From contig NZ_CP028918.1 in assembly GCF_003060865.1 (NCBI RefSeq), forward strand, positions 1,786,001 to 1,850,000: a stretch of 64,000 bases of DNA, read 5' to 3'. Made by a program: the position numbers and the translations under genes. This document shows positions 1 to 64,000 of the stretch, piece by piece. The notes beneath the pieces are model-generated. The model was not told where the DNA came from. It saw nothing but the letters and a program-made list of their open reading frames with translations, and searched no databases. Positions within the stretch are counted from its first letter, which is position 1; each line of letters begins with the position of its first letter. This DNA comes from Gemmobacter aquarius. Lineage in GTDB: Bacteria; Pseudomonadota; Alphaproteobacteria; Rhodobacterales; Rhodobacteraceae.

Positions 1-186
1 CGCATAGGCCCGGCTCACCGTGCCCGGCGTCACCCCGAGCGACCATGCCAGATCGCGCACCGTCGGAAGCTGCACCCCCTCGGCCATCGCGCCTGACCGG
101 ATCGCCTCGCGCAGCGCCCTGCTAAGGGCGAGGTATTTCGGGCCGGGATATTGTGCCAGATCCGGCTTCCAAATTGTCTCTGTCAC
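1..186 (-). CDS. MocR/GntR-type transcriptional regulator, N-terminal fragment
   Basis: Only the first 62 codons are in the window; the gene continues past position 1. From a GTG start at 186 the peptide begins VTETIWKPDLAQYPGPKYLA and then reads like a GntR-type winged helix, with ...LPTVRDLAWSLGVTPGTVSR as the recognition-helix part. The short lead 'YPGPKYLALSRALREAI' is typical of MocR regulators, which fuse this domain to an aminotransferase-like PLP domain. That second domain would lie outside the window, so MocR rather than plain GntR is inference. The gene diverges from a DUF1127 gene, and the shared promoter region carries repeated TTGTATC half-sites that this protein could bind. Confidence 0.75.
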   Translation of the reverse strand, partial: MTETIWKPDLAQYPGPKYLALSRALREAIRSGAMAEGVQLPTVRDLAWSLGVTPGTVSRAYA

Positions 187-203
187 AATGTTCCCATGGC
201 GCT

Positions 204-253
204 GATACAAAATTTATTGTATCTATAAACTGCGTAAACACAAGCATTGTATC
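204..253. promoter_or_regulatory. Candidate MocR operator: inverted and direct TTGTATC half-sites
   Basis: In the divergent promoter region the half-site GATACAA (204-210) faces TTGTATC (217-223) across a 6-bp A/T spacer. The same TTGTATC recurs as a direct repeat at 247-253, exactly 30 bp (about three helical turns) further on. MocR and GntR regulators often bind such mixed direct and inverted half-sites beside their own gene. Binding is inferred from position and symmetry only. Confidence 0.5.
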
Positions 254-271
254 AACACAAAAGGAAAGATC

Positions 272-484
272 ATGTCTCCGCGGCTCCACGCCTTGCACCT
301 GCCCGCCAGCCTGCCGCCGCTTTCGCGGATGCTGGTGTCCGTGGCTCTGGTTCTTGCAAACTGGGAGGACCGCCGCCGCACTCGTACATCACTGGCGCGG
401 CTCGATGATCACCTGCTTCAGGATATCGGCCTTGGCGCAGACAGCGCGGCCAGCGAATTCGCCAAACCCTTTTGGCGCGACTGA
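272..484 (+). CDS. DUF1127 family small protein
   Basis: A 70-residue protein. Its C-terminal half carries the DUF1127 (YjiS-like) pattern: an arginine-rich helix (RRRTRTSLARLDDHLLQDIG) followed by LG and an acidic linker, ending in KPFWRD. The start is supported by AAGGAAAG at 261-268. The first 25 residues are hydrophobic and unusual for the domain. DUF1127 proteins in alphaproteobacteria are small, basic, often stress-induced, and some are linked to RNA or phosphate and C1 metabolism; the exact role here is unknown. It diverges from the MocR regulator and is closed by a strong terminator, so it is probably a one-gene unit under that regulator. Confidence 0.8.
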   Translation: MSPRLHALHLPASLPPLSRMLVSVALVLANWEDRRRTRTSLARLDDHLLQDIGLGADSAASEFAKPFWRD

Positions 485-509
485 TCCGGCAACGGACCCC
501 TGACTGGAC

Positions 510-538
510 GGGCCGGGGTTTCCCCGGCCCCTTTTTTT
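510..538 (+). terminator. Rho-independent terminator of the DUF1127 gene
   Basis: Arms GGGCCGGGG (510-518) and CCCCGGCCC (522-530) close a TTT loop and are followed by seven T residues (532-538). The T run touches the stop codon of the convergent kdsA gene. Confidence 0.92.
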
Positions 539-1368
539 CACACCCGCAGCGGGTTTGCCTTGGCCAGACGGTCAAAATCCATCAGGCTGGCGACCAAGCC
601 CGCCATTTCGGCCAGCGGTATCATGTTCGGCCCGTCGCTTGGCGCGGTATCGGGCGCTTCATGCGTTTCGATGAACACGCCCGCAATGCCGATCGCCACC
701 GCACAGCGTGCCATGACCGGCGCGAATTCGCGCTGCCCGCCCGATGAATTGCCCTGACCTCCCGGTTGCTGCACCGAATGGGTCGCATCCATGATGACCG
801 GGTAGCCGGTTTTCGCCATGGTCGGCAAAGACCGCATGTCGGCGACCAGCGTGTTATACCCGAAACTCGCGCCCCGCTCGGTCAGCAAGATCCGTTCGTT
901 GCCGGTCGAAGCGACCTTTTCAGCCACATTCGCCATATCCCAGGGCGCCAGAAACTGCCCCTTCTTGATATTGACCACCGCTCCCGTCTCGCCAGCCGCG
1001 ATCAAAAGGTCGGTCTGGCGGCACAGGAACGCCGGGATCTGGATGATATCCACCACCCCCGCCGCAGCCCGCGCCTGCTCGGCGTCGTGAATGTCGGTCA
1101 AGACCGGCATCCCCATCGCCTTGATGGCTTCCAGAACCCGAAGCCCGGCCTCCATCCCCAGCCCGCGCCGCCCCTTCAGGCTGGTGCGGTTCGCCTTGTC
1201 GTAGCTGGCCTTGAACACATATTGCGCGCCCGCCTTGGCACAGGCCTCGGCCATTGTGCCTGCGATCATCTGGGCATGGTCCAGACTTTCCAGCTGGCAA
1301 GGCCCCGCAATCACCAGAAGCGGGCTGTCATTGCTGACCGACAGCCCACCGATCTTAACCGTCTTCAT
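538..1368 (-). CDS. kdsA: 3-deoxy-8-phosphooctulonate synthase (Kdo8P synthase)
   Basis: A 276-residue protein matching KdsA along its full length. It condenses phosphoenolpyruvate with arabinose 5-phosphate to Kdo 8-phosphate in the cytoplasm, for lipopolysaccharide and for capsule linkers. The substrate-site motif reads IAGPCQLES; the Cys, together with the His of DATHS and the Glu and Asp of ETHEAPDTAPSDGPN, fits the metal-dependent class rather than the E. coli type, which has Asn at the Cys position. The ATG at 1368 follows GAGGAAG; an in-frame GTG sits just before it. It lies 10 bp after the KpsE-like gene on the same strand, suggesting a capsule/Kdo operon kpsT-kpsE-kdsA. Confidence 0.95.
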   Translation of the reverse strand: MKTVKIGGLSVSNDSPLLVIAGPCQLESLDHAQMIAGTMAEACAKAGAQYVFKASYDKANRTSLKGRRGLGMEAGLRVLEAIKAMGMPVLTDIHDAEQARAAAGVVDIIQIPAFLCRQTDLLIAAGETGAVVNIKKGQFLAPWDMANVAEKVASTGNERILLTERGASFGYNTLVADMRSLPTMAKTGYPVIMDATHSVQQPGGQGNSSGGQREFAPVMARCAVAIGIAGVFIETHEAPDTAPSDGPNMIPLAEMAGLVASLMDFDRLAKANPLRV

Positions 1369-1378
1369 CACGTCTTCC

Positions 1379-3196
1379 TCAGGCCGAGACCTGCTCCCGC
1401 AGGATTGCGGCGGTCATCGAGATCATCAGGTATATACCGGCAAAAATCAGCAGCGCCACCAGCGTGTTCTCGAAGGCCCTCGGATAGGCGGCCTCGTCGG
1501 GTGCCACGGGTGCCACCGAAAGCGAGATATACCGCGCCTGCCGGTTGGCCTCGATCCGCGCAAGCTCCATCGTCTCGAGCGCCTTTGCCAGCATCACCTG
1601 CCGCGTCTGCGCGTCGGCTTCTGCGGTCGTCATCTCGCTCTTCATCCGGGCAAGCGACTGGCCGCCCGCATCGTTCTCGACCAGCTTGGCCCGCAGCAAA
1701 GCGATCTCGCTCTCCAGCGTGGCAATCCTCCGCTTGAGAGGTTCGAGCCGCGCCGGGTTCGGCGTCTTGTTCGATTCGATCTGCGCCAGCGACAGACGGT
1801 CCTGCGTCATCTGCCCTTCCAAGGAACCGATCTGGCTGGTGATCAGCGACACCTCGACATCCGATGACAGAACCTTGAAGCGCTCTTGCAGGTCGACCGC
1901 CCGCGTGCGGGCATCGAGCAAGGCCGTCTCGGCATCGTCGTAATTTTCGCGCGCGCCCTTCATCGTGTCTTCGCGCAGGCGCTGCGTCAGCTTGTCGACC
2001 TGCTCCTCGGCGTAGCTGATCAGCGCCTTCGAGATGTCGACCGACATCTGCGGGTCCGGCGCGATCACTTCCAGCCGGACGATCCCTTCGGTCGGATCAT
2101 AGGAAATCCGCACCATCTGCTTGTAAAGCTTGTAGGTGGCCTCATCCGTCGCATCCGGTGCAAGGCGCTGGATCGGGTCGATGTCAGGTTTCGAATAGAT
2201 CGCGCGGAACCCGATGTCGCGGTCCAGCCGCAGCATCGCATCGCGCGACTGCAGATAGCCCTGTATCGCGATCGAATCCTGCATGTTCATCATCGGGTTC
2301 GACTGCAACCCGCCCATCGACGTGCCCGTCGCCGAAGGCGGCATCGCGGTCTGGATGATGAATTCGGTGTTCGATGCATAAAGCGGTGTGGCGATCGTAT
2401 AGTAATAGATCCCCGCAAGCAGACCGGGCAACGCCACAAAGAACAGCAGGCGCAGCGTCAACAGAAGCGACCGCCGCTTCCTGCGACGCAGCAACTCCTC
2501 TTGCATCTTGCGGATTTCGGCGGCGTGGTTCACCTCGGCCCGCTGGTCGGGCGCGGGCACCTTCATCGGCTTGATCGTTTCGGGCAGCCGCTGCTGCGCG
2601 GGCACCAGTGCGGTGTTGCGCGCCGGTTCTTCCTCTTCGTCCTCGGCCAGCACCTCGATCATAGCGTTGCGCTGGAACGGATCGATCCCCGAAGCCCGCA
2701 GCAGGCGAACAGCGTCGAAATCCGACGTGGCCGGAAGCCCGTATTTCTGGGCCATCCGCCGCGCCATCCGCAACTGCCGCCCCGTCAACCCCTCGCGCTT
2801 GATGGCGTCGATGTCCGCATTGGCGGCTACGTCCTCGGGCGTGGCAGGGGCCGCGCCCCGCGCCGTCGGAAAGGCCTCTGAGCCGAACCCGTCTTCATGC
2901 GTATCAAAAAGCCTTTCCGTGACCGGAGCACCCGCCGTGGCCAGTGCAGCCCTCGGCGGTGCGATCTGCCCGTTCCCCGCCTGCCCGTTCCCCGCCTGCC
3001 CGCCCCCCGCCTGCCCGCCCCCCGCCAGCCCACCCCCGGCCGCCAACCGCATCTGCGGTGTCGCCGATGTCTGGGCTATTGCTGCCGGTGTCGGGCGCGC
3101 TGCAATTTGCGGGGCAACCCGCGGCGCGGCCGTGACGACAGGCTCGGCGACCGGATCGGGACGCCGCGTGTTGAACCGCTTAACCTTGAGTTTCAT
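1379..3196 (-). CDS. Capsule polysaccharide export inner-membrane protein, KpsE/CtrB/RkpR family
   Basis: A 605-residue polysaccharide co-polymerase-like protein. Residues 1-235 are a Pro/Ala/Gly-rich, probably disordered cytoplasmic region with AGGGQ/AGNGQ repeats. A basic stretch RRRKRRS then leads into membrane segment 1 (about 242-267). A long periplasmic coiled-coil region follows, and a second membrane segment lies near 572-594 before the short tail REQVSA. In KpsE-type systems this protein links the inner-membrane ABC exporter to the outer-membrane channel. I chose the ATG at 3196 (MKLKVKRF), which overlaps the kpsT stop by 17 bp; a start 12 codons upstream is possible. The long N-terminal extension is beyond the usual family size of about 380-450. 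Confidence 0.85.
   Translation of the reverse strand: MKLKVKRFNTRRPDPVAEPVVTAAPRVAPQIAARPTPAAIAQTSATPQMRLAAGGGLAGGGQAGGGQAGNGQAGNGQIAPPRAALATAGAPVTERLFDTHEDGFGSEAFPTARGAAPATPEDVAANADIDAIKREGLTGRQLRMARRMAQKYGLPATSDFDAVRLLRASGIDPFQRNAMIEVLAEDEEEEPARNTALVPAQQRLPETIKPMKVPAPDQRAEVNHAAEIRKMQEELLRRRKRRSLLLTLRLLFFVALPGLLAGIYYYTIATPLYASNTEFIIQTAMPPSATGTSMGGLQSNPMMNMQDSIAIQGYLQSRDAMLRLDRDIGFRAIYSKPDIDPIQRLAPDATDEATYKLYKQMVRISYDPTEGIVRLEVIAPDPQMSVDISKALISYAEEQVDKLTQRLREDTMKGARENYDDAETALLDARTRAVDLQERFKVLSSDVEVSLITSQIGSLEGQMTQDRLSLAQIESNKTPNPARLEPLKRRIATLESEIALLRAKLVENDAGGQSLARMKSEMTTAEADAQTRQVMLAKALETMELARIEANRQARYISLSVAPVAPDEAAYPRAFENTLVALLIFAGIYLMISMTAAILREQVSA
2966..3040 (-). repeat. 15-bp tandem repeat inside the KpsE-like gene
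   Basis: Five contiguous 15-bp units on the + strand: CTGCCCGTTCCCCGC twice (2966, 2981), CTGCCCGCCCCCCGC twice (2996, 3011) and a diverged fifth unit at 3026. They keep the frame and encode pentads such as AGNGQ and AGGGQ, so copy-number change would lengthen or shorten the linker without a frameshift. Confidence 0.9.
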
Positions 3197-3839
3197 AATC
3201 GTAGAGCCGTTTCGCTTCTTCGAGGGTGTCAAACATGTAAAGCTGCCCGTGCCGCAGCACCGCCGCCGACTTGCAGAATTTTTCGATGGTCGAGGCCTGA
3301 TGCGACACCACGATGACCGTGGCGTTCAGCAACTTCTCGCGCAGGATGGTGCCCGCCTTGCGGTTGAATTCGGGGTCGGTCGACGCGGGCATTCCCTCGT
3401 CGATCAGGTAATAGTCGAAATCCAGCGCCAGAAGCAGCGCAAAGGAAAACCGCGCGCGCATCCCTGACGAATAGGTGCCGACCGGCATGTCGAAGTATTC
3501 GCCGATCCCGCAGACCCAGCGACAGAAACTTTCGACGTAATCGGGGTCCAGCGAATAAAGCCGCGCGATGTAACGCGCGTTCTCGGTTGCCGAATGGCGC
3601 GTTACCACGCCACCCATGAACCCGAGCGGAAAGGATATGCGCGCCTTGCGCGTGATCCGCCCCTCGTCAGGTTGTTCCAGCCCTGCGATCATGTTGATCA
3701 AGGTGGTCTTGCCCGTCCCGTTGGGCGCAAGAATGCCGAGCGATTGGCCCATATCCACACGGAAGGACGCACGGTCCAGAATGACCTTGCGCGTTTTCCC
3801 GGTCCAAAAGGACTTCGACACATTGTCGAATTCGATCAT
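3180..3839 (-). CDS. kpsT: Capsule polysaccharide ABC transporter ATP-binding protein, KpsT-like
   Basis: A 219-residue ATPase of the capsule exporter type: single short ABC domain, Walker A GILAPNGTGKTTL, signature TYSSGMRARFSFAL, Walker B FDYYLIDEG followed by MPASTD as in KpsT, and the switch His in VVSHQAS. It would power export of lipid-linked capsule polysaccharide with a KpsM permease. No KpsM gene is in this part of the window; the next gene on that side is an NhaA relative. The 3' end overlaps the KpsE-like gene by 17 bp, so the two are probably translationally coupled. Confidence 0.9.
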   Translation of the reverse strand: MIEFDNVSKSFWTGKTRKVILDRASFRVDMGQSLGILAPNGTGKTTLINMIAGLEQPDEGRITRKARISFPLGFMGGVVTRHSATENARYIARLYSLDPDYVESFCRWVCGIGEYFDMPVGTYSSGMRARFSFALLLALDFDYYLIDEGMPASTDPEFNRKAGTILREKLLNATVIVVSHQASTIEKFCKSAAVLRHGQLYMFDTLEEAKRLYDYETQG

Positions 3840-3924
3840 ACAGCACCCTTTCGGCCCGTCACGCAGGCCGACTGCCCCGATGGCGTTTGTGTCGCCTTTG
3901 GGATGATACTAGCCATCCTTTAAG

Positions 3925-3939
3925 GCATCATTATGATGC
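3925..3939. promoter_or_regulatory. 15-bp perfect palindrome upstream of kpsT
   Basis: Arms GCATCAT (3925-3931) and ATGATGC (3933-3939) around a single central T, 86 bp upstream of the kpsT start, in the 145-bp gap that must hold the promoter of the kpsT-kpsE-kdsA run. Its size and position fit an operator, but no regulator can be named. A second dyad, ACAATGG/CCATTGT (3956-3983), abuts the end of the NhaA-like gene. Confidence 0.4.
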
Positions 3940-3984
3940 AAATGCCGTGCCGTTTACAATGGTCCGTATCGCTGCGCCATTGTT

Positions 3985-5196
3985 TCAGCGCCGCATCACA
4001 CGCGACAGCGCCAGTGCCACAAAAGCGGCCAGCATCGAAAGCGCCAGCCCCAGCCGCGCCGCCTCGGCCATAGCGCCACCCGGAAGCGCCGTATCGACCG
4101 CTAGAACCGGCGCGGTAAATCCGATCCCGCTGATCACGGCGATCAGCACCAGATCGCGGATCCGCACCCCCGCGGGCATCGGCAATCGAAAGATCCGCGC
4201 CGCCAGCAACGCCCCCGCAACCAGCCCGAGGGGCTTGCCGATCCACATCGCAGCCAGAACCGTCGCGGTCGTCGGGGCCCAGGCCTGAAGGTCGATCCCG
4301 CCCCGCGTCAGCCCGAACAGGAACAAAACCACCGCCAAAGGTGCGGCCAGCAGATGCGCCAGCCGGTTCAGCGGGTCATGCAGCAACTCTTCGGCTTCGG
4401 CAAACAGGCCGAACGACCGGTCGGCATGCGGAATGGCCGGCAGCACCGGCAACAGCCCCAGTTCCGGCGGCAAGCCAGCCGCAGCAACGCCGATCCAGCT
4501 TGCCACACCTGCCAGCACATAGGGCCAAAGTGCCTGCGCGCGACGTCTGTCCCGCTCGGTCGCGCCGCGTGCGTCGGGCCGACCGTAAAGCCGCCAGACG
4601 AGGAATGAGGCCGCAAGCGGAGCCAGCAGCCACAACAGCTTCAACCCCGCCGCCGGATAAGCCACCCCGAGCATCAGCGTGCCAAGGATATTCGACGCGA
4701 TGGATATCAGCAAAAGCAGATGCAGCGCCGGATGCCCCGCGCCAAAGACGCGCCGCCCCACGACATAGCCCACCACGATCTCCGACCCTATCGGCACCGG
4801 CCAGCCCGCCCCCGGAACCGCCTCGACGGCCCGCTCGAACAGCGCGGCGTAAAGCAGCCACACCGACACCGACCCCGCGATCGCCCCCGCCACCGCACCC
4901 GCGGGCAACAAGGCGCGCCGACCGGCCAGAGCGCCCCGTGCCAAGACCAGAGCCTCCCACAATTCCTTACCCACAAAGAACAGGAACAGCGACATCAGCA
5001 CATCCGACACCAACGTCATAGGCGTCACGATCACCGCATCGCCTGAAATCCACAACGGCAAGGGCCGGTCGATCAGCCGCCACTCGATCACGTCGTAATA
5101 GCTCTCCGGCGACAGGTTCACCCAGACCGTCGCCAGCGCGATGCCGCCCAGAAGCGCCCAGGCAAAGCGGCGAACAAAGGGCGAGACGCGGTACAT
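3985..5196 (-). CDS. NhaA-family membrane protein with degenerate ion-binding site
   Basis: A 403-residue polytopic protein with about 11-12 hydrophobic segments. NhaA landmarks are recognisable: SLFLFFVGKELWEALV, GFTAPV near the C terminus, and WIGKPLG (about residue 320), which keeps the Lys equivalent to E. coli K300. However, the segment equivalent to the PAATDIAFALG motif reads PIGSEIVVGYVVG (Glu for Asp near 139), and the IDDLG segment with the two transport aspartates reads ASNILG (near 167), so both are missing. Classical electrogenic Na+/H+ exchange by this protein is therefore doubtful. It could be a divergent transporter of altered mechanism. It is probably monocistronic. Confidence 0.8.
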   Translation of the reverse strand: MYRVSPFVRRFAWALLGGIALATVWVNLSPESYYDVIEWRLIDRPLPLWISGDAVIVTPMTLVSDVLMSLFLFFVGKELWEALVLARGALAGRRALLPAGAVAGAIAGSVSVWLLYAALFERAVEAVPGAGWPVPIGSEIVVGYVVGRRVFGAGHPALHLLLLISIASNILGTLMLGVAYPAAGLKLLWLLAPLAASFLVWRLYGRPDARGATERDRRRAQALWPYVLAGVASWIGVAAAGLPPELGLLPVLPAIPHADRSFGLFAEAEELLHDPLNRLAHLLAAPLAVVLFLFGLTRGGIDLQAWAPTTATVLAAMWIGKPLGLVAGALLAARIFRLPMPAGVRIRDLVLIAVISGIGFTAPVLAVDTALPGGAMAEAARLGLALSMLAAFVALALSRVMRR

Positions 5197-5344
5197 GCGG
5201 GTTCTCGGGTGAAATGTGGCGGATTAGTCCTGTCGCCTAACCCTCCCGCCGCGCATGGGCAAGGCACTCCCTTAGATTGCGACGCGGGTGTTGCCGTGCC
5301 GCCATGCGCGCCCCATCTTCAGCCCTCGCCCCGAAAGCAGCGCC

Positions 5345-5950
5345 ATGTCCCTGCCCGTCACCCTCGCCGATGAAATCCGCGCCTGCACGGCCTGCGCGGG
5401 CCGCTTTGCCGCGACCCGCACCGCCCATTCCCCGCGCCCCGTGGCATGGTTCCAGCCCTCGGCCCGTCTGCTGATCGCAGGTCAGGCCCCTGGCGCGCGG
5501 GTCCACGCCTCGGGCCGCCCCTTCACCGACCCCAGCGGCGACCGCCTGCGCGACTGGACCGGCCTTTCGCCCGCCGAATTCTATGACCTTACCCGCATCG
5601 CAATCGTCCCCATGGCCTTTTGCTTTCCCGGATACGATGCCAAAGGCTCCGACCTGCCCCCGCCCCCCCTTTGCGCCACGCTCTGGCGCGCCCGCGTCAT
5701 GGCCAGCCTGCCCGACCTGCGCCTGACCCTCGCCGTGGGCGGTGCCGCCATGCGCTGGCACCTCGGCCCCGCCGCCGCCAACGTCTCGGGTACCGTGGCA
5801 AACTGGCGCGTCCATGCAAGCAATGGCATCTGGCCCTTGCCCCACCCGTCATGGCGCAATACCGGATGGCTCAAACGCAACCCGTGGTTCGCCACGGACC
5901 TGCTTCCCGAATTGCGCGCAGCCGTCCGCGCCGCGCTGGCCAAGCCTTAG
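5345..5950 (+). CDS. Uracil-DNA glycosylase family protein, iron-sulfur type
   Basis: A 201-residue protein of the UDG superfamily, which removes uracil from DNA as the first step of base-excision repair. Visible motifs are GQAPGARVHASGRPF near residues 43-57 (the glycosylase A motif) and LPHPSWRNT near the C terminus, equivalent to the HPSxxN motif B. Cys14 and Cys17 (CTAC), together with two later cysteines 17 positions apart (CFPGYD...PPLC), match the four-Cys [4Fe-4S] layout of family 4/5-like UDGs. The ATG at 5345 gives a protein of family size; an in-frame extension upstream to 5288 has no family-like sequence. SseB follows after 9 bp, suggesting co-transcription. Confidence 0.8.
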   Translation: MSLPVTLADEIRACTACAGRFAATRTAHSPRPVAWFQPSARLLIAGQAPGARVHASGRPFTDPSGDRLRDWTGLSPAEFYDLTRIAIVPMAFCFPGYDAKGSDLPPPPLCATLWRARVMASLPDLRLTLAVGGAAMRWHLGPAAANVSGTVANWRVHASNGIWPLPHPSWRNTGWLKRNPWFATDLLPELRAAVRAALAKP

Positions 5951-5959
5951 GATCACGCC

Positions 5960-6742
5960 ATGACCCCGCTCGACGCCGCCTTCGCCGCAACCGAGGCCCA
6001 CCCCGAGGATGACACCGCCCGCCTGCGCCTCTACCAGCAGATCGCCGACGCCGAACTCTTCCTGCTCCTTACCGGGGAACCCGCCGGCGAAACCCTCTCG
6101 CCCCGCGTCTTTCCGCTGGAGGATGGCCCCGTCGTCCTCGCCTTCGATAGCGAAGACCGCCTCGCGGCATTCACCGAAGGTCCCGCCCCCTATGCAGCCC
6201 TGCCCGGTCGCATCATCGCAGGCCAGCTTGCAGGCCAGGGCATCGGCCTCGGGCTCAACCTCGGCGTGGCGCCTTCCTCGACCATCCTGCCCGCCGCAGC
6301 GATGGACTGGCTTGCCACCACCCTCGCCAGCGCCCCGGAAGAGACCAGCGCCAAGCCCCGCGCCTTCCACGCACCGCGCGCCCTGCCCGAAACCCTCACG
6401 GCGGCCCTGACCGCCAAACTCGCCCATGCAGGCGGCCTCGCCTCGGCCGCGCTCCTTGCCGCCGTCGATTATGCCGACGACCGCCGCGGCCACATGCTCG
6501 CCTTTCTCGACGCCCGCCCCGGTGCCGAAAGCGCGCTGGCCCGCGCCGTGGCCGAAGCGCTCACCTTTTCAGGCGTCGAGGCCGGCGAACTCGACGTCAC
6601 TTTCCTCGGCTCGTCCGACCCCGCCGCGCAGGCCCTTGTCCGCGTCGCCCGCCGCTTCGACTTGCCCGAACCGGTGCGGACCGAACCCGCAGCCCCCGCA
6701 GCCCCCGGCATGGACCCCGACCGCCCGCCCCGCCTGCGCTGA
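5960..6742 (+). CDS. SseB family protein
   Basis: A 260-residue soluble protein with the SseB-like N-terminal pattern (LYQQIADAELFLLL...FPLEDGPVVLAFDSEDRLAAF...YAALPGRII) and a C-terminal domain ending in a Pro/Ala-rich tail. SseB was first described as an enhancer of serine sensitivity; biochemical function is unknown. It lies 9 bp after the uracil-DNA glycosylase gene and is followed by a family A hairpin (6773-6791). No signal peptide or membrane segment is visible. Confidence 0.75.
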   Translation: MTPLDAAFAATEAHPEDDTARLRLYQQIADAELFLLLTGEPAGETLSPRVFPLEDGPVVLAFDSEDRLAAFTEGPAPYAALPGRIIAGQLAGQGIGLGLNLGVAPSSTILPAAAMDWLATTLASAPEETSAKPRAFHAPRALPETLTAALTAKLAHAGGLASAALLAAVDYADDRRGHMLAFLDARPGAESALARAVAEALTFSGVEAGELDVTFLGSSDPAAQALVRVARRFDLPEPVRTEPAAPAAPGMDPDRPPRLR

Positions 6743-6772
6743 CCAAAACGCCCACGTCGGCAGGCAGGGGCT

Positions 6773-6791
6773 GAATTTTCGCAGAAAATTC
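6773..6791. repeat. Family A intergenic hairpin (TTC-GCA-GAA core)
   Basis: Arms GAATTTTC (6773-6780) and GAAAATTC (6784-6791) pair perfectly around the loop GCA. It sits 30 bp after SseB. The same core with different but self-complementary arms recurs at 30215-30323 (four copies) and 47230-47248, with a GCC-loop variant at 35077-35101. Confidence 0.85.
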
Positions 6792-6878
6792 GTGGCCCCT
6801 CCCCCCGATCATATGGGGTAATATAATACCTTTTTAACAAACCTCTGATTTCAAACGATTTAATCTCGCCCCAATCGC

Positions 6879-6907
6879 TTGACCAATGCCTCGCTTCACG
6901 CGATAAG
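6879..6907 (+). promoter_or_regulatory. Sigma-70-type promoter of rplM-rpsI
   Basis: TTGACC (6879-6884) and GATAAG (6902-6907) are separated by exactly 17 bp. Transcription would start near 6914, giving a leader of about 50 nt before rplM. The boxes fit the alphaproteobacterial housekeeping consensus and the expected strength of a ribosomal protein operon. Confidence 0.7.
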
Positions 6908-6962
6908 CCCCCATCCAAGACCACGGGGGAGCGATACCCCCGCTTCACTCATAGGGTTCAAT

Positions 6963-7427
6963 ATGAAAACCTTCACCGCTACTCCGGCGGACATCGAGAA
7001 GAAGTGGATCCTGATCGATGCCGAAGGCATCGTTCTGGGTCGCCTCGCCACGATCGTCGCCAACATCCTGCGCGGCAAGAACAAGCCGACCTTCACCCCG
7101 CACATGGACATGGGTGACAATGTCATCGTGATCAACGCGGACAAGATCCAGATGACCGGCAACAAGCGCGAAGACAAGCGCTACTACTGGCACACCGGCC
7201 ACCCGGGCGGCATCAAGTTCCGCACCGCGCGTCAGGTTCTCGAAGGCGCCCACCCCGAGCGTGTCGTGACCAAAGCCGTCGAGCGTATGATCACCCGTAA
7301 CAGCCTTGGCCGTCAGCAGATGACCAACCTGCGCGTCTATGCAAGCGCCGAGCATCCGCACGAAGCCCAGCAGCCCACCGTTCTCGACCTCAAGGTCCTG
7401 AACCCGAAGAACACGCGGAGCGCATGA
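6963..7427 (+). CDS. rplM: 50S ribosomal protein L13
   Basis: A 154-residue protein with L13 sequence throughout ([20 protein letters not shown] near the start, [28 protein letters not shown]). It binds 23S rRNA early in assembly of the large subunit. The ATG at 6963 is preferred over an in-frame start upstream at 6879, which would lie at the promoter -35 box. The rpsI start lies almost on the stop codon, the standard rplM-rpsI operon. Confidence 0.98.
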
Positions 7428-7429
7428 TC

Positions 7430-7918
7430 ATGGCTGACATCAAGTCTCTCGACGATCTGAAATCGGCCGTCGCCGGTTCGGCCCCCGCCGTGGCGGAAGC
7501 CGCAGCCCCGAAAGCTCCGCAGCGTGACGCGCTTGGCCGTTCCTATGCGACCGGCAAGCGCAAAGACGCCGTCGCCCGCGTCTGGGTCAAGCCCGGCACC
7601 GGCAAGGTCGTGGTGAACGGCAAGGAAATGGCCGTCTACTTCGCGCGCCCTGTTCTGCAAATGATCCTCAAGCAGCCCTTCACCATCGCCAATGTGGAAG
7701 GCCAGTTCGACGTCTTCGCAACGGTCGCCGGTGGTGGCCTCTCGGGTCAGGCGGGCGCGGTCAAGCACGGCATCTCCAAAGCCCTGCAGCTTTACGAACC
7801 CACGCTCCGCAGTGCCCTGAAAGCCGCAGGCTTCCTGACCCGCGACAGCCGCGTCGTGGAACGCAAGAAGTACGGCAAGGCCAAAGCCCGCAAGAGCTTC
7901 CAGTTCTCCAAGCGCTGA
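7430..7918 (+). CDS. rpsI: 30S ribosomal protein S9
   Basis: A 162-residue protein. The N-terminal ~30 residues (Ala/Pro-rich) are the extension common in alphaproteobacteria; the S9 core begins at [17 protein letters not shown] and ends with the conserved [17 protein letters not shown], whose terminal Arg reaches the P-site tRNA. Two ATGs compete: 7424 overlaps the rplM stop, but GGAG (7417-7420) is nine bases from the ATG at 7430 and only three from 7424, so 7430 is chosen. Confidence 0.97.
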
Positions 7919-7937
7919 TTTTCGCGACATCGCTACC

Positions 7938-7968
7938 AAAAGGCCCGCGCAAGCGGGCCTTTTCTTTT
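7938..7968 (+). terminator. Rho-independent terminator of rplM-rpsI
   Basis: Stem AAAAGGCCCGC (7938-7948) and GCGGGCCTTTT (7953-7963) with loop GCAA, followed by a T-rich tract. It starts 20 bp after the rpsI stop. Confidence 0.93.
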
Positions 7969-8055
7969 GTCTTGTGTTTCTCACCGACAGCACCAGACCT
8001 GACCCATGGCAGATTCGCTGGTCGGTTCAGCATCGGCTCGCACGAACCGAGCAGC

Positions 8056-9234
8056 TCACGCCACCTGACCTGCCGCCCAGCCCGATGACCAGGCCCACTG
8101 GAAATTATACCCGCCGAGCCAACCGGTTACGTCGACAACCTCGCCCACGAAATAAAGCCCCGGCACGCCCTTTGCCTCCATCGTCCGGCCATCCAGCGCA
8201 TCGGTATCCACCCCGCCAAGCGTGACCTCTGCCGTGCGGTAGCCTTCCGACCCGACAGGCACCAGCGACCAGCGCTGCACCATCGCGGCCACCTCGTCCA
8301 GCTTTGCGCGCCCCATCTCGGCCATCGGTCCCGTCACCCCCGCCGCCGCCTCGACATGGCGGGCAAGCCGCTCGGGCAGCAGCTTTCCCAGTGCGGTCCG
8401 CAGCATCGCCCGCCCCGCTGCCTGCTTTTCGGCCCGCAGCACCGCACCCACATCCACCCCCGGCGCAAGGTCCAGCATCACCGCCTCGCCCTCGCGCCAA
8501 TAACTCGAGATTTGCAGCACCGCAGGCCCCGACAGCCCGCGATGCGTGAACAGCACCGCCTCGTCGAACCCGGTCTTGCCGCAACTCACCCGCGCCTGCC
8601 CGGAAACGCCGGCCAGCGGCGCCATCCACTCCAACTCCTGCGCTGCAAAGGTCAGCGGCACCAGCGCAGGCCGCGTCTCGACCAACGGCAAGCCGAATGC
8701 ACCGGCCACCTGATAGCCGTAGCCCGTCGCCCCCATCTTCGGAATCGACTTGCCCCCCGTTGCAACGATCACCGCGCCGCCTGCCACCAAACCGCGCCCG
8801 GTCTCGACGCTGAAACCGCCTGCCTCGCGCCGCACCTCGCCGAGGGTGCAACCCAGCCATAACTCTACCCCCGCCGCCGCCATGTCGCGCAACAGCATCT
8901 GCACGATCTGTGTCGCCGACCCGTCGCAGAACAACTGGCCAAGCGTCTTTTCATGCCAGCCGATTCCCGCCGCATCGACCCGCGCCACGAAATCCCGCGC
9001 CGTATAGCGTTTCAGCGCCGAAAGGGCGAAGCGCGGATTGCGGCTGATGAATCGCTCGGGCGCAATCCCGAGGTTTGTGAAATTGCACCGCCCCCCGCCC
9101 GAGATGCGAATCTTCTCGCCCGCAGCCTTGGCATGATCGACGACAAGCACCCGCCGCCCGCGCCGCCCGGCCTCGATGGCGGCGAACATTCCGGCCGCTC
9201 CGGCCCCCAAAACGATGACATCGAACCGTTGCAT
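8056..9234 (-). CDS. NAD(P)/FAD-dependent oxidoreductase, BaiN/HI0933 family
   Basis: A 392-residue flavoprotein. The N terminus carries the FAD Rossmann motif VIVLGAGAAGMFAAIEAGRRG, then GEKIRISGGGRCNFTNL, the hallmark of the HI0933/BaiN family, and a late GLYFVGEVVDVTGWLGGYN FAD-contact motif near the C terminus. Family members are often annotated as aminoacetone oxidase-like; the substrate is unknown. The ATG at 9234 begins directly at the Rossmann fold (MQRFDVIV). It is transcribed toward rpsI and appears monocistronic. Confidence 0.85.
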   Translation of the reverse strand: MQRFDVIVLGAGAAGMFAAIEAGRRGRRVLVVDHAKAAGEKIRISGGGRCNFTNLGIAPERFISRNPRFALSALKRYTARDFVARVDAAGIGWHEKTLGQLFCDGSATQIVQMLLRDMAAAGVELWLGCTLGEVRREAGGFSVETGRGLVAGGAVIVATGGKSIPKMGATGYGYQVAGAFGLPLVETRPALVPLTFAAQELEWMAPLAGVSGQARVSCGKTGFDEAVLFTHRGLSGPAVLQISSYWREGEAVMLDLAPGVDVGAVLRAEKQAAGRAMLRTALGKLLPERLARHVEAAAGVTGPMAEMGRAKLDEVAAMVQRWSLVPVGSEGYRTAEVTLGGVDTDALDGRTMEAKGVPGLYFVGEVVDVTGWLGGYNFQWAWSSGWAAGQVA

Positions 9235-9338
9235 GGTGCCAGACCTACCCTTCCCCCCAACCGCTGGCAATCACCGCTTTTTTCCGCAATTCCCCCCTTG
9301 CAGCCCCCCGAACCCTTCGCTAAACACCCGCTCACGGT

Positions 9339-9413
9339 TGGGGCGTCGCCAAGTGGTAAGGCATCGGTTTTTGGTACCGACATACCTAGGTTCGAATCCT
9401 AGCGCCCCAGCCA
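9339..9413 (+). tRNA. tRNA-Gln (anticodon TTG)
   Basis: A 75-nt cloverleaf. Acceptor arm TGGGGCG (9339-9345) pairs with CGCCCCA (9403-9409), G is the discriminator and CCA is encoded. The anticodon stem CGGT/ACCG encloses a loop with TTG as anticodon, and the T arm has the GGTTCGAATCC block. It reads CAA and CAG (by wobble) glutamine codons. Confidence 0.97.
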
Positions 9414-9432
9414 ACCTCCTCTCTCTTGATTA

Positions 9433-9460
9433 ATGTTACGCAATTACAATGTCGTAACAT
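9433..9460. promoter_or_regulatory. Operator-like inverted repeat ATGTTACG/CGTAACAT
   Basis: Perfect 8-bp arms ATGTTACG (9433-9440) and CGTAACAT (9453-9460) separated by 12 bp, in the 177-bp gap between tRNA-Gln and the BNR-repeat gene. The 20-bp centre-to-centre spacing places both arms on one DNA face, as for a dimeric repressor. No T tract follows, so a terminator is unlikely. The cognate regulator is not in the window. Confidence 0.45.
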
Positions 9461-9590
9461 CGCCTGACCGGGGCGATCCGTGCATCAGGCAAACCCGGGC
9501 AAAGATCCGCAAGTCGCCGGCATCTCCACTGTTAAGCAATCGCCAAAAGGCGCAGCATCGGCACCAAAGCACTTGCCCCGGGGTTCGGCC

Positions 9591-10733
9591 ATGCAGGATG
9601 TCTCGCTTCTCGTCGGCACGACAAAGGGTGCTTTCGTGATCACCGGCCAAAGAGCCGAATGGTCGCTCCGTGGTCCTTTCTGTCAGGGCTGGCCGATCAA
9701 CCATTTCATTTCCGACGGATCGACACTCTGGGCTGCCGGTGGCAGCGACTGGCACGGCGCAGGCGTCTGGCGATCGACCGACCAAGGCGAAAGCTGGCAG
9801 CTTGCCAAACTGGCCAATGGCCAAGGCGATGCCTTCCTTGCCGAACACCCCGAAATCGCCGCGAAGATCGGGATGGAGCCAGCACCCCCCGCCCCGTTCA
9901 CCGGCCGCCTTTGCGCGATCTGGTCGTTGCACAAGGTCGGGCGCACCCTCTATTGCGGGGCCAAACCCGCCACATTGCTGCAAAGCACCGACGACGGCCT
10001 GACATGGTCGGTGGTCGAGGGGCTCTCGAACCACCCCTCGGGTCCAAGCTGGGAACCGGGTGCAGCAGGTCTCACCCTTCACACCATCCTGAGCGACCCC
10101 GATAATCCCGCCCACCTCTGGATCGGCATCTCTGCGGCAGGGGTCTTCGCCTCGGAAGACGGCGGCGCATCGTGGGACCGCCGCAACCGCCTCGCGAACG
10201 AGTGGGGTCAAGTCAGCGGCGGCCACAGCAACGACGGCTGCGGCCACGAGGTCGGCTACTGCGTCCATAACATGGCCCTCGCCACGGGATCCGACCTGAT
10301 CTACCAGCAAAACCACCACGGCGTGTTCCGAAGCCCCGATGGCGGGCGCAGCTGGCATGACATCACCGCAGGCCTGCCCTCGTCTTTCGGCTTTCCGGTC
10401 GCCGTCAACCCGCATGATCCCGCGATGATCTGGACCTTGCCGCTGAACGGCGACACCAAGGGCCGCTACCCGCCCGACGCACGCGCCCTTGTGTGGAAAT
10501 CCTGCGATGGCGGCGCGACGTGGCAGGGTCATGGCAAGGGCCTTCCGGACCGCAACTGCTTTTTCACCGTGCTCCGGCAAGCCATGGCAACCGACCGGAA
10601 CAGCCTGTCGGGCCTGTATTTCGGCACGAACAGCGGCAGCATCTTTGCAAGCCATGACGAAGGCGAGACGTGGCAGACCGCCGCCCAGCATCTTCCAACA
10701 GTGCTTTGCGTCGAAACCGTGCCGGACAATTGA
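9591..10733 (+). CDS. BNR/Asp-box repeat protein (sialidase-like beta-propeller)
   Basis: A 380-residue protein containing six Asp-box motifs of type S-x-D-x-G-x-x-W: STDQGESW, STDDGLTW, SEDGGASW, SPDGGRSW, SCDGGATW and SHDEGETW. They mark a six- or seven-bladed propeller as in exo-alpha-sialidases, VPS10 domains and many non-enzymatic propellers. No signal peptide is seen, so it is probably cytoplasmic and a sialidase role is not supported. The ATG at 9591 opens directly on blade 1 (MQDVSLLVGTTKGAFVI). The next gene starts 65 bp later on the same strand. Confidence 0.75.
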   Translation: MQDVSLLVGTTKGAFVITGQRAEWSLRGPFCQGWPINHFISDGSTLWAAGGSDWHGAGVWRSTDQGESWQLAKLANGQGDAFLAEHPEIAAKIGMEPAPPAPFTGRLCAIWSLHKVGRTLYCGAKPATLLQSTDDGLTWSVVEGLSNHPSGPSWEPGAAGLTLHTILSDPDNPAHLWIGISAAGVFASEDGGASWDRRNRLANEWGQVSGGHSNDGCGHEVGYCVHNMALATGSDLIYQQNHHGVFRSPDGGRSWHDITAGLPSSFGFPVAVNPHDPAMIWTLPLNGDTKGRYPPDARALVWKSCDGGATWQGHGKGLPDRNCFFTVLRQAMATDRNSLSGLYFGTNSGSIFASHDEGETWQTAAQHLPTVLCVETVPDN

Positions 10734-10797
10734 CCATGCGCGGAACTCTGCCGTCCCGAAATCCGTTAAGCAGTCCACGCATCAACCGAGGCGGCCC

Positions 10798-11736
10798 GTG
10801 TCCGATACGACAGTCTCCATCACCACTGTGTCCAGCCCACCCGGTTCCCGCGTCGCCGAACAAAAGCGCGGCGTCCGCCAACGCCTGCTCGCCTGGCTGT
10901 CCAATCGTTTCCAGCACCATGTCCCGGCCTGCACCGACCTGCGCGGCGTCACATCCGACCCGATGCACGCAGCCTATCTCTGGCCGGAAAGCCCGTTCCT
11001 GATCGACGTCGCCTCTGGCGCCTGTCTCGGCCTGCATTCGGTCGCCTTTCCTATGTCGCCGCGCGGGCAGAACCCCTTCGTCCAGACCGTCCGCGCCATG
11101 GACAAGGGGCTGGACACCTACGCAGGGTCCGCTCTCTACGCCTATTATGAACGCTTCCGGCCCGCCACTGCCGCTGCCGCGATCGGCGTGTCGCCACAGG
11201 TTGCCCATCCCGATCTGCTCCGCCCCGCCTCTGCCGCCACCCTGCCGTGGGATTTTCGCGACCCTGCTGCGGCACAGGCCTTCTGGACCGGTGTCTGCGC
11301 CCATGATTACCGCCAGCACGGCTTCGATCTGACCTTCAGCGACGGATGGAAGGCATGGGGTCCAGCCACCGAAGTGGCCGGTGCCGCCGAGTTCACCCGC
11401 CTTGCCCGCCTGCACCGTTCGATCAAATCGCGCGGCTACCTGCGCCATCCGGCGCATGACGGCGACATACAGGGTGTCATCCTGCGCCATCATGACCAGA
11501 CCCGCATCCTGTTGACCGCAGGCCAGCACCGCGCCGCCGTCCTCGCGGCCTTGGGTCACGAAACCCTGCCCGTCCGGCTGACCGCTTCGGTGATAGACCG
11601 GTCCGGGGTCGCCCATTGGCCGAACGTCAAGCGCGGCATCTTCAGCCAGACGCTCGCGCTTTCCGTCTTCGACCGCATCTTCGCCGGTCGCCAACCCTAC
11701 GGCCAAGCGTCCAACCGCCTGCGCACCGTTCGGTGA
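10798..11736 (+). CDS. Conserved hypothetical protein with ParB-like C-terminal segment
   Basis: A 312-residue protein of unknown function. GTG at 10798 is chosen because GAGG lies six bases upstream and sequence further upstream only mirrors the BNR gene. The central part is rich in aromatic residues (ALYAYYERFRP, HGFDLTFSDGWKAWGP). The later stretch ILLTAGQHRAAVLAALGHET recalls the ParB/Srx 'GxxRxxAxxxLG' motif, which could mean nucleotide or DNA binding, but the match is short. It follows the BNR gene and precedes a lipoprotein gene by 91 bp; the three may form an operon. Confidence 0.5.
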   Translation: MSDTTVSITTVSSPPGSRVAEQKRGVRQRLLAWLSNRFQHHVPACTDLRGVTSDPMHAAYLWPESPFLIDVASGACLGLHSVAFPMSPRGQNPFVQTVRAMDKGLDTYAGSALYAYYERFRPATAAAAIGVSPQVAHPDLLRPASAATLPWDFRDPAAAQAFWTGVCAHDYRQHGFDLTFSDGWKAWGPATEVAGAAEFTRLARLHRSIKSRGYLRHPAHDGDIQGVILRHHDQTRILLTAGQHRAAVLAALGHETLPVRLTASVIDRSGVAHWPNVKRGIFSQTLALSVFDRIFAGRQPYGQASNRLRTVR

Positions 11737-11827
11737 TCGACCTGCGGCCTTGGCGTTCTTGACACGCCCACGGCACTGGTCCACACCCGCCGCAACCCCT
11801 TCATGACGAGCTGCAAGGATCGACCAA

Positions 11828-12283
11828 GTGCCCCGTTTCCTGCCCCTCTCCCTCGCCCTTCTTGCCACGGCCGGCCTGACCGCCTGCGGCTCCTCGACCG
11901 AGATCCGCATGTATCCCGTGTCCGGCCCCCTCGCGCTAGAACAACCGCTTCCGGTGATCGAGGCGACCGCCAAGAATGCCGACGGCGCTTCGGGCAACCT
12001 GAAATTCCGCCTGCCCGACGGCACGCGCTGCGATGGCACATGGGCCTCGGTCGCGCCCAAGGTGGTGTCACGCAACCGTGGCCTGTCGATCCGCCTGTCG
12101 GGACCGGGCGGCGATCTGGGCGGCAAGACCGAAACCGTCGGCGGGGTGAACCCGGGCGAGCTGTTCGCCGTCTGCCGTGACAACACCCAGGTGCAGGGCG
12201 ATTTCGTCATGGGCTCGGGCACCACCAGCGGCACCGGCCAGGCGACCGACACGCGCGGCAACGCCTACCGCTTGCTGTTCTAG
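11828..12283 (+). CDS. Putative lipoprotein
   Basis: A 151-residue protein starting at GTG 11828. Residues 1-20 are a lipoprotein signal (PLSLALLATAGLTAC) with lipobox LTAC, so Cys20 should be lipidated. The mature part is Gly/Thr-rich with KFRLPDGTRCDGTWASV and ends TRGNAYRLLF, resembling small periplasmic beta-rich lipoproteins of Rhodobacteraceae with no known function. It converges on aroB with only 11 bp between the stops. Confidence 0.7.
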   Translation: MPRFLPLSLALLATAGLTACGSSTEIRMYPVSGPLALEQPLPVIEATAKNADGASGNLKFRLPDGTRCDGTWASVAPKVVSRNRGLSIRLSGPGGDLGGKTETVGGVNPGELFAVCRDNTQVQGDFVMGSGTTSGTGQATDTRGNAYRLLF

Positions 12284-12294
12284 CGTCCCGCCTT

Positions 12295-13404
12295 CTAGCG
12301 TAACGCCTCGGCCAGCAGCCCGGTCACCAGACCGGGCGGCACATCCTCGGCCACGAAAGCCTCGCCGATCCCGCGCGCCAGCACGAAACGCAGCCGCCCG
12401 TCGATCACCTTCTTGTCCTGCCCCATCAACCCGACCAGCGTCGCCGCATCCGGCAAATCGCCCGGAATGTCGCGCAGATCGGTCTTCATCCCCATCGCCT
12501 TCAGATGCGCCCGCACACGGCTTGGCGCTTCCTGCGAACAAAGCCCCATGCGCTGCGACAGCTCGAAGGCCAGCGCGCAGCCGATCGCCACCCCTTCACC
12601 ATGCAGCAACCGGTCGGAATAGCCCGTGGCCCTTTCCAGCGCATGGCAGAACGTATGGCCAAGGTTGAGCAGCGCCCGCTCGCCCTCTTCCGTCTCGTCA
12701 CGCGATACGATCCCCGCCTTCATCTCGACCGACCGGCGCACCGCGTATTGCCGCAAGCCCGCATCGCCCGCCGCCATGGCAGGCGCGTTCGCCTCCAGCC
12801 AGTCGAAGAAATCCGCATCCCCCAGAAGCCCGTATTTCACCACCTCGCCATAACCGGCCAGAAAATCGCGCGCGGGCAGCGTGGCCAAAGCGTCGATATC
12901 GGCCAGCACCAGCGACGGCTGATGGAACGCCCCCACAAGGTTCTTCCCCTGCGGCGTGTTGATCCCGGTCTTGCCGCCAACCGAACTGTCGACCTGCGCC
13001 AGCAGCGTCGTCGGTATCTGCACGAACCGCACGCCCCGCCGCAGCACGGCACTGGCGAACCCCACCAGATCGCCGATCACCCCGCCGCCGAATGCTACCA
13101 CCACATCGCGCCGCTCGATCTTTTGCTCCAGCAGCCATTCCACGCAGACCGCGAACTGCGCCCAGCCCTTGGTCCCCTCGCCCGCAGGCAGCGCAAGCGA
13201 CGTGACCGCGATCCCCTCGGCCTCGAAACTTGCCACCAAGGCCTCCAGATGCACCGCAGCCACGGTTTCATCCGTCACGACAGCCACCTTGCGGCGTTTC
13301 AGCAACGGCGCGATCTCGGCCCCTGCCCGCCCGATCAGCCCCGGCCCGATCCGCACCTCGTAAGACCGCAGACCCAGATCTACGGCGACGGTCTCAATCC
13401 TCAT
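12295..13404 (-). CDS. aroB: 3-dehydroquinate synthase
   Basis: A 369-residue protein converting DAHP to 3-dehydroquinate, second step of the shikimate pathway. Motifs include VAFGGGVIGDLVGFAS (NAD and substrate region), PTTLLAQVDSSVGGKTGIN and the metal-ligand His in LNLGHTFCHALE and HGEGVAIG. The ATG at 13404 (MRIETVAVDLG) gives the normal family length. It is 4 bp downstream of aroK on the same strand, the usual aroK-aroB pair. Confidence 0.97.
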   Translation of the reverse strand: MRIETVAVDLGLRSYEVRIGPGLIGRAGAEIAPLLKRRKVAVVTDETVAAVHLEALVASFEAEGIAVTSLALPAGEGTKGWAQFAVCVEWLLEQKIERRDVVVAFGGGVIGDLVGFASAVLRRGVRFVQIPTTLLAQVDSSVGGKTGINTPQGKNLVGAFHQPSLVLADIDALATLPARDFLAGYGEVVKYGLLGDADFFDWLEANAPAMAAGDAGLRQYAVRRSVEMKAGIVSRDETEEGERALLNLGHTFCHALERATGYSDRLLHGEGVAIGCALAFELSQRMGLCSQEAPSRVRAHLKAMGMKTDLRDIPGDLPDAATLVGLMGQDKKVIDGRLRFVLARGIGEAFVAEDVPPGLVTGLLAEALR

Positions 13405-13408
13405 TCGT

Positions 13409-13951
13409 TCATTCCTGTCCCAGAACCTCGGGGCGCGCCGCAAGGGCCGCCACCACCTTCGCTGCCATATCCTCGACCGACAGATCGGCCGCCGAATCCA
13501 CGACAATTTCGGCCTGCGCGTAAAGCGGCACCCGTGCCTCGTAAAGCTGGCGCAGCGTCTCGCGCGGGTTGGCGGTCCGAAGCAGGGGACGCGTCGTCTT
13601 GTGCCGCACCCGCTGCCAGAGCAGGTCAAGATCAGCCCGAAGCCAGACCGAAACCCCCGCCCCCGCGATCAGCGCGCGGTTCTGTTCCGCCAGAAACGCC
13701 CCGCCCCCCGTCGACAGGATGCACGGCTCGCCGCGCAACAGCCGCCCCAACACCTCGGTCTCGCGGGCGCGAAAGAACGGCTCGCCGTCGCGGGCAAATA
13801 TCTCGGCAATCGACCGGTGCGCCGCCTTGACGATTTCTTCGTCCGAATCAACAAACGGCACGCCAAGCAACCGCGCCGCGGCAGTGCCCACGGCCGTCTT
13901 GCCCGCCCCCATCATTCCGACCATCACGACCGTCTTCTTCAGCCGCAGCAC
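13409..13951 (-). CDS. aroK: Shikimate kinase
   Basis: A 180-residue P-loop kinase phosphorylating shikimate at the 3-position. It shows Walker A GMMGAGKTAVG, DSDEEI for Mg/shikimate, FRARETEVL, STGGGAF for substrate and RPLL in the lid. GTG at 13951 is preferred: GGAG lies eight bases upstream, and the protein opens with LKKTVVMVGMMGAGK as in other AroK proteins. Longer in-frame versions exist but have no conserved sequence. Confidence 0.93.
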   Translation of the reverse strand: MLRLKKTVVMVGMMGAGKTAVGTAAARLLGVPFVDSDEEIVKAAHRSIAEIFARDGEPFFRARETEVLGRLLRGEPCILSTGGGAFLAEQNRALIAGAGVSVWLRADLDLLWQRVRHKTTRPLLRTANPRETLRQLYEARVPLYAQAEIVVDSAADLSVEDMAAKVVAALAARPEVLGQE

Positions 13952-14185
13952 GATCAAAACTCCGTCATTTCGTTCCCAAAGGCCGCAAAGCGGCACGAAC
14001 CCGCCACCCTGCACCCCGTTCTTGCCGTCCTGAATGGCGTGATCTTGCAGCGAAAGCCATATATAATCGCGCAAGGTGCCGTGGCATTCATGCAGGAAAG
14101 GCCGTATCACCTGTCAAAAGCCGCACGATCCCGTCAGACGGATCGCAACGAATGGCGCGTCGTCGGGCAGAAAAAGGGCAAGCGA

Positions 14186-14320
14186 ATGGGTCGGATCCTC
14201 AAGGCGCTGTTGGTGCTGGTACTTCTCGGGCTGGTTGGCCTGACCGGCTTTGCCTATGTCGCCGACCTGACGCCCGCCAAGGGCGAAGTCAAGGTTCCGG
14301 TGACGTTGAATGCCGACTGA
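14186..14320 (+). CDS. Small single-span membrane protein
   Basis: A 44-residue protein beginning MGRILKALLVLVLLGLVGL, one hydrophobic helix followed by a short tail TPAKGEVKVPVTLNAD. Its 3' end overlaps the start of the next gene by 11 bp. The overlap, the AGGG upstream and clear protein-like composition support it. The preceding 234-bp gap to the divergent aroK must contain its promoter; TATAAT at 14062 is a candidate -10 box without a good -35. Function unknown. Confidence 0.65.
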   Translation: MGRILKALLVLVLLGLVGLTGFAYVADLTPAKGEVKVPVTLNAD

Positions 14321-15860
14321 CAAGCCGACCGGACTGGCACTGGCCCTTTTCCTTTTCGCCGCTCCGGCTTGGGCCGAAGACCCGCTGTCCGCCATCGACT
14401 GGCTGTCGCAATCCGTCTCGCAACCCGCAGCGCCGGCCAAGACCGGCCCCGTCGAACCGCCCGTGTCCGAGGGCGTGACCAACGGCGATGTCTCGGTTTC
14501 GGTCATCGGCGGCCCGTCGCAAGACGCCATCGGCCTGCTGCGCCCCGAGGTGACGGGCCTCCCCGCCAACCTCTGGGGCCTCGGCACCACCGACGGCATC
14601 GCCAGCGCCATCGCCCGCGAACGCACCACCACGCTTCCCGCCCTGCGCGGCCTGCTGATGTCGGTCCTGCTGGCCGAAGCTACGCCGCCCGCCGACAGCA
14701 AACCCGGCGCGAAACTGCTGCTGGCCCGCATCGACAAGCTGCTCGACCTCGGCGCGCTCGATCAGGCCCGCGCGCTTCTCGACGCCTCCGGTGCCCGCAG
14801 CCCCGACCTCTTCCGCCGCTCCTTCGACGTGGCACTGCTGACGGGTGAAGAAGACCGCGGTTGCCGCATCATGGTGTCGTCCCCCGGCCTTGCGCCCACC
14901 TTTCCCGCGCGCATCTTCTGCCTCGCCCGCTCGGGCGACTGGAACGCCGCCGCCCTGACCCTGCGGACCGCGCAAGCCCTTGGCTACGTCACCCCCGAGG
15001 AAGACGCGCTTCTGTCGCGCTTTCTCGACCCCGACTTGTACGAAGGCGACCCCGCCCTTACCCCGCCCGAACGCGTCACCCCGCTGGCGTGGCGCATGTT
15101 CGAAGCCGTGGGTGAACCCCTGCCCACCGCCACCCTGCCCATCGCCTTTGCCCATGCCGAACTGCGCCCGCAAGCCGGCTGGAAAAGCCAGATCGAAGCC
15201 GCCGAACGCCTCGCCCGCGCCGGAGCCATCGCCCCGAACGCGCTTCTGGGCCTTTACACCGAACGTGCCCCCGCGGCATCGGGCGGGGTCTGGGACCGAG
15301 TTGCCGCCTTCCAGCGGTTTGAATCCGCGCTGAACGGCCTTGAACGGCTCGACATCGAGAAAACCCTGCCCGACCTCTGGTCGCGCCTTGCCGAAGTCGA
15401 ACTCGAATCCCCCTTTGCCGAACTTTACGGCGAACCCCTCAACGCGCTCGTGCTGGACGGCGACGCCCGCCGCATCGCCTTCGAGGCGGGCCTGCTCTCC
15501 CCCGCCTTCGAGACCGTCATCAAAGATCACACCCCCGCCACCCCGCGCGAGATGTTCCTGACCGGCATCGCCAAGGGCGATGTCGCCGCCATCCCCGCCC
15601 CCGACAGCCTGTCACGCGCCATAAAACCCGCCTTCACCGGCGCGGCCCTGCCCGATACCCTGCCCGCCGACCTGCAAGCCCTGCTTGACGACAACCGCAC
15701 CGGCGAGGCGATCTTGTCGGCCATCGACCGCATTGAAAGCGGGGTGCAAGGCAACCTCGTCGCCGTCACCGAGGGGCTGACGCTGCTGCGCGTTGTCGGT
15801 CAGGAAAAGATCGCCCGCCGCACTGCGCTGGAACTGATGCTTCTGGAACGGCGTGGCTGA
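14310..15860 (+). CDS. Exported alpha-helical hypothetical protein
   Basis: A 516-residue protein with an N-terminal signal peptide (LALALFLFAAPAWA, cleavage after AWA near residue 22). The mature protein is rich in Ala, Leu and Glu/Asp with repeated helical stretches (LLDLGALDQARALLDASGAR, WNAAALTLRTAQALG), suggesting TPR- or HEAT-like helical repeats in the periplasm. No catalytic motif is seen. It overlaps the upstream small membrane protein and the downstream xerD start, so the three are probably one transcript. In Rhodobacteraceae this type of gene is commonly found before xerD. Confidence 0.7.
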   Translation: MPTDKPTGLALALFLFAAPAWAEDPLSAIDWLSQSVSQPAAPAKTGPVEPPVSEGVTNGDVSVSVIGGPSQDAIGLLRPEVTGLPANLWGLGTTDGIASAIARERTTTLPALRGLLMSVLLAEATPPADSKPGAKLLLARIDKLLDLGALDQARALLDASGARSPDLFRRSFDVALLTGEEDRGCRIMVSSPGLAPTFPARIFCLARSGDWNAAALTLRTAQALGYVTPEEDALLSRFLDPDLYEGDPALTPPERVTPLAWRMFEAVGEPLPTATLPIAFAHAELRPQAGWKSQIEAAERLARAGAIAPNALLGLYTERAPAASGGVWDRVAAFQRFESALNGLERLDIEKTLPDLWSRLAEVELESPFAELYGEPLNALVLDGDARRIAFEAGLLSPAFETVIKDHTPATPREMFLTGIAKGDVAAIPAPDSLSRAIKPAFTGAALPDTLPADLQALLDDNRTGEAILSAIDRIESGVQGNLVAVTEGLTLLRVVGQEKIARRTALELMLLERRG

Positions 15861-16797
15861 CATGGCACCCGACAGCCCCGACCAGTGGATTTCCACCTTC
15901 CTCGCCGCCAGCGCAGCCGAGCTTGACGCAGCGCGCAACACCCAGCTTGCCTATGGCCGCGATCTCAAGGATTTCGCCGCATGGCTCGCCCACCGTGGCC
16001 AGTCTTTCGCCACCGCCGATCGCGCCGCCGTCGAGACCTACCTGATATCCTGCGAAGCCGAAGGCCTTGCCAAGGCCACCCGCGCCCGCCGCCTGTCGTC
16101 GATCCGCCAACTCTACCGCTTCGCCCATGGCGAAGGCTGGCGCAGCGACAACCCTGCCCTGCGCCTCACCGGTCCCGGTGCGACCAAATCGCTGCCGAAA
16201 ACCCTGACCGTGGATCAGGTCGACCGCCTGCTCGACGCCGCCCGCACCAAGGGCCGCTCGGAACCCGAACGCCTGCGAAACCGCGCCCTGATGGAACTGC
16301 TTTACGCCACCGGCATGCGCGTGTCCGAACTCGTCGAACTGCCGGTCGCCGCCGTGCGCGGCGATCCTGCAATGATCCTCGTGCGCGGCAAGGGAGGCAA
16401 GGAACGCATGGTCCCCCTGTCCACCCCCGCCCGCGCCGCCCTGCAAGATTGGCTCAAATCCCGCGACGCCGCCGAAGACCGGGCCCGCAAACTCGGGCAT
16501 CCGCCCGCAAGACACCTTTTCCCCGGCCCCGGTGCCGCAGGCCATCTGACACGCCAGCATTTCCACCTGATGCTCAAAGACATCGCCGTGCTTGCGGGCA
16601 TCTCGCCCGCCGCCGTCACGCCCCACACCCTGCGCCACGCCTTCGCCACCCACCTTCTAGCCGGAGGCGCCGACCTGCGCGTGATCCAGATGCTGCTCGG
16701 CCACGCCGACCTTGCCACCACCGAAATCTACACCCACGTCCTTGATGAACACCTCAAGGCCCTCGTCCTCGACCATCACCCGCTGTCGCGCAAATGA
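15853..16797 (+). CDS. xerD: Site-specific tyrosine recombinase XerD
   Basis: A 314-residue recombinase acting with XerC at dif to resolve chromosome dimers. The N-terminal SAM-like core-binding domain (WISTFLAASAAELDAARNT) is followed by the catalytic domain with the complete set: Arg in ATGMRVSEL (~156), Lys in GKGGKERMVPL, HTLRH, His in LLGHADLATT and nucleophile Tyr in TEIYTHV. GTG at 15853 overlaps the upstream gene; ATG at 15862 is an alternative three codons in. GGAAC is five bases before the GTG, slightly favouring it. The chromosomal context argues against a phage integrase. Confidence 0.92.
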   Translation: MADMAPDSPDQWISTFLAASAAELDAARNTQLAYGRDLKDFAAWLAHRGQSFATADRAAVETYLISCEAEGLAKATRARRLSSIRQLYRFAHGEGWRSDNPALRLTGPGATKSLPKTLTVDQVDRLLDAARTKGRSEPERLRNRALMELLYATGMRVSELVELPVAAVRGDPAMILVRGKGGKERMVPLSTPARAALQDWLKSRDAAEDRARKLGHPPARHLFPGPGAAGHLTRQHFHLMLKDIAVLAGISPAAVTPHTLRHAFATHLLAGGADLRVIQMLLGHADLATTEIYTHVLDEHLKALVLDHHPLSRK

Positions 16798-17663
16798 CCG
16801 GTTTCCTCATCCTCCTCGGCCTCGTCGCCCTGCTGCTTGCCGTGCCGCAATCGCGCCATCGGCTCATCCGGCTTGCCCGCCGCTTCGACCCGCGCGACAA
16901 GGCCGATGCGCTGCGCTCCGACATCCTCGGCGGTCCGATGGAGAAAGAGAACCGCGACCGCCTGATCGGTGCGCTCGACCTTGACCAGCGCACCGTCGAT
17001 GAAATCATGCGCCACCGCCGCCAGATCGAGATGATCGACGCCGACCATCCGCCCGATGCGATCCTCACGCAAATCCTCGCTTCGCCCCACACCCGCCTGC
17101 CGGTGTTCCGCGACAGCGACGAAAACATCCTAGGCGTGGTCCATGCCAAAGACGTGCTGCGCGAGGTCGACCGTCTGGTGCGCGGCGAAGGCGAGGGGCT
17201 GGCCGCCCTCGACATCGTCAAGGTGGCGATGAAACCCTATTTCGTCCCCGAAACCACCGCGCTCGATGAACAGATGCGGCAATTCCTCAAACGCCGCACC
17301 CATTTCGCCCTCGTGGTCGATGAATACGGCGCGCTTCAGGGCCTCATTACCCTTGAAGACATCCTCGAAGAGATCGTGGGCGAGATCAACGACGAACACG
17401 ACGTCACCCCCAAGGGCAGCACTCTGACCCGAACCGAGGCGGGCGACTACCTCGTCGATGGGGCCATGACGATCCGCGACCTCAACCGCGCGCTCGACTG
17501 GAAACTCCCCGATGACGAGGCGAACACGATCGCGGGCCTCGTGATCCACGAGGCCCAGTCGATCCCCGCCGAAGGCCAGGCCTTCAGCTTCCACGGCTTC
17601 CGCTTCGAGGTTGTGCAGCGTCGCGAAAACCGCCTGTCCCGCCTGCGTATCCGCCCGCTTTAA
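16794..17663 (+). CDS. CBS-pair/CorC-HlyC domain protein with shortened membrane part
   Basis: A 289-residue protein of the HlyC/CorC (CNNM) group. Residues 80-200 are a CBS pair (VDEIMRHRRQIEMIDADHPP..., LVVDEYGALQGLITLEDILE), and residues 205-289 are the CorC/HlyC C-terminal domain (GSTLTRTEAGDYLVDGAMTI...). Full-length relatives carry a DUF21 domain of about 180 residues with several membrane spans before the CBS pair; here only one hydrophobic segment (residues 3-18) and a basic linker remain. The ATG overlaps the xerD stop (ATGA), so no upstream exon-like remnant can exist. It may be a regulatory CBS protein rather than a transporter. Confidence 0.8.
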   Translation: MTGFLILLGLVALLLAVPQSRHRLIRLARRFDPRDKADALRSDILGGPMEKENRDRLIGALDLDQRTVDEIMRHRRQIEMIDADHPPDAILTQILASPHTRLPVFRDSDENILGVVHAKDVLREVDRLVRGEGEGLAALDIVKVAMKPYFVPETTALDEQMRQFLKRRTHFALVVDEYGALQGLITLEDILEEIVGEINDEHDVTPKGSTLTRTEAGDYLVDGAMTIRDLNRALDWKLPDDEANTIAGLVIHEAQSIPAEGQAFSFHGFRFEVVQRRENRLSRLRIRPL

Positions 17664-17670
17664 CGCCCGC

Positions 17671-19242
17671 TCAACGGCTGCGGAACAACGACCCGAGGAT
17701 GCCGCGCACCACCGCCTGCCCCGCCTTGGTGCCGATCTGGCGCGCAAAGCTCTTGGCCATCGTCGTCCCGATCGAATCCGCCCGACTTGCCGGTGCCCGT
17801 TTCGGTGCCGCCTCGCGCGCCCCGCCGTCATAGCGCCGCGCATTCCGCAGCCCGTCATCCTCGGCCGCCGGACGCTGCTCCCATGGCGAACCACCCCGCG
17901 CCTCGGGTGCAGCCTCTGCCGCCGCCTCCTTCGCCGCCGCATCCGCCCGCGCGCGCAGCTTTTCATAGGCGCTCTCGCGGTCGATAACCGTGTCGTATTT
18001 CCCCTTCAGCGGCGAAGCCACCATCAACCGCGCCCGCAAGGCCGGATCTATCGGCCCAAGCTGGCTCGACGGCGGACGGATCAGCGTGCGCTGTACCACC
18101 CCCGGAATCCCCTTTGCTTCCAGAAACGAAGTGACAGCCTCGCCCGTGCCCACATCCCTGATCGCCTCTTCGGTCTTGAAGGCCGGATTGTCGCGATAGG
18201 TCTCGGCTGCCATCTTCAGGTCTTTCTGGTCCTTGGCCGTGAACGCCCGCAGCGCGTGCTGCACACGGTTGCCCAACTGCCCCAGAATGGTTTCCGGCAC
18301 ATCCGCAGGGTTCTGCGTGATGAAATAGACGCCAACCCCCTTTGACCGGATCAACCGCGCCACCTGTTCGACCTTGCTCACCAAAGCGCGCGGAGCATCC
18401 TGAAACAGCAGATGCGCCTCGTCGAAAAAGAACACGAGCTTCGGTTTGTCCGGATCGCCCACCTCGGGCAGCGTCTCGAACAGTTCCGACAGCAGCCACA
18501 ACAGGAACGTCGCGTAAAGCCGCGGGCTCTGCATCAGCTTGTCGGCGGCCAGAATATTGACCCGCCCGAACCCCGCCGCATCGCACAGCATAAGATCGGC
18601 CAGATCCAGCGCAGGCTCGCCGAACAGCTTGGCCCCGCCCTCGTTCTCCAGCACCAGCAGCCGCCGCTGGATCGCCCCGATCGACGCCGTCGCCACCAAC
18701 CCGTAGCGGGTGGAAATCGTGTCCGAATTCTCGCCGATGAACACCAGTAGCGCCTGCAAATCCTTCAGGTCCAGCAGCGGCAAGGCCTCCTCGTCCGCCA
18801 GACGGAAGGCCACGTTCAGCACCCCCTCTTGCGGATCGGTCAATTCCAGCAGCCGCGACAGCAAAAGCGGCCCCATCTCGGCCACGGTCGCGCGGATCGG
18901 ATGGCCCTGATCGCCGAACAGATCCCAGAACGTCACCGGAAACGACCGGTACTGCAAATCCAGCCCGATGGTCTTGGCCCGCGCCATGAACGGTTCGTGC
19001 AGCTTGTGCGTCACCGACCCCGCCGCCGCGATACCGGCCAGATCGCCCTTCACATCGGCCATGAACACCGGCACGCCAGCCGCCGAAAACCCTTCGGCCA
19101 GCACCTGCAAGGTCACGGTCTTTCCCGTTCCCGTAGCCCCCGCGACCAGCCCGTGCCGGTTGCCATAGCGCAGCAGCAGCGATTGCGGAGCCGCATGCCC
19201 CTCGCCGCCGCCACCTACGAAAATGCTTGCCTCGTCGGCCAT
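17671..19242 (-). CDS. HerA-like ATPase, DUF853 family
   Basis: A 523-residue P-loop ATPase of the HerA/FtsK-related DUF853 family. It has Walker A GLVAGATGTGKTVTL, VFMADVKGDLAGIA, Walker B PKLVFFFDEAHLLF, the sensor-like ITQNPADVPETILGQLGNR and RVQHALRAFT. The C-terminal ~90 residues are Ala/Glu/Arg-rich and variable. Some relatives work with nucleases in DNA end processing, but none is adjacent and the function of this subfamily is not established. ATG 19242 has GGAGGG nine bases upstream. It converges on the CorC gene with 7 bp between. Confidence 0.85.
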   Translation of the reverse strand: MADEASIFVGGGGEGHAAPQSLLLRYGNRHGLVAGATGTGKTVTLQVLAEGFSAAGVPVFMADVKGDLAGIAAAGSVTHKLHEPFMARAKTIGLDLQYRSFPVTFWDLFGDQGHPIRATVAEMGPLLLSRLLELTDPQEGVLNVAFRLADEEALPLLDLKDLQALLVFIGENSDTISTRYGLVATASIGAIQRRLLVLENEGGAKLFGEPALDLADLMLCDAAGFGRVNILAADKLMQSPRLYATFLLWLLSELFETLPEVGDPDKPKLVFFFDEAHLLFQDAPRALVSKVEQVARLIRSKGVGVYFITQNPADVPETILGQLGNRVQHALRAFTAKDQKDLKMAAETYRDNPAFKTEEAIRDVGTGEAVTSFLEAKGIPGVVQRTLIRPPSSQLGPIDPALRARLMVASPLKGKYDTVIDRESAYEKLRARADAAAKEAAAEAAPEARGGSPWEQRPAAEDDGLRNARRYDGGAREAAPKRAPASRADSIGTTMAKSFARQIGTKAGQAVVRGILGSLFRSR

Positions 19243-19445
19243 GACCCGCCCTCCGTTACCCGTCCCACACGCAAGGCGCGACACCGCCCGCGCCATTGCC
19301 CGCCAAGATACATGCAACGCCCCGCACCGCCACTGCGTTCTTGCCGGATCCTTCGAGATTCCCTGAAACTGTTAGCGCCCAAACTTAACGATGATTGCGA
19401 TTTTTTCCATGAATTTCATGTAACTAGTCGCAAATCACATTCCTG

Positions 19446-19474
19446 TTGACGCATTCGGCATGTTCGCATAGCGT
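19446..19474 (+). promoter_or_regulatory. Candidate sigma-70 promoter for a small RNA
   Basis: TTGACG (19446-19451) and TAGCGT (19469-19474, or ATAGCG one base earlier) are spaced 17 or 16 bp apart. The -35 is good and the -10 weak. It lies 50 bp before a terminator that has no gene in front of it. Confidence 0.4.
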
Positions 19475-19480
19475 CCCATT

Positions 19481-19550
19481 CATGAAGTCGGCCAGTCCGA
19501 CAGGGAGCAAATAATACCGATGGAAAGGGCCGGTCACTCCGGCCCTTTTC
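19481..19550 (+). ncRNA. Candidate small RNA ending in an orphan terminator
   Basis: In the 423-bp gap between the HerA-like gene and ialB, a strong terminator stands with no open reading frame in front: arms AAAGGGCCGG (19524-19533) and CCGGCCCTTT (19539-19548), then T. Just upstream is a second hairpin, GTCGG (19487-19491) with CCGAC (19497-19501), and before that a promoter-like pair. The layout of promoter, 5' hairpin, A-rich unpaired segment (AGCAAATAATACC) and terminator predicts a transcript of about 70 nt. I do not recognise a known RNA family. The remainder of the gap (19243-19440 and 19551-19665) shows nothing clear. Confidence 0.4.
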
Positions 19551-19665
19551 CGCATTTGGCAACCGCCCCTTCACGACCGCGCGTTCTGCCTTATTTCGGC
19601 GCTGACAGTCACACCCTGCCGTGCTAGACGCACCGTCAAAGAAACCGCGATAAATGGACGATCCC

Positions 19666-20319
19666 ATGTCGAGCATTCTGCCCCGCCTCGTCGTTGCAGG
19701 CTTCCTTGCCCTTTCGGGCACGGCGCTTCTGGCACAAGAAGCCACGACCGACGCCCCCGCCGCCCAGGCACCGGCCACCGAAGCACCGGCCACCGAAGCC
19801 CCCGCCTCCGATCCGGCCCTGTCGATGGGCACGCCGCCCGCCGATGGCGTGGGGTCGACCTATTCCAAAGCCGCCTTCGACGCATGGGAACAGCGTTGCG
19901 TCAAGACCGCCGATGGCAACGACCCCTGCCAGCTTTACCAGCTTCTCAAAGACGCCGAGGGCACTTCGGTTGCCGAGATCAACATGTTCTCGCTGCCCGA
20001 AGGCAATCAGGCCGCCGCGGGCGCAACCATCATCGTCCCGCTTGAAACCCTGCTGACGGCTGGCCTGCGTTTCGGCATCGACACCGCCGAACCCAAGGTC
20101 TACCCCTTCACCTTCTGCGCCCAGATAGGCTGCGTCGCACGTGTCGGCTTTACCGCCGAAGAACTCGCCGCTTTCAAAAAGGGCGCAAAGGGCGTGCTGA
20201 CCATCGTTCCCGCGGTCGCCCCCAAGAACACCGTCACCGTCGATGTCTCGCTCAAGGGCTTCACGGCGGGCTTCGATGCCGTCAAGGTGTCGAACGAAGC
20301 CCTGCCCAAACAGCCGTGA
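19666..20319 (+). CDS. Invasion-associated locus B (IalB) family protein
   Basis: A 217-residue exported protein. Signal peptide LPRLVVAGFLALSGTALLAQE, then a Pro/Ala/Thr linker (DAPAAQAPATEAPATEAPA), then the IalB domain with two disulfide-capable Cys pairs (RCVKTADGNDPCQLYQL and FTFCAQIGCVARVGF). IalB of Bartonella is needed for erythrocyte invasion, but free-living alphaproteobacteria carry many homologues whose role is probably envelope-related. ATG 19666 begins at the signal peptide; an in-frame ATG at 19654 adds four residues and has no ribosome site. A terminator follows. Confidence 0.8.
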   Translation: MSSILPRLVVAGFLALSGTALLAQEATTDAPAAQAPATEAPATEAPASDPALSMGTPPADGVGSTYSKAAFDAWEQRCVKTADGNDPCQLYQLLKDAEGTSVAEINMFSLPEGNQAAAGATIIVPLETLLTAGLRFGIDTAEPKVYPFTFCAQIGCVARVGFTAEELAAFKKGAKGVLTIVPAVAPKNTVTVDVSLKGFTAGFDAVKVSNEALPKQP

Positions 20320-20337
20320 TCCAAGGCTAAACGGACC

Positions 20338-20366
20338 AACCCGCGCCTTCCCGGCGCGGGTTTTTT
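20338..20366 (+). terminator. Rho-independent terminator after ialB
   Basis: Stem AACCCGCGCC (20338-20347) and GGCGCGGGTT (20353-20362), loop TTCCC, then six T residues from 20361 to 20366. The T run touches the stop codon of the convergent ketosynthase gene. Confidence 0.9.
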
Positions 20367-21574
20367 CATGCCCGCCGCAGCGCCAGCACCGCGTTCAACC
20401 CGCCAAAGGCAAAGGCATTCGACAGCGCCGTGTCCACCCGCGCCTCGCGCGCAACGTTCAGCACCAGATCAAGCGCGCAATCGGGATCGGCGACGCGGTG
20501 GTTGATCGTGGGCGCAATCACGCCGTCCTGCAACGCCATCAGGCAGGCCAAAAGCTCGATGGCCCCCGTCCCCCCGATCACATGGCCATGCATCGCTTTG
20601 GTCGACGACACCGCAACGCCGCCCACCTCCGCCCCGAACACCGCCCGCAGGGCTGCCGACTCCACGCGGTCATTCGCCGCCGTGCCCGTGCCATGCGCGT
20701 TCACATAGCCCACATCCGCCGCCGTCATCCCCGCATCACGCAGCGCCCCCGCAATCGCGCGACCGGCCCCTTCGACACTGGGCATCACAATATCCCCCGC
20801 GTCCGAGGTCATGGCAAAACCCGCCACCTCGGCAAGTATCACCGCCCCCCGTGCCCGCGCATGTTCGTAGTCCTCGAACACGAACACCGCCGCCCCCTCG
20901 CCCTGCACCATCCCGTTGCGGTCGGCGCTGAACGGGCGGCAAACGTCGGGCGACATGACCCGCAACCCCTCCCATGCCTTGATCCCGCCAAAACACAGCA
21001 TCGCCTCCGACCCGCCGGTCAGCATCGCCGTGACCGTGCCTGCGCGGATCATCTGGAACGCCAGCCCCATCGCATGGTTCGACGACGCGCAGGCGCTCGA
21101 CACGGTGAAAACCGGCCCCTTCACCCCGTAAGCCATGCTCACATGCGACGCCGCCGCGCTGTTCATCAGTTTTGGCACCACAAAGGGATGCACGCGGTTC
21201 TTCCCCTCGGCATAGACCGCGCGGTAACTTTCGTCCCAGGTTGTCATGCCACCCGCCGCCGTGCCAAGGATCACGCCGCTCTCGAAGCCAAGCGCGCCGT
21301 CGAAAACCAGCCCCGACTGCGCCACCGCCTGCCGCGCCGCTTCCAGCGTGAACTGTGTGAACCGGTCGTAAAGCGCCAATTGCCCCCGGTCGAACCGCGC
21401 CGCCGAGTCCCAGCCCTGCACCTGCGCGCCCACCCGTATTTGCAACCGCTCGGCATCGGGCACATCCAGCGGCCCGATCCCGCAGCGCCCCTCGGCCATC
21501 GCCGCAAAGGTGCCCGCAACGTCATGCGCCAGCGCGTTGACCGTGCCTGCCCCGGTGATGACGACCCGCCTCAT
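20366..21574 (-). CDS. Beta-ketoacyl-ACP synthase (KAS II-like) in the lpxD operon
   Basis: A 402-residue condensing enzyme with the Cys-His-His set: SSACASSNHA (nucleophile Cys), NAHGTGTAAND and STKAMHGHVIGGTGA, plus the C-terminal NAFAFGGLNAVL. It elongates acyl-ACP by two carbons. Sequence is more divergent than housekeeping FabF. The immediate coupling with an acyl carrier protein (ATG overlaps its stop) and with lpxD suggests a dedicated system making the acyl chain for lipid A or another envelope lipid rather than general fatty acids. Substrate chain length cannot be read from sequence. Confidence 0.85.
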   Translation of the reverse strand: MRRVVITGAGTVNALAHDVAGTFAAMAEGRCGIGPLDVPDAERLQIRVGAQVQGWDSAARFDRGQLALYDRFTQFTLEAARQAVAQSGLVFDGALGFESGVILGTAAGGMTTWDESYRAVYAEGKNRVHPFVVPKLMNSAAASHVSMAYGVKGPVFTVSSACASSNHAMGLAFQMIRAGTVTAMLTGGSEAMLCFGGIKAWEGLRVMSPDVCRPFSADRNGMVQGEGAAVFVFEDYEHARARGAVILAEVAGFAMTSDAGDIVMPSVEGAGRAIAGALRDAGMTAADVGYVNAHGTGTAANDRVESAALRAVFGAEVGGVAVSSTKAMHGHVIGGTGAIELLACLMALQDGVIAPTINHRVADPDCALDLVLNVAREARVDTALSNAFAFGGLNAVLALRRA

Positions 21575-21831
21575 GCCGCCTTTTGCGCCAAAAGCCCCTC
21601 GACCGCCGCCACCACAGACGCGACCGAGGTCAGGTCGAACCCGCCCGCCGCCGGATCGTTGGCGTTGAACGGCACCGAAACGTCGAACGCCTCTTCTATG
21701 GCAAAGATCGCCTCTACCAGCCCCAGACTGTCCACACCCAATTCCGCAAGCGTGCTGTCCGGCGTCACATCCGCAACATCCAGAACCGCCTGTTCCGCAA
21801 TGATTGCAATGATCTTTTCTTCGATCGTCAT
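21571..21831 (-). CDS. Acyl carrier protein, specialised
   Basis: An 86-residue ACP. The phosphopantetheine attachment motif LGVDSLGLVEAIF places Ser in the DSL triplet; helix 1 is IEEKIIAIIAEQAVLDVADV. The segment after the serine contains an insertion-like stretch (PFNANDPAAGGFDLTSVAS) reminiscent of AcpXL-type carrier proteins for long lipid A acyl chains, but it is shorter than rhizobial AcpXL. It is coupled to the ketosynthase by ATGA overlap and lies 27 bp after lpxD. Confidence 0.88.
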   Translation of the reverse strand: MTIEEKIIAIIAEQAVLDVADVTPDSTLAELGVDSLGLVEAIFAIEEAFDVSVPFNANDPAAGGFDLTSVASVVAAVEGLLAQKAA

Positions 21832-21858
21832 GACAGGTCCCCCGTTGTCGCCCGTCTT

Positions 21859-22953
21859 TTATCCGGCATCCGGCAACCGTTCGGTGACGGTTTTCTCAAG
21901 CTCGCCCACGCGCACGGCAAGGCGAGGCAACCGCCGCAGCGCCTTTTGAATCTCGACATGCGTCTCCATCTTAACCGCAGGATAACCCAAGAGCACCCGC
22001 CCCGCTGGCGCATTGGTGAAAATCTTGGTCGCCCCGCCTGCGATCACATCATCGCCGACAAAGATGTTGTCATTGACCCCGCATTGCCCCGCCAGCACCA
22101 CACGGTCCCCGATCCGCGCCGATCCGGCAACTCCGACCTGCCCGCACAACAGACAATCGCGCCCGATCTGCACATTATGCCCGACATGCACCAGATTATC
22201 GAGCTTGGTCCCGGACCCGATCACCGTATCGCGGATCGTGCCGCGGTCGATGCAGACATTGGCCCCCAACTCCACATCGTCGCCAATCGTCACACCACCC
22301 AGCGAATGGATACGGCTCCAGCTTTGGGCGCGGATTTCCCCGCGTTCCCCGAGCGTTTCGCGGATTTCTTCAACCCCCGACTTTTCAGGCGTGACAAAGG
22401 AAAACCCGTCCGACCCCACCACCGCACCGGGCTGCGCGATGAAACGGTCGCCGATCGTGACCCGTGCCCCGATCCGCACACCTTGCAAGATCAGCGCATC
22501 CTCGCCGATCACCGCGCCCTCGGCCACCGATACATGGCTCGCAATCCGCGCCCGTGCCCCGATCCGCACGCCCCGCCCGATGGTGACAAACGGCCCGACC
22601 GAAGCCCCCGCGCCGATCACCGCGTCAGGATGCACGACCGACAGCACATGCACCCCCGCCGCGATCTCCGGCCCCGCGTCGAACAGCACCGACAGCCCCG
22701 CCATCGCCAGCCGCCCGCGCGGTGCAAAAATTGCCGCCTTCAGCCCCAGCCCCTGCCAATCGGCACCGGCCCATAGCAGTGCTGCAACCGCCTGCCCCTC
22801 GGCCAGCCCGCCCGCGTATTTCGGGTCCATCGCAAGGGCCAGCGCATCCGCAGCCGCCATCTTCGGCTCGGCGGCGCGCGCCACGGTCAGGTCAAGATCG
22901 CCCGCCGCCTCGGCGCCAATCGCTGCGGCAATCTCGCGGATCGTATGGGCCAT
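21859..22953 (-). CDS. lpxD: UDP-3-O-acylglucosamine N-acyltransferase
   Basis: A 364-residue LpxD. The N-terminal uridine-binding domain ([20 protein letters not shown]) is followed by left-handed beta-helix hexapeptide repeats ([20 protein letters not shown]...) and the catalytic region [13 protein letters not shown], in which a His is the general base. It adds the N-linked 3-hydroxyacyl chain to UDP-3-O-acylglucosamine in lipid A synthesis. First gene of the lpxD-acp-KAS run; lpxA, lpxB and fabZ are not beside it, unlike in many proteobacteria. Confidence 0.95.
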
Positions 22954-22983
22954 CGTCAGGTCTCCCGGTCAGTTACGCCGGAT

Positions 22984-24597
22984 TTACCCCTGAACGCCGC
23001 GCAAGACCACCCCGGCCTCGGACAAGGCCTGATAAATCCGCGCGTCACGCCCGTAGATATCGCGCCGATAGGTCATCTCGCCTTTCACGGTCGGCCATGC
23101 GGTGAAATAGACCAGATGCACCGGCACCGGTTTCACCAGCTTCACCATCGTCTCCACATCGCTGTCGAGCGCGGCCTGAAACACCCCCTTGGGGTCATCG
23201 CTTTGCGCCGAAAGCAGCGCATAGGCGAAATCGAACGGGTCGGCCAACCGGATGCAGCCATGGCTATAGGCCCGGATTTCCTTGGAAAACAGGTCTTTGG
23301 CCGGCGTGTCATGCAGATAGATGTTATAGGGATTGGGGAACATGAACTTCACCTTCCCCAGCGCATTCCCGTCCGAAGGCGGCTGGCGCAGGCCAAAGGG
23401 AAAGGTCTTGGCGCTGAATGACGCGAAATTCACCTGGCCCCGCGGCACCACCCGCCCGTTGCGGTCGACCACCTGCAAATGCCCCACCGCATTGGGGTTC
23501 TGCTGCAACAGCGGCAGGTATTCCTTTACGATGATCGACCGTGGCACGCCCCAACTGGGGTTGACGATCATATGCTCCATCAGGTCGGAAAATTCGGGGC
23601 TTCGCATATCGGCGACGTTCTTGCCCACCACCGACCGCGTCTGGAACGTGACCTTGCCATGGTCGATGATCTTGGCGGTGAAATCGGGCTGGTTCACCCA
23701 GATGTATCGCCCCGTCCGGTCGATATCGCCCATCCAGCGCAACCGCTCCATCGCCACGATCACCGATTGCAGCCGCGCCTCGGGGCTTACGTTGATCTCG
23801 GCAATCGTGCCCTCGCCCGCAACGCCATCAGGCAGCAGCCCGTGGTCAAGCTGGAACCGCTGCACCGCTGCGGTGATCGTCGCCTCATAGCTTGCGACCG
23901 CCGACACCGGCAGATAGCCCTGCGCCACCAAACGGTCGCGCAGCGCGATCACGGCGCTTCCCTCGTTGCCCGGCTCCAGTTTGCCGCCCGCAACCGGGGC
24001 GCCCCAGCCCGCATCCCCCGACACCGCCTCGAGCGCCAGCTTTTCCTTCATCAACCGCGCGTATTCCGGCAGTTTCGGCGGCAAGGACATCAGCACGCCA
24101 AGCGGATCCTCCCCCGCTATCGCAACCATCAGCGCCGTCTCGTCCGGCCGCACCACCGTCCGCACGATTCCGGCATCGACCTTCGACGGCTCGAGCACGC
24201 CGCTATGCACGTCGCGCGCATAGGCCAGATAGGCGCGTGACCACGCCGCCTCGATCCGCCCCCTGTCGCCCTCTGTCACCGCAGCCCGAAGCATGGCAAC
24301 CAACGCACCCGCGTCATATCGGGCCACCGGCAAACCGTGGTCGCCTGCCCGCGCGAGAACACCCAGAAGCGCCGAACGCCGCTCCGCATCTGCCGCCCCG
24401 GTCCAGACCGGCGCGTAATTCCGGCTTTGGTAAAAGCCAGCCAGCGCGCTATCTTCCGACACATCCGCTGCCAGCGCCTGCACGAAAGCTTGCTCTTCGG
24501 CCCGAAGCGGCGCCCCCGCCATACCAAAGGCCAGCCCAAAGCCGACAGCGGTAGCAAGCATCGACGAACGCAGGGAAAACCTGGAAAACACGGCCAT
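22984..24597 (-). CDS. L,D-transpeptidase, YcbB (LdtD) type
   Basis: A 537-residue exported peptidoglycan cross-linking enzyme. It has a signal peptide ending ...GMAGAPLRAEE, a scaffold domain, a peptidoglycan-binding-like region (GSAVIALRDRLVAQGYLP...QRFQLDHGLLPDGVAG) and a YkuD catalytic domain with YLHDTPAKDLFSKEIRAYSHGCIR; the catalytic Cys is near residue 447. It makes 3-3 links between diaminopimelate residues and may be resistant to most beta-lactams. ATG 24597 follows GAGGG; a start eight codons upstream is less likely. The Tat-exported DUF882 protein diverges from it, and such pairs of YcbB and YcbK-like genes are a known association. Confidence 0.93.
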   Translation of the reverse strand: MAVFSRFSLRSSMLATAVGFGLAFGMAGAPLRAEEQAFVQALAADVSEDSALAGFYQSRNYAPVWTGAADAERRSALLGVLARAGDHGLPVARYDAGALVAMLRAAVTEGDRGRIEAAWSRAYLAYARDVHSGVLEPSKVDAGIVRTVVRPDETALMVAIAGEDPLGVLMSLPPKLPEYARLMKEKLALEAVSGDAGWGAPVAGGKLEPGNEGSAVIALRDRLVAQGYLPVSAVASYEATITAAVQRFQLDHGLLPDGVAGEGTIAEINVSPEARLQSVIVAMERLRWMGDIDRTGRYIWVNQPDFTAKIIDHGKVTFQTRSVVGKNVADMRSPEFSDLMEHMIVNPSWGVPRSIIVKEYLPLLQQNPNAVGHLQVVDRNGRVVPRGQVNFASFSAKTFPFGLRQPPSDGNALGKVKFMFPNPYNIYLHDTPAKDLFSKEIRAYSHGCIRLADPFDFAYALLSAQSDDPKGVFQAALDSDVETMVKLVKPVPVHLVYFTAWPTVKGEMTYRRDIYGRDARIYQALSEAGVVLRGVQG

Positions 24598-24913
24598 CGA
24601 TACCCTCGCTAACGGCGCCAAAAGTCAACATATCCCGACAGTTAAACGATTCCCGCGTCCTGTCTATTCACATCGCCGCCACCCCGCAGCCAAGGCCCGC
24701 AAAGCGGCATGGCGGCAACAGTTACGTAAATCCCCGCTTTGTTCCGGCAGTTTAAGCAAGAATTTGCCTATCGCAGCGCACAGCGTGATCGGGGCTCAAT
24801 CCGGACTTGGGACGATTTCAATCATGTGCCATAAAGTTGCTGCACTTGGGGAAAAGTGGCACGAAAGCTGCCGATACAGGCGGCAAGGCGAAATTTCGGG
24901 GAACGGGCAGTCC
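24598..24913. other. Divergent 316-bp intergenic region
   Basis: Lies between the divergent YcbB-type and DUF882 genes and must hold both promoters. It is less GC-rich near the middle (e.g. around 24640-24680 and 24735-24770). No convincing -35/-10 pair, operator palindrome, terminator or small gene was seen. Confidence 0.5.
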
Positions 24914-25483
24914 ATGACCAATACGGCAAAATCGGGTATCACTCGGCGCGGAGTACTGGGCATATTTGCCGCAACCGCCGTCATCGCTGCCCCGACCTAC
25001 AGCCACGCCTTCGGCGTTTTGCGCGGCGCAGGCGATATCCGCCGCGTGAAGATGTACTCGGGCCGCACCGGCGAAAGCCTCGACACGATCTACTGGGTCG
25101 AAGGCGAATATATCCCCGAAGTCATGGACGAAATCACCCATTTCATGCGCGACTGGCGCACCAACGACACCAAGCATATCGACCCGCGCACCGTCGATAT
25201 CATGGCCGCCGCCCATTCGCTGATGGATGTGACCGAACCCTACATGCTGCTGTCCGGCTACCGCTGCCCCAAGACCAACGCCATGTTGCGCGAATCCTCG
25301 CGCGGGGTCGCCCGCAATTCGCTGCACCTCAAGGGTCAGGCCGCCGACCTGCGCTTGAAATCACGCTCGGTCGGCCAAATGGCCAAAGCCGCCGAAGCCT
25401 GCGCCTCGGGCGGTGTCGGCCGCTACCCCCGCTCGAACTTCGTCCACATGGATTGCGGCCCGATCCGCCACTGGGGCGGCTGA
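24914..25483 (+). CDS. DUF882 (YcbK-like) peptidase M15 family protein, Tat-exported
   Basis: A 189-residue protein with a twin-arginine signal (SGITRRGVLGIFAATAVIAA, cleavage after SHA), so it is exported folded, consistent with a metal site. The domain carries LSGYRCPKTN, HLKGQAADLR (His and Asp zinc ligands) and FVHMDCGPIRHW (second His), as in zinc D,D-/L,D-carboxypeptidases of the M15 family. It probably trims peptidoglycan. ATG 24914 places the RR motif nine residues in. It diverges from the YcbB-type transpeptidase, suggesting joint remodelling of cross-links. Confidence 0.88.
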   Translation: MTNTAKSGITRRGVLGIFAATAVIAAPTYSHAFGVLRGAGDIRRVKMYSGRTGESLDTIYWVEGEYIPEVMDEITHFMRDWRTNDTKHIDPRTVDIMAAAHSLMDVTEPYMLLSGYRCPKTNAMLRESSRGVARNSLHLKGQAADLRLKSRSVGQMAKAAEACASGGVGRYPRSNFVHMDCGPIRHWGG

Positions 25484-25509
25484 ACGCCACCGCAATCTGC
25501 CAAAGAACA

Positions 25510-25533
25510 GGGCGCCGAAGGCGCCCTTCTTTA
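25510..25533 (+). terminator. Terminator between convergent DUF882 and rlmE genes
   Basis: GGGCGCC (25510-25516) and GGCGCCC (25520-25526) around GAA, followed by TTCTTTATT. On the opposite strand the hairpin lies 5 bp after the rlmE stop, so it may serve both genes. Confidence 0.8.
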
Positions 25534-26271
25534 TTCCCCGGCCTCGTCCACCACTGCGACGCTGCGCCCGCGAAACCCCTGCGCCACCACGAACTTTTCC
25601 GAACTGTCCGCACGGCTGGCCGGAGGCTTCACATTGGCCACCTTCTTGAAATTCTTCTTCAGCATCACCTGCATTTCGTTCTCGGCCCCGCCTGCCAGAA
25701 CCTTGGCGACGAATGTCCCGCCCTCTTCCAGCACGTCAAAGGCAAAGGCCAGCGCCGCCTCGATCAGCGCCACGATCCGCAAGTGGTCGGTTCCCTTGTG
25801 CCCCGATGCCGCCGCCGCCATGTCGCTCATCACCACATCGGCACGCCCGCCCAGCCAGCCCTTTACCAGCTCGTCCGCATCATCCGACAGGAAATCCAGC
25901 TGGTGCAATTCAGCCCCCGGAATCGCCTCGACCTCCTGCAAATCGATGCCCAGCACGGTGCCGACCGGCTTTTTCGGATTATCCCCCAAGGCGTTCACCC
26001 GCCCCACCGCCACCTGCGTCCACCCGCCGGGCGCACAGCCAAGATCAACCACGCGGCACCCCGGTTTCAAGAAACCGTAGCGGTCGTCCAGCTCCAGAAT
26101 CTTGTAAGCCGCCCGACCGCGATAGCCGTCCTTCTTGGCCTGAATGACATAAGGGTCGTTCAACTGCCGCTCCAACCACAGCGTCGACGACAGCTTGCGC
26201 CCCTTGGCGGTCTTGACCCGCACCCGCAACTCGCGCTGGCCGCGCCCCGATGTTCCCTTGATAGCCGTCAT
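25531..26271 (-). CDS. rlmE: 23S rRNA (uridine-2552 2'-O) methyltransferase
   Basis: A 246-residue RrmJ/FtsJ-type SAM-dependent enzyme that methylates U2552 in the ribosomal A-loop, needed for 50S maturation. The SAM motif is [15 protein letters not shown], and the K-D-K-E catalytic tetrad is visible as [21 protein letters not shown] and a later Glu (SSEKFVV). The basic N terminus ([20 protein letters not shown]) is longer than in E. coli and common in alphaproteobacteria. The ATG overlaps the ppx stop (ATGA), so the two are translationally coupled. Confidence 0.95.
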
Positions 26272-27407
26272 GCGTATGGTCCGTCTTCCAGAACGCCATC
26301 TGCGCTCATCTGTGCATAAAGAAGCCCCTCGCGCAAACCCCGGTCGGCCACGCTCAGGCGATCCGTCGGCCATATCCGCATCAGCGCCTGAAGGATAGCC
26401 GCCCCCGACATGATCAGCGCATGCCGGTCGCGCCCGATGCGCGGATCGGTGCGCCGCCCCTCGGGCCCCAGCGTCAGATATTCGCGGATCACAAGGTCGA
26501 TCTGGTCCGAGGTCATCTGCAAACCGTCCACCTTGGTCCGGTCATAGCGCCGCAGGTTCAGGTAGCTCGCCGCCACCGTCGTCACCGTACCGCTGGTCCC
26601 GATGATCTGGAACCCCTCGCGCGGGTTCTCGGCATTATAGGGCGAGAAACTCGCCAGATTTTCCTCGAAGAACCACGACATCAGCGCAAACCGCGCCCCG
26701 TCATCATCGACATCCGCGAACTGGTCCTTAAGCGTCGCCACCCCCAAGGGCACCGAAATCCAGTCCACCACCCGCGCCTCGCGCTCTCCTTGCGCGTTGA
26801 AGCCGCGATGCAGCCGCATGATCGACCGCGGGCGTTCCTCGGGCGGCACGGCGGAAAGGTCGATCCAGACCAGTTCCGTCGACCCCCCGCCGATATCCAC
26901 CACCAGCAACTGCTCGGTCTTGGGGTTGACCAGCGGCGCGCAGGAGATCACCGCCAGCCGTGCCTCCTCTTCCGTGGCGATGATCTCGAGGCTCAGCCCC
27001 GTCTCGCGCCGCACTTGCCGGATGAAATCCTTGGCATTCCTTGCCCGCCGACACGCCTCGGTTGCCACCAGCCGCATATTCCGCACGCCGTGCTTTTCGA
27101 TCTTCTTCTGGCAGATCCGCAGCGCCTGCACCGTCCGCGCCATGGAAGCACGCGACAACCGGCCTGAAGCTTCAAGCCCCACGCCAAGCTGGACAGTCTT
27201 TGAAAAGCTGTCCACGACCTGAAACTGGCTGCCCTTTGGCTGGGCAATCAGCATCCGGCAACTGTTTGTCCCCAGATCGAGCGCAGCATAAAGCAGCGCC
27301 GATCCGGGATCGGCAGGGGGTGACGGTTCGACCGCAAAAGGCATGCCAAAGGGCACCTCTGCTTCCTGCGGGATCGCGTCCGCCCCCCGGGGACGCTCGG
27401 GCGCCAT
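26268..27407 (-). CDS. ppx: Ppx/GppA phosphatase family protein
   Basis: A 379-residue exopolyphosphatase / pppGpp phosphatase-like protein of the ASKHA fold: [14 protein letters not shown] (phosphate 1), [13 protein letters not shown] (phosphate 2) and [11 protein letters not shown] (adenosine region), with Glu in [10 protein letters not shown]... as catalytic base candidate. It is shorter than two-domain Ppx and resembles the alphaproteobacterial single-module form. The pair with rlmE is common in alphaproteobacteria, perhaps linking stringent signalling and ribosome maturation. Confidence 0.88.
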
Positions 27408-27684
27408 TACCGCCCTCCATTCATGGTTGCTCTCAGGCTAGCCCCTACGCCCCTACAGCGCAAGGCCGCGTTACCCCCTTCGACGCGCTTCATGATCCAG
27501 ATGAATATTTCGGCGGATCGAAGACCGCGAAACATATCGCCCGCTTGGCTGATCTCGGTTAGTCAAGGTCAGGCGCAAGGCAGGGTCGCTGCTATGGTCG
27601 CTAGCCGTCTGCGCCATGTCGAAAACCGACATCGCCAGTCGCGGATCGGCGCTATTACGGAACGAACAAACAAGGGTGACTCGG

Positions 27685-27990
27685 ATGCCAGAAGTAACGG
27701 TAGTCTATTGGCGCGACATTCCGGCCCAAGTGATCGTGGGCAAGGGGCGGCGCGGATCAAAGGTCCAGCTTCCCGAACGGTTCGAGCAGGCAATCGACCG
27801 CTGCGCCATGAAGATCGGCGCCAAGGACGCAGACGCCTACCTCGCCGAATGGCGCAAGGCTGACCCCTACACCGTCGAAGGCGACGACCCCGACACGATA
27901 GCAAAGGCCGAGGCTGACAGGTTGGAAGCCGAATTCGACACCGCCCGCATCAAGCAACTTATCGACGCCGACGGCTGGCACAAAGCCTGA
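27685..27990 (+). CDS. Virulence factor family protein (PF13769-like) of C1 cluster
   Basis: A 101-residue soluble protein starting MPEVTVVYWRDIPAQVIVG and containing RRGSKVQLPERFEQAIDRCAM, the pattern of the small family named 'virulence factor' in Pfam. Despite the name, in Rhodobacteraceae it is usually found beside methylenetetrahydrofolate reductase-like and corrinoid methyltransferase genes, as here, so a role in folate or corrinoid C1 transfer is likelier. The start at 27685 has AAGGGTG nearby; the longer reading from 27616 lacks conservation. The 277 bp before it show no riboswitch that I can recognise. Confidence 0.65.
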   Translation: MPEVTVVYWRDIPAQVIVGKGRRGSKVQLPERFEQAIDRCAMKIGAKDADAYLAEWRKADPYTVEGDDPDTIAKAEADRLEAEFDTARIKQLIDADGWHKA

Positions 27991-28025
27991 TCCCCCCGAT
28001 CCGCATGACCCTTACGGAGACCCTG

Positions 28026-28946
28026 ATGGCCCTCTTCAACTTCCGCCGCGAGGCAGCCCCCACCCAGCAGACCCCCGCCGCGGTCGAAGCCTTCCTGCAA
28101 GGCTACTCCATCGAGGTCATGCCCCGCACGGCTGAAAAAGTCGAAAGCTTCCGCGACCTTCTGCCCGCAGGCACCCGTGTCTACATCGCCCACATCGACG
28201 GCACCCCGATCGAAGACATGGTCGCCACCGCCAAGCGGCTGAACGCCGAAGGCTACCCCGTGATGCCGCACTTTCCCGCGCGTATCATCAAGGACCGCGC
28301 CACGCTGCTCGACTGGGTCGCCCGGTATCAGGGCGAAGCCAACGTCAAGCAGGGCCTGATCCTCGCAGGCAACCCCGCAGCCCAGGTCGGTGATTTCGGC
28401 ACCTCGATGCAGCTTCTCGAATCCGGCGCGTTTGACGGTTTCGACCGCCTGCACGTCGCAGGCCACCCCGAAGGCAACAAGGACATCGACCCAGACGGTT
28501 CCGACCGCATGGTGATGGAAGCCGCGCGCTGGAAATCGGCCTTCGCCGAACGCACCGATGCGAAAATGGCCATGGCCACCCAGTTCTGTTTCGAGGCCGA
28601 TCCCGTCATAGCATGGGTCGACCGCCTGAAAGCCGAGGGCGTGAACCTCCCCGTCCACATCGGCGTGGCAGGCCCCGCCAAGCTGCAAACCCTGATCAAA
28701 TTCGCCATCGCCTGCGGTGTCGGCCCCTCGCTTCGCGTTCTGCAAAAGCGCGCGATGGACGTGACCAAGCTTCTGTTGCCCTACGAGCCGACCGAATTCA
28801 TCGCATCCTTGGCCGCGCACAAGGCGGAAAACCCCGATTTCGGCATCGAAAGCGTCCACTTCTTCCCGCTCGGCGGCATCAAGACCAATGCCGCATGGGT
28901 CACCGAAAACGGCGGCGCCTCGGGCGTCCCTGCCGCACAAGCTTAA
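28026..28946 (+). CDS. Methylenetetrahydrofolate reductase-like protein
   Basis: A 306-residue TIM-barrel protein of the MetF family in the divergent form found in corrinoid demethylation clusters. Visible: SIEVMPRTAEKVESFRDLLP, HFPARIIKD, GLILAGNPAAQVGDFGTSM, FDRLHVAGHPEGNKDID and MATQFCFEADPVIAWVDRL, which correspond to the folate and FAD sites of MetF. It would oxidise methyl-THF toward methylene-THF when methyl groups are being catabolised. GGAG lies seven bases before ATG 28026. It is followed after 15 bp by the methyl-THF:corrinoid methyltransferase gene. Confidence 0.82.
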   Translation: MALFNFRREAAPTQQTPAAVEAFLQGYSIEVMPRTAEKVESFRDLLPAGTRVYIAHIDGTPIEDMVATAKRLNAEGYPVMPHFPARIIKDRATLLDWVARYQGEANVKQGLILAGNPAAQVGDFGTSMQLLESGAFDGFDRLHVAGHPEGNKDIDPDGSDRMVMEAARWKSAFAERTDAKMAMATQFCFEADPVIAWVDRLKAEGVNLPVHIGVAGPAKLQTLIKFAIACGVGPSLRVLQKRAMDVTKLLLPYEPTEFIASLAAHKAENPDFGIESVHFFPLGGIKTNAAWVTENGGASGVPAAQA

Positions 28947-28961
28947 CGCAAAGGTTCAAGA

Positions 28962-29942
28962 ATGACCCGTACTGTACTGGAATCGAAAACGAAAACCGTC
29001 ATCATCGGTTTTGACGAACCCTTCTGCGTGATCGGCGAACGCATCAATCCCACGGGGCGCAAGAAGCTGGCCGCCGAGCTGGAAATGGGCAATTACGAAA
29101 CCGTCATCCGTGACGCGCTGGAACAGGTCGCCTGCGGCGCGACCGTGCTCGACATCAATTCGGGCGCGGTTTTCACCAACATGATGGCGCAAGACCCGCG
29201 CTACGCCGACAACAACTTCGTCGAACCGCCGCTAATGAAGGCGCTGATCGAGATCGTGCAGCAAACCGTCGACGTGCCCCTGTGCATCGACAGCTCGGTC
29301 CCCGGTGCGTTGGAAGCGGGCCTGCTGGCGTGCGAAGGCCGACCGCTTCTCAACTCGGTCACGGGTGAGGAAGAGCGCATGGAACTCGTCCTGCCGCTGG
29401 TCAAGAAATACAACGTGCCGGTCGTGGCGATCTCGAACGACGATACCGGCATCTCGCCCGACCCTGATGTCCGCTTCGCCGTGGCCAAGAAGATCGTCGA
29501 ACGCGCCGCCGATTTCGGCATTCCGGCCCATGACATCGTGGTCGACCCGCTTGTCATGCCCATCGGCGCCATGTCGTCCGCGGGCCAGCAGGTCTTTGCC
29601 CTCGTCCGCCGCCTACGCGAAGAACTGGGCGTCAACACCACCTGCGGCGCCTCGAACATCTCCTTCGGCCTGCCGCACCGTCACGGCGTGAACGGCGCCT
29701 TCCTGCCCATGGCCATCGGCGCGGGCATGACCTCGGCCATCATGAACCCCGTGCGCCAGCAGGAAATGGAGGCGATCCGCGCCGCTAACATGCTGATGAA
29801 CCATGACGCCAACGGCGGCGAATGGATCCGCTTTGCCAAGGTTCTGGAAGCTGTCGAAGGCGGCATGAGCTTTGCCGAAGCCTCTGCCGCAGCTTCCCAA
29901 GCCGCCGGTGGCCGCCGCGGCGGGCGCAAGGGCCGCGCCTGA
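28962..29942 (+). CDS. Methyltetrahydrofolate:corrinoid methyltransferase (pterin-binding family)
   Basis: A 326-residue dihydropteroate-synthase-like TIM barrel, the MeTr/AcsE/MtgA type. It shows CVIGERINPTGRKKLAAEL, ATVLDINSGAV, PLCIDSSVPGALEAGL (folate site), LLNSVTGEEERM, VVAISNDDTGISPD and NTTCGASNISFGLPHR. It moves methyl groups between a corrinoid protein and tetrahydrofolate. With the adjacent MetF-like gene and the downstream corrinoid activator it forms the folate arm of a methylamine or betaine demethylation system. The C terminus is a basic tail (GGRRGGRKGRA). Confidence 0.88.
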   Translation: MTRTVLESKTKTVIIGFDEPFCVIGERINPTGRKKLAAELEMGNYETVIRDALEQVACGATVLDINSGAVFTNMMAQDPRYADNNFVEPPLMKALIEIVQQTVDVPLCIDSSVPGALEAGLLACEGRPLLNSVTGEEERMELVLPLVKKYNVPVVAISNDDTGISPDPDVRFAVAKKIVERAADFGIPAHDIVVDPLVMPIGAMSSAGQQVFALVRRLREELGVNTTCGASNISFGLPHRHGVNGAFLPMAIGAGMTSAIMNPVRQQEMEAIRAANMLMNHDANGGEWIRFAKVLEAVEGGMSFAEASAAASQAAGGRRGGRKGRA

Positions 29943-29980
29943 TAACGCATCGTTAAGTATGGGGCGGCTAGGCTCGCCCC

Positions 29981-30208
29981 ATGCAGATGATTCGAACCAC
30001 CGCACCCGAACCTTGGATTGCCGAGATCTTTTCGGCAAAGGCCGCCCTCAGGGGCGGCGTCATCCGTCGTGACGTCGATTGGGTCGAACGCGAAGTCGGC
30101 CATGACCGCTTCTGCCACGAGGTACGAAGGCGCGGCTTCCACCTGCTCAGGGCGGGACGCCAATACGTGATCGTCTGTTCACCCGACCCCGTTCAAATCC
30201 TGTTTTGA
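29981..30208 (+). CDS. Small conserved Rhodobacteraceae protein of unknown function
   Basis: A 75-residue protein: APEPWIAEIFSAKAALRGGV followed by IRRDVDWVEREVGHDRFCHEVRRRGFHLLRAGRQYVIVCSPDPVQIL. Similar small proteins in this family are sometimes labelled N-(5'-phosphoribosyl)anthranilate isomerase, which is not supported: TrpF is a full TIM barrel about three times longer. Mixed alpha-beta, no signal peptide. Start at 29981 or the ATG two codons later. It is followed at once by a four-hairpin cluster. Confidence 0.6.
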   Translation: MQMIRTTAPEPWIAEIFSAKAALRGGVIRRDVDWVEREVGHDRFCHEVRRRGFHLLRAGRQYVIVCSPDPVQILF

Positions 30209-30214
30209 CTGACA

Positions 30215-30323
30215 GAATTTTTCTGCGAAAAATTCCGCAAACGAACTTTCTGCGAAAGTTCCCCAAAGCGCATCACCGATCCTTCGCAGAAGGATCGCCT
30301 ACAGATTTTTCGCAGAAAAATCT
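30215..30323. repeat. Cluster of four family A hairpins, two in each orientation
   Basis: Four perfect hairpins in 109 bp. (1) 30215-30235, arms GAATTTTTC/GAAAAATTC, loop TGC. (2) 30243-30261, arms GAACTTTC/GAAAGTTC, loop TGC. (3) 30277-30297, arms CGATCCTTC/GAAGGATCG, loop GCA. (4) 30303-30323, arms AGATTTTTC/GAAAAATCT, loop GCA. The inner TTC/GAA and the loop are fixed; outer arm sequence varies with full compensation. Copies 1-2 show the loop in reverse orientation to 3-4. No long T run follows. The block fills the 183-bp gap between the small protein and the CoA-transferase gene. Confidence 0.92.
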
Positions 30324-30391
30324 TTCCCTTCATCCTTGCCAACCGCACCCCGCCGCGCTTTCCTCGCACCCAAAGCGCAAAGGCCAGACCC

Positions 30392-31540
30392 ATGCCAGCT
30401 CCCCTCTCCGGCGTCACGATCCTCGACCTCACCCATGTCCTCGCCGGACCCTTCTGCTCGACCACCCTCCTCGACCTCGGCGCGCATGTGATAAAGGTCG
30501 AACGCCCCGCAACCGGCGATGACACCCGCGCCTTCCCGCCCTTCGTGCAGGGCCAATCCGCCTATTTCGCCGCTCTGAACGCAGGCAAGCAATCCATCGC
30601 GCTTGACCTCAAATCTCCACCCGACCGCGCAATCTTCGAAGCCCTCCTCGTCCGCGCCGATATCCTGCTGGAAAACTACCGCCCCGGCGTGATGGAGCGT
30701 CTGGGCTACGGCTATGACTTCCTCCGCACGAAACACCCCCGCCTGATCTACGGCGCGGTGTCCGGCTTCGGCCACAGCGGCCCCGATGCCGCCAAACCCG
30801 CCTATGACATGGTCGTGCAAGCCCGCGGCGGCGTCATGTCGATCACGGGCGAAGAAGGCGGCCCCCCCGTCCGCGTCGGCGCTTCGATCGGCGATATCGT
30901 CGCGGGCATGTATCTCGCCCAAGGCGTCCTCGCCGCGCTCTACGCCCGCGAGAAAACCGGCACAGGCGCGAAAATCGACATCGCCATGCTCGACGCGCAA
31001 ATCCCCATACAGGAACACGCGCTCGCCATCACCACCGCCACGGGCGAGGCCCCGAAACCGACCGGCGCACGCCACCCCACCATCACCCCCTTCTCCACCT
31101 TCCGCACCGCTGACGGTTTCGTCGTCATCGCCGCCGGAAACGACGCGCTCTTTGCCAAACTCTGCGCCACGCTCGGCCTCGACCAATCCGACCCGCGCTT
31201 TGCCACCAACACCGCCCGCTGCGACAACGTCCACCTCCTCAAACGCCTGATCGAATCCACCACTCTGACCGCCTCCACCGACCACTGGATCGCCACCTTC
31301 GAAGCCGCAGGCATCCCCACCGGCCGCGTCCAGACCATGGCCGAAGCCCTGCACGACCCCCAACTCATTGCCCGCAACATGTTCCTGCCTGTCCAACCGA
31401 ACGGAACAGGCCCCGCCTTCACCGCCGCAGGCAACCCGATCAAGATGTCCACCCTGCCCGAAGCCACCAGCCGCCCGCCCGCCCCCGCCCTGAACGGCGA
31501 CCGCGCCGCCATCCTGAACTGGCTGCAAAGCGACCCGTAA
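30392..31540 (+). CDS. CoA-transferase family III (CaiB/BaiF) protein
   Basis: A 382-residue class III CoA-transferase. The N-terminal LSGVTILDLTHVLAGPFCSTTL is followed by HVIKVERPATGDDTR, LLENYRPGVMERLGYGY, and AYDMVVQARGGVMSITG, which holds the catalytic Asp that forms the CoA thioester intermediate. It moves CoA between two carboxylic acids; the substrates are not evident. It is inserted between methyl-THF:corrinoid methyltransferase and the corrinoid activator, which is not the usual composition of that cluster, so it may belong to another pathway. AAAGG lies ahead of ATG 30392. Confidence 0.85.
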   Translation: MPAPLSGVTILDLTHVLAGPFCSTTLLDLGAHVIKVERPATGDDTRAFPPFVQGQSAYFAALNAGKQSIALDLKSPPDRAIFEALLVRADILLENYRPGVMERLGYGYDFLRTKHPRLIYGAVSGFGHSGPDAAKPAYDMVVQARGGVMSITGEEGGPPVRVGASIGDIVAGMYLAQGVLAALYAREKTGTGAKIDIAMLDAQIPIQEHALAITTATGEAPKPTGARHPTITPFSTFRTADGFVVIAAGNDALFAKLCATLGLDQSDPRFATNTARCDNVHLLKRLIESTTLTASTDHWIATFEAAGIPTGRVQTMAEALHDPQLIARNMFLPVQPNGTGPAFTAAGNPIKMSTLPEATSRPPAPALNGDRAAILNWLQSDP

Positions 31541-31653
31541 TCGCACCGCTTCGCCCCGCGTGACGCCCTGAACGCGATTTTTGCCGCGAACAGACATTGC
31601 CGTTCCCGTCTTGCGCCTTATGAACAACAGGCGCGAACAGAATTGGTGACCAG

Positions 31654-33690
31654 ATGTCCTCTCAAGATGCCCTCGTGATCTTCACCCCCTCGGGCAAGCG
31701 CGGGCGCTTCGCCCTCGGCACGCCGGTGCTGACCGCCGCCCGCCAACTGGGTGTCGACCTCGACTCGGTCTGCGGCGGGCGCGGCATCTGTTCCAAATGC
31801 CAGATCACCCCGTCTTACGGCGATTTCCCCAAACACGGCGTTTCCGTCGAATCCGACGCGCTGACCGAATGGAACTCGGTCGAGGAACGCTACAAATCCA
31901 AACGCGGCATGGCGCCGGGTCGGCGCTTGGGCTGTCAGGCGCAGGTCATGGGCGATGTGGTCATCGACGTGCCGCCGGAATCACAGGTCCACAAGCAGGT
32001 CATCCGCAAATCCGCCACCCAGCGCGATATCGTGATGGACCCCGCCACCCGCCTTTTGTACGTCGAGGTCGCGGAACCCGACATGCACGAACCCACCGGC
32101 GATTTCGAACGTCTCGCAACGGCCCTCGATACCCAATGGCAGGTCAAAGACCTCACCGCTGGCCTGCCCCTGATGCGCCGCCTGCAACCCGCCCTGCGCA
32201 AGGGTGAGTGGAAGGTCACCGTGGCCATCCACAAGGGCAACCACGACGCAAGCCCCCGCATCCTCGACATCTTCCCCGGCTTCTACGAGGGCGGGCTTTA
32301 CGGCCTCGCCATCGACCTCGGCTCGACCACCATCGCAGCCCATCTGTGCGATCTGCGCGACGGCTCGGTGCTGGCGTCCTCGGGCCTGATGAACCCGCAG
32401 ATCCGCTTCGGCGAAGACCTGATGTCGCGCGTCTCCTACGCCATGATGAATCCCGGCGGCGATGTCGAAATGACCCGCGCCGTGCGCGAGGCGATCAACG
32501 CGCTCGCCACCTCCATCGCGACCGAGGCGAACATCGACCCCGCCCTGATCTACGAGGTGGTCTTCGTCTGCAACCCGGTCATGCACCACCTGCTTCTGGG
32601 CATCGACCCCGTCGAGCTTGGCCAAGCCCCCTTCGCACTCGCCACCTCCGGCTCCATGTCGCTCGACGCCAAAGAGCTTGACCTGACCAACATCAACACC
32701 GCCGCCCGCGTCTATATCCTGCCCTGCATCGCAGGCCATGTGGGGGCAGATGCCGCAGCCGTCGCCCTGTCAGAAGAACCCAACAAATCCAAGGACATGG
32801 TCCTGATCGTCGATGTCGGCACCAATGCCGAGATCCTGCTCGGCAACGAAACCCGCGTCCTCGCCTGCTCCTCCCCCACCGGCCCCGCCTTCGAGGGCGC
32901 GCAAATCTCATCGGGCCAGCGCGCCGCCCCCGGTGCGATCGAACGCGTCGAAATCGACCCCGTCACCAAAGAACCGCGCTTCAAGGTCATCGGCTCCGAC
33001 CTGTGGTCCACCGATGCAGGCTTTGACGAGGCGACCAAGCAGACCGGCATCACCGGCATCTGCGGGTCAGGCATCATCGAAGCCGTCGCCGAACTGCGCC
33101 TCGCGGGCCTCCTCGATCCGGGCGGCCTGATAGGCTCGCCCGACCAGACCGGCACGGCGCGCTGCAGCCCCGAAGGCCGCACACACAGCTACATCCTGCA
33201 CGACGCCAGCGCGACCGGCGGAGCACGGATCATGGTTACCCAAGGCGACATCCGCGCCATCCAGCTTGCGAAATCCGCGCTCTACGCGGGCGCACGCCTG
33301 TTGATGGACGAAATGGGCATCGACCACGTCGACCGTGTCACCCTTGCGGGCGCGTTCGGTGCCCATATCAGCCCCAAACACGCCATGGTGCTCGGCATGA
33401 TCCCCGATGTTCCGCTCGACAAGGTCACCTCGGCGGGCAATGCTGCAGGCACGGGTGCCCGCATCGCATTGTGCAACATCGGCCTTCGCAACCAGATCGA
33501 GGCGACCGTCCACAACATCCACAAGGTCGAAACCGCCATCGAGCCGCGCTTTCAGGAACATTTCGTCGCCGCCAACGCGATCCCGCACAAGACCGACCCC
33601 TTCCCGAACCTCAATTCCATCGTCACCCTCCCGGATGTCAGCTTCAACGCGGGCGGCGCAGGCAGCGAAGGGCGCAGACGGCGGCGGTAA
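31654..33690 (+). CDS. Corrinoid reductive activator, ASKHA-type with [2Fe-2S] domain (RamA/RACo-like)
   Basis: A 678-residue protein in three parts. Residues 1-100 are a plant-type ferredoxin domain with Cys40, Cys46 and Cys49 (VCGGRGICSKC) and a fourth Cys in RRLGCQAQVMGD. A linker region follows to ~210. The rest is an ASKHA ATPase: YGLAIDLGSTTIAAHLCD (phosphate 1), MVLIVDVGTNAEILLGN (phosphate 2) and GICGSGIIEAVAEL. Such proteins use ATP to return oxidised cobalamin(II) of corrinoid methyl carriers to cobalamin(I). It indicates an active corrinoid methyl-transfer system in this strain. Confidence 0.9.
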   Translation: MSSQDALVIFTPSGKRGRFALGTPVLTAARQLGVDLDSVCGGRGICSKCQITPSYGDFPKHGVSVESDALTEWNSVEERYKSKRGMAPGRRLGCQAQVMGDVVIDVPPESQVHKQVIRKSATQRDIVMDPATRLLYVEVAEPDMHEPTGDFERLATALDTQWQVKDLTAGLPLMRRLQPALRKGEWKVTVAIHKGNHDASPRILDIFPGFYEGGLYGLAIDLGSTTIAAHLCDLRDGSVLASSGLMNPQIRFGEDLMSRVSYAMMNPGGDVEMTRAVREAINALATSIATEANIDPALIYEVVFVCNPVMHHLLLGIDPVELGQAPFALATSGSMSLDAKELDLTNINTAARVYILPCIAGHVGADAAAVALSEEPNKSKDMVLIVDVGTNAEILLGNETRVLACSSPTGPAFEGAQISSGQRAAPGAIERVEIDPVTKEPRFKVIGSDLWSTDAGFDEATKQTGITGICGSGIIEAVAELRLAGLLDPGGLIGSPDQTGTARCSPEGRTHSYILHDASATGGARIMVTQGDIRAIQLAKSALYAGARLLMDEMGIDHVDRVTLAGAFGAHISPKHAMVLGMIPDVPLDKVTSAGNAAGTGARIALCNIGLRNQIEATVHNIHKVETAIEPRFQEHFVAANAIPHKTDPFPNLNSIVTLPDVSFNAGGAGSEGRRRRR

Positions 33691-33759
33691 GCACCCGCAC
33701 TCAATAAACTTTCCTTTTCTCCGTCCTGCCTTATAACCGATCCATCTGACAGGACGGAC

Positions 33760-34305
33760 ATGACCGAAGACCCGATAGCCGATCTGATCGCCAAGGTGGC
33801 AGCGCAGGACCGCGCAGCCTTCCGCGATCTCTATTCTGCGGCCTCGTCGAAACTTCTGGGCGTGCTCCTCCGTATCCTCGGCACAAGAACCGAGGCAGAA
33901 GATGCATTACAGGAAGTATTCACCCGCGTCTGGCTGCGTGCCGCACGCTTCGACGCGACAAAGGGGCGCGGCATGACATGGCTCATCGCCATCGCGCGCA
34001 ACCATGCCATCGACCGCCTCCGCACCAAATCCCCCGCGCAGGCCGGGGCCGAGGGCGACGAGCTCGATGCCGTGCCCGACAGCCGCGCCAATGCCGAAGG
34101 CACGCTGATCGCCAAGGGCGAAGCCCGCCGCATCGCCGATTGCTTCGCCACGCTCGAACCTGAAAAGGCGCAAGCCGTGCGCGGCGCCTATCTCGACGGT
34201 CTGTCTTACATCGACCTTGCCGACCACTACGCCGTGCCGCTCAACACCATGCGGACATGGCTGCGCCGCAGCCTCCTCAAACTGCGCGAGTGTATGGACC
34301 AATGA
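33760..34305 (+). CDS. ECF RNA polymerase sigma factor
   Basis: A 181-residue ECF sigma factor. Region 2 (residues ~10-80) contains RDLYSAASSKLLGVLLRIL, AEDALQEVFTRVWLRAARFD and GMTWLIAIARNHAIDRLR; region 4 (~120-180) has FATLEPEKAQAVRGAYLDGLSYIDLADHYAVPLNTMRTWLRRSLLKL. It resembles SigK/ECF19-like factors, partnered by RskA-type anti-sigmas. The partner gene overlaps by 4 bp, and a fasciclin gene follows, an arrangement that suggests the fasciclin protein is a target. The 69-bp gap before it shows no clear auto-promoter. Confidence 0.92.
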   Translation: MTEDPIADLIAKVAAQDRAAFRDLYSAASSKLLGVLLRILGTRTEAEDALQEVFTRVWLRAARFDATKGRGMTWLIAIARNHAIDRLRTKSPAQAGAEGDELDAVPDSRANAEGTLIAKGEARRIADCFATLEPEKAQAVRGAYLDGLSYIDLADHYAVPLNTMRTWLRRSLLKLRECMDQ

Positions 34306-34961
34306 CCGCGGATGACCTCCCCCTCACCCCGCAGGACAACGACGATGCGCTCGCCGCAGAATATGTGCTGGGCGTTCTCGACCTTGCCGACCGCATCGCC
34401 GTCGAAAGCCGCGCCGCGAAAGACCTGTCCTTCGCCGCCCGCATCACCGCATGGGAAAACCGCCTCGCCGACCTGAACGACGGATTCGAGGACGAACCCG
34501 CCCCGAACCTGATGCCGCAGATCGAGGCCCGCCTCTTCGGCAAACCCGCACCCAAGCGCCGCCCGCTCTTCGGCTGGCTCGCCGGTGCCCTGACCGCCGC
34601 CGCCGTTGCGGTTGCCGCCGTGGCTTTCCTCGCCCCCGCACCCCAAGCGCCCGTCGTCGCCACCCTCGGGGCCGAGTCTGACCCGCTCCAGTTCGAGGCC
34701 CGCCACAACGGCGCACAGTTGATCGTCGCCCGCGTCGCAGGCACGCCGGCGCCGCAGGGACAGGTGCAGGAACTGTGGATCATCGCCCCCGATGCCGCCC
34801 CCGTTTCGCTGGGCCTGCTGGGCGACCAACCCCTGACGGTCGATTACCCCGATGCTCCCGCAGGCTGGACCCTCGCCGTCTCGCTCGAACCGGCAGGCGG
34901 CTCGCCCACAGGTGCCCCGACCGGCCCCGTCCTCGCCGCTGGCACCATCACCGACATCTGA
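34302..34961 (+). CDS. RskA-like anti-sigma factor
   Basis: A 219-residue single-pass membrane protein. The cytoplasmic N terminus (LAAEYVLGVLDLADRIAVES, ...AWENRLADLNDGFED) is the anti-sigma domain without a Cys zinc site. A basic patch KRRPLFGW leads to the membrane helix LAGALTAAAVAVAAVAFLA (~90-110), and the periplasmic RskA domain follows (AQLIVARVAGTPAPQGQVQELWIIAPDAAPVSLGLL). It should hold the adjacent sigma factor until a periplasmic signal causes proteolysis. Start codon ATG overlaps the sigma stop. Confidence 0.9.
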   Translation: MTADDLPLTPQDNDDALAAEYVLGVLDLADRIAVESRAAKDLSFAARITAWENRLADLNDGFEDEPAPNLMPQIEARLFGKPAPKRRPLFGWLAGALTAAAVAVAAVAFLAPAPQAPVVATLGAESDPLQFEARHNGAQLIVARVAGTPAPQGQVQELWIIAPDAAPVSLGLLGDQPLTVDYPDAPAGWTLAVSLEPAGGSPTGAPTGPVLAAGTITDI

Positions 34962-35063
34962 CAAGCATCCCTCGGCGCCGCAGGTCCAACAACCTGCACG
35001 CCCCCTCGCCCCTTCACCCTTGCCCAAATACTCAAACTGCATCGCGATCAGCCTGCGCTGGCG

Positions 35064-35110
35064 TTCAGGACCGCGCGAAAAATTTTCGCCGAAAATTTTT
35101 CTGTCCTGAA
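35064..35110. repeat. Compound hairpin, family A-like with GCC loop
   Basis: Inner hairpin 35077-35101: arms GAAAAATTTTC/GAAAATTTTTC around loop GCC, the family A core with A to C in the loop. It is enclosed by an outer inverted repeat, TTCAGGAC (35064-35071) and GTCCTGAA (35103-35110). It lies in the 222-bp gap between the anti-sigma and fasciclin genes and could act as a terminator or processing site separating them. Confidence 0.8.
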
Positions 35111-35183
35111 ACTTCCCGTCACCCTCCCCCGTAACTTGATGGCAAGGCGGGATTGGCCCGCCGCACCAACCGGAGAGAAATCC

Positions 35184-35741
35184 ATGAAGTTCCGTCTCGC
35201 AACCGCCATCCTCGCCCTGACCGCCTGCGCCGCCTTCGCCGAATCGCATGGCGGCGACAATCCGATGGTCGGCGGTGCACCCATGTTCGCCGACAAGAAC
35301 ATCGTCGAAAACGCGGTGAACTCGGCCGACCACACCACCCTCGTCGCCGCCGTACAGGCCGCAGGCCTTGTCGAAACCCTGCAAGGCGCGGGTCCCTTCA
35401 CCGTCTTCGCCCCCACCAACGACGCCTTCGCCAAACTGCCCGCAGGCACGGTCGAGACCTTGCTGAAGCCCGAAAACAAGGAAACGCTCACCAAGATCCT
35501 GACTTGCCACGTGGTCGGCAAGGCGGTGATGGCTGAAGCGCTGAACAAGATGATCGCCGACGATGGCGGCAAGCACCCGGTCCCGACGCTCGGCGGTTGC
35601 ACGCTGCAGGCCAGCTACGAAGGCGACATGATCAAGCTGACGGATGAAAACGGCAACGTGGCGACCGTCACCATCGCCGACGTGAAACAGTCCAACGGCG
35701 TCATCCACGTCATCGACACGGTCATGCTGCCGAAGTCGTAA
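35184..35741 (+). CDS. Fasciclin domain secreted protein
   Basis: A 185-residue exported protein: signal MKFRLATAILALTACAAFAE, then one fasciclin (FAS1/beta-Ig-h3) domain with the H1 box GPFTVFAPTNDAFAKLPAGT and the H2-like ending NGVIHVIDTVMLP. FAS1 domains mediate adhesion and may contribute to surface attachment. GGAGAG lies eight bases before the ATG. It follows the ECF sigma/anti-sigma pair on the same strand, a frequent arrangement in proteobacteria, and may be controlled by that sigma factor. Confidence 0.92.
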   Translation: MKFRLATAILALTACAAFAESHGGDNPMVGGAPMFADKNIVENAVNSADHTTLVAAVQAAGLVETLQGAGPFTVFAPTNDAFAKLPAGTVETLLKPENKETLTKILTCHVVGKAVMAEALNKMIADDGGKHPVPTLGGCTLQASYEGDMIKLTDENGNVATVTIADVKQSNGVIHVIDTVMLPKS

Positions 35742-35834
35742 GCCGCGCGCAGGCGCAAGGCAGCGGAACGTCACGCCCTGCCTTGCGTCCGGGAAGGGTC
35801 TGGCAACCATAGTCCCCGGTTGCGGGACCATCCC

Positions 35835-35870
35835 AAGGGGGTCTGCCATGTGCAGGCCCCCTTCTTGCTT
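35835..35870 (+). terminator. Terminator-like hairpin before tRNA-Gly
   Basis: AAGGGGGTCTGC (35835-35846) and GCAGGCCCCCTT (35852-35863) pair over 12 bp, with one T-G wobble, around CATGT, followed by CTTGCTT. A further dyad CGCAAGGCAG/CTGCCTTGCG lies upstream near 35754-35786. Either could end the fasciclin transcript. Confidence 0.65.
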
Positions 35871-35909
35871 GACGCGGCCCGCCCCATCGCTTACCTCACA
35901 CCCCATAAG

Positions 35910-35983
35910 GCGGGTGTAGCTCAATGGCAGAGCAGCAGCTTCCCAAGCTGAATACGAGGGTTCGATTCCCTTCACCCGCTCCA
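35910..35983 (+). tRNA. tRNA-Gly (anticodon CCC)
   Basis: A 74-nt cloverleaf with acceptor GCGGGTG (35910-35916) paired to CACCCGC, discriminator T and encoded CCA (35981-35983). The anticodon loop TTCCCAA gives CCC, and the T arm contains GGTTCGATTCC. It reads GGG. The last anticodon-stem pair is a G-A mismatch. It borders the accessory radical SAM region, and tRNA genes are common integration sites, although no repeated 3' end was found. Confidence 0.95.
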
Positions 35984-36027
35984 GCATCCCCCCGCCGCCC
36001 GAACGCCTGACGCGCAGCCTGACAGGC

Positions 36028-37665
36028 TCAGGCCGGCGGTTGCATCAGCGCATAAAGCTCCGGCATGGCGTCCGACAGGCTTTGCCCGCGCGATGCGTCC
36101 ATTTCGCGCGTGAACGTCCAGAACTTTGCATTCTCCTCGGGCGAGTAGGATTCCTTTTCAATCGCCGCCGCCAGCGATTCAAGCGGGACGGCATAGGCCC
36201 AATCGGGGGCATCCGCCGTCCGCTTTGCGATATGCCCGCGCAACAGGCTGACCGACCGCTCGCGCGCCGCATCGGGCATCGCCCTTATCCCCAGATGCGG
36301 TGGATATTGCAGCAGATGCCCGCTGAACTCGATCCCGACCTCCTCGCAGTAATCGACAAGCTCGACGATCCGCAGCGCATTGTAGGCCTGCACCGTCACC
36401 GCGGCCCTCATCTCGATCATCTCAAGCGCGGCGAAAGCACGGATGTTGCGGTCTATGACCGACCAGTCCGACGGGTAGCGGATGTATTCGTTGACGGCCC
36501 CGAAACCGTCGACACTCATGGCGAGGAGAGTAAACTTGAAGCTGGTAAGGATATCGATCCACTCGTCACCCGCCTGAGTGCCATTTGTCGCCATCTCGAG
36601 TCTGATATTCTGCGCGACCCCGCGCTCGATCAGACGGCGCGCAAAGGTCTGCGCTTCCTTGATCAGCAAAGGCTCGCCGCCGATCAGCCGCACAATCTCG
36701 AGGCTCTCGGCCCGCTCGAGCAGTTCGTCGGTCATGAAGGCTTCGCTCTGGAACCATTGATCGCCATTCTCGAACCGGCTGAACACCAGCTTGCTGCCGC
36801 CTTGGTTCGACCGCAGCAGTTTCACGGCCTCGACCGCGACAGGCCCGCCCGCCACCACGATCTTCACGTCGAGATAGGCCGCAGCCTCCACCCCCTCGAC
36901 ATCGAAGCGCCGCTCGTAGCGACCCGAAACCTGCGCCGTCTCCAGCAAGACATCGTTGGCATAGATGCTGGCTTCGGTCGCCTCGGCAGCGAAGAGCTGT
37001 ATCGAAAAGCCGCTGACCCCGACCCCGTAGACCGATGCCTTGACGGTGCCGCTGCCATGCACCCAGCTTCGCAGGGTGCCGTCTTCCTGCGCGGGATAGG
37101 TCAATCCCGCATAGGTCACGCCAAGCACATGATTTGGCGCGATCAGCGATCCGTCGCGGCGCCACCGCGCCGCAACCGGCCCCGGCGGGGCCCAACGCGA
37201 ATGCACCGGATCGGCAGCAATCGCCGAAGAATAGGAACTGTTGCACATCCGGCATTTAAGGTTGCACAGGTTGCCGATATCGAGGTCGAGCGCAGAGACG
37301 CCTTCTTCAATGCGGAAATCGGCCTCGGCCAGTTTCTTGGCATCCTCGGGCGTCCAGGCCCTTGAAAGCTCGGTCCGCTCCGTCCCCATGCTCTTCATTC
37401 CTCCCGCCTCTTGGCGGTAGCAGTAAGAGCACCCCTTGGCTGGCTTGCCGTTCGAAAGATCACGGCGCAGGTCGCGCATGTCCTGCGAATTCCAGATTTC
37501 TTCAAGCGTATGCTCATAGACCGACATCGGCGCTCCGTCCTTGTGGATCGGCGTCGTATAGGCGCAGCAGGGCTTGACCTGACCGGAGGGCATGACGTTG
37601 AGCGCGCTGAACGGATAGATGCAAAACGGGTCGGCAAGCAGTCCGGTCTTTTCACGCACGGTCAT
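36028..37665 (-). CDS. Twitch/SPASM-type radical SAM protein with inserted domain, copy B
   Basis: A 545-residue protein. An N-terminal SPASM-like cysteine set (Cys15, Cys33-Cys34, Cys79-x2-Cys82: PFCIYPFSALN, VKPCCAYTTP, GCSYCYRQE) can bind an auxiliary cluster. The radical SAM motif is NLCNLKCRMC (Cys134, Cys138, Cys141). Between it and the SAM-contact motif LIGGEPLLIKEAQ (~320-332) lie about 125 extra residues (roughly 165-290) with beta-rich alternation (SVYGVGVSGFSIQLFAAEA, ASIYANDVLLETAQVSGRYE), resembling a carbohydrate-binding-like sandwich. The barrel then continues (MATNGTQ, LLAMSVDGFGAVNEYIRYP). The reaction is unknown: peptide or sugar modification is possible. It is the downstream copy, 118 bp after copy A, and ends 44 bp from tRNA-Gly. 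Confidence 0.85.
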   Translation of the reverse strand: MTVREKTGLLADPFCIYPFSALNVMPSGQVKPCCAYTTPIHKDGAPMSVYEHTLEEIWNSQDMRDLRRDLSNGKPAKGCSYCYRQEAGGMKSMGTERTELSRAWTPEDAKKLAEADFRIEEGVSALDLDIGNLCNLKCRMCNSSYSSAIAADPVHSRWAPPGPVAARWRRDGSLIAPNHVLGVTYAGLTYPAQEDGTLRSWVHGSGTVKASVYGVGVSGFSIQLFAAEATEASIYANDVLLETAQVSGRYERRFDVEGVEAAAYLDVKIVVAGGPVAVEAVKLLRSNQGGSKLVFSRFENGDQWFQSEAFMTDELLERAESLEIVRLIGGEPLLIKEAQTFARRLIERGVAQNIRLEMATNGTQAGDEWIDILTSFKFTLLAMSVDGFGAVNEYIRYPSDWSVIDRNIRAFAALEMIEMRAAVTVQAYNALRIVELVDYCEEVGIEFSGHLLQYPPHLGIRAMPDAARERSVSLLRGHIAKRTADAPDWAYAVPLESLAAAIEKESYSPEENAKFWTFTREMDASRGQSLSDAMPELYALMQPPA

Positions 37666-37783
37666 AACTCGCCCCTCATAAATTTACCCGGCGAAACATC
37701 GCACAGCTTAATGACCGCGCAAAGCGGTTTGATCCCTGCACCGGTCCCCGCCATCCGAACACCTGACGCGCAGCCCGACCGGC

Positions 37784-39421
37784 TCAGGCAGGCGGCTGCA
37801 TCAAAGCGTAAAGCTCTGGCATGGCGTCCGGCAGGCTCTGCCCGCGCGATGCGTCCATTTCGCGCGTGAACGTCCAGAACTTGGCATTTTCCTCGGGCGA
37901 ATAGGATTCCCTTTCGATCGCCGCCGCCAGCGACTCGAGCGGGACGGCATAGGCCCAATCGGGGGCATCCGCCGTCCGCTTTGCGATATGCCCGCGCAAC
38001 AGGCTGACCGACCGCTCGCGTGCCGCATCGGGCATCGCGCGTATCCCCAGATGCGGCGGATATTGCAGCAGATGGCCGCTGAAAAGTATTCCCACTTCCT
38101 CGCAGTAATCGACAAGCTCGACGATCCGCAGCGCATTATAGGCCTGCACCGTCACCGCCGCCCTCACATCGATCGTGCTTTGCGCGGCGAAAGCGCGGAT
38201 GTTACGGTCGATCACTGCCCACTCCGACGGGTAGCGGATAAATTCGTTGACCGCCCCGAAACCGTCCAGACTGATGGCAAGATAAACCTTCTTGAACTGC
38301 GTCAGCAGCCCGATCCACTCCTCACCCGCCTGCGTTCCGTTCGTCGTGATCGCGAGTGTTATATTCTGCGCCACTCCGCGCTCGATCAGGCCGCGCGCGA
38401 AGGCCTGCGCTTCCTTGATCAGCAAAGGCTCGCCGCCGATCAACTGCACGATCTCGAGACTCTCTGCCCGCTCGAGCAGTTCTCCGGCCATGAAGGCTTC
38501 GCTCTGGAACCATTGCTCGCCATTCTCGAACCGGCTGAAGACCAGCTTGTTGCCGCCCCGGTTCGACCGCAGCAGTTTCACGGCCTCGACCGCGACAGGC
38601 CCGCCCGCCACCACGATCTTCACGTCGAGATAGGCCGCCGCCTCCAACCCTTCGACATCGAAGCGCCGCTCGTAGCGGCCCGAAACCTGCGCCGTCTCCA
38701 GCAAGACCTCATTGGCGTAGATGCTGGCCTCGGTCGCCTCGGCAGCGAAGAGCTGTATCGAAAAGCCGCTGACCCCGACCCCGTAGACCGATGCCTTGAC
38801 GTTGGCACTTTCATGCACCCAGCTTCGCAGGGTGCCGTCTTCGCGGGCAGGATAGGTCAATCCGGCATAGGTGACGCCAAGCACGTGGTTTGGCGCGATC
38901 ACCGACCCGTCCCCGCGCCAGCGCGCCGCAACAGGCCCCGGCGGGGCCCAACGCGAATGCACCGGATCGGCAGCAATCGCCGACGAATAGGAACTGTTGC
39001 ACATCCGGCATTTCAGATTGCACAGGTTCCCGACGTCGAGATCCAGCGCAGATACGCCTTCGGCCATCCGATAATCGGCCCCGGCCAGTTCTGCACGGTC
39101 CTCGGGCGTCCACGCCTTCGAACTCTCGTTCCGCACCGTCCCCATGCTCTTCATGCCCGACGCCTCTTGGCGGTAGCAATAGGAACACCCTTTGGCCGGC
39201 TTGCCGTTCGAAAGATCACGGCGCAGGTCGCGCATATCCCGCGAATTCCAGATTTCCTCGAGCGAATGCTCGTACACCGACATAGGCGCACCGTCCTTCT
39301 GGATCGGCGTCGTATAGGCGCAGCAGGGCTTGACCTGACCGGAGGGCATCACATTGAGCGCGCTGAACGGATAGATGCAAAACGGGTCGGCAAGCAGTCC
39401 GGTCTTTTCACGCACAGTCAT
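37784..39421 (-). CDS. Twitch/SPASM-type radical SAM protein with inserted domain, copy A
   Basis: A 545-residue paralogue of the neighbouring gene, colinear over its whole length, with the same cysteine set and inserted domain. Most of the protein is near-identical; differences gather in two places: the linker before the CxxxCxxC motif (TVRNESSKAWTPEDRAELAG versus TERTELSRAWTPEDAKKLAE), and the barrel segment after GGEPLLIKEAQ (LAITTNGTQAGEEWIGLLTQ, YLAISLDGFGAVNEFIRYP). Those barrel segments line the active site in radical SAM enzymes, so the copies may have different substrates. GGGCGAG precedes the ATG in both copies. RidA is divergently transcribed 212 bp away. Confidence 0.85.
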   Translation of the reverse strand: MTVREKTGLLADPFCIYPFSALNVMPSGQVKPCCAYTTPIQKDGAPMSVYEHSLEEIWNSRDMRDLRRDLSNGKPAKGCSYCYRQEASGMKSMGTVRNESSKAWTPEDRAELAGADYRMAEGVSALDLDVGNLCNLKCRMCNSSYSSAIAADPVHSRWAPPGPVAARWRGDGSVIAPNHVLGVTYAGLTYPAREDGTLRSWVHESANVKASVYGVGVSGFSIQLFAAEATEASIYANEVLLETAQVSGRYERRFDVEGLEAAAYLDVKIVVAGGPVAVEAVKLLRSNRGGNKLVFSRFENGEQWFQSEAFMAGELLERAESLEIVQLIGGEPLLIKEAQAFARGLIERGVAQNITLAITTNGTQAGEEWIGLLTQFKKVYLAISLDGFGAVNEFIRYPSEWAVIDRNIRAFAAQSTIDVRAAVTVQAYNALRIVELVDYCEEVGILFSGHLLQYPPHLGIRAMPDAARERSVSLLRGHIAKRTADAPDWAYAVPLESLAAAIERESYSPEENAKFWTFTREMDASRGQSLPDAMPELYALMQPPA

Positions 39422-39633
39422 CACTCGCCCTTCAACAAAACACATATTCTTTCCAACATTGCACAGCTTTGGGGCCGCGCAAAGCGGTTTGATCCCCGCG
39501 CAGGTTCCCATGTCCGCATCCCGCCGCAGCGGCGGCACGCAGCGCCAAGCTAGCGCACCCCCCCTTTTCTTCCCACCGCGCCACGGCTAGCAAAGACGCC
39601 AGAAACCGCCATAGGAAACAGGAGCTTTTCCTC

Positions 39634-39987
39634 ATGAACACCGACATCACACGCTACGGCACCGGACCCCGCATGTCTGAAGGTGTGGCCTATAACGGCA
39701 TCCTATGGGTTGCCGGTCAGGTCGGCAATCCGGGCGATTCCGTCGCCGACCAGACACGCACCTGCCTGGCCGAGGTCGACCGCATCCTCGCCGCCGCCGG
39801 CACCGACAAGACCCGCATCCTGTCGACCCAGATCTGGCTCGCCGACATGGCCGATTTCGCCGAGATGAATTCGGTCTGGGACGGTTGGGTCCCCCAAGGC
39901 CACACTCCGGCCCGCGCCACCGGCGAAGCCAAACTCGCAACCCCCGCCTACCGCGTAGAAGTCATCGTCACGGCAGCCCTTCGCTGA
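39634..39987 (+). CDS. RidA family protein
   Basis: A 117-residue RidA/YjgF/UK114 domain protein. It shows GVAYNGILWVAGQVG, DQTRTCLAEVDRILAAAGTDKTRIL and ARATGEAKLATPAYRVEVIV. The Arg near residue 106 (YRVEV) is the residue that binds the carboxylate of enamine/imine substrates in deaminating members, and the Glu of 'EVIV' is present, so imine deaminase activity is plausible. AGGAG lies upstream of ATG 39634. It diverges from the radical SAM pair and heads a rightward group with the Cys-tailed protein and glycosyltransferase. Confidence 0.88.
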   Translation: MNTDITRYGTGPRMSEGVAYNGILWVAGQVGNPGDSVADQTRTCLAEVDRILAAAGTDKTRILSTQIWLADMADFAEMNSVWDGWVPQGHTPARATGEAKLATPAYRVEVIVTAALR

Positions 39988-39994
39988 CCATCAA

Positions 39995-40016
39995 GCGGGG
40001 GACATCCGTCCCCCGC
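39995..40016 (+). terminator. Terminator-like hairpin after ridA
   Basis: GCGGGGGAC (39995-40003) and GTCCCCCGC (40008-40016) around ATCC, 8 bp after the ridA stop. No T tract follows. A second hairpin, GCGTGACGGG (40030-40039) with CCCGTCACGC (40052-40061), comes next. Confidence 0.5.
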
Positions 40017-40095
40017 ACCCCCTTGCGCCGCGTGACGGGGCGCCACTGCGTCCCGTCACGCGCAGAAAATCCCGCGGACATTCCGCCGCAGGCTA

Positions 40096-40539
40096 TTGCG
40101 GACGGGCACTGCCATAGGTGCGGTTCTCGTTTTCACCACACAGATGGCCCAAGCCGATGCGTCGGCTGCAAATTGCAACATCCAGTCGACCGGCGGCGGA
40201 TTCGTCGGTGCCGTTTCGGTTTGGGTGAACGGCCTACGCACCAACGTTCCAATCGGGGAACGCGGCCTGACCCGCAGCATCGCTTATAACGATCAAGACC
40301 TGTTCGACTGGATGCGGTCCGAGTTCGGCATCGCTCCCGATATGCCTATCGGTCACAACGATTGTGCAGGCTCGTTTCGGGTGGGGCAAGCTGTCCGCGT
40401 TCAGGATGAAACGCCCCCGCCAGCCGCTGTCATTCCGCCGCCGCCGCCTCCACCGCCTGCTGAAACTCCCCCGACCTGTGGTCCCACTTGCGGCCCGACC
40501 TGTGGCCCGAATCTTGGTCCCTGCGGTCCCGCCACCTGA
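40096..40539 (+). CDS. Small exported protein with Pro-rich linker and Cys-Gly-Pro tail
   Basis: A 147-residue protein read from a TTG start at 40096 (AGG just upstream); the alternative ATG at 40144 would lose the signal peptide (GTAIGAVLVFTTQMAQADA). The mature part has about 85 residues with three Cys (ANCNIQSTGGG, HNDCAGSFRVGQAVRV), then a run of prolines (VIPPPPPPPPAETPP) and the tail TCGPTCGPTCGPNLGPCGPA with four Cys in a CGP repeat. I recognise no family. A repeated Cys motif next to radical SAM genes recalls thioether-bridged peptide precursors, but the tail may simply anchor or cross-link the protein. Low-confidence start. Confidence 0.5.
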   Translation: MRTGTAIGAVLVFTTQMAQADASAANCNIQSTGGGFVGAVSVWVNGLRTNVPIGERGLTRSIAYNDQDLFDWMRSEFGIAPDMPIGHNDCAGSFRVGQAVRVQDETPPPAAVIPPPPPPPPAETPPTCGPTCGPTCGPNLGPCGPAT

Positions 40540-40562
40540 AGCGTCGAATGGCCCGAGCAACA

Positions 40563-40590
40563 GGCCGACCGTCAGCATGGACGGTCGGCC
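40563..40590. repeat. Perfect hairpin between the Cys-tailed protein and the glycosyltransferase
   Basis: GGCCGACCGTC (40563-40573) and GACGGTCGGCC (40580-40590) form an 11-bp stem with a 6-base loop AGCATG, 24 bp before the glycosyltransferase start. No T run follows, so it may attenuate or stabilise transcript rather than terminate it. Confidence 0.6.
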
Positions 40591-40613
40591 ACCCCATTGA
40601 ACTGCAGTGAAGA

Positions 40614-41810
40614 ATGACCAAGAACGTCCTCCTCGCCAACGAATTCGGCATCGGGCGAGGCCATATCGTTCAACTCTTGCAAACCGCCCTCGCGCTCGGT
40701 CCGGGCTTTACCTTCGAAGCAGCGCTCTACAACCGCTCCTTTGCAGCCGAACTCGCCCCGCTCGGGGCGCTGGTCTATGACGGGCCGGGCTATGTCTACG
40801 ATGCAAGCCGCAGAACGGGACCAAAATCGGCAACCACCGCCACATGGGGAGAATTCCTCGGCGATCTCGGCTTTTCGCAGCGCGACAGGGTGCGCGATAT
40901 CGTCATGTGGTGGCACAACGTCCTTGGCCAACGCCGGATCGACCTTCTGGTCGCCGATTACGCCCCCCTTGCCCTGCTCGCGGCACGGGCGCGCGGCATA
41001 CCGACCATCGCGGTCGGTCAGGGCTACGGCCTGCCCCCCGATCACCTGTCGCAATTTCCGCCGCTGCACGCCGGCCCCCTGTCGCGCCTCCATGACGAGG
41101 AAGCGCTCCTCGACAACGTAAACGCCGCCGCGTCGGGGATCGGCCTTGCCCCGCTCGCGGGCCTGCCACAGGTCTACCAAAGCACCCTGCCCATGGTGCG
41201 GACCCTGCCCTTCCTCGATGCCTATCAGGGGCACCGGCGCTTTCCTTACGTGCTTCCCAAAATCCCCACCACCAACACCATCGCAGCCAACGGGGACGAG
41301 GTTTTCATCTACTTCTCCACCCAGGAACTCAACGATCCCCAGGTGGTCGATGCCTTGGCCAGCCTGCCCCTGCCGCGCCGCGCCTTCCTGCCGACCGCGT
41401 CACCCGAAACCGCCGCCCGTCTGGCCGCGTCCGGCATCATCGTCGAGACGCAGCCCGTACCCGCCGACCTGATCGCCGCCCGTTCGCGGCTCATGGTGCA
41501 TTCCGGCCAGCACGGCACACTCTGTCTCGGCCTGTTCGCGGGCCTTCCCCAGGTCGCCTTTCCGCAGCATATGGAGCAATCCCACCACGCCGATGCAGTC
41601 GCGGCACAGGGCACGGCCCGCGTCATCGGCAGGGCCAGCCGCAGCCGTGACCATATCACCGACACCATCCAGTCGCTTTGGTCCGATGCCGAAATGGCCC
41701 GCAAGGCGCAAGACCTCGCGCGTTCCCTGCGCCAGACCTACGTCATCGACGCGGACGAGGCCGCACGCACATGGCTTAAACCCCTGCGCGACACCGTGAT
41801 GTTCACCTGA
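40614..41810 (+). CDS. GT-B glycosyltransferase, UGT/MGT-like
   Basis: A 398-residue protein of the UDP-glycosyltransferase/MGT type. The N-terminal acceptor domain has NVLLANEFGIGRGHIVQLLQ and DLLVADYAPLALLAARARGIP; the C-terminal donor domain carries HSGQHGTLCLGLFAGLPQVAFPQHMEQSHHADAVAAQGTARVI, which corresponds to the UGT signature (HxGxxxxxxxxxxGxPxxxxPxxxxQxxxAxxxxxxGxG). No membrane segment. It would glycosylate a small molecule, lipid or peptide; donor unknown. It lies 74 bp after the Cys-tailed protein on the same strand and ends 17 bp from the convergent pgi. Confidence 0.8.
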   Translation: MTKNVLLANEFGIGRGHIVQLLQTALALGPGFTFEAALYNRSFAAELAPLGALVYDGPGYVYDASRRTGPKSATTATWGEFLGDLGFSQRDRVRDIVMWWHNVLGQRRIDLLVADYAPLALLAARARGIPTIAVGQGYGLPPDHLSQFPPLHAGPLSRLHDEEALLDNVNAAASGIGLAPLAGLPQVYQSTLPMVRTLPFLDAYQGHRRFPYVLPKIPTTNTIAANGDEVFIYFSTQELNDPQVVDALASLPLPRRAFLPTASPETAARLAASGIIVETQPVPADLIAARSRLMVHSGQHGTLCLGLFAGLPQVAFPQHMEQSHHADAVAAQGTARVIGRASRSRDHITDTIQSLWSDAEMARKAQDLARSLRQTYVIDADEAARTWLKPLRDTVMFT

Positions 41811-41827
41811 CCGGCGCCACCCGCAGC

Positions 41828-43429
41828 CTAGCTGCGAAGGTACTCGACCAAAGCTTGCGTCGACCCGTCCTTGCCAGCCGCCGTGGCCTTGCCCTCCAGC
41901 ACCGGCTGCAAGGCAAGCGCCAACTCCTTGCCCAGTTCCACGCCCCATTGGTCGTAGGAATTGATGCCAAGGATCACCCCTTCGACGAACACCCGATGCT
42001 CGTAAAGCACTACGATCTGGCCCAGCACGAAAGGCGTCAGCTTCGGGTACGCCAGCACGGTCGAGGGCCGGTTTCCGGGAAACACCCGATGCCGCGCCTG
42101 CCGGTCCAGCTCGTCGCCCACCAGCCCCTTGGCCGCCATTATGGCCCGCGCCTCGTCCAATGACCGCCCGCGCAACAGCGCCTCGGCCTGCGCGAGGCAA
42201 TTGGACACCAAGAGAAGATGCTGGTGCGACAACTCCGGCTCGTGCCCGTGCCGCGCCACGAGAAATTCGCAAGGCACCACCCGCGTGCCCTGATGGATCA
42301 GCTGGTAAAATGCATGCTGCCCGTTCGTCCCCGGCTCGCCCCAGACCACAGGGCCGGAATGGATCGCCAGATCCGACCCGTCCATCGCCACCCGCTTGCC
42401 GTTGCTCTCCATCTCCAACTGCTGCAAATAGGCGGGCAACCGCGACAGCCGCTGGTCATAGGGCAGCACCGCCCGCGTGGCAAAGCCGCAGATCTGGTTG
42501 TGCCAGATACCGACCAAGGCCAGCAGCACCGGCAGGTTCTCGTCAAACCCCGCCTCGCAGAAATGCACGTCCATCGCGTGCCCGCCGGCCAGAAACTCGC
42601 GGAACCGCACAGGCCCCACCGCCAGCATCAACGCAAGCCCGATCGGCCCCCAAAGCGAATAGCGCCCGCCGACCCAATCCTCGAAGCCGAACACCCGTGA
42701 CGGATCGATGCCAAAGGCCGCCGTCTTCTCCGCCGCCGTCGACACGGCGGCAAACTGCGCGCCGGGGTTTTTCACGACCCGCGCCATCCAGTCGCGCGCG
42801 GTCTGCGCGTTTGTCATCGTCTCGATGGTGGTAAAGGTCTTGGATGCCACGATCACCAGCGTCGTCGCAGGGTCCAGCCCCCGCAGCGTATCGGCGATAT
42901 GCGCGCCATCGACGTTCGACACGTAATGCACCCGCGGCCCGTTGTGATAAGGTGCCAAGGCAAGTGTGGCCATCGCAGGCCCAAGGTCCGACCCGCCGAT
43001 CCCGATATTCACCACATCGGTGATCGCCCCGCCCTGCCCGGCAAACCGCCCCTCGCGGACATCGGCCGCAAAGGCCTCCATCCGCTCCAGCGTGGCCTTG
43101 ATCCCCGCCACCACGTTCTTGCCGCCCACGATCACCGTGCCATCGAGATCGCGCAGCGCCGTATGAAGCACCGCCCGCCCCTCGGTCTCGTTGATCGTCT
43201 CGCCGGTGAACATGGCCTGCCGCTTGGCCGCAACGCCCGAAGCCTCGGCCAGCGCCACCAGCATGCCCCGCGCTTGCGGGTCGATATTGGTCTTGGACCA
43301 GTCGAACACCATCTCGCCCGCCCGCGCCGTAAACCGCTCGGCCCGCGCGGCATCGTCGAACAACGACAGGATAGACCGGTCCCTGACCGCCTCGTGATGC
43401 GCCGACAGCGCCTGCCAGATCTCGTTCAT
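41828..43429 (-). CDS. pgi: Glucose-6-phosphate isomerase
   Basis: A 533-residue Pgi, interconverting glucose 6-phosphate and fructose 6-phosphate. Motifs include [72 protein letters not shown] and the C-terminal signature [16 protein letters not shown]. Third gene of zwf-pgl-pgi, 4 bp after pgl. In Rhodobacteraceae this set feeds the Entner-Doudoroff and oxidative pentose phosphate routes. Confidence 0.97.
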
Positions 43430-43433
43430 CGTC

Positions 43434-44105
43434 TCACTCCGCCCAATGCACGGTCGCGTTGTCCAGAACCGCCCGCACGGGCGCCTCGAGCGCAGACAGA
43501 CCCATTGCCCGCTCCAAAGCCTCGCGCTTCTCTGCGCCGGTAATCAACACATGGATGTTCATCGCCCCCTTCAACACCGGCGCGGTCAGCGTGATGCGCG
43601 GCTCGCCCGCCGCCTCGGCCCGCAAGGCCATCAACACTGGCGCATCGGCGGCCAAAGCCTCCTCCAGCCGGTCCGCGCCCGGAAACAGCGAGGCCGTGTG
43701 CATATCGGCCCCCATCCCCAGCAGCAGAACCGAAATCGGCAGATGCGGAGCAATCCCCTCGGACAGCGCCCCAAGCGCCTCTTCGGGCTGCCCCGCCTCG
43801 GCATACAAAGGCACCAGCCGCGCCGCCGCCGCCTTGCCCTTCAGCAACCGCTCGCGCAGCAGGCGCGTGTTAGACCGCGCACTATCCTCGCCCACCCAAC
43901 GCTCGTCGTTAAGGAACACCGCGACATTGCCCCAATCAAGGTCGACCCCCGAAAGGGTATCGAAAATCGGCCCCGGAGTCGTCCCCCCCGGCACGCAAAG
44001 CGAAGCCTTTCCCTCCCGCCGCAGGAAATCGGCCAACTGCCCCGCGATCACATTCGCAAGGCCCAGCATCATGAATTCCCGGTCGGGATAGGTTTCCAGC
44101 TTCAT
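43434..44105 (-). CDS. pgl: 6-phosphogluconolactonase
   Basis: A 223-residue DevB/SOL-type lactonase that hydrolyses 6-phosphoglucono-lactone. It shows [60 protein letters not shown] and RITLTAPVL. The ATG overlaps the zwf stop (ATGA), so translation is coupled. Confidence 0.95.
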
Positions 44106-45556
44106 TCCCTGATCTCCCGCCAGCGCCGCCCGTCCTTGTGCATCAGCATCAACGCATCTTCGGGCCCGCTTGATCCCGGATCATAGCCTTGCGGCTTCAT
44201 TCCACGCTCTTCCCAACCCTGAATGATCGGGTCCGCCCAGGCCCAGGCCGCCTCGACCTCGTCACCGCGCATGAACAGGGTCTGGTTGCCTCGGATCACA
44301 TCCATGATCAGCCGCTCGTAGGCATCGGGAATATCCTCGGCATCCGCTCCCAGCGCATCGGCAAAGGCCATGTCCAGCGGCACCTGCATCAGGCGCATCC
44401 CCCCCGGTCCCGGCTCCTTGATCATCATCATCAGGTTCATGCCCTCGTTGGGCTGAAGCCGGATAACCAGCACATTCTCGCGCCAGCCTTCCGCATCGTC
44501 AAAGATCGAATGCGGCGGCTCCTTGAAGGTAATCGCAATCTCGCTCGCCCGCGCCCGCAACCGCTTTCCCGTCCGCAGATAGAACGGGGTCCCCTTCCAC
44601 CGCCAGTTCGAGATATGAACCTTCAGCGCAATATAGCTTTCGGTCTTGCTGGCAGGGTTCTCGGAATGGGCCACATACCCCTCCTGCCCGCCTCCGGCCA
44701 GATATTGCCCCCGCACGATATCTTCGGGCTTCACCGCATCCAGCGCACGGATCACCTTGAGCTTTTCATCTCGCACGGCATCGGGGTCAAAGTGATAGGG
44801 CGGCTCCATCGCGATCAGACACAGCAATTGCATCAGATGGTTCTGCACCATATCGCGCATCGCACCCGACTTGTCGTAATAGGCCCCGCGCCCCTCGACC
44901 CCCACCGTTTCGGCGACCGTGATCTGCACATGGTCGATATACTCGGCCTTCCACAAAGGCTCGAACAGGATATTGGCAAAGCGCACCGCCATCAGGTTCT
45001 GGACCGTCTCCTTGCCCAGATAATGGTCGATCCGGTAAATCTGCGCTTCGGTGAAATGCTTGGCCAGCGTCTCGTTCAGCGCCCGCGCCGATGCCAGATC
45101 GCGCCCGAACGGCTTTTCCACCACGATCCGGCTCCAGGCATCCGCAATGCCATGCTCGTGCAAGCGTTCCGCAATATCGCCGAACAGCACAGGGGCGACC
45201 GAGAAGTAGAACGCCCGCACCACATTCTCGCGCATCATCGCGCGCAAATCGGGCCACCCACCCGTGCCCTTTGCGTCGATCGACACATAACCGATCCGCC
45301 CGATGAAGGCGTCGATCACGGCCGCATCCTTACGCGCCTCCGGCACGAATTCGTCGATCGCCTCGCGCACCGTCGCGCGGAAAGCTGCCTCGGTCAGATC
45401 GGCCCGCGCCGCCCCGATGATCCGGCTGCCCTCGGGCATCTGGCCTGCCAGAAAGCGCCTGTACAAACCCGGGAAAATCTTGCGCCGCGCAAGGTCTCCC
45501 GTCCCGCCGAAAATCACAAGATCGAACGTATCGACCGGAATGACACGCGAAACCAT
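44102..45556 (-). CDS. zwf: Glucose-6-phosphate 1-dehydrogenase
   Basis: A 484-residue NADP-dependent dehydrogenase. The N-terminal nucleotide motif is VIFGGTGDLARRKIFPGLY; the active-site RIDHYLGKETVQNLMAVRFAN contains the catalytic His neighbourhood, and EKPFGRDLASA follows the usual pattern. It heads the zwf-pgl-pgi operon. A GTTAGCGCTAAC palindrome lies 39-50 bp upstream of the ATG, so the operon is probably under a LacI-type sugar regulator. Confidence 0.97.
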   Translation of the reverse strand: MVSRVIPVDTFDLVIFGGTGDLARRKIFPGLYRRFLAGQMPEGSRIIGAARADLTEAAFRATVREAIDEFVPEARKDAAVIDAFIGRIGYVSIDAKGTGGWPDLRAMMRENVVRAFYFSVAPVLFGDIAERLHEHGIADAWSRIVVEKPFGRDLASARALNETLAKHFTEAQIYRIDHYLGKETVQNLMAVRFANILFEPLWKAEYIDHVQITVAETVGVEGRGAYYDKSGAMRDMVQNHLMQLLCLIAMEPPYHFDPDAVRDEKLKVIRALDAVKPEDIVRGQYLAGGGQEGYVAHSENPASKTESYIALKVHISNWRWKGTPFYLRTGKRLRARASEIAITFKEPPHSIFDDAEGWRENVLVIRLQPNEGMNLMMMIKEPGPGGMRLMQVPLDMAFADALGADAEDIPDAYERLIMDVIRGNQTLFMRGDEVEAAWAWADPIIQGWEERGMKPQGYDPGSSGPEDALMLMHKDGRRWREIRE

Positions 45557-45594
45557 CGGATAACCCCTCGCTGCTGCTCGTCTCGCGCCAAGCT

Positions 45595-45606
45595 GTTAGC
45601 GCTAAC
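45595..45606. promoter_or_regulatory. LacI-family-type operator GTTAGCGCTAAC upstream of zwf
   Basis: A perfect 12-bp palindrome with the central CG step and TTAGCGCTAA core typical of LacI/GalR-family operators, 39-50 bp upstream of the zwf start codon. The regulator gene is not in the window. Assignment is by motif type and location. Confidence 0.65.
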
Positions 45607-45691
45607 GCGGGGCCGCTTTTACCCCCCCGCGCTGCCCCTGTCTAGCACCGCTTTCCGCCCGCACCAACCGCTTCGCTGCACAGCAGCATGT

Positions 45692-46381
45692 CTACCCCTC
45701 GTCCAGCCCCTCCCAGCGTACCCGCAAAAGCCCCGGTTCGGCGGCCAGACGCTGCACCGCCAACTCCAGCGCCTCGTCCGAAACCCCCTCGCCCGACACA
45801 GTGGCCGAAAGCTCTACCCCCTCGTCGCCCGAACGCGCCGCGATCTCCGACAGATGCAAACCGCCAAAGCGCAGCACCCGCAGCATCAGGGCGCGCACCT
45901 CACCCTCGCCCTCGGCGCGGCAAGTCACCACGACACGGAACGCCCGCAGCACCGGCACCCCCGCCCGGGTCTTCTTCTTGATCCATTTGACCAAAGGCCG
46001 CAGCCCGAGGTTCACGAAGACCACGCCCCCCGTAAGCACACCGGCAAAGGCAGGCTGCCCGATCCCCGCCATCAACCCCACCGCCGCCGAACACCACAAG
46101 GTCGCCGCCGTGTTCAACCCGTGCACGTTGAACCCGTCGCGGAATATGATCCCGGCCCCAAGAAACCCGATCCCGGAAACCACCTGTGCCGCCACCCGCG
46201 TCGGGCTGACCTCGTTCGGCACCAATTGCGAAAAGATCACAAAGGCCGCAGCCCCCATCGCCACAAGCGCATTGGTCCGCAACCCCGCCATGCGCTGGCG
46301 CACCTGCCGCTCCGACCCGATCAGCGCGCCGCAGCCCATCGCCACGCCCAGATTGACCGCCGCATCCAGCAACAGGATCAT
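45692..46381 (-). CDS. MgtC/SapB family membrane protein
   Basis: A 229-residue protein with four or five membrane helices in the N-terminal ~150 residues: MILLLDAAVNLGVAMGCGAL, GLRTNALVAMGAAAFVIFSQ, QVVSGIGFLGAGIIFRD and LNTAATLWCSAAVGLMAG, the family core. A cytoplasmic ACT-like C-terminal domain follows (RAFRVVVTCRAEGEGEVRAL). Salmonella MgtC supports survival in low magnesium and inhibits the F-type ATPase; in environmental bacteria the function is less clear. ATG 46381 has GGAGG six bases upstream. Confidence 0.9.
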   Translation of the reverse strand: MILLLDAAVNLGVAMGCGALIGSERQVRQRMAGLRTNALVAMGAAAFVIFSQLVPNEVSPTRVAAQVVSGIGFLGAGIIFRDGFNVHGLNTAATLWCSAAVGLMAGIGQPAFAGVLTGGVVFVNLGLRPLVKWIKKKTRAGVPVLRAFRVVVTCRAEGEGEVRALMLRVLRFGGLHLSEIAARSGDEGVELSATVSGEGVSDEALELAVQRLAAEPGLLRVRWEGLDEG

Positions 46382-46479
46382 CGAAACCTCCCCGCCCAAA
46401 GCGACGATCCTGCCGCGAACGGCGCAAGACGCAAAGCCAAACCCGACAGGTCAGACCCTGCAAGCGCCCCCTGCAACAC

Positions 46480-47064
46480 TCATGCGTCGAGTTCGGCGTC
46501 CCAATACAGATAATCCATCCAGCTTTCATGCAGATGGTTCGGCGGAAACCTCCGCCCGTGGCTTTGCATCTCCTCCGCCGTCGGCTGGCGCGGCGGACGC
46601 CGCAGTTGCATGTTCACCTGCCGCAGCGTCTTTGACCCCTTGTGCAGATTGCACGGGCTGCAGGCCGCCACCACATTCTCCCAACTCGTCACCCCGCCCC
46701 GCGACCGCGGCAGCACATGGTCAAACGTCAGATCGCCCTTGGCCCCGCAATACTGGCAGCAGAATTCGTCCCGCAGAAAAAGATTGAAGCGCGTGAATGC
46801 CACGCGCTTCTGGGGTCGGACAAATTCTTTCAGCACCACCACGCTCGGTATGCGGAACTCGGCTTTCTGGCTTCGCACCACATGGTCGTATTCCGCCACG
46901 ATCTGCACACGGTCGAGGAAGGCCGCCTTGATCGCCTCTTGCCACGGCCAAAGGCTGAGCGGGTAGTAGCTCAGCGGCCGGTAATCCGCGTTCAGCACCA
47001 AAGCGGGGTAATGCTTCAGCGCCGCCGGATCGCGCACGAATTGAGTTCTGAAATCGCCGTCCAT
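46480..47064 (-). CDS. HNH endonuclease family protein
   Basis: A 194-residue protein. The HNH domain lies near residues 95-150: FCCQYCGAKGDLTFDHVLPRSRGGVTSWENVVAACSPCNLHKG (key residues: CxxC at the start, DH, N, CxxC at the end). The N-terminal ~90 residues (PALVLNADYRPLSYYPLSLWPWQEAIKAA) are also conserved in alphaproteobacterial members. This small chromosomal HNH family is widespread and single-copy; its target is unknown. It is not next to a modification enzyme, so a restriction role is unlikely. Confidence 0.88.
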   Translation of the reverse strand: MDGDFRTQFVRDPAALKHYPALVLNADYRPLSYYPLSLWPWQEAIKAAFLDRVQIVAEYDHVVRSQKAEFRIPSVVVLKEFVRPQKRVAFTRFNLFLRDEFCCQYCGAKGDLTFDHVLPRSRGGVTSWENVVAACSPCNLHKGSKTLRQVNMQLRRPPRQPTAEEMQSHGRRFPPNHLHESWMDYLYWDAELDA

Positions 47065-47229
47065 TCTGTTTTCGAGACTCCGCTTTCGACCCGCACCCCA
47101 TGGGAAGCAGGGCGGGGAGCCCCGCCCCGACAGTGCAAACTATATATGGCGTAACCTGACTGGCAAGCCCCTCAAACTCTGGTGATACCGGCGTGATGTA
47201 ACATCGGCATAACCCCGCAAGCCACGGCG

Positions 47230-47248
47230 GATTTTTCGCAGAAAAATC
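47230..47248. repeat. Family A intergenic hairpin
   Basis: Arms GATTTTTC (47230-47237) and GAAAAATC (47241-47248) around GCA. The arms match copy 4 of the 30-kb cluster; the core matches 6773-6791. It sits in the 248-bp gap between the HNH gene and the cox operon terminator. Confidence 0.85.
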
Positions 47249-47256
47249 GTAGCCGC

Positions 47257-47290
47257 ACAGACAAACGGCCCCGCAGTTACGCGGGGCCGT
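47257..47290 (-). terminator. Terminator of the coxGSLM operon
   Basis: ACGGCCCCGC (47265-47274) and GCGGGGCCGT (47281-47290) form a 10-bp stem around AGTTAC. Read on the minus strand, the stem follows coxM by 22 bp and is followed by TTTGTCT. Confidence 0.8.
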
Positions 47291-47312
47291 CGTTTCTTCC
47301 GGTCGGGCAGGC

Positions 47313-48101
47313 TCAGTGCGCCGCGTCGACCGCGCGCTTGGTCAGCACCTTGACCAGATGCGCCCGATACTCCGGCGTGCCGTGCAAATCACCGATCATG
47401 CCATCCGCCGCAACCGTCAACCCAGCCACCGCCGAGCCTGCGAAATTGCCCGACAGGGCCGTCTCGCCTTCGCTCCAGCGGAACACACCCTCGTTCGACG
47501 CACCCGTGACGGCCACGCGCACGCCGCCTGCATATTTCGCGACGAACACGCCGGTCAGCGCAAAGCGGCTCGCAGGCTGGTTGAACTTCACATAAGCCGC
47601 CTTTTCCGGCACCGGAAAAGTCACACCCGTGATGATCTCGCCCTCTTCCAGCGCGGTCGAGAACATGCCCTGAAAGTAATCATCCGCCTTGATCTTGCGC
47701 TTGTTGGTCACGACCGTTGCACCCGATGCAAGCACCGCCGCCGGATAACAAGCCGCCGGATCGTTGTTGGCCAGCGACCCGCCGATCGTGCCACGGTTGC
47801 GAACCGCCGGATCACCGATGCCCGCGGCCAAAGCCGCCAGCGCCGGATAATACTTGGCCGCTTCCGCGGCGACGGTCGCATGGGACGTCGCCGCCCCGAT
47901 GCTCAGCCCGTCGTCGCCAAGGCAAACGCCCTGCATCTCGGCAATGCCGGTCAGGCTGACCAGCACTGCAGGGGCTGCAAGCCGCTGCTTCATCGTCGGC
48001 GTCAGCGTCTGCCCGCCCGAAAGCGCCTGCGCGCCATCGTGCGCCAAAGCCGCAACCGCATCCGCAATCGAGGCGGGCTTTACGAAGTCAAAGTTATGCA
48101 T
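47313..48101 (-). CDS. coxM: Xanthine-oxidase-family FAD subunit (CoxM-like)
   Basis: A 262-residue FAD-binding medium subunit. It has FDFVKPASIADAVAALA, the FAD motif ALSGGQTLTPTMKQRL, the second FAD motif RNRGTIGGSLANNDPAACYP, and a C-terminal CO_deh_flav_C domain. It passes electrons from the iron-sulfur subunit to an acceptor. Last gene of coxG-coxS-coxL-coxM, 15 bp after coxL. Confidence 0.93.
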   Translation of the reverse strand: MHNFDFVKPASIADAVAALAHDGAQALSGGQTLTPTMKQRLAAPAVLVSLTGIAEMQGVCLGDDGLSIGAATSHATVAAEAAKYYPALAALAAGIGDPAVRNRGTIGGSLANNDPAACYPAAVLASGATVVTNKRKIKADDYFQGMFSTALEEGEIITGVTFPVPEKAAYVKFNQPASRFALTGVFVAKYAGGVRVAVTGASNEGVFRWSEGETALSGNFAGSAVAGLTVAADGMIGDLHGTPEYRAHLVKVLTKRAVDAAH

Positions 48102-48116
48102 TCCCGAAACCCTCCC

Positions 48117-50495
48117 TTAAGCGTTCATCGCCGACCAGACCCGCGAGGGGCTGACAGGCATGTCGATGTGTTTCACATGGGTATGACCGCCGCGATGCAA
48201 AGCGTCGATCACCGCGTTCACCACCGCAGGGGGCGAGCCGATCGCCCCCGCCTCGCCACAGCCCTTCACGCCCAGCGGGTTGTGCGTGCACGGCGTGATG
48301 CAGGACGCGTCCACCGTATAGAACGGCACGTCATCCGCACGCGGCATCGCGTAATCCATGTAGGATCCGGTCAGCAACTGCCCGTTCTCGTCATAGGTGG
48401 TGTTTTCAAGCAAAGCCTGCCCGATCCCTTGGCCCACGCCCCCATGCACCTGACCCTCCACGATCATCGGGTTCATCACATTCCCGAAGTCATCCGCACA
48501 GGTGAACGAACAAACCTCCACCTTGCCGGTCTCGGGGTCGACCTCGACCTCGCACAGGTAAGCGCCCGCCGGATAGGTAAAGTTGGCGGGATCGTAGAAC
48601 GCCGTCTCCTCCAACCCCGGCTCAAGCGTTTCGAGCGGATAGTTGTGCGGAACGTAAGCCGAAAACGCGATCTCGCCAAACGTCTTGGCCTTGTCCGTCC
48701 CCGCGACGCTGAACTTGCCATCGGCAAAGGTGATATCCCCCTCGGCCGCTTCCAGCATATGTGCTGCGATCTTCTTGCCCTTGGCGATGATCTTGTCCAC
48801 CGCCTTGGTCATCGCCGATCCGCACACCGCCAGCGACCGCGACCCGTAAGACCCCATCCCGAACGGAATCTTCGACGTGTCGCCATGCACGATCTCGATC
48901 GAGCTTTCGGGAACGCCCAACTGCTCGGCCACGACTTGGGCAAACACCGTCTCGTGCCCCTGCCCGTGGCTATGCGCGCCCACCATGACGGAAATATTCC
49001 CCGTCGCGTTCACCCGCACCGTTGCCGCGTCATAAAGCCCGACCCGCGCACCAAGGATACCCACAAGGTTCGACGGCGCGATCCCGCAAGCCTCGATCCA
49101 TGTCGAAAGCCCCAGACCCCGCAGCTTGCCCTTGGCCGCCGAAGCCGCACGCCGCTTCTCGAAGCCCGCCACGTCACCCAGTTCAATCGCCTTATCCAGC
49201 GTGGCCTGATAGTTGCCCGTGTCGTAAACCAGCCCGACCGGCGTGGTATAGGGGAACATGTCGGTGGTCAGGAAATTCTTGCGCCGCACCTCGAACGGGT
49301 CGAGGTTCAACTCGCGGCACATCTTGTCGATCACGCGTTCCAGCGAATAGGTCGCTTCCGGCCGCCCCGCCCCGCGATACGCATCGACCGGCGCGGTGTT
49401 GGTAAAGACCGTCTTCACGTTCACATAGACATGCGGCACCTTGTACGGCCCCGCCATCAGCGTGCCATGCAGGAACGTCGGCGTCACCGTCGCAAAGTTC
49501 GACAGATACGCGCCCACGTTCGCCATCGTCTCGGTGCGGAAGGCAAGGAAGTTGCCCTCCTTGTCGCAGGCCAGTTCGATCTTGGTCACATGGTCACGGC
49601 CATGCGCGTCCGAAAGGAAAGACTCCGACCGTTCCGCAACCCATTTCACCGGACGCTTCAGCTTCTTGGCCGCAGCCAGCACCAATGCCTCTTCGCCGTA
49701 GTGGTAAATCTTCGACCCGAACCCGCCGCCCACATCGGGCGCGACAACGGTCAGCTTGTTTTCGGGAATCCCCAGCACGAAGGCCGCGACCAGCAACCGC
49801 GTCAGGTGCGGGTTCTGGCTTGTCGTGGTCAGCTTGTAATCGCCCGTTCCGGGGAAATACTCGCCGATGGACGCCCGCGGCTCCATCGCGTTCGGCACCA
49901 GACGGTTGTTCACCAATTCCAGCGTGGTGACATGCGGCGCCGACTTGAACGCGGCTTCGGTCGCTGCGCGGTTGTCCTCGATCCAGCCCCAGTCATAGCA
50001 CTGGTTGTCGGCGATTTCGTCATGCACGCGGTTCGACGCATCGGCCAAGGCCTGCGCCATGTCGATGATCGCGGGCAATTCCTCGATCTCGGTCTCGTCC
50101 GAAATCACCTGCGCCGCATCCTTGGCCTGCTGCAGGGTTTCGGCCACCACGGCGGCATAGGCATCGCCCACATGCCGCACCTTGCCATGCGCCAGCACGG
50201 GGCGCTTGGGTTCTTTCATCGGGGTTCCGTCACGGCTGTTGATCAGCCAACCCGCCGGGTTGCCGCCCACATCCTTGAAATCCTCGCCGGTGAACACCGC
50301 CAGCACGCCCGGCATCGCCGCGGCTGCTTCGGTCGCCACCTTGACGATCCGCCCATGCGCCACGGTCGACCGCACAAAGACCGCATAGGTCTGCCCCGCG
50401 ATCACCACGTCGTCGGTATAATTTCCCAACCCGCTCAGAAAGCGCACATCCTCGCGCCGCTTCGAGCTGGCGCCAATTCCATAATCCTTCGGCAT
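48117..50495 (-). CDS. coxL: Molybdenum hydroxylase large subunit, form II CoxL-like
   Basis: A 792-residue molybdopterin subunit of the xanthine oxidase family. The active-site loop reads AYRGAGRPE, the form II signature; true form I CO dehydrogenase has AYxCSFR with the Cu-bound Cys. Other motifs include [40 protein letters not shown] and the late GxGEAG glutamate motif [17 protein letters not shown] oxidation by form II enzymes is disputed, so the physiological substrate is open; other aldehydes or N-heterocycles are possible. It lies in coxG-S-L-M order. Confidence 0.93.
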
Positions 50496-50516
50496 CTGGT
50501 CTCCTCCCCTTCCGCC

Positions 50517-51002
<486 letters not shown>

Positions 51003-51034
51003 GTTGTCCTCCCTGTTGTCGTTGTCCGTCCGGT

Positions 51035-51601
51035 TCAGCCGATCAGCCGCTTGAACCAGCCCTTTTTCTTTTCCCCACCTTCACCGCCCTCGGCCTCACC
51101 GTCAACGTCCGAGGCAACCTCTTCCTCGGCCAACTCTTCGTCGGCCAACTCTTCGTCAGCCGGCCCCTCGATGGCCTCCTGAAAGCGGGTAAAGAACTCG
51201 TCCGCCATCTTCTTGGCGAAACCGTCGATGATCCGGCTGCCAAGCTGGGCGATCTTGCCGCCCACATTGGCCTCGACCTCGTAGGACAACCGCGTTCCGG
51301 TCTCGGTCGCGGTCAGCGTGACATTGGCCCCGCCCTTGGCAAAGCCCGCAGGCCCGCCCTTGCCTTCGCCCGAAATCCGCAACGACTGGTGCGGCACCAT
51401 ATCGGTCAGCGTGACCACGCCCTTGAAGGTCGCCTTCACCGGCCCGACCTTCTGCGTCACCACCGCCTCGAATTGCGTCTCGGGCGTGCCGGTCATGCTT
51501 TCGCAGCCGGGCACACAGTCCTTCAGCACATCGGGGTTCAAAATCGCCGCCCAGACGGTTGCCGGATCGGCCTTGATGTCGCGATGGTCGGATAGCTGCA
51601 T
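51035..51601 (-). CDS. coxG: CoxG-like SRPBCC protein
   Basis: A 188-residue protein. Residues 1-145 are the CoxG SRPBCC (START-like) domain: [50 protein letters not shown] and [21 protein letters not shown]. The C-terminal ~40 residues are highly acidic (repeats of DEELA) and end with a basic [13 protein letters not shown], a likely membrane-contact helix. CoxG anchors or assembles CO dehydrogenase-type enzymes at the membrane. It is first in the coxGSLM run, 72 bp after the kinase gene. Confidence 0.9.
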
Positions 51602-51662
51602 TTTTCTCCCCCGAATTTCCGCCAGCTTAGGCTGCGTCGCGTTCGGCGCAAATGAAACATTG

Positions 51663-51674
51663 GTCGTATACGAC
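51663..51674. promoter_or_regulatory. 12-bp palindrome GTCGTATACGAC upstream of coxG
   Basis: A perfect palindrome in the 72-bp gap between the hybrid kinase stop and coxG, 62-73 bp upstream of the coxG start. Its position suits a dimeric LuxR/NarL-type activator site for the cox operon, with the response regulator encoded at 55184-55843 as the obvious candidate. No second copy is seen upstream of the regulator gene. Confidence 0.45.
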
Positions 51675-53869
51675 TATGTGACGATCCGAAGCCCTGCCAC
51701 GAACCCCTGCAAGGCCCGCGCATCCAAAGGCTTGGCCATCACCTCGATCCCCGCGGCCCTGCACCGTGCCTCGAACGGCTCGCCCCGCAGCGCCGTCACC
51801 AGCCGCGCCGGAACATCCCCGTGCCGCCCGCGCATGGCCGCAATGAACCCAAGCCCGTCCATACCCCCGCCAAGGTCTTGATCGACCAGAAAGCAATCGG
51901 GCAAGATCCCCAATTCCTCCAGCAATTCCAAAGCCACCTCGCCGCTTTGCGCTTCCAGAACGCTCACGCCCCACTTCTCCAGCAACAGCCCCATCGCACG
52001 GCGTAACTCGGCATCGTTCTCCACCAGAAACACGATCCGCCCTTCCATCCCGCCCTGCGGCGCCGCCTCTGCCACGCGCTCCTCGACCGCACCCCCGCCA
52101 TAGCGCGGCACCTGCACCATGAACCGCGTGCCCCGCCCCATGACCGACGCCAATCCCAGCGGATGCCCCAAAAGCGCGCAGGCCCGTTCCACGATCGCCA
52201 AGCCAAGCCCCAACCCTTCGGAAGCCGAGGCCCGCGCGTTCAGCCGATGGAATTCCTTGAAGATATTGTCCTGCTCCTCTTCCGGTATCCCCGGCCCTGT
52301 GTCGCAGACCTCGATCCGCAGCATCGGTCCCGCCCGCCGCACACCCACCAGCACGCGCCCCCGGTCCGTATAGCGAATCGCGTTCCCGATCAGGTTCTGC
52401 AAGATCCGCCGCAGATAGGCCGCGTCCGATGCCACCACCGCGCCCGACGCCACCACCCGCAACTCCAGCCCCTTGGCCGATGCAATCGCCCCGAACTCGT
52501 CGCTCAACTGCGAAAGCAAGCGGTCCAGCCGCACCGCCCCGACCGATACCGCCACCTTGCCGCTCTCCAGCTTGGAAATATCCAGCAAGGCCGCCAAAAT
52601 CCCCTCGACCGACACCAGCGCATTCTGCGCCTTGTCCAGCGCCCCCCGCGCCGCCCCCGTCAGCCCCTCGTCGCCAATCGACGCCAGAAACAGCTTGGCC
52701 GCCGAAAGGGGCTGCAACAGATCATGGCTCGCCGCCGCCACGAACCGCGTGCGCGATGCATTGGCCCGCTCGGCATCCCCCAGCGCATCCTCCAGTTCCA
52801 GCGTCCTCGCCATGACCCGCGCTTCCAGCGTCTCGTTGGCACGGCTCAGCGCCTCGACCGCAACCCGCTCCGAAGTGACATCGGTGAACGACATCACAAA
52901 GCCGCCGTCCGGCATACCGTCGGCGAACACATCCAGAATCATCCCCGCATCGCGCCGCAACTCGAAGCGCAGCGCCGCCTTGGCATCGCCCGCAACCCAG
53001 TCGCCCAACCGCCCCCCCGTCATCCCCGCGCCAAAGCGGAAATCGGGGCGAAACCGGTCGAGCACATGGTCGAACCCAGTGCCGATGCGAAACCGCGCCA
53101 TCGGAATCGCCAGCAATTCCCCCAGCCGCTGGTTCCACCCCACAAGGCGCGCGCCTGCGTCGAAGATACACACCCCCTGCCCGATATGGTCGAGCGTGGC
53201 CCGGATCACCCGCGCCTGATCGTCCAGCATCTTGCCGCGCTCTATCCGCTCCAACCGCACGAGTTCCGTCACATCGGTCTGCAAGATCACCGTCCCGCCG
53301 TCGCCGGTGCGATGCTCGGACACCTGCACCCAGCGGTCCCAGACCATCGCCACGTTGAACATCACGTGCCGGTCCTGATGCCGCCTCTGCCGCGCCACGG
53401 CCCAATCTTCGGCACTCTCGCCTGCGGGCAGTTCCAGAAACGGCGACCTGCTCACCAGCCGGACATAATCGCCAAAGCCCAAACCCGGTTTAAGATATGG
53501 CCGCACATCGTTGATATGCATACCAAACCGCGAATTGCACATCACAAGCACGTCGCTTGCGTCAAACAGCGCAAAGCCTTCCTCGATGGTCTCGATCGCA
53601 TGGGCAAGGTTGCGCCGCGCCGCCTCGGTCTGGCGGTTCGCCTCGGCCAGTTGCGCGTTCGACTCGTTCAAAAGGTCCAGCGCCCGCTCGAGGTCGCGCG
53701 TCCTCTCGCGGACCTGATCCTCCAGCATCGCCGCCCGCTGGAACTGGGCATAGGCGGCCCCGGAATCGTCGGTGATCTGCTCGACCCGACGCATCAGCAC
53801 GGCGGCGATGATCTTCAGCTTCTCGACCTGCCGCTCGGGTGGATCGGCGGGATTGACCAGCATCTCCAT
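51674..53869 (-). CDS. Hybrid sensor histidine kinase, NahK/ErcS-like
   Basis: A 731-residue soluble kinase without membrane helices. An N-terminal coiled coil (~20-95) precedes two PAS-type domains (ETIEEGFALFDASDVLVMCN... and DHIGQGVCIFDAGARLVGWN). A second coiled coil leads to the HisKA domain with FVAAASHDLLQPLSAAKLFL (phospho-His), then ATPase motifs (ILQNLIGNAIRYTDRGRVLV, DTGPGIPEEE, GLGLAIVERA). A C-terminal receiver follows with the phospho-acceptor in FLVDQDLGGGMDG. This layout matches Pseudomonas NahK/ErcS'. Start ATG 53869 lies only 2 bp after the FIST stop, so the sensor and kinase are coupled. Confidence 0.92.
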   Translation of the reverse strand: MEMLVNPADPPERQVEKLKIIAAVLMRRVEQITDDSGAAYAQFQRAAMLEDQVRERTRDLERALDLLNESNAQLAEANRQTEAARRNLAHAIETIEEGFALFDASDVLVMCNSRFGMHINDVRPYLKPGLGFGDYVRLVSRSPFLELPAGESAEDWAVARQRRHQDRHVMFNVAMVWDRWVQVSEHRTGDGGTVILQTDVTELVRLERIERGKMLDDQARVIRATLDHIGQGVCIFDAGARLVGWNQRLGELLAIPMARFRIGTGFDHVLDRFRPDFRFGAGMTGGRLGDWVAGDAKAALRFELRRDAGMILDVFADGMPDGGFVMSFTDVTSERVAVEALSRANETLEARVMARTLELEDALGDAERANASRTRFVAAASHDLLQPLSAAKLFLASIGDEGLTGAARGALDKAQNALVSVEGILAALLDISKLESGKVAVSVGAVRLDRLLSQLSDEFGAIASAKGLELRVVASGAVVASDAAYLRRILQNLIGNAIRYTDRGRVLVGVRRAGPMLRIEVCDTGPGIPEEEQDNIFKEFHRLNARASASEGLGLGLAIVERACALLGHPLGLASVMGRGTRFMVQVPRYGGGAVEERVAEAAPQGGMEGRIVFLVENDAELRRAMGLLLEKWGVSVLEAQSGEVALELLEELGILPDCFLVDQDLGGGMDGLGFIAAMRGRHGDVPARLVTALRGEPFEARCRAAGIEVMAKPLDARALQGFVAGLRIVT

Positions 53870-53871
53870 GG

Positions 53872-55035
53872 CTACACCGCCCCGAACCCGGCATCGCCGG
53901 GGGGATAGATCGCAACACCCGTCATGGTCTGGTTCACATGCATCGAATTCAACTGCTCGCCATAGGTCGAAAACCCGACCACGCGGTTGTCGCGCAAGAT
54001 CGCCGAAACCGCCCCCGTCTTCTGCTTTTCCAGCGCCTCCATCCGCCGCAGGATGCAATCGCAGGCCAGAATGACATCGGGCCGCCCCTTGGCCGACAGC
54101 GCCGCCAACTCGCGCTCCAGATGCGCCACCATGTCCTGCGGTTCGGCCAGCGTCAGAACCACACCCTCGTCTATGGCCGAAAAGAACACCAGATCCCCGT
54201 TCTCGCCCACCTGCTGGATCGCCCGCACATGATGCTTGCCGCCGATCCGCACCACCACGGGATGCGCGGCAAAGGTGAATGTCGTCAGTTGCGCCGGGTC
54301 CTTGCCCAAAAGCCGCGCGTATTCCTGCGCCGCAGGCTCGGCGTTGATGGTCCGCACGATGCGCCGCGCAGGGTCGGCGCCCGTCACCACCATCCGCCGC
54401 TCGGTCGGCACCAGATGATCCAGACTGAACACCTTGACCCGGCAATCGGTCCGCACCAGTGCCAGCACCGCCGCATTCTGCAACGCCTGCCCGCCATGCA
54501 GCACAAAGGTCTGCCTGAACCGCGTCCCGTCCCCCGCACTGCCCCCGAACAGCGGCACCGGCCCCAAGCCGCTCGCCAAAGCCGATGTCAGCTCGTCCTC
54601 GCGCACCGAAAGCCCGTCGACCATCAGAAAGGCAAACTCGCCCTGCCACCCCTCGCGCCCGACCGCCAGCCCCTGCCTGCGCCGGATCAACTCGCCGATC
54701 AGCGTGTCGCGCGACAGAACCGAAAGGTCCGGCACCAAAAGCACATCCGTCGCGAAATGCGCGGCGGGCAGCCCCACCGCCACGATCTCGCGCTCGCCAT
54801 AGCCTGCGCCCGAAATCTCGCCCGCGGTTGTGCAGCCGATCACTGGCGCCCCACCGAAGCGCCCCGCCATCCGCCCTGCAAGCCCCCCCATATCGACCTC
54901 GGGCGAGATGAACAGGATCACAACCGCAAACGGCCCATCCCCAAGCGCCGCTTCCAAAGCACGAACCGGATGCGCCACGCCCACATCGACACTTGCCCGC
55001 GCGACCAATGGCAGGCCCGCCAATCCCTCCCGCAT
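53872..55035 (-). CDS. FIST domain sensor protein (NosP-like)
   Basis: A 387-residue protein with FIST_N (residues ~30-225: VVILFISPEVDMGGLAGRM, APVIGCTTAGEISGAGYGER, PLFGGSAGDGTRFRQTFVLHG) and FIST_C (~230-370: AQEYARLLGKD..., ILACDCILRRM, VVGFSTYGEQLNSMHVNQTM). FIST domains bind small ligands. NosP of Pseudomonas aeruginosa, of similar size and encoded beside a NahK kinase, is a heme-binding nitric-oxide sensor that inhibits the kinase. Several His residues are available here (e.g. GGKHHVR), but the heme ligand cannot be assigned by eye. It starts at ATG 55035 after a G-rich ribosome site. Confidence 0.85.
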   Translation of the reverse strand: MREGLAGLPLVARASVDVGVAHPVRALEAALGDGPFAVVILFISPEVDMGGLAGRMAGRFGGAPVIGCTTAGEISGAGYGEREIVAVGLPAAHFATDVLLVPDLSVLSRDTLIGELIRRRQGLAVGREGWQGEFAFLMVDGLSVREDELTSALASGLGPVPLFGGSAGDGTRFRQTFVLHGGQALQNAAVLALVRTDCRVKVFSLDHLVPTERRMVVTGADPARRIVRTINAEPAAQEYARLLGKDPAQLTTFTFAAHPVVVRIGGKHHVRAIQQVGENGDLVFFSAIDEGVVLTLAEPQDMVAHLERELAALSAKGRPDVILACDCILRRMEALEKQKTGAVSAILRDNRVVGFSTYGEQLNSMHVNQTMTGVAIYPPGDAGFGAV

Positions 55036-55048
55036 TCACATCCCCCCG

Positions 55049-55182
55049 ACGGAATTTGACGCAAATTCCGTGACGGAGTTTGACGCAAACTCCGCCCCCC
55101 GCAAGCAGTCAAAACGCAACTCCCCCGTCAAGGCCCCGGAATTTGCGTCAAATTCCGGCGCGGAAAATGCGTCATTTTCCGC
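55049..55182. repeat. Cluster of four family B hairpins, two in each orientation
   Basis: Four perfect hairpins in 134 bp, filling the gap between the response regulator stop and the FIST start. (1) 55049-55071, arms ACGGAATTTG/CAAATTCCGT, loop ACG. (2) 55074-55094, arms CGGAGTTTG/CAAACTCCG, loop ACG. (3) 55136-55158, arms CCGGAATTTG/CAAATTCCGG, loop CGT. (4) 55160-55182, arms GCGGAAAATG/CATTTTCCGC, loop CGT. The core TG-ACG-CA (or its complement) is constant while arms co-vary. The last hairpin ends 1 bp from the regulator stop. Confidence 0.93.
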
Positions 55183-55183
55183 C

Positions 55184-55843
55184 CTACCCCTCTGGCACCA
55201 GACTCGAAAACGACGCAAGCCGCGCAATCAGCACCGCTTGCGTCCGGCTCTGCACCCCGAGCTTTCGCATGATCGCGGTCACATGCGCCTTCACGGTCGT
55301 CTCTGCGATGGTCAACTCATAGGCGATCTGCTTGTTCAGCATCCCCTCGCAGACCAGCTGCAATATCTTGGCCTGCTGCCGCGTCAAAAGCCCCAGCCGC
55401 GCGATGGCCGCCTCGCGCTGGCTGGCCGGAGCCGCCGGATCGGCCAGCGGCACAAAACCGTCCGGCACATAGGTCACCCCCGCCCGGATCGCCTCGAAGG
55501 CAGCTCGGAACACCTCGCGGTGCGAATGTTTCGGCACGAACCCCGCCGCACCTGCCCGCAGCGCAGCCCCGATCACACGGTTGTCGGCCAGCGAAGACAC
55601 CACGACAACCGGCACCCCGCCCACGCAAGCCTTCAGCCGGATCAGCCCGTCCAGCCCGGTCACATCCGGCAGGTTAAGGTCGAGCACCACCACATCGGGC
55701 GCAGCCCCCCCGTCCAAAGCCGCAATTGCCGCCTCCAGCCGGTCCGCCGTCGCAATCGCCTCGATCCCTGCCACCGCCCGCAGCGTCATCGACAGCGCGT
55801 CGCAAAACAGCGGGTGGTCGTCCACGATCAAAGCCGAACGCAT
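55184..55843 (-). CDS. NarL/LuxR-family response regulator
   Basis: A 219-residue regulator: receiver domain with acidic pair in LIVDDHPLFCDALS, phospho-Asp in VVLDLNLPDVTG, Thr/Ser in VVVSSLAD and Lys in GFVPKHS; then a LuxR-type helix-turn-helix (LGLLTRQQAKILQLVCEGMLNKQIAYELTIAETTVKAHVTAIMRKL). ATG 55843 follows GGAGAG and opens on MRSALIVDDHP. It is the probable partner of the adjacent hybrid kinase, together with the FIST sensor. A pair of AAGTCCCG repeats upstream may be its own binding site. Confidence 0.93.
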   Translation of the reverse strand: MRSALIVDDHPLFCDALSMTLRAVAGIEAIATADRLEAAIAALDGGAAPDVVVLDLNLPDVTGLDGLIRLKACVGGVPVVVVSSLADNRVIGAALRAGAAGFVPKHSHREVFRAAFEAIRAGVTYVPDGFVPLADPAAPASQREAAIARLGLLTRQQAKILQLVCEGMLNKQIAYELTIAETTVKAHVTAIMRKLGVQSRTQAVLIARLASFSSLVPEG

Positions 55844-55910
55844 CGGCCGCTCTCCTGCCCCGTCCATCGCCGCACCCCCTTGTCCACACCGCATCCTACC
55901 AAGGCCGCGC

Positions 55911-55937
55911 AAGTCCCGCTATGCGCCATAAGTCCCG
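55911..55937. promoter_or_regulatory. Direct repeat AAGTCCCG in the divergent regulator promoter
   Basis: Two copies of AAGTCCCG (55911-55918 and 55930-55937), 19 bp apart start to start, lie 68-95 bp upstream of the response regulator start, in the 189-bp region shared with the divergent lytic transglycosylase gene. Helical spacing and position suggest a binding site for a regulator dimer. Confidence 0.4.
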
Positions 55938-56032
55938 TCACCGGCGGCTTTCCGCGCGGTGCGCCCCACGGCCCTTGGCAGCGCACGCTTCGCCCCGCTA
56001 TCACCCGCCAGACCCGATCAAAAGGCCATCGC

Positions 56033-56482
56033 ATGACCGTCACGACCCGCCGCGCCACGCTTGCCCTGCTGCTGCTTGCGCCGCTCGCCGCCTGCGCCAG
56101 CCGCCCGAAAGAACCCCAATCCACCGGCCCGGCCGAAATCAACCACCTGATCGCGCAGTATTCGCGCGAATATGACGTGCCGGAAAGTCTGATCCACCAC
56201 GTGGTCAAGGTCGAAAGCAGCTACAACCCTGCCGCCCGCAACGGCCCCTACTACGGGCTGATGCAGATCGTCCCGCAAACCGCCGCCACCATGGGCCACC
56301 GCGGCCCGCCGTCCGAATTGCTCGACGCCGCGACCAACCTGCGCTACGGCGTCAAATACCTGCGCGGCGCGCTTCTTGTCGCCCGCGGCAACCCGACCCG
56401 CGCCTATGACTGGTATCGCCGCGGCTACTATTACGAGGCCAAACGCATGGGCCTTCTGCGCGAAACCGGCCTTCGCGCCTAA
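56033..56482 (+). CDS. Lytic transglycosylase, SLT domain lipoprotein
   Basis: A 149-residue outer-membrane-type lipoprotein: signal ATLALLLLAPLAAC with lipobox LAAC (Cys21), then a compact SLT/lysozyme-like domain. The catalytic Glu is in VVKVESSYNPAARN, followed by YYGLMQIVPQTAATMG and LLDAATNLRYGVKYL. It cleaves peptidoglycan with formation of 1,6-anhydro ends. The domain is short, as in small SLT proteins. Its stop overlaps that of the convergent mttB-like gene. Confidence 0.88.
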   Translation: MTVTTRRATLALLLLAPLAACASRPKEPQSTGPAEINHLIAQYSREYDVPESLIHHVVKVESSYNPAARNGPYYGLMQIVPQTAATMGHRGPPSELLDAATNLRYGVKYLRGALLVARGNPTRAYDWYRRGYYYEAKRMGLLRETGLRA

Positions 56483-58011
56483 TACCACATATCCCCTGCG
56501 GCAGCCTTTTTCTCCGCCACATAACCATGCAGCGCCTCGCGCATCCCCGCCTCCATCGGCGGCGGCTCGAACTCGGCCAATCGCTTCTTCCACAGCCGGT
56601 TCGCCCGGGTCGCCGCATCGGCAGACCCCGCAGCCTCCCATTTCTCGAACGGCTCGTTGTCGGACAGTTCACTATCCCAGAACGCTGTCTCGTAATGCTG
56701 CATCGTATGGCTGCAGCCGAAAAAGTGGTTCCCCGGCCCGACCTCGGCAAAGGCCGAAACCGCCAGTTGGTCGTCGTCGATCTTGATCCCGTCCAGATAG
56801 GAATGCAGGCTCCCGCACAGATCGGCATCGAGCATGAACTTCTCGTAAGACATGCTGAGCAGCCCGTCCAGAAACCCCGCCGAATGCAGGATGAAATTCG
56901 CCCCGCAATGGATCGCGGCCAGCATCGACATGGTGCCCTCCATCATCGCCTGCGCGTCGGGCAGCTTTGACGTGGTGAAATTGCCCGAACAGCGCAAGGG
57001 CAGGTTCAACCGCCGCGCCAATTGACCGATCACCATCGACCCGATGGCAGGCTCGGGCGTGCCGAATGTGGGTGAGCCTGACCGCAAACTCATCGACGAA
57101 AGGAAATTGCCGAAGATCACCGGCGCGCCCTTGCGCTCCAACTGCGTAAGCGCACAACCCGCCATCGTCTCGGCCAGGGATTGCGCGATTGCCCCCGCAC
57201 TCGTCACCGGCCCCATCGCCCCGCCAAGGATGAACGGCACCACCACCGCCGCCTGGTTCGCCCGCGCATAGGCCCGCAGACTGCGCGTCATGGTCCCGTC
57301 CCAGACCAGCGGCGAATTCACGTTCACATTGCCAAGGATCACGCAATTTGCATCGACGAAATCGCGCCCGAACACGATCCGCGCCATGTCGATGCTGTCT
57401 TCGGCCCGCTCCTCGGCGGTGACCGACCCCATGAAGGGCCGGTCCGACAGCTCCAGATGCGCCAGCACCATATCGAGATGCCGCTTGTTCACCGGCACAT
57501 CCGTCGGCTCGCAGATCGTCCCGCCCGAATGGTGGAAATTGGGGCTGCCCTGCGCCAGCATCACGAAATTACGGAAATCCTCCAGCGTGCCGAACCGCCG
57601 CCCCCGGTCGAGGTCCATCACAAAGGGCGACCCGTAAGCCGGCGCAAAGACCACCGACTTGCCGCCGATCAGCACCGACCGCGCCGGATTGCGCGCATGT
57701 TGCACAAACTCGGCAGGCGCATCGGCCAGCACCTCGCGCAGCATCCCCGGCTCGAACCGCACAAGGGTACCCGACACCTGCGCCCCCGCACGGCGCCAAT
57801 GCTCCAGCACCACCGGATCGTCGCGAAACTCCATCCCCGTTTCGGCCAGTATCCGGTCCGCCGCCGCCTCGATGCGGATCAGGTTCTCCTCCGACAGCAC
57901 GTCATAGGTCGGAATGTTGCGCACGATATAGGGCCGCCCCACCCGCGCGCCCTTGCCCGACCGCTCCGCCTGCCGCGCAGCCCGACCTGACCGCTTCTGT
58001 CCCTCGTCCAT
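56479..58011 (-). CDS. MttB-superfamily methyltransferase without pyrrolysine
   Basis: A 510-residue TIM-barrel protein of the trimethylamine/glycine betaine methyltransferase superfamily. Recognisable blocks are YDVLSEENLIRIEAAADRIL, GKSVVFAPAYGSPFVMDLD, RFGTLEDFRNFVMLAQGSPN, VPFILGGAMGPVTSAGAIAQ, and GPGNHFFGCSHTMQHYETAF near the C terminus. There is no in-frame TAG, so no pyrrolysine; relatives such as MtgB demethylate glycine betaine or other quaternary amines. The gene ends in TAG overlapping the stop of the convergent transglycosylase. Its corrinoid partner is not in the window; folate-arm and activator genes lie at 27.7-33.7 kb. The ATG at 58011 is preferred over a longer form. Confidence 0.87.
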   Translation of the reverse strand: MDEGQKRSGRAARQAERSGKGARVGRPYIVRNIPTYDVLSEENLIRIEAAADRILAETGMEFRDDPVVLEHWRRAGAQVSGTLVRFEPGMLREVLADAPAEFVQHARNPARSVLIGGKSVVFAPAYGSPFVMDLDRGRRFGTLEDFRNFVMLAQGSPNFHHSGGTICEPTDVPVNKRHLDMVLAHLELSDRPFMGSVTAEERAEDSIDMARIVFGRDFVDANCVILGNVNVNSPLVWDGTMTRSLRAYARANQAAVVVPFILGGAMGPVTSAGAIAQSLAETMAGCALTQLERKGAPVIFGNFLSSMSLRSGSPTFGTPEPAIGSMVIGQLARRLNLPLRCSGNFTTSKLPDAQAMMEGTMSMLAAIHCGANFILHSAGFLDGLLSMSYEKFMLDADLCGSLHSYLDGIKIDDDQLAVSAFAEVGPGNHFFGCSHTMQHYETAFWDSELSDNEPFEKWEAAGSADAATRANRLWKKRLAEFEPPPMEAGMREALHGYVAEKKAAAGDMWY

Positions 58012-58120
58012 CGCCCCGCCCCCATGTCGCTTTTCACCAGCCAACGCCGCTTTTGCCCAAGCGTCCGCCAGAAACACGACTCCCCAAGGTCAATTCACGC
58101 CAGCCCCTTTCACACTCGCA

Positions 58121-58204
58121 CAAATATCCTCGGGGGGAGAATGGGCCGGCACGGCCCAGAGGGGGGCGGAAAGCCCCCCTTGCGCGCCCGGCCCCTGGCC
58201 GGGC
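58121..58204. repeat. CAAATATCC element with three GC-rich hairpins
   Basis: CAAATATCCT (58121-58130) and a G run are followed by three hairpins: TGGGCCG/CGGCCCA around GCA (58142-58158), AGGGGGGC/GCCCCCCT around GGAAA (58160-58180) and GCCCGGCC/GGCCGGGC around CCT (58186-58204). It lies between pgm and mttB. A related element with the same CAAATATCC start is at 63458-63502. I have the impression that similar intergenic blocks recur in Rhodobacteraceae. It probably acts as a terminator/5' spacer. Confidence 0.7.
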
Positions 58205-58238
58205 TAACAGGCGTGCGGCAAAGCCGCTCCGTTCGGTT

Positions 58239-62000
<3,762 letters not shown>

Positions 62001-62004
<4 letters not shown>

Positions 62005-63433
62005 AGCACCAACCCGTCATAAAGTGCTGCATAGGCCTTCGCACTCGTCTCCCAGCCCACCGGATGCCGCATCGCATTCTTCTGCACCACTTCCCATTGC
62101 GCGCGGTCGGCAAACAACCCGCAGAGCTGTCGCAACGCCTGACCGAATGCGATCGCATCGGTCGGATGAAACTGCACCCCCGTCGCCACCCCCGCCGAAA
62201 GTGCTGCGGGCGAGGCGTGAATGACCGTATCCGCAAGCCCCCCCACCGCCGCCACCACCGGCACCGCACCATAGCGCAAGCCATACATCTGCGTCAGCCC
62301 GCAAGGCTCGAACCGGCTCGGCACCAGCACGGCATCTGCACCCGCAAACATGCGGTGGCTCAGCGCCTCGTCATAGCCGATCCGCACCGCCACGCGCCCC
62401 GCAAACCGCGCCTCAAGCCCCCGCATCGCCGCCTCGAGTGCCGGATCGCCAGACCCCAGCACCAGCAAAGCCCCCCCGCCGCCACGAAATCGGGCACCAC
62501 GACCGGCAAAAGGTCGATCCCCTTCTGGTCCGTCAACCGGCTGACCACGATGGCAAGCGGCCCCTCGGGCAGATCGAGACCGAACTCGGCACAGATCGCC
62601 ACCCGATTGGCCGCCTTGCCCTTCAACGCCTTCACCGAAAACGGCACAGGCTCGGCTTCCGGCGACCAGACGGCAGTATCGACCCCGTTCAATATCCCCG
62701 AAACATCCGCCCCGCGCGACGCGATCACACCCTCCAGCCCCATCCCGTATTCTTGCCGCAGCAATTCCGCCGCATAGGTCGGCGACACCGTCGTCACCCG
62801 ATCCGCCGTCACCAACCCCGCCTTCAGGCTCGACAAGCCACCGTAATACTCCAGCGCACCGGGGTGGAACGCCTCGCGCGGCAGGCGCAACGCATCGATC
62901 ATGCCAGCCCCCGCCCAACCCTGAAACGCCACGTTATGCACCGTCAGAACCGAGGCCACGCCCCCCGTGCCCCCATAGGTCAGGTAGGCCGGCGCAAACC
63001 CCGCCTGCCAGTCATGGGCATGCAGCACATCCGGCTTCCAGCCGTCGACGCCTTCCCGCGCGATCCGCGCCCCCACCCATGACAGCGCCGCAAAGCGCAA
63101 CGCATTGTCCGGCCAATCGCCCCCCGGACCGGAATAAGGCCCACCATCCCGGTCATACAAATGCGGCGCATCGAGCAGCATCACCGGCACCCCGTCCAGC
63201 ACGCCGGAAAACACAACGCCCCGCCCGCCGAACAGGTCGTCCTCGCCCCATACCTCCTGCAATCCGCCCAGCCGCCCGCGCAAAGCGCGATAGGCCGGCA
63301 TCAACACCCGCATCTCCCAGCCGACCGCCGCAAGTGCTGCAGGCAGCGCCCCCACCACATCGGCCAGCCCGCCGGTCTTGACCAGCGGCACACATTCCGA
63401 CGCCACCGAAAGCACCCGCCCCCTGACCGCCAT
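62001..63433 (-). pseudogene. glgA: Glycogen synthase, interrupted by a frameshift at a homopolymer
   Basis: ADP-glucose-dependent glycogen synthase (GT5) split in two frames. The first part, from ATG 63433, is normal: MAVRGRVLSVASECVPLVKTGGLADV (donor-binding KTGGL), DVLHAHDWQAG, TVHNVAFQG and VSRLTDQKGIDLLP. After DFVAAGG the frame is lost and a nonsense tail follows to 62360. The other frame continues exactly with ALLVLGSGDPALEAAMRGLE, MFAGADAVLVPSRFEPCGLTQM and the stop at 62001. One extra G in the run of seven (complement C7 at 62471-62477) would restore a protein of about 477 residues. It may be a sequencing error, a recent mutation or slippage-based control. It is coupled to glgX by overlap. 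Confidence 0.9.
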
Positions 63434-63457
63434 GCCCGTCCCCCGTTCTTCTCGGTT

Positions 63458-63502
63458 CAAATATCCTGCAGGGGGGTCCGGGGGGACGCAAAGTCCCCCC
63501 GG
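63458..63502. repeat. CAAATATCC element with GC hairpin between glgC and glgA
   Basis: CAAATATCC (63458-63466) is followed by a G run and a hairpin CCGGGGGGAC (63478-63487) / GTCCCCCCGG (63493-63502) around GCAAA. It fills much of the 88-bp glgC-glgA gap. It shares its start with the element at 58121. On the coding strand the hairpin precedes GGATATTTG and then the glgA ribosome site. Confidence 0.7.
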
Positions 63503-63521
63503 CCTGTCCACCGTCACGCGC

Positions 63522-64000
63522 TCAAGAAACCGCCCGCGCCCGCGCGTCAAGCATATCCTGCGTGATCAACACGATACCGCCTTCGCTGACACGGAACCAC
63601 TTGGCATCTTCCACCGCATCCTGCCCCACAACCAGCCCTTCGGGAATGACCACGTTTGAATCGATCACGCAGCGGCTCAACTCGGCCTTGCGGTTCACCG
63701 TCACCCGCGGCAGCGCCACGACATACTCCAACGAAGAATAGCTATGCGTCCGGCACCCGGTGAACAGCAGCGAATTGCTGACCGCCGACCCCGACACGAT
63801 GCAATCGCCCGACACCAGCGAACTGACCGCCGACCCCCTGCGCCCATCCTCGTCATGGATGAACTTCGCGGGCGGCACGATCTCGGAATAGGTCCAGATC
63901 GGCCATGAATTGTCATAGATATCCAGCTTGGGCACGAAATCCGTCAGGTCGATATTCGCCTGCCAGAACGCGTCGATGGTGCCGACATCGCGCCAATAGG
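63522..64000 (-). CDS. glgC: Glucose-1-phosphate adenylyltransferase, C-terminal part
   Basis: Only the last ~158 codons are present; the gene runs off the right edge. The first visible residues are [20 protein letters not shown], the sugar-binding end of the nucleotidyltransferase domain, followed by the GlgC beta-helix: [40 protein letters not shown] and [18 protein letters not shown]. It makes ADP-glucose from glucose 1-phosphate and ATP, the committed step of glycogen synthesis. First visible gene of glgC-glgA-glgX-pgm. Confidence 0.95.

What the first reader, a model, noticed from the sequence alone, without database searches (positions are those of the whole stretch)
36001..39496. Tandem-duplicated radical SAM enzymes with a beta-rich domain inserted in the catalytic barrel
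Seen: two colinear 545-residue proteins, each with an N-terminal SPASM-like Cys set, CxxxCxxC, and then about 125 extra residues before the GGEP motif. Known twitch/SPASM radical SAM proteins normally go straight from the cluster motif into the barrel. The insert has the alternation of a beta sandwich and could recognise a carbohydrate or protein partner. Divergence between copies is concentrated around the barrel segments that face the substrate, while the insert is conserved. This suggests same partner recognition but different chemistry or substrate. Together with RidA, a Cys-tailed exported protein and a glycosyltransferase it may be an undescribed modification system.
Basis: partly seen in the sequence, partly recalled or inferred. 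Interest (0 to 1): 0.82.

Follow-up and report, generated by a model that had tools for sequence, protein, structure and literature searches.

The report
Radical enzyme pair with sugar-binding-like insert
Two neighbouring copies of a free-radical enzyme carry a predicted jelly-roll domain, of the shape many sugar-binding proteins have, spliced into their catalytic core; relatives often sit among genes that build surface sugars, so this may be a little-studied way bacteria chemically edit sugar chains.

Summary
Two tandem 545-residue genes on the minus strand (36028-37665, 37784-39421; 90% identical) belong to NCBIfam NF033640, radical SAM enzymes with an N-terminal twitch domain. An extra domain (about residues 168-290) lies between CxxxCxxC and GGEP. 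AlphaFold2 gives a separate, confident beta jelly roll; CBM8, CBM35 and CBM6 modules are among its best structural matches, tied with non-CBM jelly rolls. Insert-less relatives have 42-71 residues there, insert-bearing ones 181-214. The insert recurs in part of the family, over several phyla, with repeated gain or loss.

By my reading, 12 of 16 insert-bearing genome loci have a glycan-type gene nearby (no control tally). Here the pair is an accessory insertion between tRNA-Gly and RidA, absent from 18 congeners. RidA is core; the glycosyltransferase and Cys-tailed ORF form a second accessory insertion.

'Same partner, different chemistry' is not shown. The copies' barrel and linker segments do diverge most, but the insert is intermediate in dN/dS, low in synonymous change too, and least conserved across homologues. 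Best reading: a glycan-directed radical enzyme with a built-in substrate-holding module. The substrate is unproven.

The parts
36028..37665 (-). Copy 1: N-terminal twitch radical SAM protein with insert, 545 aa (P0001)
   Evidence: ORF and translation; NF033640 E 2.9e-88, 296.6 bits against cut-off 170; Pfam SPASM 15-82 and Radical_SAM 314-414
37784..39421 (-). Copy 2: same architecture, 545 aa (P0002), 90% identical
36796..37164 (-). Insert of copy 1, residues about 168-290: predicted jelly-roll beta-sandwich
   Evidence: AF2 strands 172-285; insert folded with 18 insert rows, pLDDT 86.8; structural matches; spacing test
38552..38920 (-). Insert of copy 2, residues about 168-290
   Evidence: 93% identical to the copy 1 piece in alignment A2
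37396..37632 (-). N-terminal twitch/SPASM-like domain of copy 1, residues 12-90 (C15, C33, C34, C79, C82)
   Evidence: Pfam PF13186 at 15-82; column conservation
37243..37266 (-). CxxxCxxC of copy 1 (residues 134-141)
   Evidence: translation; Cys in 44 of 44 rows
36670..36681 (-). GGEP of copy 1 (residues 329-332)
   Evidence: translation; GGE in 44 of 44 rows, P in 42
35990..39496 (-). Tandem duplication, units 35990-37736 and 37746-39496
   Evidence: BLASTN of the two halves, 88.6% over 1759 columns
35996..39620 (.). Accessory insertion 1 between tRNA-Gly and RidA; five relatives (L104, L105, L106, L108, L111) have 62-70 bp here
   Evidence: BLASTN against congeneric loci; in 18 other genus genomes only one weak barrel match, E 9.9e-4
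35910..35983 (+). tRNA-Gly (CCC) at the edge of insertion 1
   Evidence: ARAGORN
39634..39987 (+). RidA-family protein; core gene, not part of the accessory DNA
   Evidence: Pfam PF01042; RidA part of the query matched in 17 of 18 other genus genomes
40026..41834 (+). Accessory insertion 2 between RidA and pgi; 7 of 8 relatives with both ends have 36-111 bp here, L111 has about 1.25 kb
40096..40539 (+). Cys-tailed putative exported ORF (TTG start, Pro run, CGP repeats); orphan, gene status uncertain
   Evidence: 0 of 101 candidates at E <= 0.001; own genome only among 19 of the genus
40614..41810 (+). MGT-type (GT1-like, label partly recalled) glycosyltransferase, 398 aa, accessory
   Evidence: TIGR04516 and MGT models matched far below cut-off; EryCIII-like_C 25.5 bits against 31.7; only a weak partial 22% match in 1 of 18 congeners

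Best explanation
The pair are horizontally acquired, tandemly duplicated radical SAM enzymes of the N-terminal twitch family (NF033640) with a jelly-roll module inserted between the cluster-binding loop and the GGEP strand. Shown by computation: the architecture, the insert's fold class, its recurrence in a subset of the family, its accessory status in this genus, and glycan-assembly neighbours in many relatives. Inferred: the insert sits at the mouth of the barrel and holds a saccharide (lipid-linked, nucleotide-linked or protein-linked) over the active site. SAM on the CxxxCxxC cluster then yields a 5'-deoxyadenosyl radical that takes an H atom from a sugar carbon, and the twitch cluster accepts or donates the second electron, giving epimerisation, oxidation or deoxygenation. 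In this genome the target would be an accessory surface glycan or glycoprotein, possibly made with the neighbouring glycosyltransferase.
Against: No substrate or reaction is shown by any search. The barrel's best structural matches are peptide maturases (SkfB, anSME, SuiB), tied with the sugar enzyme BlsE. A jelly roll need not bind sugar: rows tied with the CBMs include toxin receptor-binding domains and receptor kinases, and the first Foldseek rows for the insert are toxin domains, ahead of or level with CBM51 and CBM6. None of 18 insert pieces matches a Pfam CBM. In the window itself no polysaccharide cluster was seen beside the pair, only one GT. Neighbourhoods were not compared with a control set by Pfam: control genes were called for 8 of 16 chosen insert-less loci but not scanned. 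L003, L007, L012 and L014 show no clear glycan cluster among the neighbours read.
Confidence: 0.45

Rival explanations
1. They are peptide or protein maturases: the jelly roll recognises an exported protein, here the Cys-tailed ORF, and the radical enzymes cross-link or epimerise its tail, with the GT adding a sugar.
For: The Cys-tailed ORF with CGP repeats is accessory in the same place. Barrel matches include SkfB, SuiB and anSME. In 5 of 16 insert loci (L008-L011, L016) the rSAM is flanked by a conserved protein with a likely single membrane segment (by eye) and variable tail and by a GT1-like glycosyltransferase, in the order tail protein, rSAM, GT.
Against: The Cys-tailed ORF has no homologue and is not detectably related to those tail proteins (hhalign probability 0.1). 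The window GT is not in their GT clade. The peptide maturase models listed stay far below cut-off (PapB 37.5 bits against 340). Other insert loci lie among O-antigen-type or flagellin-glycan-type genes.
Confidence: 0.23
2. The insert is a structural or oligomerisation module without ligand, and the two genes are largely redundant duplicates kept similar in places by gene conversion.
For: The insert is the least conserved segment in the family (mean column identity 0.44; other segments 0.46-0.71) and needs about five gains or losses on the tree, so the enzyme family works without it. Synonymous change between the copies is patchy by one test.
Against: P177 and G187 are in 44 of 44 rows, W168 in 43, W201 and N237 in 40, so the module is under constraint. 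The scan test for patchy synonymous change is only borderline (maximum p = 0.17, minimum p = 0.04). dN/dS is uneven, highest in linker and barrel (0.22-0.45) and 0.03-0.07 in the twitch, cluster and C-terminal parts, which could mean divergence in function.
Confidence: 0.2

Closest known systems
NCBIfam NF033640 N_Twi_rSAM (twitch domain-containing radical SAM protein)
   Same: N-terminal SPASM-like Cys set, CxxxCxxC, GGEP, match above cut-off
   Different: The model (398 positions) lacks the jelly-roll insert of about 125 residues; the match splits there
Canonical SPASM/twitch radical SAM enzymes (MoaA, PqqE, SkfB, anSME)
   Different: SPASM/twitch domains are described as C-terminal extensions (PMC9012708, passages); here the domain is N-terminal and a jelly roll interrupts the barrel
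Radical SAM enzymes on sugars and cyclitols (BtrN, NeoN; HygY seen only as a cited title)
   Same: Proposed type of chemistry on a carbohydrate
   Different: Small-molecule antibiotic substrates; no CBM-like insert known to me; BtrN and NeoN were not compared by sequence here and BtrN is not among the rows
Carbohydrate-binding modules CBM6/CBM35/CBM8
   Same: Jelly-roll fold; 112-118 residues aligned at 2.7-3.1 A for 7t7y, 2w3j and 8j3x
   Different: 6-12% identity in those rows, no Pfam CBM match, inserted inside an rSAM barrel rather than appended to a hydrolase

Membership tests
NF033640 N_Twi_rSAM | Score above the curated cut-off of 170 bits | tested here: met
   296.6 and 293.1 bits
NF033640 N_Twi_rSAM | N-terminal twitch Cys set followed by CxxxCxxC | tested here: met
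NF033640 N_Twi_rSAM | Continuous core without an inserted domain, as in the 398-position model | tested here: not met
   Two stretches; the best one starts at residue 299, profile position 151; spacing 187 residues against 42-71. Taken as a variant, since the curated cut-off is met
Canonical C-terminal SPASM/twitch rSAM | Auxiliary-cluster domain C-terminal to the barrel | tested here: not met
   SPASM match at residues 15-82, barrel after it
Radical SAM superfamily | CxxxCxxC and partial TIM barrel | tested here: met
   PF04055; AF2 and VIA
Carbohydrate-binding module (CBM6/35/8) | Jelly-roll beta-sandwich fold | tested here: met
Carbohydrate-binding module (CBM6/35/8) | Sequence match to a known CBM family | tested here: not met
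   0 of 18 insert pieces match a Pfam CBM family, E limit 5
Carbohydrate-binding module (CBM6/35/8) | Measured carbohydrate binding | not testable with these tools
   Needs protein
RiPP / peptide rSAM maturase | Match above cut-off to a maturase model | tested here: not met
   PapB 37.5 and 40.9 bits against 340; the other maturase models among the 25 listed per protein are also below cut-off
RiPP / peptide rSAM maturase | Conserved precursor peptide beside the enzyme | tested here: inconclusive
   The Cys-tailed ORF is an orphan; conserved tail proteins in 5 other loci are not detectably related to it

The most novel reading that the evidence does not exclude
Insert-bearing N-terminal twitch enzymes are a class of glycan-editing radical enzymes that act on assembled surface saccharides (O-antigen, flagellin glycan, exported glycoprotein), with a lectin-like module built into the catalytic barrel to hold the chain. 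The tandem copies here would act on the same chain at two positions.
Probability: 0.25. Interest if true: 0.8.

Novelty: new variant of a known kind. Interest (0 to 1): 0.5.

Why it matters
The radical SAM chemistry on sugars that I know of concerns small molecules such as aminoglycosides (BtrN and NeoN were seen in passages). A radical SAM enzyme with a lectin-like domain placed inside its barrel, found across several phyla and often beside O-antigen-type or flagellin-glycan-type genes, would point to radical editing of polymeric or protein-bound glycans. It would also give a concrete handle (express the insert, screen glycans) on a family that NCBI names only by domain. I found no functional description in the searches run, judged from listings.

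Tried and rejected
RidA as part of a system: rejected, it is core in the genus. Cys-tailed ORF as a relative of the tail proteins of the Reyranella-type loci: rejected at this sensitivity (hhalign probability 0.1). Window GT as an orthologue of the GTs beside insert-rSAM genes: rejected; the five form one clade (100/100) without it, and 11 of 20 class background GTs score higher to it than any of the five. Phage or plasmid carriage: only partial matches, 2 of 50,697 phage records and 1 of 72,556 plasmid records. Pfam identity of the insert: none shared by more than 2 of 18 pieces, best E 0.0028 in one piece. Single origin of the insert on the tree: not supported, about 5 changes and at least 4 forced by starred branches. 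Direct repeat of the tRNA end (10 bases or more) at the far edge of insertion 1: none found. Insert domain elsewhere: 1 weak match in 288 other class genomes, E 9e-4 for one genome, in a frame that reads as a multi-pass membrane protein with no Pfam match at E 0.01; profile comparison 67% probability over 46 columns, a lead only. The first profile comparison with that piece was off frame.

Not tested: orientation of the insert to the active site (the tools give no coordinates); viral and metagenome collections; Pfam scan of control neighbourhoods.
Full report
What is there. Two minus-strand ORFs of 545 aa, 36028-37665 and 37784-39421, are 90% identical and form a tandem duplication whose units are 35990-37736 and 37746-39496. 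Both score far above the NCBIfam cut-off for NF033640, 'twitch domain-containing radical SAM protein' (296.6 and 293.1 bits, cut-off 170), and Pfam places SPASM at 15-82 and Radical_SAM from residue 314 or 317. The NF033640 match is in two stretches; the best one starts at residue 299, profile position 151.

Recurrence. A genome-contig scan gave 71 distinct loci, the best 80 of 91 matches being kept. The distance from CxxxCxxC to GGEP is 181-214 residues in 16 loci (L003-L017, L034) and 42-71 in 52; the motif pair was not found in L018, L028 and L044. The scan was made with an insert-bearing alignment, so these counts are not a frequency. The protein search found 322 proteins, of which 120 were listed. 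Among 121 held, 64 have the long spacing, 25 the short one, 1 lies between (142) and 31 could not be read by the motif pattern. On a 56-row core tree (29 with insert, 27 without; a chosen subset) all 29 fall in one 40-row part (support 92/67), and the insert needs about five changes. Records with it include Methylocystis, Polaromonas, Zetaproteobacteria, Reyranella, Bradyrhizobium, Rhodocyclales, Synechocystis, Holophagaceae and Chlorobiaceae, several of them metagenome-assembled.

Neighbourhoods. L004: Wzt with Wzt_C, TylF, WbsX, ABC2 exporter, and an rSAM-methyltransferase fusion. L005: insert-less twitch rSAM genes upstream (two scanned, a third indicated by tblastn), then TylF, methyltransferase and WbsX. 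L006: TylF, methyltransferase, GSCFA. L013: nucleotidyltransferase and hexapeptide protein. L015: one 1597-aa protein with sulfotransferase, rSAM and class III aminotransferase. L017: sulfotransferase-TPR-methyltransferase-rSAM fusion, a double GT2 protein, and a flagellin motif downstream. L034: MptE-like plus GT1, as in Maf-type proteins (the Maf link is recalled). L008-L011 and L016: a GT1-like gene next to the rSAM. That makes 12 of 16 by my reading. Among 85 neighbours from the 16 loci, at E <= 1e-5: Methyltransf_25 6, Radical_SAM 6, GT2 5, WbsX 3, TylF 3, Wzt_C 3, Flagellin_N 2, but also MFS 3 and others; 25 of 138 families were shown. No control tally was made. L003 has RNase PH, Ham1 and HemN-type genes beside three rSAM genes (two of insert type) and an ABC-2 transporter further off; L007, L012 and L014 are also unclear.

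A second context. In L008, L009, L010, L011 and L016 the order is: tail protein with one likely membrane segment (by eye), insert-rSAM, GT1-like glycosyltransferase. This resembles the window's set (Cys-tailed ORF, GT, rSAM pair), but the window GT is outside their GT clade and the Cys-tailed ORF is not detectably related to their tail proteins. The four of these five that are on the rSAM tree are close relatives, as are the five GTs, so they count as roughly one case. Twenty GT-like loci from 16 class genomes, about 4 kb each, had no rSAM match.

This genome. Among 18 congeners the only match is a 27% barrel match in G296. In the family 47 of 294 other genomes matched, but by short stretches; none of the matches listed spans the insert. 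In the class 1 of 384 others matched at E 1e-12, a 452-aa frame matched only on either side of the insert. These searches score a limited number of first-look candidates. L104, L105, L106, L108 and L111 have 62-70 bp where this genome has insertion 1, directly after tRNA-Gly; L107, L109 and L110 have 0.75-1.35 kb of other DNA there, so the place is variable. Between RidA and pgi this genome has 1.8 kb with the Cys-tailed ORF and GT, where 7 of 8 relatives have 36-111 bp and L111 about 1.25 kb. RidA is matched in 17 of 18 congeners.

The two copies. dN/dS over the whole gene is 0.062/0.324. By region, dN and dS: 1-90 0.024/0.355, 91-125 0.206/0.461, 126-164 0.011/0.346, 165-299 (insert) 0.038/0.207, 300-345 0.064/0.241, 346-375 0.174/0.778, 376-450 0.137/0.481, 451-545 0.014/0.271. 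Linker and barrel segments thus diverge faster in protein terms than the twitch, cluster and C-terminal parts, and the insert lies between. Non-synonymous clustering is strong (p = 0.0002); synonymous clustering is borderline (p = 0.17 for the maximum, 0.04 for the minimum), with a Fisher p of 0.0004 between segments chosen after looking. Patchy gene conversion and selection both remain possible. Across homologues the insert is the least conserved segment, close to the linker (0.44 and 0.46). So the copies do not show 'same partner, different chemistry', and do not exclude it; both keep every cluster Cys and GGEP.

Literature. Searches: 'twitch domain-containing radical SAM' (4 papers), 'NF033640' (0), 'radical SAM' + 'O-antigen' + 'SPASM' (1), 'radical SAM' + 'carbohydrate-binding module' (8), 'radical SAM enzyme' with polysaccharide biosynthesis, epimerase and glycan (0), a six-term SPASM/twitch search (8), NeoN/HygY (7), and radical SAM + flagellin + glycosylation + O-antigen (3). 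From the listings none describes an inserted jelly roll. I read passages only of PMC9012708 and PMC10991966. Subscription papers are mostly not held, so absence in print is not shown.

Noticed in passing
L008:8993-13010, L009:8977-13073, L010:8907-13007, L011:2960-7042, L016:3295-7459: Conserved three-gene order in Reyranella/Bradyrhizobium-type genomes: protein with one likely membrane segment and a variable tail, insert-bearing rSAM, GT1-like glycosyltransferase. The tail protein has no informative Pfam match.
   Followed up: partly
L015:5191-9981: A 1597-aa fusion of sulfotransferase, twitch rSAM and class III aminotransferase beside the insert-bearing rSAM in Synechocystis.
   Followed up: no
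L017:6809-19992: Giant sulfotransferase-TPR-methyltransferase-rSAM fusion followed by a 1663-aa double GT2 protein and, downstream, a flagellin motif: looks like a flagellin glycosylation island.
   Followed up: partly
window 35983-39634 and L107, L109, L110: The tRNA-Gly to RidA interval is a variable insertion site in the genus (62-70 bp in five relatives, 0.75-1.35 kb of other DNA in three).
   Followed up: partly
window 40096-40539: Orphan ORF with a possible signal peptide, poly-Pro run and CGP repeats at the C-terminus, 74 bases upstream of the glycosyltransferase; no homologue found.
   Followed up: partly
L022: A Bdellovibrionia locus with many twitch rSAM-like stretches packed in about 20 kb (19 tblastn pieces).
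   Followed up: no
L140:1-402: Weak similarity of the insert profile to the C-terminus of what reads as a multi-pass membrane protein; possible clue to where the domain came from.
   Followed up: partly
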